34,001 nucleotides of DNA from an uncultured Alphaproteobacteria bacterium (GTDB lineage: Bacteria > Pseudomonadota > Alphaproteobacteria > CAAGCB01 > CAG-977): positions 1-34,001 of the forward strand of contig CALYBD010000027.1 of assembly GCA_944393745.1 (NCBI GenBank). Direction: 5' to 3'. The notes under the pieces are model-generated. The model was not told the DNA's origin and made no database searches. It was given only the letters and a program-made list of their open reading frames with translations. Below are positions 1-34,001 of this stretch, piece by piece (the stretch's first letter is position 1; each line of letters begins with the position of its first letter). A program made the position numbers and the translations under genes.

Positions 1-115
1 TTTGTTTAAAAAGACAAAAAAAAAGGTTAGGAAGGATAAACACGTAAAAAAAGAAGTTGTGGTGTTATCTCCCCTCGGCGGGGCACTACCCGTACGCGGC
101 CGGCGGCCGAGGCAC
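1..115. other. gene-free left edge with GC-rich hairpin
   Basis: I see no gene here. The first 60 bases are very A-rich. They pass abruptly into a GC-rich stretch in which 73-79 (CCTCGGC) is complementary to 106-112 (GCCGAGG), so 73-112 can fold into a long hairpin. The string ACTACCCGTA at 85-94 recurs at 218-227, just before the second copy of the adjacent tandem repeat, so this stretch looks like the truncated front of the same repetitive element. The sharp change in base composition against both flanks suggests an inserted or repeat-derived segment. Confidence 0.5.
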
Positions 116-348
116 AACGTCCTTCCGGGTGGAGGCGCCACAGGCTTAACGTCTTCCGGACAGGGGATTAGATCGTGCTAGCGGTAAGAACCCTAGAAAA
201 CTAATGCCCGTACGGCTACTACCCGTAGGGGGAAAACGTCCTTCCGGGTGGAGGCGCCACAGGCTTAACGTCTTCCGGACAGGGGATTGGATCGTGCCGG
301 TGGTAAGAATCATAAAAAAACTGATGTCCGTATGACCAGTACCGGTAG
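116..348. repeat. tandem repeat, two units of about 119 bp
   Basis: Bases 116-178 and 235-297 agree at 62 of 63 positions; the one difference is A170 versus G289. Similarity continues more weakly through 179-228 versus 298-348, with one single-base indel. The period is 119 bp, shifting to 120 after the indel. Each unit also holds an internal direct repeat, AACGTC(C)TTCCGG, at 116 and 148 and again at 235 and 267. The segment is much richer in G+C than its flanks. The period is not a multiple of three and the first copy has an in-frame stop where the second has Trp, so conserved coding across units is unlikely. A structured RNA or a dispersed intergenic element fits better. Function unknown. 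Confidence 0.75.
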
Positions 349-401
349 TAGCGTAGCTGCGCAGAAAAAACGCATTTTAAGCAAGAGTTTCTTTTTAACC
401 G

Positions 402-430
402 TTTACATCATGAAAACAGACAGTTATCAT
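402..430 (+). promoter_or_regulatory. sigma-70-type promoter for arcC
   Basis: TTTACA (402-407) and TATCAT (425-430) are separated by exactly 17 bases and lie about 38 bases before the arcC start codon. An AGGAG ribosome-binding site lies just before the ATG. It is the only good promoter I see between the tandem repeat and arcC, so the repeat lies upstream of the arcC transcript rather than in its leader. Confidence 0.55.
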
Positions 431-467
431 AAAACTTCTTTTTGATTAAATTTTAGGAGTTTTATTA

Positions 468-1391
468 ATGAAAGTCGTTATTGCATTGGGCGGAAACGCG
501 TTGCTGCGCCGCGGCGAACGCGCCGATGCCGATGTTCAGATGGCCAATGTGCGCATTGCGTCCAAATCTGTTGCCGAAATTGCAAAAGAACATAATGTCG
601 TTTTAACGCACGGTAACGGTCCGCAGGTCGGGCTGCTGGCGTTGCAGGCCGATGCTTATAAAGATGTAACGCCGTATCCTTTTGATGTGTTGGGGGCGGA
701 ATCTCAGGGCATGATCGGTTATATGGTGGCACAGTGTGTCGGCAATGATTTGCCGGATCGCCAGGTTGTTAATATTATCACGCAGACCGAAGTCGATCCG
801 AAAGATCCCGCTTATGCGGATCCCCGAAAATTTGTCGGCCCCGTTTATGACAAAGAAACAGCAGAAAAACTGGCTGCCGAACGCGGCTGGACAATTGCGG
901 CCGACGGAAAATATTTCCGCCGTGTCGTTCCGTCGCCCCAACCGAAAAAGATTGTCGAAATCGAAACGATTCGTCAGCTGGTGGATTCGGGGGCTATGGT
1001 TATTGCTTCGGGCGGCGGTGGCATACCGGTCGTACGCAACGAACAGGGTAAACTGGAAGGCAGCGAAGCCGTTATTGATAAAGATATGTCTGCTTCAATT
1101 ATGGCTGACGAACTTGATGCCGATGCGCTGCTGATTTTAACGGACGCGCCGTCTATTGCTTTGGACTGGGGAACGCCCGATCAAAAAGAAATCAAAGAAA
1201 TTTCCCCGGAAAAATTGAAAGAATACAGTTTTGCCAAAGGATCCATGGGACCAAAGGTCGAAGCTGTCTGCCGTTTTGCCAGTACGGGAAAAGGCTTTGG
1301 CGCCGTCGGACGGCTGGAAGACGCTCTGGATATTCTGAACGGCAAAGCCGGAACGATTATCCGCAAAAATGCCGAATTTAAATTATATTAA
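468..1391 (+). CDS. arcC: carbamate kinase
   Basis: Carbamate kinase of the amino-acid-kinase fold (307 aa, normal length). It interconverts carbamoyl phosphate + ADP and ATP + carbamate in the cytosol, usually as the energy-yielding last step of arginine or citrulline degradation. Family signatures visible are the N-terminal ALGGNALL glycine loop, THGNGPQVG near residue 47, the glycine-rich ASGGGGIPVV segment near residue 180, EAVIDKDMSA and the nucleotide-binding LLILTDAP. The start follows an AGGAG Shine-Dalgarno site. Carbamate kinase is often encoded with arginine deiminase (arcA) and ornithine carbamoyltransferase (arcB). Neither is next to it here, so the source of carbamoyl phosphate is unclear. 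A shared terminator separates it from the converging flgE. Confidence 0.95.
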   Translation: MKVVIALGGNALLRRGERADADVQMANVRIASKSVAEIAKEHNVVLTHGNGPQVGLLALQADAYKDVTPYPFDVLGAESQGMIGYMVAQCVGNDLPDRQVVNIITQTEVDPKDPAYADPRKFVGPVYDKETAEKLAAERGWTIAADGKYFRRVVPSPQPKKIVEIETIRQLVDSGAMVIASGGGGIPVVRNEQGKLEGSEAVIDKDMSASIMADELDADALLILTDAPSIALDWGTPDQKEIKEISPEKLKEYSFAKGSMGPKVEAVCRFASTGKGFGAVGRLEDALDILNGKAGTIIRKNAEFKLY

Positions 1392-1408
1392 AAAACACCG
1401 AATCAAAA

Positions 1409-1432
1409 GCCGGGGAATTTCCCCGGCTTTTT
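1409..1432. terminator. intrinsic terminator between arcC and flgE
   Basis: GCCGGGG (1409-1415), a 5-base loop and CCCCGGC (1421-1427) are flanked by four A's on the left and five T's on the right. The A and T tracts let it serve both the rightward arcC and the converging leftward flgE. Confidence 0.85.
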
Positions 1433-1449
1433 ACTGAAAACAATTTCTT

Positions 1450-2715
1450 TTAGCTGAGGATATTGATCGCCTCCTGCGTCATTTCGTTAGCGGTCGTAAA
1501 TGTCTGCACATTACTGGAATAAGCCCGCTGTGTAACGATCATGTTGGTAAATTCTTCTTCCAGCGTAACGTTGGAAGATTCGATTTTCCCGCCCTGGACG
1601 GTCGTTTCCGTCAACGTGTTTTGCAAATCGACAATTTCCAGATCGCCGGCATTTTCGTTATAGGCAAACATATTTCCGGAAACGGCCTCCATCATATTGG
1701 GAACCTGCACCTGCGCCAAAGCGACTTTGCAGACCGGAATGCTGGTACCGTTGCTGTACGTTGCGTTTAAAATGCCGTTTTCGTCCCATGATGTTTTGGT
1801 CAAAGAACCGAATCCTTTGCCGTCCTGCGACAGGACTTCGCCGTTTAAGGTGTTGGCATATTGCGTAAAACGTTGCATGTCCAGCGTTACCGTGCTGGCG
1901 GATCCGTCTTCCCACGTGATTTGCAACGTGCTGGTCGGAACGGGCGAAGTCAGCTTGGCATTTTCGTCAAACGTTACCAACATCGGTTCCGATCCGACGG
2001 AAGCGCCGTCAATATCAATCGTTACCAGCCAAGTGTTGGCATCGTTTTGCGGTTCCCACTTCATCATCATGTTGTGTTGCGTATACTCGTTGTCATAGAT
2101 GGGAAATTTTAACAACTGCGTTTGTGTCGCTGCCGCATCAATATTGCCTTTAAATGACATTTCGGTCGTTTCATGACCGGGATAATATTCCATGGGGGAA
2201 ATAATTACCGGTTCCAGTGTGTCGGAAAAAGCCTCGTTATCGTTGTTGTAGTTCCACCCCATAACATAATATCCCGAAGCATTCGTAAAATAAGACGCCG
2301 GCGAAGATTGCGTAATAACGCCGCTTTCCGTCGGCCTGTAATAAGTAACGGTTTGGGCTTTATACCCCTGCGGCGTGATCGCCGTTGCTTGGAAATCCCC
2401 GGCGCGGGAATAAAGCGTTTGATTTTGTCCTTCGACGATAAAAAAACCCTGACCGCTGATACCCAGATCGTAAATGCTGTTCGTCGTGTTTAAAACGCCG
2501 GCCACGTCAACCATGCGCCGGTCTACAACGCCGGCCGAAAACAAATGAGAATCCGTTCCGATTTCATTAAATTTTGTCATTTGCGTTTCAAAACGCGTTT
2601 CGACTTTTTTGTAGCCGACCGTATTGACGTTCGCAATGTTTGCGCTGATTTGTTCCAAAGCGTGCGATTGGGAATGCATGCCCATGGTGCTGGTGACAAA
2701 AGTCCCTAAAGCCAT
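1450..2715 (-). CDS. flgE: flagellar hook protein FlgE
   Basis: Flagellar hook protein (421 aa) that polymerises into the extracellular hook joining the rod to the filament and is exported by the flagellar type III apparatus, so no signal peptide is expected. The N-terminal rod/hook signature is clear (SHALEQISANIANVNTVGYKK, residues about 17-37), followed by the ISGQGFFIVE motif near residue 105, a beta-rich variable middle and the C-terminal hook/rod helix (EEEFTNMIVTQRAYSSN). FlgF and FlgG share both ends but are usually nearer 240-260 aa, so FlgE fits best. It starts after an AAGGAG site and has a sigma-54 promoter about 40 bases upstream. No other flagellar gene lies in the window, so it is a stand-alone transcription unit. 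Confidence 0.85.
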   Translation of the reverse strand: MALGTFVTSTMGMHSQSHALEQISANIANVNTVGYKKVETRFETQMTKFNEIGTDSHLFSAGVVDRRMVDVAGVLNTTNSIYDLGISGQGFFIVEGQNQTLYSRAGDFQATAITPQGYKAQTVTYYRPTESGVITQSSPASYFTNASGYYVMGWNYNNDNEAFSDTLEPVIISPMEYYPGHETTEMSFKGNIDAAATQTQLLKFPIYDNEYTQHNMMMKWEPQNDANTWLVTIDIDGASVGSEPMLVTFDENAKLTSPVPTSTLQITWEDGSASTVTLDMQRFTQYANTLNGEVLSQDGKGFGSLTKTSWDENGILNATYSNGTSIPVCKVALAQVQVPNMMEAVSGNMFAYNENAGDLEIVDLQNTLTETTVQGGKIESSNVTLEEEFTNMIVTQRAYSSNVQTFTTANEMTQEAINILS

Positions 2716-2756
2716 CGCGATACTCCTTTATCAGTTATATTTTCACGATAAAAGAT

Positions 2757-2772
2757 GCAATATTTGTGCCAA
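2757..2772 (-). promoter_or_regulatory. sigma-54 (-24/-12) promoter of flgE
   Basis: Read on the minus strand the sequence is TTGGCACAAATATTGC, close to the sigma-54 consensus TGGCACN5TTGC. The invariant GG (2769-2770) and GC (2757-2758) doublets are separated by exactly 10 bases. Transcription would start near 2746, about 30 bases before the flgE ATG. In alphaproteobacteria, hook-stage flagellar genes commonly use sigma-54 with a FlbD-type activator; I do not see a clear activator site. Confidence 0.8.
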
Positions 2773-2829
2773 AAAAAATGCAAAAAAAACATTCAAACGA
2801 ATGATTTTAATGCAATCACAATAATTTAA

Positions 2830-2838
2830 TGGTATAAA
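2830..2838 (+). promoter_or_regulatory. extended -10 promoter for aroQ operon
   Basis: TGGTATAAA is a TGn-extended -10 element about 32 bases before the aroQ ATG. No convincing -35 is visible, as expected for the extended -10 class. It reads opposite to the flgE promoter, so the 154-base gap is a divergent control region. Confidence 0.45.
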
Positions 2839-2869
2839 ACAAAAGTATTTTTGTTTCGGAAGGATAAAG

Positions 2870-3304
2870 ATGCGCCGTATTTTTATTATCAATGGCCCGA
2901 ATTTGAATATGCTGGGAACCAGACAGCCGGAAATTTACGGTTCGGACACGCTGGCCGATATTGAAACGGATTGTCGGGAAAAGGCAAAGCAGCTGAATGT
3001 GGAAATCGATTTTTTCCAAAGCAATCATGAAGGTGAAATCGTTACCGCCATTCAACAGGCACGCGGGCATTTTGATGCGGTTATCATTAATCCGGCGGCT
3101 TATTCGCATACTTCCGTTGCGATTATGGACGCTTTACTGGCCTGCGATATGAAGGTGGTGGAGGTTCATTTGTCCAATATTCACCGGCGGGAAAAATTCC
3201 GCCGACATTCCTATGTTTCCATGGCGGCCGACGGTGTGATCTGCGGTTTCGGGAAACAGGGATATCTGTTGGCTCTTGAGGCCGCGGCCTCTTTTTTCAA
3301 GTAG
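2870..3304 (+). CDS. aroQ: type II 3-dehydroquinate dehydratase
   Basis: Type II dehydroquinase (144 aa, typical length), a dodecameric cytosolic enzyme converting 3-dehydroquinate to 3-dehydroshikimate, step 3 of the shikimate pathway. Signatures are [18 protein letters not shown] at residues 7-24 with the catalytic Arg18 and Tyr23, [13 protein letters not shown] at about 73-85, and [11 protein letters not shown] with His100. It is the first gene of a rightward operon with accB, accC and aat; only 13 bases separate it from accB. The aroQ-accB-accC order is widespread in proteobacteria and supports all three calls. A GGAAGGA site precedes the ATG. Confidence 0.97.
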
Positions 3305-3317
3305 GGAATCATTATCT

Positions 3318-3788
3318 ATGTCAAAATCCACATATGACACAACTTTGGTTGAAGAATTGGCAAAGCTTATCAATGAACACGAGCTGGCCGAAATCGAATA
3401 CGATACGGAAGGGCTGCGTTTACGCGTCACTCGTGTCCCGGCAACCGGTTTTGTGGCGACGGCTCCTGTTGCTGCGTCTGTTCCTGCCGCTGCGTCCGCA
3501 CCGGCTGCGGCAGCTCCCGCGCAGCAAAACACTGAATCCGAAGCGGAAATTAAAGGCGAAGCCGTTAAATCACCGATGGTCGGTGTTGTCTATACGGCGC
3601 CGGAACCTAATGCCGCTCCGTATGTTTCCGTCGGCGATACCGTTTCCGCGGATCAGACTTTGTTCCTGGTGGAAGCCATGAAAACCTTTAATCCGGTCAA
3701 AGCCCCCAGATCCGGCAAGGTCGTCCGGATTTTGGTGACGGATCGTTCTCCGGTCGAATATGATCAGCCTTTGTTGATTTTGGAATAA
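3318..3788 (+). CDS. accB: biotin carboxyl carrier protein of acetyl-CoA carboxylase
   Basis: BCCP subunit of acetyl-CoA carboxylase (156 aa). It carries biotin between the biotin carboxylase and carboxyltransferase sites in the first step of fatty acid synthesis. Order: N-terminal helical region (1-40), an Ala/Pro-rich mobile linker (about 48-68), then the biotinyl domain with the [10 protein letters not shown] motif. Lys122 is the residue expected to be biotinylated. The frame is open upstream to 3276, but that extension lies inside the end of aroQ. The ATG at 3318, preceded by AGGGA, gives the usual BCCP N-terminus (MSKSTYD) and is preferred. accC starts two bases after its stop, so the two are almost certainly translated together. 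Confidence 0.96.
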
Positions 3789-3790
3789 GT

Positions 3791-5145
<1,355 letters not shown>

Positions 5146-5149
<4 letters not shown>

Positions 5150-5730
5150 CGCGCGGGCAAATTTCGCCGCGTCTGCTGTTGCAGGCGTACGCGGCGGGGA
5201 TTTTTCCGATGGCGGAACACAAAGACGACGCTTCTGTTTTCTGGGTGGAACCGGAAAACAGGGGCGTTTTGCCTTTGGAACGTTTTCATATTTCTCATTC
5301 TTTGCGCCGCGTGATCCGCAAAGGCGTTTTTGAGGTAACGTTTGACACGGCTTTCCGTGATGTGATGCTGGGGTGCGCGGACAGGGCGGAAACATGGATT
5401 AACGCGCAGATTTTGGACGCTTATTGCGCGTTGTTTGATTTGGGGTTTGCGCACAGCGTCGAATGTCGGCAGGAAGGACGGCTTGTCGGCGGATTATACG
5501 GTGTTTCTTTGGGCGGCGCTTTTTTTGGCGAAAGCATGTTTTCAAAAGTGACGAACGCATCAAAGGTTGCTTTGTGCGCTTTGGCGGAACGGCTGAAAAA
5601 AGGCGGATTTGTTTTGCTGGATACGCAGTTTTTGACGCCTCATCTGGCCGGTTTCGGCGGAATTGAAATCCCGCGGGCCGCGTATTTAGATCTTTTGGAC
5701 CGGGCTCTTGGTATAAAAGCCAGCTTTTAA
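5146..5730 (+). CDS. aat: leucyl/phenylalanyl-tRNA-protein transferase
   Basis: L/F-transferase (194 aa), which adds Leu or Phe from aminoacyl-tRNA to N-terminal Arg or Lys of proteins and marks them for ClpS/ClpAP. Family signatures visible are [14 protein letters not shown] near the N-terminus, [21 protein letters not shown], the central ETWIN and [14 protein letters not shown] segments, [19 protein letters not shown], and the C-terminal [19 protein letters not shown]. Its ATG overlaps the accC stop by four bases. This places it last in the aroQ-accB-accC-aat operon, an arrangement seen in other alphaproteobacteria. Confidence 0.96.
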
Positions 5731-5779
5731 TCTTTCCCCCGCGTGGTACGCTTTTCTTCGGATAAAAGGGAGAAAAGCA

Positions 5780-6277
5780 ATGAAAAAGATTTCGGATAAA
5801 CTGATCGGCGGATTAAACCGGCAGATTACGGCTGAATTTGAATCGGCTTATTTGTATTTGGCAATGGCCAGCTATCTGCAGTCGCAAAGTCTGAACGGCA
5901 TGGCGCATTGGTTCAGAATTCAGGCCGATGAAGAAAAAAAACACGCGTTAAAAATCCATGATTTTATGGTTGAACGCAATATTACGCCGGAATTGGGCGA
6001 AATCAAAGCGCCGTCAAAACAATGGCAGGGCGTTATGTCTTTGTTTGACGAAGCGTATCAGCATGAATGCCGGGTCAGCGACATGATTTATGATTTGGTG
6101 GCGCAGGGCATGGAAGACAAAGATTTTGCTTCTTTGTCTTTTTTGCAGTGGTTTGTTGACGAACAGGTTCAGGAAGAATGTCAGTCGTTGGAATTGCTGG
6201 AAAAAGTCCGTTTGATCGACGATGTGACCGCAGGATTGATGATGCTGGATCAGCAGATGGGAATCCGGCAGGAGTAA
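5780..6277 (+). CDS. ftnA: bacterial ferritin (non-heme)
   Basis: Ferritin-like iron-storage protein (165 aa) of the non-heme FtnA type, a four-helix bundle assembling into a 24-mer that oxidises and stores iron. By comparison with E. coli FtnA the ferroxidase ligands are present as Glu19 (QITAEFES), Glu52 and His55 (DEEKKH); downstream Glu and Gln in FVDEQVQEEC are also conserved. A GGGAGAAAAG ribosome site precedes the ATG. It lies 49 bases after aat, and a strong terminator follows. I see no Fur or Irr box in the short upstream gap. Confidence 0.93.
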   Translation: MKKISDKLIGGLNRQITAEFESAYLYLAMASYLQSQSLNGMAHWFRIQADEEKKHALKIHDFMVERNITPELGEIKAPSKQWQGVMSLFDEAYQHECRVSDMIYDLVAQGMEDKDFASLSFLQWFVDEQVQEECQSLELLEKVRLIDDVTAGLMMLDQQMGIRQE

Positions 6278-6296
6278 TTTTAAACGCTTTTAAAAA

Positions 6297-6325
6297 AGGG
6301 CGCTTGGACGGCGCCCTCTTTTTTT
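6297..6325 (+). terminator. intrinsic terminator after ferritin
   Basis: GGGCGC (6298-6303), a 7-base loop and GCGCCC (6311-6316), followed by C and a run of seven T's. Confidence 0.85.
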
Positions 6326-6425
6326 ATAAAAAATTGTTCGGGCGGTGCTGTTTTTTATAGGCGTTTTTTGTAAAAAGTTTTATGATCCCCAGCGTAATTT
6401 TCCTGATAAAACTGAGAGGACTGAA

Positions 6426-9400
6426 ATGACAAACCCGGCCGCCTTTTTTCAACGTAATGCCGCGGGCGATCCCTGCGCTTTGGGCCTGTATGATCCGAAA
6501 AACGATCATGACAGCTGTGGAATAGGATTTATTGTTAATCTGGACGCAAAACCGGCGCACGCTCTGGTAGAAAAAGGCGTTAAGATCTTGGGAAATCTGG
6601 AACATCGCTGCGCGATCGGGGCTGACCGAAAAACCAGCGACGGCGCCGGGTTGATGCTGCAGCTGCCGGACGCTTTTTTCAGAAAGACGCTGCCGTTCAG
6701 TCTGCCGCGCGCCGGCGAATACGCCGCCGGGCAGTTGTTTTTGCCCCGGAATAAAGAAGACGCGGAACTTTGCCTGAAAATTTTCCGGGAAACGGCCGAA
6801 AAAGAAGGTTGCCGCTTTCTGGGGGAAAGAAATGTGGAAACGGACGATTCCAGATTGGGCGAACTGGCCGCCAAAAGCGTACCCGTTTTTAAACAGGTCT
6901 TTGTCGCTTCACACGGAACAAACGAAACGGAGTTTGTCCGCAAGCTGTATGTGATCCGCCGCATGGTTGAAAATACGGTCCGGTCTTTTAAAGACAGGGA
7001 TTTGTCTCAGTTCTATATCTGCAGCCTGTCGCCGCGCACAATCGTTTACAAAGGGCTGGTCGCGGGATCGCAGCTGTCCGCTTTTTACAGGGATTTGCAG
7101 GATCCCGATTTCGCCGTCGCGTTCTGTATCGCCCATTCGCGCTACAGCACGAACACTTTGCCGACATGGCGTATGGCGCAGCCGTTCCGCTATGTTGCGC
7201 ATAACGGGGAAATCAACACTTTGCGCGGCAACGTTAATCATATCCGGTCCGTGGAACCGGCTCTGGCGTGCGATGCGTTCGGGGCGGATATTGAAAAAAT
7301 CAAGCCTGTTGTTGACGAAACCGGTTCGGATACGATGGTTTTTGATAATGTTCTGGAACTGCTTGTTTCCGCCGGACGGTCTGTTCCGCATGCGATGATG
7401 ATGATGATTCCCGAAGCGTTCGGCGATAAGTTCGTTATGAGTGAAGACAAACGCGCTTTTTACGAATATCATGCCGCGATGATGGAACCGTGGGACGGAC
7501 CGGCGGCTATGGTGTTTACGGACGGCAAAACGTATATCGGCGGTTTGCTGGACAGAAACGGGCTGCGTCCTTGCCGTTATACGATTACCAAAGACGGCTG
7601 CGTGATTATGGCGTCTGAAACGGGCGTCGTCGACGTCGCGCCGGAAAACGTCCGCCAGCAGGGAAAATTGACGCCGGGCAAGATGTTTTTGGTTGATCTG
7701 CGCCAGCACCGCGTTGTTTCCGACAGTGAAATCAAGGGCAAAATTTCGCGTCAGAGTCCTTACCGCCACTGGGTGCGCGACAACAGAATGCAGCTGCATA
7801 ATCTGTATGCGCCGCAGCAGGACAATATTGTCGATTCGGCGGAACTGTCCGAAATTCAGAACATGTTCGGCTATACGGACGAAGAATTGAAGCTGATTAT
7901 CAATCCGATGGCGTCGAATGCGCAGGAACCGGTCGGCTCTATGGGATTTGACGCGCCGCTGGCCGTTTTGTCAAAGCGCCCGCAGCTGTTGTTTAATTAC
8001 TTTAAACAGCAGTTTGCCCAGGTGACTAATCCGCCGATTGATCCGCTGCGTGAAGAATTGGTTATGTCTTTGATGAGTTTTCTGGGACGCGAACGTAATC
8101 TGCTGACGGAAACGGCGGAACATTTCCGGCGTTTGAAACTCAGTTCTCCGCTGTTGGACAAGGCGGCTTTGGCGCATTTGGAAAAAATAGCCAATAATGA
8201 CGTTAAATCCGTTCGCCTGTCTGCCGTATTTCCCGCGGCGCAGGGCGGCAAAGGACTGAAAGCGGCTTTGGATCGTTTGTCGGACGAAGCCGAAAAGGCA
8301 ATCGCGGACGGGGCGGATATTTTGATTTTAAGTGATCTGGGATTTGACCGGGACAATGCGCCGATACCGTCTTTGCTGGCGGTTTCCGGGCTGCATCACG
8401 CTTTGATCCGCAAAGGGCTGCGGTATAAAGTGGGGATCGTGATTGAAACGGGCGAAGCGCGCGAAGTGATTCATTTCGCTTTGCTGATCGCGTTCGGCGC
8501 CAACGCGGTTTGTCCGTCCGCGGCTTTGCAGACAGTTCGGGCCATGGCGGAAAACAATATGCTGGAAAAATCCAAAACGCCCGAAGAAGCGGTCAATGCT
8601 TATATGACGGCATTGAAAAAAGGGCTGTTGAAATGTTTCAGCCGCGTCGGTATTTCAACGGTGCGCAGTTTTTGGGGATCGCAGGTGTTTGAAGCCGTCG
8701 GGCTGGGCTTTGATGTGATTGACGCTTACTTTACGGGGACGGCGTCGGCTGTCGGCGGAATCGGGCTGGACGAAATCGCCGCGGAAAGCGCCGCGCGTCA
8801 TGCCAAAGCGTTCGGGACGGATCAGACTTTGGACGTTGGCGGGTATTACCGTTTGCAAAAAGGCGGCGAAGAACATTTATGGACGCCGCAGGCCGCAATG
8901 AAGCTGCGCAAAGCCGTGCGCGAAAACAATTACGACCTGTATAAAGAATACAGCGCCTTAATTGATAACCGCGATCCGCTGACTTTACGGCATCTGCTGC
9001 GCTTCAAACCGGGAAAGGCCATTCCTTTGGATCAGGTTGAACCGGTTGAAAACATCATGAAGCGTTTTGTTTCCGCCGCGATGTCGATGGGATCGATCAA
9101 CCGCGAAACCCATGAAACGATTGCGATCGCGATGAACCGGATCGGCGGGCGCAGCAATTCCGGGGAAGGCGGCGAAGACCCGTACCGTTATCGCAGCCGT
9201 CCGGACGGAGATAATTTATGTTCCAAAATCAAGCAGATAGCGTCGGGCCGTTTCGGCGTGACCACGGAATATCTGGTGAATGCCGAAGAATTGCAGATCA
9301 AGTTGGCGCAGGGGGCAAAACCGGGCGAAGGCGGTCAGCTGCCCGCGCATAAAGTGACCGAAGAAATTGCCAGAATCCGCCATACGGTCAGCGGCGTGTC

Positions 9401-10973
9401 TTTGATTTCTCCGCCGCCTCATCACGACATTTATTCGATTGAAGATCTGGCGCAGCTGATTTACGACCTGAAAACGGTTAATCCGACAGCCAAAGTTTCA
9501 TGCAAGCTGGTAGCTAAAGCCGGCGTCGGCACGATTGCGGCCGGTGTTTCCAAAGCTAAGGCCGACGTGGTGATTATTGCCGGTTATGACGGCGGGACGG
9601 GCGCTTCGCCGATGACGGCGATCAGACACGCAGGGCTGCCGTGGGAATTGGGGCTGGCGGAAACGCAGCAGGCGTTGATTGCCAACGGGCTGCGCGACCG
9701 GATTGTCGTGCAGACGGACGGCCAGCTGAAAACGGGGCGCGACTTGGCCGTCGCGGCTTTGCTGGGAGCGGAAGAATACGGCTTCGGAACGGCTTTGCTG
9801 ATTGTTCTGGGCTGCTGCATGGATCGTAAATGTCATCTGGACACTTGTCCGATGGGGCTGGCGACGCAAAATCCCGAACTGCGCGCCAGATTTGAAGGAA
9901 AACCCGAACATATTATTAATTTTTTACGTTTTATTGCCCAGGAACTGCGCGAATATATGGCTCTGCTGGGCTTTAAAACGGTTGATGAAATGGTCGGCCG
10001 CGTCGAAAGGTTGGAATTTAATCCCGAAATCAAAGCGGAAAAAATATCAAAGCTTGATTTTTCAAAATTATTGGCGCCTTTGCCGGCAGACGCCGTCCGC
10101 CGCTGCGTCGTCCGACAGGAAAAAGAAAAAACGCATTTCGACGAAGCGTTGCTGCCCATGATCGAAAACACGCTGAAAACCGGATTGAAAACAACTTTGT
10201 CTTCGGCCGTGCGCAACACGGACAGAACGGTCGGCGCCGGACTGTCGGGTGAAATCGTCAGGCGTTTCGGCGCGCAGGGGCTGCCCGAAGATTCGATTAC
10301 GCTGGAGTTGACGGGATCCGCTGGGCAGAGTCTGGGGGCTTTTCTGGCGCCGGGAGTGACGATCCGCATTAACGGTGACGCCAACGATTATGTCGGCAAA
10401 GGGTTGTCCGGCGGGCGCATTATTATCCGCCACCCGCCCGGAGTCGATTACCGGCCGCAGGAAAACGTCATTATCGGCAATGTCGCTTTGTATGGCGCGA
10501 CGGGTGGTGAAGCTTATTTCTGCGGCGTGGCCGGAGAACGTTTCGCCGTCAGAAACAGCGGCGCGACGGCTGTCGTCGAAGGGGTCGGCGATCATTGCTG
10601 CGAATATATGACGGGCGGAACGGTCGTTATTCTGGGAACGGCGGGATATAACTTCGCTGCAGGCATGAGCGGCGGAATCGCCTATGTTTACGACGAAACG
10701 GAAATCTTTCAGACCCGGTGCAATCTGGACAGCGTCGATCTGGAAAACGTCTGGTCAAAAGACGACAAAGAAGTCCTGCATGCTTTGCTGGAAAAGCATT
10801 ATTTGTATACGGGATCGGCACATGCCAAAGAAATACTGGACAACTGGGAAAACCGTTTTCCTTTGTTCGTCAAAGTCGTCCCGATTGAATACCGTAAAGT
10901 TCTGGATCGTATGAAACGTTCGGAAGGCCCCAATGCCGAAGCGATTTCGGCTACCGAAGAAGTTTATGTTTAA
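6426..10973 (+). CDS. gltB: glutamate synthase (GOGAT) large subunit
   Basis: Large (alpha) subunit of glutamate synthase (1515 aa). It hydrolyses glutamine and transfers ammonia to 2-oxoglutarate, giving glutamate. The class II amidotransferase begins at Cys31 (DSCGIG); residues 1-30 would be the cleaved propeptide. A linking domain follows, then the FMN/synthase barrel (GGRSNSGEGGEDPYR near 907) with the 3Fe-4S cysteines C1130, C1136 and C1141 (Cx5Cx4C), and the C-terminal GXGXG beta-helix. The frame is open upstream to 6345, but the ATG at 6426 follows a GAGAGGA site and gives the normal N-terminus. The NADPH-binding small subunit gltD, often adjacent, is absent; a SemiSWEET-like gene follows. 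Confidence 0.97.
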   Translation: MTNPAAFFQRNAAGDPCALGLYDPKNDHDSCGIGFIVNLDAKPAHALVEKGVKILGNLEHRCAIGADRKTSDGAGLMLQLPDAFFRKTLPFSLPRAGEYAAGQLFLPRNKEDAELCLKIFRETAEKEGCRFLGERNVETDDSRLGELAAKSVPVFKQVFVASHGTNETEFVRKLYVIRRMVENTVRSFKDRDLSQFYICSLSPRTIVYKGLVAGSQLSAFYRDLQDPDFAVAFCIAHSRYSTNTLPTWRMAQPFRYVAHNGEINTLRGNVNHIRSVEPALACDAFGADIEKIKPVVDETGSDTMVFDNVLELLVSAGRSVPHAMMMMIPEAFGDKFVMSEDKRAFYEYHAAMMEPWDGPAAMVFTDGKTYIGGLLDRNGLRPCRYTITKDGCVIMASETGVVDVAPENVRQQGKLTPGKMFLVDLRQHRVVSDSEIKGKISRQSPYRHWVRDNRMQLHNLYAPQQDNIVDSAELSEIQNMFGYTDEELKLIINPMASNAQEPVGSMGFDAPLAVLSKRPQLLFNYFKQQFAQVTNPPIDPLREELVMSLMSFLGRERNLLTETAEHFRRLKLSSPLLDKAALAHLEKIANNDVKSVRLSAVFPAAQGGKGLKAALDRLSDEAEKAIADGADILILSDLGFDRDNAPIPSLLAVSGLHHALIRKGLRYKVGIVIETGEAREVIHFALLIAFGANAVCPSAALQTVRAMAENNMLEKSKTPEEAVNAYMTALKKGLLKCFSRVGISTVRSFWGSQVFEAVGLGFDVIDAYFTGTASAVGGIGLDEIAAESAARHAKAFGTDQTLDVGGYYRLQKGGEEHLWTPQAAMKLRKAVRENNYDLYKEYSALIDNRDPLTLRHLLRFKPGKAIPLDQVEPVENIMKRFVSAAMSMGSINRETHETIAIAMNRIGGRSNSGEGGEDPYRYRSRPDGDNLCSKIKQIASGRFGVTTEYLVNAEELQIKLAQGAKPGEGGQLPAHKVTEEIARIRHTVSGVSLISPPPHHDIYSIEDLAQLIYDLKTVNPTAKVSCKLVAKAGVGTIAAGVSKAKADVVIIAGYDGGTGASPMTAIRHAGLPWELGLAETQQALIANGLRDRIVVQTDGQLKTGRDLAVAALLGAEEYGFGTALLIVLGCCMDRKCHLDTCPMGLATQNPELRARFEGKPEHIINFLRFIAQELREYMALLGFKTVDEMVGRVERLEFNPEIKAEKISKLDFSKLLAPLPADAVRRCVVRQEKEKTHFDEALLPMIENTLKTGLKTTLSSAVRNTDRTVGAGLSGEIVRRFGAQGLPEDSITLELTGSAGQSLGAFLAPGVTIRINGDANDYVGKGLSGGRIIIRHPPGVDYRPQENVIIGNVALYGATGGEAYFCGVAGERFAVRNSGATAVVEGVGDHCCEYMTGGTVVILGTAGYNFAAGMSGGIAYVYDETEIFQTRCNLDSVDLENVWSKDDKEVLHALLEKHYLYTGSAHAKEILDNWENRFPLFVKVVPIEYRKVLDRMKRSEGPNAEAISATEEVYV

Positions 10974-10974
10974 A

Positions 10975-11011
10975 AGACTGTTGACTTCTGAAACGTTTAG
11001 GTCAAAAGTCT
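10975..11011 (+). other. hairpin between gltB and the next gene
   Basis: AGACTGTTGACTT (10975-10987) pairs with AGGTCAAAAGTCT (10999-11011) at 11 of 13 positions around an 11-base loop. It is followed by an A-rich stretch and no T-run, so it is not a canonical terminator. It may stabilise the gltB 3' end or be an RNA processing site before the next gene's AAAGGAG ribosome site. Confidence 0.5.
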
Positions 11012-11033
11012 GAAAAAACAAAAGGAGACGACT

Positions 11034-11315
11034 ATGGATATTTTTGAAGCAGGAATGCTGATTTGTTTCGGGGCCAGCTGGCCGGCAGCCGTATTAAAAA
11101 CGTACCGGACAAAAAATGTCGGCGGTAAAAGCCTGTTGTTTTTGTCCCTGATTTTGATCGGTTACATCTGCGGAATGATCAATAAAATTACAAATTTTGG
11201 CTATAACTATGTGTTTTGGCTGTATGTTTTGAATTTCATGCTGGTCTTTTGCGATTTCGTTTTGTATTTCAAATACAGGAAAAGAGTCCCGGACGAAAAA
11301 AACAATGCCGCTTAA
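11034..11315 (+). CDS. SemiSWEET / PQ-loop-like small membrane protein
   Basis: Small inner-membrane protein of 93 aa with three predicted membrane segments (roughly residues 3-20, 33-50 and 58-80) and a basic C-terminal tail. The pattern FGASWPAAVLKTYRTKNVGGKS followed by a hydrophobic helix resembles the one-repeat MtN3/SemiSWEET (PQ-loop) family, whose members dimerise to transport small sugars or other solutes; the Pro-Gln pair is replaced by Pro-Ala. Substrate unknown. An AAAGGAG site precedes it, and it lies 60 bases after gltB with a hairpin between. Family call moderately sure, function uncertain. Confidence 0.75.
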   Translation: MDIFEAGMLICFGASWPAAVLKTYRTKNVGGKSLLFLSLILIGYICGMINKITNFGYNYVFWLYVLNFMLVFCDFVLYFKYRKRVPDEKNNAA

Positions 11316-11320
11316 AAAAA

Positions 11321-11347
11321 CAGCCTCTTAAAAGAGGCTGTTTTTTT
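11321..11347. terminator. bidirectional intrinsic terminator
   Basis: CAGCCTCTT (11321-11329), two bases, AAGAGGCTG (11332-11340), then seven T's; seven A's lie on the left. It serves the rightward SemiSWEET-like gene and the converging leftward nrdG. Confidence 0.9.
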
Positions 11348-11356
11348 GATGAAAAA

Positions 11357-12052
11357 TCAAGCGCGGCGGATAATAAAGTTTTCAAACAAACCTTTTAATT
11401 CCGCCAGCAAGGGCTTGTCTGTAAAAAAGGCCGTGATTTCGGAAGCCGCCGGAGGATTTTTTTCCGACGGGTGAAGGCGGTATTCTTGCAGAGCATACGT
11501 TTTAATTCCTTTTCTCGCCAGAATATGTGCCAGCCGGCGCAGTTCGTCAGATGAAATCACCCGCGGATCCAGAGTAGTGCGCGCTTCCAGTTCGATATTC
11601 GCTTCAACCAGCATATCCAAACACTGTTCAACCGTTGATGCATGAGAGTGCGGTATGCGTTCTTCATACGCTTCAAAAACAGTCTTGACGTCAAAGCCTA
11701 CCCAGTCCAGCAACGGCAAAACACGCCGCAGCCCGGCAACATTAACGCCGGACGTATGCATACCGACCGCGAATCCCATTTCTTTGACGGTTTTCATCGA
11801 TTCGTATAAATCAGGCTGCGCCAACGGTTCGCCGCCGGAAAAAACAATGCCGTCCAGCAGCTTTTTTCTGGAATCCAGAAATTCAATAAAGGTTTCCCAC
11901 GAAATAAAGGGCTTTCCTTTAAAATCCTGCAGTTCCGGGTTATGGCAGTACGGGCAGCGCAACGGGCAACCCAGGCAAAATAAAACGGCGGCGAGCCTTC
12001 CCGGAAAATCAACCGTTGTAAAAGGTTCCACGCCGCCGATAATTACAGGCAT
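11357..12052 (-). CDS. nrdG: anaerobic ribonucleotide reductase-activating protein (radical SAM)
   Basis: Radical-SAM activase (231 aa) that generates the glycyl radical of the class III ribonucleotide reductase under anaerobic conditions. The 4Fe-4S motif is CX3CX2C with Cys29, Cys33 and Cys36 (GCPLRCPYCHNPE), followed by the SAM-contacting FSGGEPL near residue 72. It is longer than the roughly 155-residue E. coli NrdG and belongs to the longer form found with ATP-cone NrdD proteins in many anaerobes. It is the last gene of the leftward nrdD - small glycyl-radical ORF - nrdG operon and begins seven bases after the small ORF. Its own ribosome site is weak, suggesting translational coupling. 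Confidence 0.93.
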   Translation of the reverse strand: MPVIIGGVEPFTTVDFPGRLAAVLFCLGCPLRCPYCHNPELQDFKGKPFISWETFIEFLDSRKKLLDGIVFSGGEPLAQPDLYESMKTVKEMGFAVGMHTSGVNVAGLRRVLPLLDWVGFDVKTVFEAYEERIPHSHASTVEQCLDMLVEANIELEARTTLDPRVISSDELRRLAHILARKGIKTYALQEYRLHPSEKNPPAASEITAFFTDKPLLAELKGLFENFIIRRA

Positions 12053-12059
12053 GAATAAA

Positions 12060-12248
12060 TTATTCCGCCGCTACGTTCATAAACTTTTCAGTGGCTTTCT
12101 TTTCAGAAAAGCAGACTCGTTCGGCATATTCGCTTTTTTTGCCGATGTTAAATTCTGACACCGGACGAAAATATCCCATGACCCGCGTCCAAACTTCGCA
12201 GGGCTGGCGTTCTTCGTTAGAAAGCTGAATATCATTTTCTTTTGTCAT
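12060..12248 (-). CDS. stand-alone glycyl-radical segment of class III ribonucleotide reductase
   Basis: A 62-aa protein whose core (CEVWTRVMGYFRPVS, then FNIGKKSEYAERVCF) matches the extreme C-terminus of single-chain NrdD proteins. In E. coli NrdD the equivalent is RRVCGYLGSP...FNAGKQEEVKRR, where the Gly carries the stable radical. Gly25 here would be the radical glycine. The upstream NrdD chain stops just after its zinc motif and lacks this segment. The small ORF is in a different frame from nrdD, begins 67 bases after its stop, and has an in-frame TAA seven codons before its ATG, so it is a separate ORF rather than a simple single-base error. It presumably docks onto NrdD and is activated by NrdG. 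Confidence 0.85.
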   Translation of the reverse strand: MTKENDIQLSNEERQPCEVWTRVMGYFRPVSEFNIGKKSEYAERVCFSEKKATEKFMNVAAE

Positions 12249-12300
12249 GTTCTCTACTCGCTGTTGTTAATATTAAAGATAGTCGTTTTTGAGTGCTTAT

Positions 12301-12334
12301 GCAAGCCTGTAAAGGTTAACAGGCACAGGCTTGC
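12301..12334 (-). other. perfect hairpin enclosing the nrdD stop codon
   Basis: GCAAGCCTGT (12301-12310) and ACAGGCTTGC (12325-12334) are perfect 10-base inverted repeats around a 14-base loop. On the leftward mRNA the stem starts in the last codons of nrdD (Gln-Ala-Cys-Ala-Cys) and the loop contains its TAA stop. No T-run follows, so it is not an intrinsic terminator. It could pause ribosomes, protect the nrdD message, or set the ratio of NrdD to the downstream small ORF. Confidence 0.7.
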
Positions 12335-14379
12335 TGGCGTTTTATAGCGATAAGTTCTTCATCGCATAACGGGCAATATTTATGTTCGCCCGATATATAT
12401 CCGTGCTTGGGACAAATAGAGAAAGTAGGTGTCACCGTTACATATGGTATCCTGTAATTCTCTAAAATTCTCTTAAGAAGAGTCCGGCATGTTTTGGAAT
12501 CTGAAATTCTTTCGCCCATGTACAAATGCATGACCGTGCCGCCCGTGTACTTCGACTGCAAAGATTCCTGCAGATTCAAAGCCGTAAACGGATCGTCCGT
12601 AAACCCGACGGGCAGCTGTGAAGAATTCGTATAATAAGGGGCTTCTTTCGTGCCGGCCTGAATAATGTCGGGATAACGTTTCTGGTCTTCTTTGGCCAGA
12701 CGGTATGTCGTTCCTTCGGCCGGGGTGGCTTCCAAATTGTACATGCTGCCCGTTTCCTGCTGGAATACAACCATTTTGCTGCGAATATATTCCAAAAAGC
12801 GGTTGGCAAAAGCCTGTCCGAACGAATCGGTAATGTCATGTTCGTCATTTGTGAAGTTACGAATCATTTCATTGATACCGTTTACGCCGATCGTTGAAAA
12901 ATGATTGCGCAGCGTTCCCAAATACCGTTTCGTAAACGGGAACAGGCCGGCGTCAATATGGCGCTGAATGACTTTGCGTTTGATTTCCAGCGTTGAACGT
13001 GCCAGATCCATCAACTCGTCCAACCGGGCCATTAAACCGGATTCGTTTCCTTTGTACAGATATCCCAGTCGGGCACAGTTTAAGGTAACGACTCCGATTG
13101 ATCCGGTCTGTTCGGCCGAACCGAACAATCCGTTGCCGCGTGCCAGCAATTCCCGCAAATCCAATTGCAGACGACAGCACATCGAACGCACCTGGCCGGG
13201 CTTCAGGCTGGAATTGATGAAATTCTGGAAATAGGGCAGACCGTATTTCGCCGTCATTTCAAACAATAAATCCGCATTTTCGCTTTCCCACGGAAAATCG
13301 GGTGTGATGTTGTATGTCGGAATCGGGAATGTAAACAGGCGTCCTTTGGCATCGCCGGCCGTCATGACTTCGATATAGGCACGGTTGATCATATCCATTT
13401 CTTTTTGCAGATCGCCGTAGGTGAAGTCCATTTCTTCGCCCCCGATGACCGGCGTCTGTTCGCGCAGATCTTCCGGACAGACCCAGTCGAACGTCAGATT
13501 CGTAAAGGGAGTCTGCGTTCCCCAGCGTGACGGGACGTTCAGGTTGTAAATGAATTCCTGAAAATGCTGTTTGACTTCTTCGTATTTCAGATTGTCTTTG
13601 CGGACAAAGGGCGCCAGATACGTATCAACCGAAGAAAATGCCTGCGCGCCGGCCCATTCGTTTTGCAGCGTGCCCAAAAAGTTGACCATCTGTCCCAAAG
13701 CGGATCCCAGATGTTTGGGAATACCGGATTCGACTTTGCCCGGAACGCCGTTCAATCCTTCCTGCAGCAAAGCGCGCAAAGACCACCCGGCGCAATAGCC
13801 GGACAGCATGTCCAGATCGTGAATGTGAAAATCGCCGTTGCGGTGCGCTTCGCCGGCCGCCTGCGGGTAAACGTGGGACAGCCAGTAATTGGCAATGATC
13901 TTGCCCGATACGTTTAAAATCAGACCGCCCAAAGAATATCCCTGATTGGCGTTCGCGTTAACGCGCCAGTCCGCGCGTTCCAGATATTCGTTGACCGAAG
14001 ACGCGACGTCAACCAGCGTTTTTTTGTCCTGACGGGATTTGCTGCGGCTTTCGCGGTAAACGATATAAGCGCGCGCCGTCTTGTAATAGTTCGCGGAAAT
14101 CAGCACCTGTTCGACAACGTCCTGAATTTGTTCAATCGTCGGTAAAACGCCTTTGGAAAAACGATGGCGCAGGACTTTGGTCACCTGATTGGTCAGTAAA
14201 GCGGATTCATCGGCATCATATTCACCGGTTGCTTCGCCGGCGCGGCGAATGGCCGACATGATTTTTTCGGAATTAAAAATAACCTGCGTTCCGTCCCGTT
14301 TGACAATACGGGATAATTCGGTACTGGCGTCTTCCGTGTCATTAGTGACGATCTGTAATTTCGGTGTCTGATCCGACAT
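12316..14379 (-). CDS. nrdD: anaerobic ribonucleoside-triphosphate reductase, large chain
   Basis: Class III ribonucleotide reductase catalytic chain (687 aa), reducing ribonucleotides to deoxyribonucleotides without oxygen. Residues about 22-112 are an ATP-cone allosteric domain (RIVKRDGTQVIFNSEKI). The ten-stranded barrel follows, with Cys196 (GYCAGWS) and Cys401/402 (SMCCRL) as the likely radical-relay cysteines. The C-terminus has a zinc-type motif, Cys656, His659, Cys669 and Cys672 (CPKHG...YCPLC), and stops at residue 687 (RQQACAC). The glycyl-radical tail normally found after this motif is missing and is encoded by the next ORF. The start follows GGAG five bases upstream. Two NrdR-like boxes lie about 85 and 118 bases upstream. 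Confidence 0.95.
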   Translation of the reverse strand: MSDQTPKLQIVTNDTEDASTELSRIVKRDGTQVIFNSEKIMSAIRRAGEATGEYDADESALLTNQVTKVLRHRFSKGVLPTIEQIQDVVEQVLISANYYKTARAYIVYRESRSKSRQDKKTLVDVASSVNEYLERADWRVNANANQGYSLGGLILNVSGKIIANYWLSHVYPQAAGEAHRNGDFHIHDLDMLSGYCAGWSLRALLQEGLNGVPGKVESGIPKHLGSALGQMVNFLGTLQNEWAGAQAFSSVDTYLAPFVRKDNLKYEEVKQHFQEFIYNLNVPSRWGTQTPFTNLTFDWVCPEDLREQTPVIGGEEMDFTYGDLQKEMDMINRAYIEVMTAGDAKGRLFTFPIPTYNITPDFPWESENADLLFEMTAKYGLPYFQNFINSSLKPGQVRSMCCRLQLDLRELLARGNGLFGSAEQTGSIGVVTLNCARLGYLYKGNESGLMARLDELMDLARSTLEIKRKVIQRHIDAGLFPFTKRYLGTLRNHFSTIGVNGINEMIRNFTNDEHDITDSFGQAFANRFLEYIRSKMVVFQQETGSMYNLEATPAEGTTYRLAKEDQKRYPDIIQAGTKEAPYYTNSSQLPVGFTDDPFTALNLQESLQSKYTGGTVMHLYMGERISDSKTCRTLLKRILENYRIPYVTVTPTFSICPKHGYISGEHKYCPLCDEELIAIKRQQACAC

Positions 14380-14463
14380 AAAAATCTCCGTTTCAAATGG
14401 TTTTTAGCGTACTTTCCAAGTCGTTTTCGCCGTATTTCAGGCTCTTCGTCTTGATTCGGAAGG

Positions 14464-14512
14464 ACACAACAGGTTGTGTATTCCGCCCCCTCTTTGCGAC
14501 AATATATGGTTA
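14464..14512 (-). promoter_or_regulatory. paired NrdR-like operator boxes upstream of nrdD
   Basis: Box 1, 14464-14479, is ACACAACAGGTTGTGT, a 16-base near-palindrome whose ends fit the NrdR box (ACACWATATNTWGTGT). Box 2, 14497-14512, is CGACAATATATGGTTA and keeps the CAATATAT core and a GT. Their starts are 33 bases apart, close to the usual three helical turns. NrdR is the ATP/dATP-sensing repressor of bacterial nrd genes. On the minus strand TTGTCG and TACACA, 16 bases apart, could be the -35 and -10 lying within the boxes. nrdR itself is not in the window. Confidence 0.65.
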
Positions 14513-14737
14513 TTTTCAGGATTGGCAACAGAAAAAAAATATTTTTTCGATTGACAGAAAAAAGGCAGGATTCCCGCCGATTTTTCAAAAAGGAATTCGT
14601 GAAAACATTAACGTTATTTTAACCAATTCCTTTTTTTAAAAAATCGTCAAATTCGGCAGTGGTGTCAATTTGTATTTGAAAAAAAATGACAACCCTTTGA
14701 TTTTTCCTGTTTTCTTTTTTATCACGCGATCAGAGAT
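14513..14737. other. A+T-rich gap without gene
   Basis: Together with 14380-14512 this forms a 424-base gap between nrdD and the flavodoxin gene. The left part holds the nrdD leader and NrdR boxes and the right end holds a terminator. The rest is strongly A+T-rich with several A or T runs. I see no protein of convincing composition and no FNR site (TTGATN4ATCAA). Confidence 0.5.
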
Positions 14738-14768
14738 AAAAAAGATCGTCTTTCGGACGATCTTTTTT
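14738..14768. terminator. intrinsic terminator after the exported flavodoxin gene
   Basis: AAAAAAGATCGTC (14738-14750), a 5-base loop and GACGATCTTTTTT (14756-14768). The symmetrical A/T tails make it functional in either direction; it closes the leftward flavodoxin transcript. Confidence 0.85.
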
Positions 14769-14803
14769 GCGAATCTGCAGCGGATCAGGAGTCGACGGGC
14801 AGA

Positions 14804-15448
14804 TCAGATGTTTTTGCCCAGGATATAGGCTTGGTGCGGATAGTTTGTATGATTGACTGCTCCCGGCGGCCAGACACCCGATGCGATGATTTGGCCGGCG
14901 TCCGTCCAGCCCAGATAATTCAGCAAAGTGTTGTAATGGGCTTTGATCGGTTCGGCCTGTTTGGGATCCGTATTGGCATAAGTCATCAGCAAAACAGCTT
15001 TTTTAGGGACATGGATCTGTCCGTTAATGGCATAAAAGCGGTCAATGACGGCCTTTAATTGTGCCGATATTCCGAAATAGTACATCGGTGTGGCAAAGAC
15101 GACGGCATCGGCGTCGATAATGTTTTTTCGCACAAAACCGAAATCGTCATTGAATATACAGGGACCGTTCATATTGCAGTGATTACAGCCGGTGCAGGGA
15201 TTGACTTTTTTAAAGGCAGCGTCAAACCGGACGACCGTATGTCCGGATTCAACGGCACCTTTGATAAACGAATCCGCTAAGATCGAGGAGTTTCCGCCTT
15301 TGCGCGGACTGCCCGTAAGCACCAGAATCTTCATCGGTACGGCGCTTTTTTCCGCAGGCGCGGACGCTCGTGCTGTTTTTAACCGGCTCGCCGCCATGAC
15401 CAGCGTTCCCGCCGCCAATGTCTTTTTTAAAAAATCACGTCGTTTCAT
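14804..15448 (-). CDS. exported flavodoxin-fold NAD(P)H-dependent reductase (Tat signal)
   Basis: Protein of 214 aa. Residues 1-28 look like a twin-arginine signal (MKRRDFLKKTLAAGTLVMAAS), so the folded, cofactor-loaded protein should go to the periplasm. The rest is an NADPH-dependent FMN reductase / iron-sulfur flavoprotein-like domain: an FMN phosphate loop (LTGSPRKGGNSS), a cysteine cluster PCTGCNHCNMNGPC with CX2CX2CX5C spacing able to hold a 4Fe-4S cluster, and the ATPMYYFGISAQLKAVIDRFY segment typical of the family. It follows the CMD-cupin gene by 11 bases on the same strand, so the two are co-transcribed. Cytoplasmic homologues are common; a Tat-exported one is less usual. Substrate unknown. 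Confidence 0.85.
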   Translation of the reverse strand: MKRRDFLKKTLAAGTLVMAASRLKTARASAPAEKSAVPMKILVLTGSPRKGGNSSILADSFIKGAVESGHTVVRFDAAFKKVNPCTGCNHCNMNGPCIFNDDFGFVRKNIIDADAVVFATPMYYFGISAQLKAVIDRFYAINGQIHVPKKAVLLMTYANTDPKQAEPIKAHYNTLLNYLGWTDAGQIIASGVWPPGAVNHTNYPHQAYILGKNI

Positions 15449-15459
15449 GGTCGAATCCT

Positions 15460-16515
15460 TTACAGCTTGGCATATTCCTCATCGGAAACGGGTTCCAACC
15501 ATTCGTTACCGGTTCCTTCTCCGGGAATTTCAAGAGCCAGATGTGAAAACCAGCTGTTAGCTTTTGCGCCGTGCCAGTGTTTGACGTTGGCGGGAATCGT
15601 GATGACCATGCCCGGTTTTAAAGAAACGGCGGGTTTTCCGGCTTCCTGATACCAGCCTTCGCCGGCCGTGCAGATCAGAATTTGACCGCCGCCGGAGCGT
15701 GCGCGGTGAACGTGCCAGTTGTTGCGCGTGCCGGGTTCAAAAGTGACGTTGGATATATGCAGCGCGGTTTCCTGCGGATTCGTCAGCGGATTTAAATACG
15801 AATTGCCGATAAAATATTGCGCATAGGCGGTATTGGGAGCACCTTTGCCGAAAACGTTTTGTTTTTCAAAATCGGATTCGTCACGTTCGGAGGCGATCTT
15901 AAGTATTTCCTCTGCCTGCGAATCGGTTAAACCGTTGTGCTTGCCGATGGCGATATGGCTTTTTAATTGCGGTGCGGCATGAGGCAATTGTGCCAGCATG
16001 GCGATCGTGGCGATTTCGCGCGTTTTCCAACTGATGTTGTCACGGGCAAAAATGTCGCCGAACAAGTGGGCTTTTAAGTATTCGTCAATTGCCGGCGCAA
16101 ATTCAAACAACGGGCCTTTGACTTCGCGTCCGGTCAGCACCGTCTGGTTTTTTGCGCCGAAATCAATGCTTTTTCCGGCGGGCGGCGGAGAGGGCTCTTT
16201 TCCGGTTTCATCTTTGTTACCGCGTTCGTCAACCAGTGTGCGCAGCGTATCCAGCGCATTCAGCGATGCGGGAAAACCGACATAAGCGTACAATTGTACC
16301 AGAATTTCTTTAAAGGTGTTTACGGGGATTCCCGCATCCAATCCCCGGGTCAAAGCGGTTTTCAAAGCAGCGTAATTCCCGCGCGCCGCGGCGGCAGATA
16401 CGGCGGCGATCAGTTGTTCCTGTGATGTCAAAGCGGTATTCATGACGACCTCCTGTGCCGAACAAGGCGTTAAAAACAAAATCGACAGGGCGATTGATAA
16501 AAAAGTTTTTTTCAT
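15460..16515 (-). CDS. exported CMD-cupin fusion protein
   Basis: Protein of 351 aa with a Sec signal peptide (residues 1-20, ending TPCSA). Residues about 28-210 carry two carboxymuconolactone-decarboxylase-like modules: the first with EILVQLYAYVGFPASLNAL, the second with REIATIAMLAQL...LKSHIAIGKHNGL. They are joined by a Pro-rich linker (EPSPPPAG). Residues about 250-345 form a cupin barrel with likely metal ligands in NNWHVHRA, GEGWYQ and IPANVKHWHG. The CMD modules lack the Cys-x-x-Cys redox pair of AhpD proteins. First gene of a two-gene leftward unit with the Tat-exported flavodoxin. Probably a periplasmic oxidoreductase or isomerase for a quinone-like or aromatic compound; the substrate is a guess. 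Confidence 0.85.
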   Translation of the reverse strand: MKKTFLSIALSILFLTPCSAQEVVMNTALTSQEQLIAAVSAAAARGNYAALKTALTRGLDAGIPVNTFKEILVQLYAYVGFPASLNALDTLRTLVDERGNKDETGKEPSPPPAGKSIDFGAKNQTVLTGREVKGPLFEFAPAIDEYLKAHLFGDIFARDNISWKTREIATIAMLAQLPHAAPQLKSHIAIGKHNGLTDSQAEEILKIASERDESDFEKQNVFGKGAPNTAYAQYFIGNSYLNPLTNPQETALHISNVTFEPGTRNNWHVHRARSGGGQILICTAGEGWYQEAGKPAVSLKPGMVITIPANVKHWHGAKANSWFSHLALEIPGEGTGNEWLEPVSDEEYAKL

Positions 16516-16553
16516 TGTTCCGTCCTTTGTGAATAAAACATATCAATGAAAAA

Positions 16554-16585
16554 AGTCTGCAACTTAAACTTAACTTTAAGTCAAG
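16554..16585 (-). promoter_or_regulatory. MerR-family-type promoter/operator of the CMD-cupin operon
   Basis: ACTTAAA (16562-16568) and TTTAAGT (16575-16581) form a perfect 7-base dyad with a 6-base centre. On the minus strand it sits directly behind a TTGACT -35 (16584-16579), and a weak -10 (CAGACT, 16559-16554) follows after 19 bases. A dyad filling an over-long 19-base spacer is the hallmark of promoters activated by MerR-family proteins such as SoxR. No merR-type gene is in the window. The gene's AAGGA ribosome site and ATG follow about 35-40 bases downstream. Confidence 0.55.
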
Positions 16586-16600
16586 AGAAAAAATATAAAA

Positions 16601-16625
16601 AAAACAGCCTCCGTCCGGAGGCTGT
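16601..16625 (-). terminator. intrinsic terminator of glgA
   Basis: ACAGCCTCC (16604-16612), a 4-base loop and GGAGGCTGT (16617-16625). On the minus strand the stem is followed by a run of eight U's, so it ends the leftward glgA transcript just before the CMD-cupin promoter. Confidence 0.9.
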
Positions 16626-16640
16626 CCTGAATCGAAATAA

Positions 16641-17864
16641 TTATTTTACCTGATTTGCGGCGATCAATTTGGCATAAAGCTCTTTTGTCTGCAGGGCAAT
16701 GCTTTGCCAGCTGAAATGTTTTTCAACGCGTCTGCGTCCGGCTTGTCCCATTTTTTTGGCCAAAGCCGGGTCGCGGATCAGATTATTGATTTTTTCGGCC
16801 AGACCGGCGGCAAAGGCATCGGCGTCTTTCGGATCGTGCGGCGGTTCATCAGACAGGCCGGGATCAACCAAGAAACCGGTTTCGCCGTCAACAACGACTT
16901 CTTTAATGCCGCCGACCGCGCTGGCAACAACGGGCGTGCCGCAGGCCATGGCTTCCAGATTGATAATGCCGAACGGTTCGTAAATCGACGGGCAGCAGAA
17001 AACGGTCGCCTGAGAATAAAGGGCAATCGCTTCTTCACGCGAAACCATTTCCGGAATCCAGACGACTCCCGAACGAATCTGTTTCAATGCGTTGACCATG
17101 CCTTCCAGTTCGGCCTGCATTTCCGGCGTGTCCGCGTCGCCGGCGCACAAAACCAGCTGCGCGTCGGGATCCAATTTTGCCGCGGCTTTTAACAAATACA
17201 AAAGCCCTTTTTGCCGGGTCATGCGGCCGACAAACAGAACGTAAGGTTTGTCCGTACGAATGCCGAATTTCTGTAAAACGGCCGTATTTTCGACTTCTTT
17301 GTATTGATTGACGTCAATGCCGTTATAAATAATGGATACCCTGTCCGGATCAATTTTCGGGAACAAACGCAGGACGTCTTCTTTGGTGCTGGTGGATACG
17401 GCGATTATGGCATCGGCCATTTCCAGGGCCGTTTTTTCCACCCAGCTGGAAACATCATAACCGCGTCCCAGCTGTTCGCGTTTCCACGGACGCAACGGTT
17501 CCAAAGAATGAACCGTAACGACCAGAGGAATACCGTACAGCATTTTGGCCAGAATGCCGGCAAAATGCGCATACCACGTATGGCAATGAGCCACGTCTGC
17601 CGTCATGTTTTCGCCGGCAAAAACCAGACCTTCGTAAAATGCTTTTAACGGAGAGGCAAGTTCTTTGGGGCAGTTTTTAAACAAAGACGCGTCCGGCGTC
17701 GTTCCGTTAACGCTCAGATTGCCTTCCTGTACTTTCTGGTCATGAAAGCTGCGGACTTCGACTTCCATCAGTTTTGCCAGTTCTTTGGATAAATATTCAA
17801 CGTGAACACCTGCGCCGCCGTAAATATAAGGGGGGTATTCGTTCGTGATAAACATAACTTTCAT
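16641..17864 (-). CDS. glgA: glycogen synthase, GT4 family (corynebacterial-type GlgA)
   Basis: GT-B fold glycosyltransferase of family 4 (407 aa). N-terminal domain begins FITNEYPPYIYGGAGVHVEYL with the donor-binding glycine motif; HCHTWYAHFAG lies near residue 93. The C-terminal domain has LFVGRMTRQKGLLYLLKAA and the EPFGIINLEAMACGTPVVAS signature with the catalytic ExxxxxxxE pair. Length and motifs match the actinobacterial-type GlgA/GlgM enzymes that use ADP-glucose to extend glucan or make maltose-1-phosphate, rather than the longer GT5 enzyme of enterics. The GGAGG ribosome site is about 13 bases from the ATG, longer than usual. It is divergent from a GalT-like gene, which supports a role in sugar storage. 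Confidence 0.9.
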   Translation of the reverse strand: MKVMFITNEYPPYIYGGAGVHVEYLSKELAKLMEVEVRSFHDQKVQEGNLSVNGTTPDASLFKNCPKELASPLKAFYEGLVFAGENMTADVAHCHTWYAHFAGILAKMLYGIPLVVTVHSLEPLRPWKREQLGRGYDVSSWVEKTALEMADAIIAVSTSTKEDVLRLFPKIDPDRVSIIYNGIDVNQYKEVENTAVLQKFGIRTDKPYVLFVGRMTRQKGLLYLLKAAAKLDPDAQLVLCAGDADTPEMQAELEGMVNALKQIRSGVVWIPEMVSREEAIALYSQATVFCCPSIYEPFGIINLEAMACGTPVVASAVGGIKEVVVDGETGFLVDPGLSDEPPHDPKDADAFAAGLAEKINNLIRDPALAKKMGQAGRRRVEKHFSWQSIALQTKELYAKLIAANQVK

Positions 17865-18045
17865 AATTATTCTTTAACCTCCGAAAAAAGTAATCTTTTT
17901 CTAGCATTACCTTTTAAAAAGCGTTCGTCAATCTTTTATCGCTGAAAGCCGCCTTTAAAAAAAAAGATTAAAGGCTGGATTTTTGGACAGATTTTTTATA
18001 CAAATAATCTCGGTTGATTTCTTTTTTGCAAACAAAGGATTCAGT

Positions 18046-19440
18046 ATGCTGAACAGTATTTATGAACAAAATTTTCTGCAAAAAATGCCCGACGGCACCG
18101 TAAAACAGGTCAATCCGTTTACCGGAACGCAGGTATGGACCGTTCCCGGACGCGGTAAACGCCCGACGGTAAACAAACAGGAAGAAAGCGCTAAACCCGT
18201 TAATTTTTCAGATGTCGAAGATTTTTGTTCTTTCTGCCCGTCCAATTACTTAAAGACTCCGCCGGAAAAATCGCGTTTGGTCAAAAATGCGGACGGCACG
18301 TTCAGTGTTTTGGAAAATTTAAAGGTCTCTCAGCTGTTTGAAACAACGGCCGAATTTCGCAGAATTCCGAATTTGTTTGAGATCATTTCTTATGAATATT
18401 GGGAAAAGAACTATGCTTACGTGATTTCGGACAAGGCCAACGCACACCGCGAAGCTTATATCGCCGAACCCGAAGGACGCGAACATGTTTTGGACATCGT
18501 TCAGGCCAAATTGAAAATGAGCGGCCTGTCACGGGAAGAAATCGACAGCATTTCGTCCGGACGTAAATTGAAAATGGCCAACAGCTTTTTTGCCGGCGGA
18601 CACGAACTGATCATCGGTAAACGCCATTTTATCGAAGGGGCCAAATCCGAAAACGCCAAAGCTTCCTCGGGCAGTTTAACGCCGGAATTGCATTATCAGT
18701 ACATTAATTTCACAATTGCCGCACTGAAGGATATTTATCTGAATAACCGATATGTCCGTTATGTGACGGTTTTCCAAAACTGGCTGAATCAGGCCGGTGC
18801 GTCTTTTGACCATTTGCATAAACAATTGGTCGCCATTGACGGTATCAGCGCTTCGAACGAAGCCGAATTTAAAATGTCTCGTGAAAATCCGAATGTTTAT
18901 AACGATTTCGCCGTGAACTACGCCGGTTATCAAAATCTGATTTTTGCGGAAAATGATTATGCCGTTGCTTTTGCCGATTTCGGTCATCGTTATCCGACAC
19001 TGGCGATTTATTCCAAAGCCGAAAAGAATCAGCCCTGGAATCAGACGCCCGAACAGATCAAAGGCATGTCCGATCTGGTGCATGCCTGCCATGCCGCGAT
19101 GGGCAGCGAAATTCCGTGTAACGAAGAATGGTACTATCGTCCGCCGGCCGTTGACGTTGCCGTTCCGTGGCATATTTTGATTAAGTGGCGTATCAGTAAT
19201 CCGGCAGGATTCGAAGCCGTCACAAAGATTTTTGTCAATACGGTTGATCCCTGGACACTGCGTGACCGGATTGTCAATCGGTTGTTCGAATTGCGCAAAG
19301 AAGGGAAATTGGCCAAAGGAATAAAAATCGCGGCGGAATGTGACTGCATACCGAATTGTTTGATGTATAATCCGACGTTGCAGCCTACCGCGGTTCATCC
19401 GTATGCCATGCGCGGCCGCGGCACAACAATGGATATGTAA
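18046..19440 (+). CDS. GalT/HIT-like nucleotidyltransferase (DUF4921-like)
   Basis: Protein of 464 aa resembling galactose-1-phosphate uridylyltransferases and the DUF4921 family. It has an N-terminal metal-type CxxC (Cys61/Cys64, FCSFCPSNY) and a GalT-like active-site region NQAGASFDHLHKQLVA, with His256-x-His258-x-Gln260 as the probable nucleotidyl-transfer triad. A late cysteine cluster (AECDCIPNC) may bind a second metal. The frame is open upstream to a TTG at 17983, but the ATG at 18046 has AAAGGA six bases upstream and is preferred. It is divergent from glgA across 181 bases, so it may supply or salvage nucleotide-sugars or sugar phosphates for glycogen. Substrate not provable from sequence; a diadenosine-polyphosphate phosphorylase-like role is an alternative. 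Confidence 0.75.
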   Translation: MLNSIYEQNFLQKMPDGTVKQVNPFTGTQVWTVPGRGKRPTVNKQEESAKPVNFSDVEDFCSFCPSNYLKTPPEKSRLVKNADGTFSVLENLKVSQLFETTAEFRRIPNLFEIISYEYWEKNYAYVISDKANAHREAYIAEPEGREHVLDIVQAKLKMSGLSREEIDSISSGRKLKMANSFFAGGHELIIGKRHFIEGAKSENAKASSGSLTPELHYQYINFTIAALKDIYLNNRYVRYVTVFQNWLNQAGASFDHLHKQLVAIDGISASNEAEFKMSRENPNVYNDFAVNYAGYQNLIFAENDYAVAFADFGHRYPTLAIYSKAEKNQPWNQTPEQIKGMSDLVHACHAAMGSEIPCNEEWYYRPPAVDVAVPWHILIKWRISNPAGFEAVTKIFVNTVDPWTLRDRIVNRLFELRKEGKLAKGIKIAAECDCIPNCLMYNPTLQPTAVHPYAMRGRGTTMDM

Positions 19441-19462
19441 CAAATAAAGAATAACAAAAAAG

Positions 19463-19482
19463 CCCCCAATTGGGGGTTTTTT
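19463..19482. terminator. intrinsic terminator after the GalT-like gene
   Basis: CCCCC, AATT loop, GGGGG followed by six T's; A-run on the left. It can serve both the rightward GalT-like gene and the converging ppiD. Confidence 0.85.
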
Positions 19483-19521
19483 CGTTATCTGTACAGTAAG
19501 TATTTTCAACCGGCGAAGAGT

Positions 19522-21432
19522 TTAAAACTCTTCGTCGGCATCTTCTTGGGTTGTCTTTGTGATATATGAAAAAGCTTTGTGCGCAATATTTTCGTTGACC
19601 TGCAGGTTAAGGTAATCGGCAAAGTCGGACAAAATCGCATCGGATTTTTCTCCGGCACTTTGTTCCTGCATTAAACGGCGCAGTTCATCAACGCCGATCC
19701 GGTCTTTGGCAGGATCGGCCGGCTGTGTTTTTATGGTTTTGATGACCAGATATTCCGACGGTGACGGAATACTGATCACTTCTTTCAGCGGTTTATTGAA
19801 GATCTGATACATTGCCGATACGGGCAACTGATTGCCGCGACGCGTTAATCCGCTGAGCCGTTTGTATTTTGCGCTGGTTTTCTGCGCAATCGTTTTCGGA
19901 GAAACGCCTTTATTTAAGTCGCGTTCAACGGTTTGCATGATTTGGCGCGCTTTTTCGTTTTGTTTTTCGGTCGTCCAGGCGGCTTTGATTTCTTTTTGCG
20001 CTTTTTCGATCGGTTTTAATGCCGGATCTTTAACATCGTCTACCCGCAGAACAAAGAAGCCCGAACCTTCTTCCGTCATCGGCGTTTCCCGTCCCGGATC
20101 GCTGGAAAAGGCCGTTGCCAGAACTGTTTCGGAAATATCTGCTTTTTTGCCGTTTTCGTTTGTGCCGGTCGGATCAACCAAAGTATATTTTCTGACGGGA
20201 TATCCTGTCGAAGCGGCCACTTCTTCAATCGTTTCGCCGGCGCCGAATCTGTCGTCCAGAGCCACGGCCGTTTCGGTCAACGTATCATAAGCCGTTGAGG
20301 AAATCAGTTTTTGTTCGATTTCGTCGCGGACGTCTTTGAATTGTTTTTCCACTTTCGGCGTGATTTTGTTAACGCGCAGGATCTGCCAGCCGAAGACCGT
20401 TTGAACCGGGGCGATAACTTCTCCTTTTTGTGCGGCAAAGACAACGTCTGCCCAGTCACCGGTTGCCGTAGACGGCGTTAAATCGCCCAGTTTTGTCTGT
20501 TCTTCGGTCTGATTGGCATATTTTTTCGCAACGGCCATAAAATCCTGCCCTTTTTGCAAAGCGGCATAGGCTTCGTCTGCTTCTTCTTTCGTCGAAAACA
20601 GCATTTGATCGACATCGCGAATTTCTTCAATGGCATAGGAGTCTTTGTTTTCGTTATAGACTTCCAAAAGTTCTTCTTCGGAAATTTTTATTTTTTTTGA
20701 TACATCGTCCAACGTTAAATACATTACGGTAAACGTTCTGTATTCCGGTGCAATCAAATCATCGGAAAGTTCTTTGTATATTCTTTCCTGTTCCGATTTG
20801 CTCGGGACGCCTTTGATTTTCAGATTCGCCGGCGTTATCGTAAAGACATCTGCCGTGCGCTTTTCGTTTTGCAAACGGTAAAGCATATCAACCAACCCGG
20901 AAGGAACAAGCGTGGCTTTTTCGGCCGCATTTGTCAGCTGGCGGGCGCGTATGTCCAGGAATGCATCGTCAATAAATCGTTTTTCGCTGATGCCCATATC
21001 GCTTAAGTATTGTTTGTAGGCCGCCAGGCTGAAAACACCGTCATAATCGGTAAACATCGGCATCTGACTGATTGTTTTGCGTACGGTTTCGTCGGATACG
21101 GCCAGGTTCAGGTCGTCTGTCGCGGCCTGCATCACCAAACGCGATACCATCTGATTAAACATCGAAATCAGCATGCCTGATTGAACGGCGTCCCGGACGG
21201 TGAACGGTTTTTGCATCATATGACTTAAAGAACGAACTTCGTGATTAACCTCGTCAACGAACTGGGCAACGGTGATTTTTTTCCCCGAAACTTTAGCCAC
21301 GGCTTTGCCTTCGTCCGGGATTTTTTCCAGAAAGTGACCCGATCCGAAAAAAGAAACAAAACTAACGGCCGTCAGAATTAAAATTCCTTTCATCAGCCAG
21401 CTGTTTTTTTGATCGCGAAAAAATTTAAGCAT
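19522..21432 (-). CDS. ppiD: periplasmic folding chaperone PpiD / SurA-like peptidyl-prolyl isomerase
   Basis: Membrane-anchored periplasmic chaperone (636 aa). Residues about 12-30 form one membrane helix (LMKGILILTAVSFVSFFGSG), followed by the SurA-like N-terminal helical domain (about 45-230), a parvulin domain (about 255-340, DVDQMLFSTKEEADEAYAAL to FGWQILRVNKI) and a long C-terminal chaperone region. It assists folding of secreted proteins leaving the SecYEG channel. In the parvulin domain the usual FGYH/FGWH is FGWQ, so prolyl-isomerase activity may be weak or absent, as for E. coli PpiD. The frame is open to 21492, but the ATG at 21432 after CAGGA gives the usual MLKFFRDQK start. Divergent from tpiA-secG, placing two secretion factors side by side. 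Confidence 0.9.
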   Translation of the reverse strand: MLKFFRDQKNSWLMKGILILTAVSFVSFFGSGHFLEKIPDEGKAVAKVSGKKITVAQFVDEVNHEVRSLSHMMQKPFTVRDAVQSGMLISMFNQMVSRLVMQAATDDLNLAVSDETVRKTISQMPMFTDYDGVFSLAAYKQYLSDMGISEKRFIDDAFLDIRARQLTNAAEKATLVPSGLVDMLYRLQNEKRTADVFTITPANLKIKGVPSKSEQERIYKELSDDLIAPEYRTFTVMYLTLDDVSKKIKISEEELLEVYNENKDSYAIEEIRDVDQMLFSTKEEADEAYAALQKGQDFMAVAKKYANQTEEQTKLGDLTPSTATGDWADVVFAAQKGEVIAPVQTVFGWQILRVNKITPKVEKQFKDVRDEIEQKLISSTAYDTLTETAVALDDRFGAGETIEEVAASTGYPVRKYTLVDPTGTNENGKKADISETVLATAFSSDPGRETPMTEEGSGFFVLRVDDVKDPALKPIEKAQKEIKAAWTTEKQNEKARQIMQTVERDLNKGVSPKTIAQKTSAKYKRLSGLTRRGNQLPVSAMYQIFNKPLKEVISIPSPSEYLVIKTIKTQPADPAKDRIGVDELRRLMQEQSAGEKSDAILSDFADYLNLQVNENIAHKAFSYITKTTQEDADEEF

Positions 21433-21607
21433 TTTTGAAATCCTGAAAATTATGACTGGCAGAATAATAAATATCAGAAGTAATTCTGGCAACAGACTTT
21501 TTTAAAATGATCCGCATAAACATAAAATAAATGTTTTTTTCGGTGCGTCATTGTGTTAAACCTGTTGGAAATTTTGTAAAACGGATTTTGTTGTTGAAGG
21601 AGAATAA

Positions 21608-22366
21608 ATGATGTCAAGACGCCCCTTGATAGCCGGAAACTGGAAAATGAACTGCTTAAAGTCAGACGGAACGGCTCTGGCGGCCGGCATTGCGGAAAAG
21701 TATGCGGCGGCCGTGAATCCGAAATGTGACGTTTTGGTCTGTCCGCCGGCAATCTGGATTCTGCCGGTTGTTGATGCCGTCAAAGGACGCATTGCCGTCG
21801 GGGCCGAAGATGCTCATGCCGCCGAATCGGGGGCGCATACCGGCGATATCAGTGTGCCGATGATCAAAGATGCCGGCGCTTCGTTCGTCATTGTCGGGCA
21901 TTCCGAACGGCGGACGGATCATCATGAAACCGATGCCGAAGTCAAAGCAAAGGCCGAAGCGGTTATTTCTCATGGCCTGACGGCAATTATCTGTATTGGC
22001 GAAACGGAAGCCGAACGCGATGCCGGAAAAACAATAGAAGTCTGCCGGACACAGATTCAGGGCTCCGTTCCCGATAAGGCGACGGCCGAAAACGTTGTGA
22101 TTGCGTATGAACCGGTCTGGGCGATCGGGACGGGACGCACGCCGACAACGCAGGACGTTGCCGATGTTCATGCCGCCGTTCGTGCCGAAATAGCGGCAAA
22201 GCTCGGGAAAGAAACGGCGGACGGCATGCGTATTTTGTACGGCGGATCCGTCAAGCCCTCCAATGCCGCCGAATTAATGGCTTTGGCAGATGTCGATGGC
22301 GCTTTGGTCGGCGGTGCCAGCTTGAAAGTCGCCGATTTTTGGGCCATTATCGAAACTTGTTTGTAA
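21608..22366 (+). CDS. tpiA: triosephosphate isomerase
   Basis: TIM-barrel triosephosphate isomerase (252 aa), interconverting dihydroxyacetone phosphate and glyceraldehyde-3-phosphate. Catalytic residues are visible: Lys13 in AGNWKMN, His98 in VIVGHSERR, and Glu168 in AYEPVWAIGTGRTPT; the phosphate-binding YGGSVKPSNA motif is near the C-terminus. AAGGAG lies five bases before the first ATG (21608); a second ATG follows immediately and could also be used. Upstream of secG (25 bases), the usual bacterial tpiA-secG order. Confidence 0.98.
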   Translation: MMSRRPLIAGNWKMNCLKSDGTALAAGIAEKYAAAVNPKCDVLVCPPAIWILPVVDAVKGRIAVGAEDAHAAESGAHTGDISVPMIKDAGASFVIVGHSERRTDHHETDAEVKAKAEAVISHGLTAIICIGETEAERDAGKTIEVCRTQIQGSVPDKATAENVVIAYEPVWAIGTGRTPTTQDVADVHAAVRAEIAAKLGKETADGMRILYGGSVKPSNAAELMALADVDGALVGGASLKVADFWAIIETCL

Positions 22367-22391
22367 TTCCCTGCTGAAAGAGAAGTTAAGT

Positions 22392-22721
22392 ATGCATACG
22401 TTTATTTTGGTTGTTCATGTGATTTTGGCGATCTGCCTGGTCTGCGTGATTTTGATGCAGCGTTCCGAAGGCGGCGCGTTGGGCGGCCTGGGCGGTGGCG
22501 GTATGGGCAGTTTTATGACGGGGCGTTCCGTCGGAAATATGCTGACCCGTATGACGGCCATTCTGGCAACCTGTTTTATGATCACCAGCCTGACGTTGGC
22601 GATTATGAGTAAAAGCGAAGCGGCAAAAGCACAAAAATCCTTTATGGAAAATACACCGGCCGTTTCAAAAACAGAACCTGCGACATCGCAGGTACCGATT
22701 GTTCCCGTTTCGTCAAAATAA
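22392..22721 (+). CDS. secG: preprotein translocase subunit SecG
   Basis: SecG (109 aa), the small non-essential subunit of the SecYEG channel. Two membrane helices (about residues 3-22 and 53-73) flank the glycine-rich cytosolic loop RSEGGALGGLGGGGMGSF, which is the family signature. A polar C-terminal tail follows. It is 25 bases after tpiA and closed by a terminator. Confidence 0.95.
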   Translation: MHTFILVVHVILAICLVCVILMQRSEGGALGGLGGGGMGSFMTGRSVGNMLTRMTAILATCFMITSLTLAIMSKSEAAKAQKSFMENTPAVSKTEPATSQVPIVPVSSK

Positions 22722-22725
22722 TTAA

Positions 22726-22762
22726 AAAGGCAGAAAGGCCAACGCTTTTCTGCCTTTATTTG
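22726..22762 (+). terminator. intrinsic terminator after secG
   Basis: AAAGGCAGAAA (22726-22736) and TTTCTGCCTTT (22747-22757) are perfect 11-base arms around a 10-base loop, followed by ATTTG. The T-run is short, so some readthrough into kdsA is possible. Confidence 0.75.
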
Positions 22763-22779
22763 TTCAAAGGAGGATATAA

Positions 22780-23610
22780 ATGCAAAATCGTCGTGTGTCG
22801 GTCGGAAACATTACTTTTTCAAATGATCTGCCTTTTGTTTTGATCGGCGGCCCCTGTCAGCTGGAAAGTATGGATCACACCATTGATCTGGCCGGAAAAA
22901 TCGTTGAGATTACAAAAAAACTGAATATTCCTTATGTCTTTAAAGCTTCTTTTGACAAAGCCAACCGGACTTCGATTTCCGGTGCGCGCGGTGTCGGTCT
23001 GGAAAAGGCCATTGACATATTTAAAGAAGTCAAAAAACAGTTTTCCTGCCCGGTAATTACGGACGTTCATGAACCCGGCCAATGTGCTTTGGTGGCGCAA
23101 GTCGTTGATATGTTGCAAATTCCGGCATTTTTGTGCCGTCAGACCGATCTGGTCGTCGCCGCAGCCAAAACGGGCAAGCCGCTGAATATTAAAAAAGGAC
23201 AGTTTTTAGCTCCTTGGGACATGAAAAATGTTGTAACGAAAGCCGATCAAAGCGGCAATACGAACGTTTTGGTCACGGAACGCGGTGTTTCTTTCGGCTA
23301 TAATACGCTGGTTGTTGATATGCGTTCTTTGCCGATTATGGCCCAACAGACAGGTTGCCCCGTTGTCATAGATGCGACACACTCTGTGCAGCAGCCGGGC
23401 GGGCAGGGGACGTCCACGGGCGGACAGCGTGAATTTGCTCCGGTTCTGGCGCGGGCTGCCGTTGCCGTCGGCGTTGCCGGTGTTTTCATTGAAACGCATC
23501 AGGATCCCGACAAGTCTCCCAGTGACGGGCCGAACATGATTCCTTTGGCTGAACTGGAAGGTGTTCTGGCTTCGTTAAAGGCAATTGATCAGCTGATTAA
23601 AGGGTATTAA
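22780..23610 (+). CDS. kdsA: 3-deoxy-8-phosphooctulonate synthase (KDO-8-P synthase)
   Basis: KDO-8-phosphate synthase (276 aa). It condenses phosphoenolpyruvate with arabinose-5-phosphate, making the inner-core sugar of lipopolysaccharide and so implying an LPS-bearing outer membrane. Signatures are [51 protein letters not shown] and FIETHQDP. Residue 26 is Cys, where the metal-independent E. coli enzyme has Asn, so this is the metal-dependent class. A strong AAAGGAGG site precedes the ATG. The terminator after secG lies inside the 58-base gap; eno follows 18 bases later and is probably co-transcribed, linking PEP production to PEP use. Confidence 0.97.
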
Positions 23611-24918
<1,308 letters not shown>

Positions 24919-24960
24919 CCCGCTTTTTGACAATTAACAGATTGAATAAAAAGAATATTA

Positions 24961-24993
24961 AAAAAAGAGCAAAGAATATCTTTGCTCTTTTTT
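24961..24993 (+). terminator. intrinsic terminator after eno
   Basis: AAAAAAGAGCAAAGA (24961-24975), a 3-base loop, TCTTTGCTCTTTTTT (24979-24993): perfect arms ending in six T's. Confidence 0.9.
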
Positions 24994-25086
24994 CAAATTT
25001 AAATCTTTGCCATTTATAAAGGTATACGCTTTTTTCTTCATATTATAAAAAATGTTGCTAATATACTTCCGAAAAGGATTAAGGGG

Positions 25087-25404
25087 ATGCAGCTTATTCG
25101 GGAAATACGCCGTCGTTTGCGACATCTGTTGGCGCCGCTGTTTTGGTTGGTGCTGACGTTTTATTTCGGCTATCACGCCGTGAACGGTGAACGCGGATTG
25201 CGTCGTTTGTTTGAATTAAAACAGGAAATCCGGATTGCTTCCCAGGTGGCGGAAGAAATATCTTTGCGCCGGGCGGAACTGGAACGAAAAGTCCGTCAGC
25301 TGTCCCCGCAAAGCATAGATGTCGATATGCTGGAAGAATCCGCCCGTACTTTGCTGAATATGGGGCAGGACGGCGATTACGTTATTTTAGATACGGCGGA
25401 ATGA
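25087..25404 (+). CDS. ftsB: cell division protein FtsB / DivIC-like septum formation initiator
   Basis: Bitopic inner-membrane protein (105 aa). A basic N-terminus (REIRRRLRHLL) is followed by one membrane helix (about residues 14-31) and a periplasmic coiled coil (about 38-75), ending in a conserved region (DMLEESARTLLNMGQDGDYVIL). This is the FtsB/DivIC layout. It bridges FtsL and FtsQ in the divisome. It lies downstream of eno, as in many proteobacteria. AAGGA lies eight bases before the ATG. Its TGA stop directly abuts the TGA of the converging pgpA within TGATCA, leaving no spacer and no terminator between them. Confidence 0.88.
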   Translation: MQLIREIRRRLRHLLAPLFWLVLTFYFGYHAVNGERGLRRLFELKQEIRIASQVAEEISLRRAELERKVRQLSPQSIDVDMLEESARTLLNMGQDGDYVILDTAE

Positions 25405-25905
25405 TCAACCGGCCGTTAATAATGAAATCCACCCGGCTTGCGGCAGACAGAAGTGATTAATCAAAATCGTGCAAAGCAGGGCATACAGTCCTGCGAAAAC
25501 ATCGTCCAACATAACACCGACGGCGCTGTGCAGTTTTGAATCGGCCCAACAGGCGGGCCAGGGTTTTAAAATATCAAACAGACGGAACAGCAAAAACGCC
25601 AAAAGATACCCGATCGGATCCAAAGGCGTTGCCAACAAAGCCAGCCATTGTCCGACGACTTCGTCAATAACGATTTGGCCGGGGTCTTCTGTTTGTGTTT
25701 CTCGCATAACGATGTCTGCGCTGTATACGCCGATAAAGAAAACAACGGCGGCGGCTCCCAGCAAAGACAGCGGATTGCCGAAAAACATAATGCCCCAGGC
25801 GAACGGCAGCGCAGCCAAAGAACCGAATGTTCCCGGCGCAACGGGTGATTTCCCCGATCCGAACCAGGTTCCCAAAACAAAAGCTGTTTTTATTTTTGCG
25901 GACAT
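25405..25905 (-). CDS. pgpA: phosphatidylglycerophosphatase A
   Basis: Integral membrane phosphatase (166 aa) that dephosphorylates phosphatidylglycerol phosphate to phosphatidylglycerol. The conserved N-terminal GTWFGSGKSPVAPGTFGSLAALP, the central EDPGQIVIDEVVGQW and the C-terminal KPWPACWADSKLHSAVGVMLDDVFAGLYA motifs are family signatures. About four membrane segments. The ribosome site is weak. It converges with ftsB without a gap and is divergent from the M23 peptidase gene. Confidence 0.93.
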   Translation of the reverse strand: MSAKIKTAFVLGTWFGSGKSPVAPGTFGSLAALPFAWGIMFFGNPLSLLGAAAVVFFIGVYSADIVMRETQTEDPGQIVIDEVVGQWLALLATPLDPIGYLLAFLLFRLFDILKPWPACWADSKLHSAVGVMLDDVFAGLYALLCTILINHFCLPQAGWISLLTAG

Positions 25906-26012
25906 GAGCTTGATTTTTTTCCCATAAAGTAAAAAAAGTGTTTCGAAACAAGGTTATCATATAGTATGTTATAAAAAATGCTATAGAATTTTTGGAAAGC
26001 CGTATTTTCAAG

Positions 26013-27350
26013 ATGTCGCAGAAAAAACTCGAAAACAACTTTTTTAAACGCTGGTTTAAACCGCGTGATCTTCTTATCCGGGAACAGGACAAGATTGCAT
26101 TTTGTTCTTTGTCGGCGGGGAAACAATGGGGGATCTTTTTGATTTTCTGTGTTGTCGCCGTATGGGGTGTTTTTACATCGTTTTATTTTTTTCGTTACAG
26201 CGCTGTTTCAGCCGCAAAAGACACTGAATTAAACAAAGTTCAAACAGAGTATGATAACCTGCAAGGAGAGATGCTGGCTTTTGCCGATCACTTAAAACAG
26301 GTTGTTTCACAAATAGACGACAATCGCCGGGAAATTGAAACGCTGCAACAGGAAATAACGGCGGCTTCGGCCGATACGGTCAAAGTGCATAAGGCTGACG
26401 AGACAGCTTCTCTGGAAACAAAGGCGGAGGATGATCGTGCCCTCCGACTGGCCGAACAGGCTGATCGGCTGAAAAATGAAACGGTTCTGGTGCGTGAACG
26501 TCTGGCCGGTTTGGCCGAACACGGCGCAGCGGAGATTCCTTCAAAGGATAATGTTTCTTTTCATCAAGTGTTGCTGCAACGCGATATTGCCGCCGCCGAA
26601 TCCCGTGCTTTACAGGAAAAAGTCAGAAAACTGGAAAAACAAATTTCCGGTATGCAGGAAACGCAGATTCTGGTCTTTCGCAAAATGGCATCGTTGGCCG
26701 GCGGAAATATTGACATGATTGAAAACGATTTGTCCGGGATCCGGACCTCTTTGGCGCGTACGGGACTGGGCATGGAAACGCTGTTAAACCGTATACGCCG
26801 CAACAAGGAAACCGTCGGTCTGGGCGGTCCGTTTATTCCTGCTCCGATGTCCAAGCCTCGTCATCATCTGAATATCTCTTTAGTTAGCTTGAATCAGCGT
26901 TTGGATCGCTGGTACGATTTGACGACACTGCAAAACGTGCTGCCGATCGGAAAACCGATTGAACGGATACGGGTGACGTCCCCCTTCGGGTCGCGCGGCG
27001 ATCCGTTTCAGGGGGCTCCGGCGCATCATGAAGCTGTTGATTTGGGCGGCATGATGGGCGAACCCATTCATACGACAGCGCCGGGAAAGGTTGTGCGCGC
27101 CGGGCGTTGGGGGTGGTACGGCAATATGGTTGAAATTGATCACGGTTTGGGATTTAGAACGCGTTATGCGCATATGGACAAAATTTTTGTAACAAAGGGA
27201 GACACGGTTCGTGCCGGAGACAGAATAGGAACCGTCGGCAATACAGGGCGCAGTACGGGGCCGCATTTGCATTACGAAATCCGTGTCAGGGGTCATGCGG
27301 TAGATCCGATGAACTTTATCAAGGCGAAAAAAAATGTTTTCAAAGGTTAA
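26013..27350 (+). CDS. membrane-anchored M23 peptidase, LmdC-like bactofilin partner
   Basis: Peptidoglycan hydrolase of 445 aa. A basic cytosolic tail (1-38, KRWFKPRDLL) is followed by one membrane helix (about 40-61), a periplasmic coiled coil (about 70-225) and a C-terminal LytM/M23 domain (about 320-435). The zinc ligands are complete: His339 and Asp343 (HHEAVD), His387 (YAHMD) and His418-x-His420 (GPHLHYE). It should be an active endopeptidase. The frame is open upstream to a TTG at 25992 without a ribosome site; I prefer the ATG at 26013. It overlaps the bactofilin gene by 17 bases, the pairing known for LmdC and BacA in stalked and budding alphaproteobacteria, so it probably localises cell-wall growth or cleavage. 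Confidence 0.88.
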   Translation: MSQKKLENNFFKRWFKPRDLLIREQDKIAFCSLSAGKQWGIFLIFCVVAVWGVFTSFYFFRYSAVSAAKDTELNKVQTEYDNLQGEMLAFADHLKQVVSQIDDNRREIETLQQEITAASADTVKVHKADETASLETKAEDDRALRLAEQADRLKNETVLVRERLAGLAEHGAAEIPSKDNVSFHQVLLQRDIAAAESRALQEKVRKLEKQISGMQETQILVFRKMASLAGGNIDMIENDLSGIRTSLARTGLGMETLLNRIRRNKETVGLGGPFIPAPMSKPRHHLNISLVSLNQRLDRWYDLTTLQNVLPIGKPIERIRVTSPFGSRGDPFQGAPAHHEAVDLGGMMGEPIHTTAPGKVVRAGRWGWYGNMVEIDHGLGFRTRYAHMDKIFVTKGDTVRAGDRIGTVGNTGRSTGPHLHYEIRVRGHAVDPMNFIKAKKNVFKG

Positions 27351-27771
27351 GAATAATATCGAAACAAAAGTCTACAACAATGACAGAAGACCGTCTTCAC
27401 CCTCTATTATCAGTTCTGATTTGACAATCACGGGTGATTTGGTCAGTGACGGCGAATTGCATATTGACGGCCGTATTGACGGGGATATTCGCTGTCGGGT
27501 GCTGATTGTCGGCGTCAATGCGCAAATCAGCGGTGCGATACAGGCCGATGTTGCCAAAGTCCACGGCAGCATAAACGGTCATTTATGCGCCAGATCGGTA
27601 TTTTTGGCTTCACCGGCAAAAGTAACGGGCGATATTACGCATGAACGTCTGGAAATTGAACCGGGGGCTTTTTTGGAAGGCCATTGCCGCCATATGAACG
27701 ATCCCATTCCCGCAGAACAGGGGCCTGCGGATCTGATGCTGACAGATGCCAGAGATTCCCAAAAAGAATAA
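27334..27771 (+). CDS. bacA: bactofilin
   Basis: Bactofilin cytoskeletal protein (145 aa), a right-handed beta-helix that polymerises without nucleotide on the inner face of the membrane. The core (about residues 28-115) shows the repeated six-residue ladder, for example DLTITGDLVSDGELHIDG, RIDGDI and HGSINGHLCARSVFL, ending EIEPGAFLEGHC. N- and C-terminal tails are polar. It overlaps the upstream M23 peptidase by 17 bases and the downstream unknown gene by 26 bases, so the three are translationally coupled. The symbol follows the BacA/LmdC systems; a CcmA-type name is also used for this family. Confidence 0.92.
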   Translation: MFSKVKNNIETKVYNNDRRPSSPSIISSDLTITGDLVSDGELHIDGRIDGDIRCRVLIVGVNAQISGAIQADVAKVHGSINGHLCARSVFLASPAKVTGDITHERLEIEPGAFLEGHCRHMNDPIPAEQGPADLMLTDARDSQKE

Positions 27772-28129
27772 CGCCGAATCGGATTTCCATCGCCGCCGTA
27801 AGGCTTTCGTTTTATTTGACGAAGCCGTATTGGCGGCGCGGGACGGTTTTCCCGGATCTCATTTTGATTTGTTAAGGCAAACCGGTTTTACCGAACGACA
27901 GGCGCATGAAATTATAGAATGTCGGGCACGCGGGTACGCTTTAAACGGTGATGTTTATTTATACCAGGGCGCGGATTTTTCCTGTTTGTCCGAACACAAC
28001 AAAGCGCGGGTGGCATTGTTCCTGCAGGTATTCAGGAATAACGGCTGGCTGGCGGAAAACGGCCGGGTGTATGACGGTATGTCTCCCGGTCAAATCGGCG
28101 AAAGCTGGACGCCGATAAAAGAATTTTAA
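27746..28129 (+). CDS. unknown protein coupled to bactofilin
   Basis: I do not recognise this family. It is 127 aa, soluble-looking, without signal or membrane segment, and rich in charged residues. The N-terminus is basic (DFHRRRKAFVLFDEAVLAARDGFPGS); residues 45-65 (TGFTERQAHEIIECRARGY) read like a helix-turn-helix or a small helical domain; the end has the short segment YDGMSPGQIGESWTP. Its start lies 26 bases inside the bactofilin gene in another frame, and composition is normal for the region, so it is probably a real gene expressed with the peptidase and bactofilin. A role as cytosolic partner or regulator of the bactofilin complex is only an inference from position. Confidence 0.8.
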   Translation: MPEIPKKNNAESDFHRRRKAFVLFDEAVLAARDGFPGSHFDLLRQTGFTERQAHEIIECRARGYALNGDVYLYQGADFSCLSEHNKARVALFLQVFRNNGWLAENGRVYDGMSPGQIGESWTPIKEF

Positions 28130-28137
28130 ATATCATT

Positions 28138-28166
28138 TTGACCTGGCAGGGGGTTTTAAGTTATTC
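28138..28166 (+). promoter_or_regulatory. sigma-70-type promoter for trcR-gapR
   Basis: TTGACC (28138-28143) and TTATTC (28161-28166) with exactly 17 bases between. The spacer starts with GGCAG, which pairs with CTGCC just after the -10, so the promoter sits in a small dyad. The trcR ATG is about 40 bases downstream after AAGGGG. Confidence 0.5.
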
Positions 28167-28207
28167 TGCCACACAAAAGTGATTCATTTATTTTAAGGGG
28201 AATATTC

Positions 28208-28780
28208 ATGTCTTTACCACTTATGCCCAAAGCAACCGCCGTCTGGCTGGTTGAAAATACGGCTTTGACTTTTGAACAGATTGCCCGTTTTTGCGGTATG
28301 CATGCGCTGGAAATTCAGGCCATTGCGGACGGTGATGTCGCCGCCAGCATGATGGGATTGAATCCGATTGCCAACGGCCAACTGACACAGGAAGAAATTG
28401 CGCGTTGTGAAGCTGATGAAAATGCGGTGTTAAAGCGCAATGTTTCCGATTTGCCGGCTTTGATGCCGCGTTCAAAAGGGGCGCGTTATACACCAATGGC
28501 CAAACGCCAGGATAAACCGTCGGCCATTGCCTGGTTGTTGAAACATCAGCCGGAACTGACGGACGCGCAGATTCGCAAATTGATCGGCACGACCAAAAAT
28601 TCGATTGAAGCCATTCGAAACAGAACGCATTGGAATATGCAGAATATTAAGGCGCGTAATCCTGTTTTGCTGGGACTTTGCACGGAAGCCGATTTGGAAA
28701 AAGCGGTGGCTGAGGCGCCGAAGTCTTTAAAACAGACGGAATCGGGATCTTTTGACGTTGAAGACGCTGACGAAGAATAG
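28208..28780 (+). CDS. trcR: cell-cycle transcriptional regulator TrcR (DUF1013)
   Basis: DUF1013 family protein (190 aa), specific to alphaproteobacteria and named TrcR in Caulobacter-type work as a cell-cycle transcriptional regulator that associates with RNA polymerase. The conserved start MSLPLMPKATAVWLVENTALTF, the two helix-turn-helix-like segments (TFEQIARFCGMHALEIQAIADG and TDAQIRKLIGTTKNSIEAIRNRTHWN) and PRSKGARYTPMAKRQDKPSAIAWLL are all present. The acidic tail (DVEDADEE) is variable. gapR follows 11 bases later, so both may be co-transcribed. Confidence 0.93.
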   Translation: MSLPLMPKATAVWLVENTALTFEQIARFCGMHALEIQAIADGDVAASMMGLNPIANGQLTQEEIARCEADENAVLKRNVSDLPALMPRSKGARYTPMAKRQDKPSAIAWLLKHQPELTDAQIRKLIGTTKNSIEAIRNRTHWNMQNIKARNPVLLGLCTEADLEKAVAEAPKSLKQTESGSFDVEDADEE

Positions 28781-28791
28781 GGGGAACGGGA

Positions 28792-29049
28792 ATGGCTGAC
28801 GGAATTCAGGACGTAAACGGAGTCGATGCTGCTCGTTTGTTGTCTTATATCGAACGGATCGAACATATTGAAGAAGAAAAAAAAGCACTGCAAAACGACA
28901 TTAAAGAAATTTATGAAGAAGCCAAATCGGCCAATTTTGATGTCAAAGCAATTAAACAGCTGCTGAAAATTCGTAAAATGGACGATCAGGAACGCCAGGA
29001 AGAAGAGTTCGTTTTGGACGTATATAAACGAGCTTTAGGCTTAAGCTGA
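28792..29049 (+). CDS. gapR: nucleoid-associated protein GapR (DUF2312)
   Basis: GapR (85 aa), an alphaproteobacterial DNA-binding protein that encircles overtwisted, A+T-rich DNA and helps chromosome replication. The long N-terminal helix (DAARLLSYIERIEHIEEEKK) and the hallmark DIKEIYEEAKSANFDVKAIKQLLKIRKMD are present; the C-terminus is a short helix (EFVLDVYKRALGL). It follows trcR by 11 bases and is closed by a terminator. Together with trcR it is the strongest taxonomic marker in the window. Confidence 0.96.
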   Translation: MADGIQDVNGVDAARLLSYIERIEHIEEEKKALQNDIKEIYEEAKSANFDVKAIKQLLKIRKMDDQERQEEEFVLDVYKRALGLS

Positions 29050-29050
29050 T

Positions 29051-29080
29051 AAAAAAGAGCGCTTTTGGCGCTCTTTTTTT
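29051..29080. terminator. intrinsic terminator after gapR
   Basis: AAAAAAGAGCGC (29051-29062), a 5-base loop and GCGCTCTTTTTT (29068-29079). The symmetrical tails also serve the converging cysteine-rich operon ending at 29087. Confidence 0.9.
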
Positions 29081-29086
29081 TAAAGG

Positions 29087-29452
29087 TTACTTTTTAACGC
29101 AGCAGCAGCCTGTGTCGGTTGCTTCCGGTACGGAATTTCCCAGACACGTCACGCCGGTGCAGTTCGGCACGGCCGTTTCTCCGTCGCAATAATTTTTATC
29201 GGGACAGTTCAGGCATAATTCCCCTGAGATATAGCGGTTTGAAGCACATTTCAGACATTTACCCGTTCCCGTATCGCAATTCAGACAATTGACATCACAT
29301 TTTTTTGCAATGGCGGATAAAGAATCCGAATAGGTGGAGGTGGCTGCCGTCGAATACATACTGTTTCGTCCTAATTTTACAACTTTACCGTGCGCTGGTG
29401 TACATAAAATGGACAAAGCCAAGAAAAGATAAATAAACTGTTTCATGTTCAC
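29087..29452 (-). CDS. small secreted cysteine-rich protein
   Basis: Protein of 121 aa with a Sec signal peptide (hydrophobic core FIYLFLALSILC, cleavage near AHG). The mature part has about 13 cysteines, first in a CX3CX2C row (KKCDVNCLNC), then KCLKCASNRYISGELC, which resembles part of the neighbouring large protein (NKCESNKFLYSNIC). It ends TDTGCCCVKK, nearly the same as the SSDGCCCLNK end of the large protein. The start could be 29452 or the in-frame ATG at 29446. It is the second gene of a two-gene leftward unit, five bases after the large protein. Family not recognised; such disulfide-rich proteins are probably periplasmic or surface-exposed. Confidence 0.8.
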   Translation of the reverse strand: MNMKQFIYLFLALSILCTPAHGKVVKLGRNSMYSTAATSTYSDSLSAIAKKCDVNCLNCDTGTGKCLKCASNRYISGELCLNCPDKNYCDGETAVPNCTGVTCLGNSVPEATDTGCCCVKK

Positions 29453-29457
29453 CTGCC

Positions 29458-30594
29458 TTATTTATTCAAACAACAACAACCGTCAGATGACAGAGTCATG
29501 CGTGACGGACACGTATTGACTGTTTGCGCCAAAACGCATTCGCCGTTTTCCAAATTATAGCCGTCAGAACAAGCTGTACAGGATCCTGAAACATCAATAC
29601 ATGTTTTGCAACCGGTCGGACAACGAGAGCACGCGGCGATATCACTGCGATAATAGCCTTCATTACAAGTGAAACTATCCGTTTGTTTGTTGCAAGTTGC
29701 TCCGACAGGACAGGCAAAACATGTAGGATATCCGAAAGAGTAATATCCATCTTTGCAGGTAAACGTACTTGTTCCGTCACATATTCCGAAAACTGGGCAA
29801 GCGTAACACCTTCCCCTATCAATAGTATTTTTAGGACAAACGCATTTACCGTTTTCTAAAATATATCCGCCAGCACAAGCAGTACAAGAGCCCGAGCTTG
29901 TACATGACGTACAGTTTTTCGAACAAGGAGAGCATTTGTTATAGGACGATTGATAATATCCTTTATTGCACGTTAACGTTCCCGGTGAAATGCAGGTGGC
30001 ATTTTCAGGGCAAGCATAACAATCGGGGGGACCATATTTATAATATCCGTTTTTGCATGTAAGTGCACCTCCGTTGCATATCATTGTACTTGTATCGCAG
30101 TCAAAACAGATATTGCTGTAAAGGAATTTGTTGGATTCGCATTTATTACAGGTCGATCCGTTACAGACGGCGCAGCCGTCCGGACAGCTTTTTATGCAAG
30201 AATCTCCTTCTTTTTTATATCCGGTGTTACAGGTAAAACCTGAACTTGTACAAGTCGCATTTGCAGGGCAAGGAGAACATTTATTATAATCGGATCTATA
30301 ATAACCGGATCTGCAGGTAACTGTTGATGTCCCCGAGCAGGTTGCATTTGCCGGACAGGGTTCACACCCCGGAGGGCCAAAAGTGTAGTATCCGCTGTTA
30401 CAGGTATACGTTTGTCCGTTGTTACACGTTGCATTGGCCGGACACGGCTGACAGTTCTGACCGGACAACCATTCTCCGGGATAGCAGCGATAGCAATGTC
30501 CGGCGACATACTCTCTGCACCCGGCGTACGAGAGTTCCGGCATAAGTAGTGGGATAACAAGTGTTATTACAAAAATTAAAAGTTGATTTTTCAT
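29458..30594 (-). CDS. large secreted cysteine-rich repeat protein
   Basis: Protein of 378 aa with a Sec signal (MKNQLLIFVITLVIPLLM, cleavage after SYA) and, by my count, about 56 cysteines, near 15%. The mature chain is a string of irregular units of about 28-32 residues of the form CxxCPANATCxxxxTxTCxxGYY, interspersed with GCxxCxxxxxCxxC units (CKTCIDVSGSCTAC). These resemble the furin/growth-factor-receptor and laminin-EGF-like cysteine-rich repeats of eukaryotic surface proteins. It ends SSDGCCCLNK. The frame is open to a TTG at 30627 inside the upstream terminator; the ATG at 30594 gives a normal signal peptide. Probably a disulfide-bonded surface or periplasmic protein; ligand unknown. 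Confidence 0.8.
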   Translation of the reverse strand: MKNQLLIFVITLVIPLLMPELSYAGCREYVAGHCYRCYPGEWLSGQNCQPCPANATCNNGQTYTCNSGYYTFGPPGCEPCPANATCSGTSTVTCRSGYYRSDYNKCSPCPANATCTSSGFTCNTGYKKEGDSCIKSCPDGCAVCNGSTCNKCESNKFLYSNICFDCDTSTMICNGGALTCKNGYYKYGPPDCYACPENATCISPGTLTCNKGYYQSSYNKCSPCSKNCTSCTSSGSCTACAGGYILENGKCVCPKNTIDRGRCYACPVFGICDGTSTFTCKDGYYSFGYPTCFACPVGATCNKQTDSFTCNEGYYRSDIAACSRCPTGCKTCIDVSGSCTACSDGYNLENGECVLAQTVNTCPSRMTLSSDGCCCLNK

Positions 30595-30625
30595 CTCTGA
30601 ACAATCCTTTTTGTTTCGGTTAAAC

Positions 30626-30825
30626 AAAAACCTACCTGAAAAGGTAGGCGGATGTTCAGAAACCGTATGAAAGCTTACGGCTCGGCGATTTCGCGCAAAG
30701 CCTTATAACGCCGACACCCGCCTGCTTAGGACAGAAATCGGCATAAATATTTAAAGTCGCCATATGCTATGCGACTGCCTTCAAAAGGGTTTCTGACGCC
30801 CTGGGTCGTTGATTTAAACGGCCTG
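30626..30825 (-). ncRNA. structured leader RNA ending in a terminator upstream of the cysteine-rich operon
   Basis: No protein is credible between 30595 and 30958. On the minus strand an extended -10 (TGCTATAAT, 30840-30832) would start RNA near 30825. The RNA ends in an intrinsic terminator, CCTACCT-TTTC-AGGTAGG then TTTTTG (30648-30626), 30 bases before the cysteine-rich gene. Between are a local hairpin (30755-30776, arms AGTCGC/GCGACT plus CATA/TATG), a 10-base stem 30646-30655 with 30714-30723 (one G-U pair), and a 9-base pairing 30656-30664 with 30788-30796 that would cross it, as a pseudoknot or alternative fold. The 10-base stem shares 30646-30648 with the terminator arm, a layout typical of attenuators and riboswitches. 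No known class recognised; an independent sRNA is the alternative. Confidence 0.55.
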
Positions 30826-30831
30826 AAACGA

Positions 30832-30840
30832 ATTATAGCA
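30832..30840 (-). promoter_or_regulatory. extended -10 promoter of the leader RNA
   Basis: TGCTATAAT on the minus strand is a perfect TGn-TATAAT extended -10. No clear -35 lies at the right distance. It is the only strong promoter I see upstream of the cysteine-rich operon. Confidence 0.6.
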
Positions 30841-30923
30841 AAAGAAAATCATTCAATCCAGTTTTGAATCCGAATAAAAGCTTTGATCCGGGCGGATTGT
30901 TACGATGCGTTTGGATCCGGACA

Positions 30924-30956
30924 AAAAAATCCCCGCCTGATTCGCGGGGATTTTTT
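30924..30956. terminator. intrinsic terminator after the MepM-like gene
   Basis: AAAAAATCCCCGC (30924-30936), a 7-base loop and GCGGGGATTTTTT (30944-30956). Perfect 13-base arms with symmetrical A/T tails; ends the leftward M23 gene at 30959. Confidence 0.9.
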
Positions 30957-30958
30957 CG

Positions 30959-32617
30959 TTAACCGTTACGATGTCCGACTGCTCGTGAAGCGGTTTTTTG
31001 AATCTTTCTTTTTTTGGCTTTGGCCACTTTTTTGGTCTTGGAAGGCCCTTGGTAAGCCAGTTTTCTGTCTTCCGGTGTCGGTTCGGCCTTGGCATAGGCG
31101 ATTTCTCCGGTAACATTTTGCCGCATTCTGTCACGTTCCGCAAAGAAACGAACCAGTTCTTCACCGGACAGTTTGCGCTGTGCCGTAATGCGTTGTGTCA
31201 GCGGGTTTATTTTTTTGCCGTTTTTAATCAATTCCCAATGCAAATGGGGCCCCGTTGAACGTCCCGTGTTGCCGACATAGCCGATAATATCGCCGGCTTT
31301 GACTTTTCTGCCGACACGGGATTTTTCATGAAAACGGCTCATATGCGCATAGGCGGTCGAATATTCCGAATTATGTTTGATCTGGATATACAGACCGTAC
31401 GATCCTTTGCGTTTGACTTGCGTGATCGTTCCTTCACCCGGTGCACGAATCGGCGTTCCGATCGGTGCGCCGAAATCAGCCCCCCAATGCATAATCGTAT
31501 AGCCTAAAATCGGATGTTTGCGTTGGCCGAACTTGGATGTTTGACGCGGCCGTTTTAACGGATGCAGCGTAAATAACTTCCGCGCAATTTTTCCGGTTTC
31601 GTCATAGTAATCTTCTTTACCCTGCGAATCTTTGTAGAAATAACGTTCGTGTTTTTTGGAACGCAGGCTGATGTCCGCATACAACAGAGTGCCGTTACCG
31701 GTCGGGTGACCTTCTTTGTTATATTCTTTTTGAAAAACGGCCGTAAATGTATCGCCTGTGCGCAGATCGCGCGAAAAATCGATGGGACCGTCAAAAGCCC
31801 AGATAATCTGTTGAATGACGTTGGTCGGAATGCCGGCTTCTTTGGCATTGTTGATAAAAGCGCCGTCAATAAATCCTTCGGCATATTCGGTTTTCAGATC
31901 GACTTCCGGTTCGACCATACTGGCTTCAAAAAAGTCAGCTTCTGTTCTGGCGGCCGTGTAGCGGTTGCCGTGTCTGTCTTCTAAGGTAACCAATAACAGG
32001 GCTTTTTCTTCCGTGTCCGTATTCATTTTGCCGATTTCGATCTGATCGCCGACCTGTATTTTTTTCAAATCCAAAACTTCGGACAAGGCTTCGCTGACCA
32101 GATAAATTTCCCGATTCGTCAGCCCGCCCTTTTTTAAAACAACAGACAGATTTTGGCGCGGCTTAATCGTAAAAGTTTCCAATGTGTCAGGTTGCAGCTC
32201 GACAGTCGGTTCGGCTTCTTCTTCCGGTTCCGCGCCGGCCAGCAAAGAGGCCGTTTCTTCCTGCACCAAAGGCAGGTCAATTTCCGCAATGGGGGTCAGC
32301 GTCTGTGTTTCGGCAGCGCGTTCTTTAATCAATGCAGCCGTGGCTTCGTCCGAAGAATTGTGCGCAACTGAATATTTTAATGTCCCTAAAACGGATCCGG
32401 CACCGATGATCGTTCCTGCCAAAAAAATCTGAAAAGACCGAAATTTAGAAGGGCCGGCTTTTTTATTTGAAAAAGTGTGATCCATGTCATCGGCGGCAAG
32501 ATCGGCCGCATTTTCTCCGATTTGATTAATTAGAATCCGCGCTGAACGGGCAAGCCGTTTAAAACAGTTTGATCGTTTGGCTCTGCTGTTTTCGGAAGAA
32601 TCTGTTTGCATACTCAT
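30959..32617 (-). CDS. MepM-like M23 family peptidoglycan endopeptidase
   Basis: Cell-wall endopeptidase of 552 aa. An N-terminal cytosolic part (1-58) is followed by one membrane helix (about 61-80), an acidic linker (EPEEEAEPTVELQ), an Opa-like/LysM-like region (about 148-195, FTIKPRQNLSVVLKKGGLT), a middle domain (200-350) and the M23 domain (about 355-475). All zinc ligands are present: His377 and Asp381 (HWGAD), His425 (YAHMS) and His458-x-His460 (GPHLHWE). The C-terminus is an unusual Lys-rich tail (SKTKKVAKAKKRKIQK). The layout matches E. coli MepM/YebA, which cuts D-Ala-mDAP crosslinks to let the sacculus expand. Second M23 enzyme in the window; unlike the first it is not paired with a bactofilin. 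Met3 is an alternative start. Confidence 0.9.
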   Translation of the reverse strand: MSMQTDSSENSRAKRSNCFKRLARSARILINQIGENAADLAADDMDHTFSNKKAGPSKFRSFQIFLAGTIIGAGSVLGTLKYSVAHNSSDEATAALIKERAAETQTLTPIAEIDLPLVQEETASLLAGAEPEEEAEPTVELQPDTLETFTIKPRQNLSVVLKKGGLTNREIYLVSEALSEVLDLKKIQVGDQIEIGKMNTDTEEKALLLVTLEDRHGNRYTAARTEADFFEASMVEPEVDLKTEYAEGFIDGAFINNAKEAGIPTNVIQQIIWAFDGPIDFSRDLRTGDTFTAVFQKEYNKEGHPTGNGTLLYADISLRSKKHERYFYKDSQGKEDYYDETGKIARKLFTLHPLKRPRQTSKFGQRKHPILGYTIMHWGADFGAPIGTPIRAPGEGTITQVKRKGSYGLYIQIKHNSEYSTAYAHMSRFHEKSRVGRKVKAGDIIGYVGNTGRSTGPHLHWELIKNGKKINPLTQRITAQRKLSGEELVRFFAERDRMRQNVTGEIAYAKAEPTPEDRKLAYQGPSKTKKVAKAKKRKIQKTASRAVGHRNG

Positions 32618-32644
32618 TATTTCAGCCTTTTTTCCTTATTTTGC

Positions 32645-32683
32645 ACATCTTTTATAAATAACGCCGAAAAAGCTAAAAGATGT
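32645..32683 (-). other. 10-base inverted repeat between rlmB and the MepM-like gene
   Basis: ACATCTTTTA (32645-32654) and TAAAAGATGT (32674-32683) are perfect inverted repeats with a 19-base spacer, about 30 bases upstream of the MepM-like start. No T-run follows on the transcribed strand, so an intrinsic terminator is unlikely. It could be an mRNA hairpin in the leader or a dimeric repressor site. Confidence 0.5.
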
Positions 32684-32701
32684 TTAAAATTGATCCCTTT
32701 T

Positions 32702-33490
32702 TTACCTCAGTTTGTATTTTAAGTCATATAAAGCAATGGCCGCGGCATTTGAAACATTCAGGCTTTCGACTTGTTTTGAAATCGGCAGCCTGACCATAAA
32801 ATCGCAGTTTTGCGCGGTCAGCCGCCGCAAACCGTATCCTTCCGATCCCATTACCAGCGCCACTTTCCGGGGAAGGGCGGCGTCCCGCAACGTTTCTTTT
32901 GCCGATCCGTCCATGCCGACGCACCAATAGCCGCGGTCCTTTAACGTTTGCATGGTTCTGGCCAGATTCGATACGAAAATTAATGGTACAAGTTCCAACG
33001 CTCCGCTGGCCGATTTGGCCATGGCACCGGTGACTTCCGGCGCATTTTTCTGTGTCGTGATGACCGCATCGGCATCAAAAGCCGCCGCCGAACGCAAAAT
33101 TGCACCGATATTATGCGGATCCGTTACCTGATCCAATATGACAATGACAGAGGTGTCTTTTGATCCTATATCTGTTTCATAAACATCGGGCAACGGCGAA
33201 ACACAGGCGGCAATTCCCTGATGAACGGCACCTTTGGGCAAGACCTGTTCAAACTCTGCCCGACCGGCCGATTCATAACCGATTTGCGCCGGAATCAAAT
33301 CCGGCGGTAATTCCTGTGCCGTTTCTTTGCTCAGCAAAAGTCTGAAAATTTTGCGCCGCGGATTTTTTAATGCGGCATTGACGGCATGATAACCGTACAG
33401 CCAGATACCGTTCTGACTGTTTTTACCGGCCGCTTTGCCGTGCGGCGGAATGTTTTCCTTTAAACCGGGCTTTTTTTTATGCGCGGACAC
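32702..33490 (-). CDS. rlmB: 23S rRNA 2'-O-methyltransferase RlmB (SpoU/TrmH family)
   Basis: SPOUT-fold methyltransferase (262 aa) that probably 2'-O-methylates G2251 of 23S rRNA. A basic N-terminus precedes the small substrate-binding domain (WLYGYHAVNAALKNPRRKI, about 31-49), then the catalytic domain with motif 1 (VTDPHNIGAILRSAAAF), motif 2 (VALVMGSEGYGLRRLT) and motif 3 (RLPISKQVESLNVSNAAAIALYD). The start is GTG at 33490 after AAAGGA. In alphaproteobacteria rlmB commonly lies beside the tRNA-Tyr/Gly-tuf cluster, as here, divergently transcribed. Confidence 0.93.
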   Translation of the reverse strand: MSAHKKKPGLKENIPPHGKAAGKNSQNGIWLYGYHAVNAALKNPRRKIFRLLLSKETAQELPPDLIPAQIGYESAGRAEFEQVLPKGAVHQGIAACVSPLPDVYETDIGSKDTSVIVILDQVTDPHNIGAILRSAAAFDADAVITTQKNAPEVTGAMAKSASGALELVPLIFVSNLARTMQTLKDRGYWCVGMDGSAKETLRDAALPRKVALVMGSEGYGLRRLTAQNCDFMVRLPISKQVESLNVSNAAAIALYDLKYKLR

Positions 33491-33585
33491 GGGAAAAATC
33501 CTTTCCTTCGGACAGATAACTCTACATAAGTATGATTTTTATCACATTTTTTTTTAAAAGAAAAAGAGATATTTCATTTTTTATG

Positions 33586-33615
33586 TTGACAAAACGGTTT
33601 GAAATCCACTATTTC
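33586..33615 (+). promoter_or_regulatory. promoter of the tRNA-Tyr/tRNA-Gly(-tuf) unit
   Basis: A perfect -35 TTGACA (33586-33591) is followed 17-18 bases later by CTATTTC (33609-33615) as -10. The first tRNA begins about 33 bases further on. No open frame intervenes. Confidence 0.6.
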
Positions 33616-33647
33616 AGGTACGTTGCATTTTGAAATGCAATTTGGCC

Positions 33648-33733
33648 GGATGGGTGGCCGAGTGGTTAATGGCAGCAGACTGTAAATCTGCCCGCGTGAG
33701 CGTACGCTAGTTCGAATCTAGCCCCATCCACCA
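33648..33733 (+). tRNA. tRNA-Tyr (GTA)
   Basis: Cloverleaf with acceptor arms GGATGGG / CCCATCC, discriminator A and encoded CCA (33731-33733). The anticodon stem GCAGA/TCTGC encloses loop CTGTAAA with anticodon GTA (33682-33684). A long variable arm (CCGCGTGAGCG region) is as expected for a class II tRNA-Tyr, and the T-arm is GCTAG-TTCGAAT-CTAGC. Total 86 bases. Confidence 0.97.
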
Positions 33734-33737
33734 TTTT

Positions 33738-33811
33738 GCGGGTGTAGCTCAATGGTAGAGCAGAAGCCTTCCAAGCTTACTACGTGGGTTCGATTCCCAT
33801 CACCCGCTCCA
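33738..33811 (+). tRNA. tRNA-Gly (TCC)
   Basis: Acceptor arms GCGGGTG / CACCCGC, discriminator T, encoded CCA (33809-33811). Anticodon loop CTTCCAA with anticodon TCC (33770-33772). The T-loop is GGTTCGATTCC-type. Only four bases separate it from tRNA-Tyr, so both are processed from one transcript. Total 74 bases. Confidence 0.97.
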
Positions 33812-33845
33812 ATTCAGGTTTTTCGTAGGGAAAAGCCGATTGCGC

Positions 33846-33897
33846 AAGCCCCAAAGGCTTGATTCTTAAGGTTCAGCCGCCGCTTTGGGGGCTTTTT
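33846..33897 (+). terminator. terminator or attenuator between tRNA-Gly and tuf
   Basis: AAGCCCCAAAG (33846-33856) pairs with CTTTGGGGGCTT (33883-33894, one bulged G) and is followed by a T-run (33893-33897). The same left arm can instead form a small local hairpin AAGCC-CCAAA-GGCTT (33846-33860), which would compete with the terminator. This could let part of the tRNA transcription run into tuf under control. Confidence 0.6.
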
Positions 33898-33929
33898 GGT
33901 GTAAATTCTTAGTAGTCAGGAATGAAGAG

Positions 33930-34001
33930 ATGGCAAAAGAGAAGTTTGAGAGGAACAAGCCGCATTGCAATATCGGCACGATAGGTCACGTGGACCACGG
34001 T
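33930..34001 (+). CDS. tuf: elongation factor Tu (5' end only)
   Basis: The first 24 codons of EF-Tu, reading [20 protein letters not shown] and then VDHG, which is the start of the GTP-binding P-loop region GHVDHGKT. The gene is cut by the window edge. EF-Tu delivers aminoacyl-tRNA to the ribosome. Placement after tRNA-Tyr and tRNA-Gly parallels the tRNA-tufB cluster of E. coli. The ribosome site is modest (AGG about nine bases upstream). Confidence 0.97.

Follow-up and report, generated by a model that had tools for sequence, protein, structure and literature searches.

The C4 antisense RNA is a phage immunity design. In the annotation of phage P1, a promoter is followed by the strands a1 (48255) and b1 (48269), the c4 RNA itself (48343-48419), the strands a2 and b2 (48452), and the icd ATG at 48470. 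The C4 of P1/P7 (RF01695, with c4-a1b1 as RF03163) matures by the action of RNase P and controls an antirepressor operon; a' and b' both have targets, a2 and b2, near the RBS, and in P1 no terminator is annotated between the antisense and its target. In A. baumannii, about 21 multi-copy C4-like Group 1 sRNAs have been described, for which processing at the C4 domain was proposed; these have been studied as sRNAs, and their targets are unknown (PMC5320573). sRNA-Xcc1 (RF02221) was described as a free sRNA of approximately 88 nt (PMC2996969) and has since been reported ahead of symE in integron cassettes (PMC12444791).

The leader examined here lies in a window of 34,001 nt, the whole stretch of DNA analyzed, from an uncultured alphaproteobacterium. 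The element resembles C4 in the succession of promoter, decoys, antisense domain, RBS target, and start codon, and the distance from the antisense end to the ATG is 51 nt in P1 (48419 to 48470) and a median of 51 nt in the elements. However, the element contains b2 and lacks a2, it possesses a terminator between antisense and target, and the genes placed under its putative control are chromosomal envelope genes. It shares with the Group 1 sRNAs of A. baumannii a multi-copy chromosomal occurrence and a variability concentrated in the a' loop, whereas a cis target gene with its RBS is evident for nearly every copy of the element.

An extended -10, a structured RNA (about 180 nt), a terminator, and a start codon, which the earlier note on this DNA had placed in this order on the minus strand, were found at 30840-30594. 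All window features described below are on that strand unless stated otherwise. The extended -10 promoter element TGCTATAAT is recognizable by sequence at 30840-30832; in 55 of 89 copies of the element, the 70 nt upstream contain TGnTAnnnT, usually at -33 to -39, compared with 5% of random windows. Folding predicts a 5' hairpin at 30804-30824, the sequence of which is not conserved, while hairpins of different sequence occupy the same place in other copies; transcription of the window leader would start near 30824. The conserved structured core of 156 nt (30802-30647) scores 176 bits with the covariance model R1 and contains six covarying helices. The putatively regulated gene (ORF at 29458-30594, ATG at 30594) encodes a secreted cysteine-rich protein of 378 aa with a signal peptide, 56 Cys, and weak Pfam similarity to Cys-rich repeat proteins. 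A second operon gene (ORF at 29452-29087) encodes a Cys-rich secreted protein of 121 aa, and similar second genes are present behind other copies. The TTG at 30627 was rejected as a start in favor of the ATG at 30594, as the TTG sits at the terminator and the spacing of the ATG is conserved. A GC-rich hairpin flanked by runs of A and T on both strands, located at 30926-30957, is likely a bidirectional terminator between the leader and an M23 peptidase gene (30959-32617, minus strand). Weak Rfam matches to Thr/Leu leaders at 30874-30960 look like chance matches to this hairpin and were set aside as a separate feature.

The earlier note had named a covariance model built from homologues as a check; R1, built from 35 element copies, uncovered a family of copies. 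It detects 26 copies in this genome at E<=0.01, of which 13 are complete (>140 bits), and a DNA search likewise found the element dispersed across this genome and its relatives. With R1, the element was found in 10 of the 12 genomes of the taxonomic family and in 19 of 385 genomes sampled from Alphaproteobacteria; outside the family its occurrence is sporadic, mostly in gut-associated Alphaproteobacteria. In the species collection, an exact two-block pattern matched 50 stretches; for 49 of these, the record title reads Alphaproteobacteria, Rhodospirillales, Azospirillum sp. CAG:239, proteobacterium, or Pseudomonadota, and the named sources are mostly rumen, caecum, and colon. Since many copies are situated no more than a few hundred bases from a contig end, the true copy number may be higher. 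No viral contig matched the exact pattern, and a viral origin by that pattern was rejected. It is hardly credible that the element is a dispersed MITE-like mobile repeat that happens to bring a promoter: many copies exist, contigs break at copies and insertions occur within them, but the differences among copies are compensatory, the distance to start codons is fixed, the flanks are unrelated, and the viral contigs provide no match.

The folded region of the window leader has a z-score of -5.9 (200 shuffles), and the stem-rich RNA with two crossing long-range pairings that had been described from the letters alone is borne out by the covariation of both pairings, P1 and the outer stem, among 89 relatives. 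P1, the main stem of 9-10 bp, joins UCAGAAACC to GGUUUCUGA (30796-30788 with 30664-30656); its 5' side is the decoy strand b1 (30788-30796), located in an AGGG/CCCU loop and identified by covariation. In 89 copies, P1 is 99.9% paired and shows compensatory changes in 5/9 pairs. It is crossed by the outer, C4-like stem (30722-30715 with 30654-30647), the 5' side of which, GGCGGGUG (30715-30722), is an SD-like decoy, and the 3' side of which is CAUCCGCC (30647-30654); covariation defines both sides, with 96.3% pairing and compensatory changes in 4/8 pairs. The P3 hairpin (30755-30776) also covaries, and its loop GCAUA (30767-30763) pairs with UAUGC (30745-30741). The inner hairpin UCGGCG/CGCCGA (30682-30714) is likewise identified by covariation; its UCGGC has an alternative upstream partner, GCCGA (30742-30738), and both pairings covary. 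The hypervariable barcode helix P2 is formed by a1 (30777-30783), its 5' side, all seven pairs of which covary, and by the loop strand a' (30668-30674), its 3' side, which pairs in cis with a1 only and not with downstream sequence.

The 3' side of P1 and part of the outer stem together constitute the anti-RBS strand b', GGUUUCUGAACAUCC (30664-30650), recognized by its duplex with the RBS. Behind it lies an intrinsic terminator-like hairpin (30649-30630) with a T-run (30626-30649 in total), present in 75/89 copies; GCC at 30649-30647 is common to the terminator and the crossing outer stem; the earlier note had likewise reported three bases shared with the terminator arm. An A/U hairpin, UUUUUGUUU/AAACAAAAA (30608-30630), is predicted by folding behind the terminator and belongs to one subgroup of copies only. 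The ribosome-binding site b2, GGAUUGUUCAGAG (30595-30607), is complementary to b', as judged by duplex energies.

Over the 89 aligned copies, the six helices (P1, P2, P3, the P3-loop pairing, the outer stem, and the inner hairpin) have 96.8% of cells paired, compared with 32-38% when slid. Compensatory changes occur in 29 of the 41 helix pairs, so that the absence of covariation in homologues, contemplated earlier as an argument against a regulatory RNA, was not encountered. Four of the five measures of the covariation test were unreached by any shuffle, while the number of further pair types was reached by 10/500. Four helices, P1, P2, P3, and the inner hairpin, belonged to the model that guided the alignment. 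Covariation extends to pairings absent from that model, namely the outer stem, the P3-loop pairing, and the GCCGA/UCGGC alternative.

The core could be read as the aptamer of a ligand-binding riboswitch, with the P1/RBS alternative as its expression platform. Many residues of the core are invariant, the core is pseudoknotted, and one switch precedes a functionally coherent set of genes. We nevertheless regard this reading as improbable, given that no Rfam riboswitch matches at threshold, that the envelope proteins concerned are of many kinds with no common metabolite, and that the element is related to sRNA-Xcc1 and C4, both of which are antisense RNAs.

The barcode helix behaves differently from the rest of the element. 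Each of the seven P2 pairs varies, in almost every case across the four Watson-Crick types, and the P2 word differs in every copy (13/13 in this genome and 15/15 in genome G004). P2 pairs 7/7 in cis, compared with 3.7 in trans in this genome and 4.3 in G004, and identity within this genome is 0.41 in P2 versus 0.74-0.92 elsewhere in the element. Seven a1 words (e.g., TAACTCT, TCAAGAT, and TAGAGAT) occur in both species G000 and G004; thus, the barcodes appear to be old and locus-specific and not freshly randomized. No second target for a' was found downstream or in the 100 nt upstream. This helix makes it natural to ask how a single cell prevents cross-talk among so many near-identical RNA switches.

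An ATG lies 30-75 nt past the core on the same strand in 86/89 copies. Using a simple, home-made, and crude test, we recognized a signal peptide or lipobox in 70 of the 86 proteins encoded downstream, or 82% of the 85 whose length permitted scoring; among 195 other ORFs, the count was 47 (24%). The downstream proteins include lipoproteins, an OmpA-like barrel (PF13505), and Cys-rich repeat proteins, while distant copies in a few other alphaproteobacterial families precede small HTH regulators, as in mobile elements. A plus-strand transcript was rejected, as the gene follows in the minus-strand sense in 86/89 copies and the covariation is read in that sense. 6S or another independent housekeeping RNA was likewise rejected, as the element is multi-copy and has a fixed link to genes, and no Rfam match to a 6S-type RNA was found. 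The orientation, the fixed start-codon distance, and the strong covariation support the earlier suggestion of a new cis-regulatory leader RNA.

Neither the multi-copy family nor the pairing of the P1 3' strand with the RBS had been part of the earlier note. Both the upstream decoy b1 and the RBS of the gene that follows are complementary to b', and the three strands covary with one another (0/20,000 permutations). In the window copy, the b1/b'/RBS triplet is UCAGAAACC/GGUUUCUGAACAUCC/GGAUUGUUCAGAG, and the duplex of b' with its own RBS, at -18.1 kcal/mol, is the best of 60 RBSs. Further triplets are UUCGAAAACC/GGUUUUCGAACAUCC/GGAUUGUUCGAG, AUACAAACC/GGUUUGUAACAUCC/GGAUUUUACAA, and GUAAGAACC/GGUUCUUAACAUCC/GGAGUUAAGAA. 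Across 60 distinct b'/RBS combinations, the own duplex averages -12.66 kcal/mol versus -9.16 permuted (0/20,000); when each distinct b' is represented once (n=30), the values are -11.90 versus -7.75 (0/20,000), and when each (b1, b') class is represented once (n=16), they are -12.76 versus -8.42 (0/20,000). The b1-b' pairing in the same 16 classes yields -11.83 versus -6.65 (0/20,000). These permutation tests contain no phylogeny and keep shared ancestry, but compensatory triplet classes in several lineages (e.g., L035, L023, L196, and L124) argue against ancestry alone. In a minority of the 60 combinations, the own-RBS duplex is weak (weaker than approximately -9 kcal/mol).

On the computed conservation, covariation, three-strand complementarity, and gene association, the element is probably a C4/sRNA-Xcc1-type antisense leader through which translation of the following gene is controlled; the direction of control, any processing, action in trans, and the trigger are inferred. 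Transcription of the leader would start at its own extended -10 promoter, and the antisense strand b' of the 3' domain is complementary to the RBS that follows at a distance of about 50 nt. In the intact leader, b' would be held by two decoys, b1 in P1 and the outer-stem strand GGCGGAUGU; the RBS would then be free and the gene translatable, provided that the polymerase passes the terminator. Loss or displacement of b1, whether through cleavage, truncation of the transcript, a different fold, or the action in trans of a terminated leader, would let b' bind the RBS and stop translation. The intact leader would thus be ON and the leader deprived of b1 OFF. In a 260-nt fold of the window leader, the P1 state (-86.8 kcal/mol) differs little in energy from the RBS-blocked state (-83.7 kcal/mol); P1 has a probability of 0.94 and the b'-RBS pairing of 0.01 in the intact leader, while without the 5' part the latter rises to 0.93. 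Over 86 copies, removal of b1 raises the expected number of b'-RBS pairs from 2.2 to 8.9. These fold energies omit pseudoknots, and all such values are indicative only.

The earlier note had likened the arrangement to an attenuated leader; the corresponding rival is a switch at the level of transcription, in which an antiterminator formed by the leader would govern the terminator. The terminator-like hairpin with its T-run holds a fixed place in 75/89 copies, it shares GCC with the outer stem, and it sits between antisense and target, unlike in P1 C4. Yet the alternative partner of b' is the RBS and not the terminator, and neither terminator arm exhibits copy-specific complementarity to the core (cis -9.06 versus -9.17 and -11.35 versus -11.29 permuted), so an antiterminator is not supported. 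The evidence favors a translational switch, and we consider attenuation very improbable.

The terminated leader of approximately 190 nt could itself be the product, as a member of a trans-acting sRNA family for which the cis RBS would be the main target among many paralogues. The element has its own promoter and terminator, the b' of most copies fits the RBSs of sister copies too (off-diagonal mean -9.1 kcal/mol), and the approximately 21 multi-copy C4-like sRNAs of A. baumannii offer a parallel (PMC5320573). Set against this are the fixed cis position of the gene in 86/89 copies and the better fit of the own RBS; hence, we hold this reading possible but doubtful, and it is compatible with the cis antisense leader. 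A more speculative and rather unlikely extension of that antisense leader is an addressable network, in which the private P2 barcode would secure self-folding, the shared b' would reach sister RBSs, and leaders terminated and acting in trans would render the expression of paralogous surface proteins mutually exclusive or coordinated.

The window leader has no Rfam match at curated thresholds, and to this extent the earlier statement that it could be matched to no known riboswitch class stands; its relationship to sRNA-Xcc1 and its C4 layout, however, qualify that statement. The window copy matches the 3' half of RF02221 below threshold (34.6 bits, E 2e-4), and such matches recur in other element copies. 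Of the 16 RF02221 matches in this genome (E<=10), the 15 highest-scoring all fall in elements, at 24-41 bits, the best score of 40.7 bits being below the curated 53. Conversely, R1 matches two sRNA-Xcc1 loci over both halves (E 3-5e-4). It does not find P1 C4; the best match of C4 (RF01695, cut-off 45) in this genome, 20.1 bits, lies outside any element, and c4-2 (RF02944, cut-off 41) has no match in this genome. Like the element, sRNA-Xcc1 loci have a GGGG-b1-CCCC-a1 strand upstream, and their antisense strand is complementary to the RBS. In 30 sRNA-Xcc1 loci, the antisense strand scores -22.1 with its own downstream RBS region versus -17.8 permuted, and -33.6 with the upstream strand versus -24.9 permuted (0/10,000 each), whereas a 5' control strand is no better than permuted. 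The variable a' loop of sRNA-Xcc1 pairs with the RBS region too, whereas b' alone does so in the element; sRNA-Xcc1 also precedes phage or integron genes with no terminator evident before the RBS, while the element has a terminator and envelope genes. Because of the RF02221 and R1 cross-matches and the shared layout, but with no C4 or c4-2 match, we call the element a divergent relative of sRNA-Xcc1, C4/sRNA-Xcc1-like and a member of neither Rfam family.

The sRNA-Xcc1 loci L058-L087, from other Proteobacteria, share the upstream hairpin ACCGCA..TGCGGTATTTTTGTG with the P1 c4 leader, which suggests placing sRNA-Xcc1 in the C4 clan. The Rfam model RF02221 seems to represent no more than the 3' half of a C4-like leader and to lack the 5' half. 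sRNA-Xcc1, until now treated as a free sRNA of unknown role, is tied to a cis-acting C4-like switch with a target amenable to testing. An antisense leader design of phage immunity has apparently been taken over for cell-surface control, with up to approximately 26 copies per genome that would govern lipoproteins, outer-membrane proteins, and secreted proteins in gut Alphaproteobacteria that are genetically little studied.

Several copies are interrupted. In L017, L176, and L021 (genomes G002, G011, and G007, respectively), the 3' end of the element breaks at GGTTTCTGA|TTATGGGGACAAG, and a tyrosine recombinase of 395 aa (PF00589, E 1e-20) begins approximately 180 nt past the break; it seems that the RNA element serves integrative elements as an attachment site. 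L038 and L048, both at contig ends, share one breakpoint, GGCGGA|TCAACCCAGTTAAAAAG..., as though an insertion sequence preferred this place in the outer stem. In L050 and L182, which come from two different genomes, the palindromic insert ..GTCCGATAGAGAGTTGCAACTCTCTATCGGAC.. disrupts the element. In L036/L194 (G000:C25:37375-37516), the 5' half, comprising the promoter, b1, a1, and P3, is replaced by other DNA, while the antisense strand, terminator, RBS, and gene are retained; under the proposed model, this gene would be silenced.
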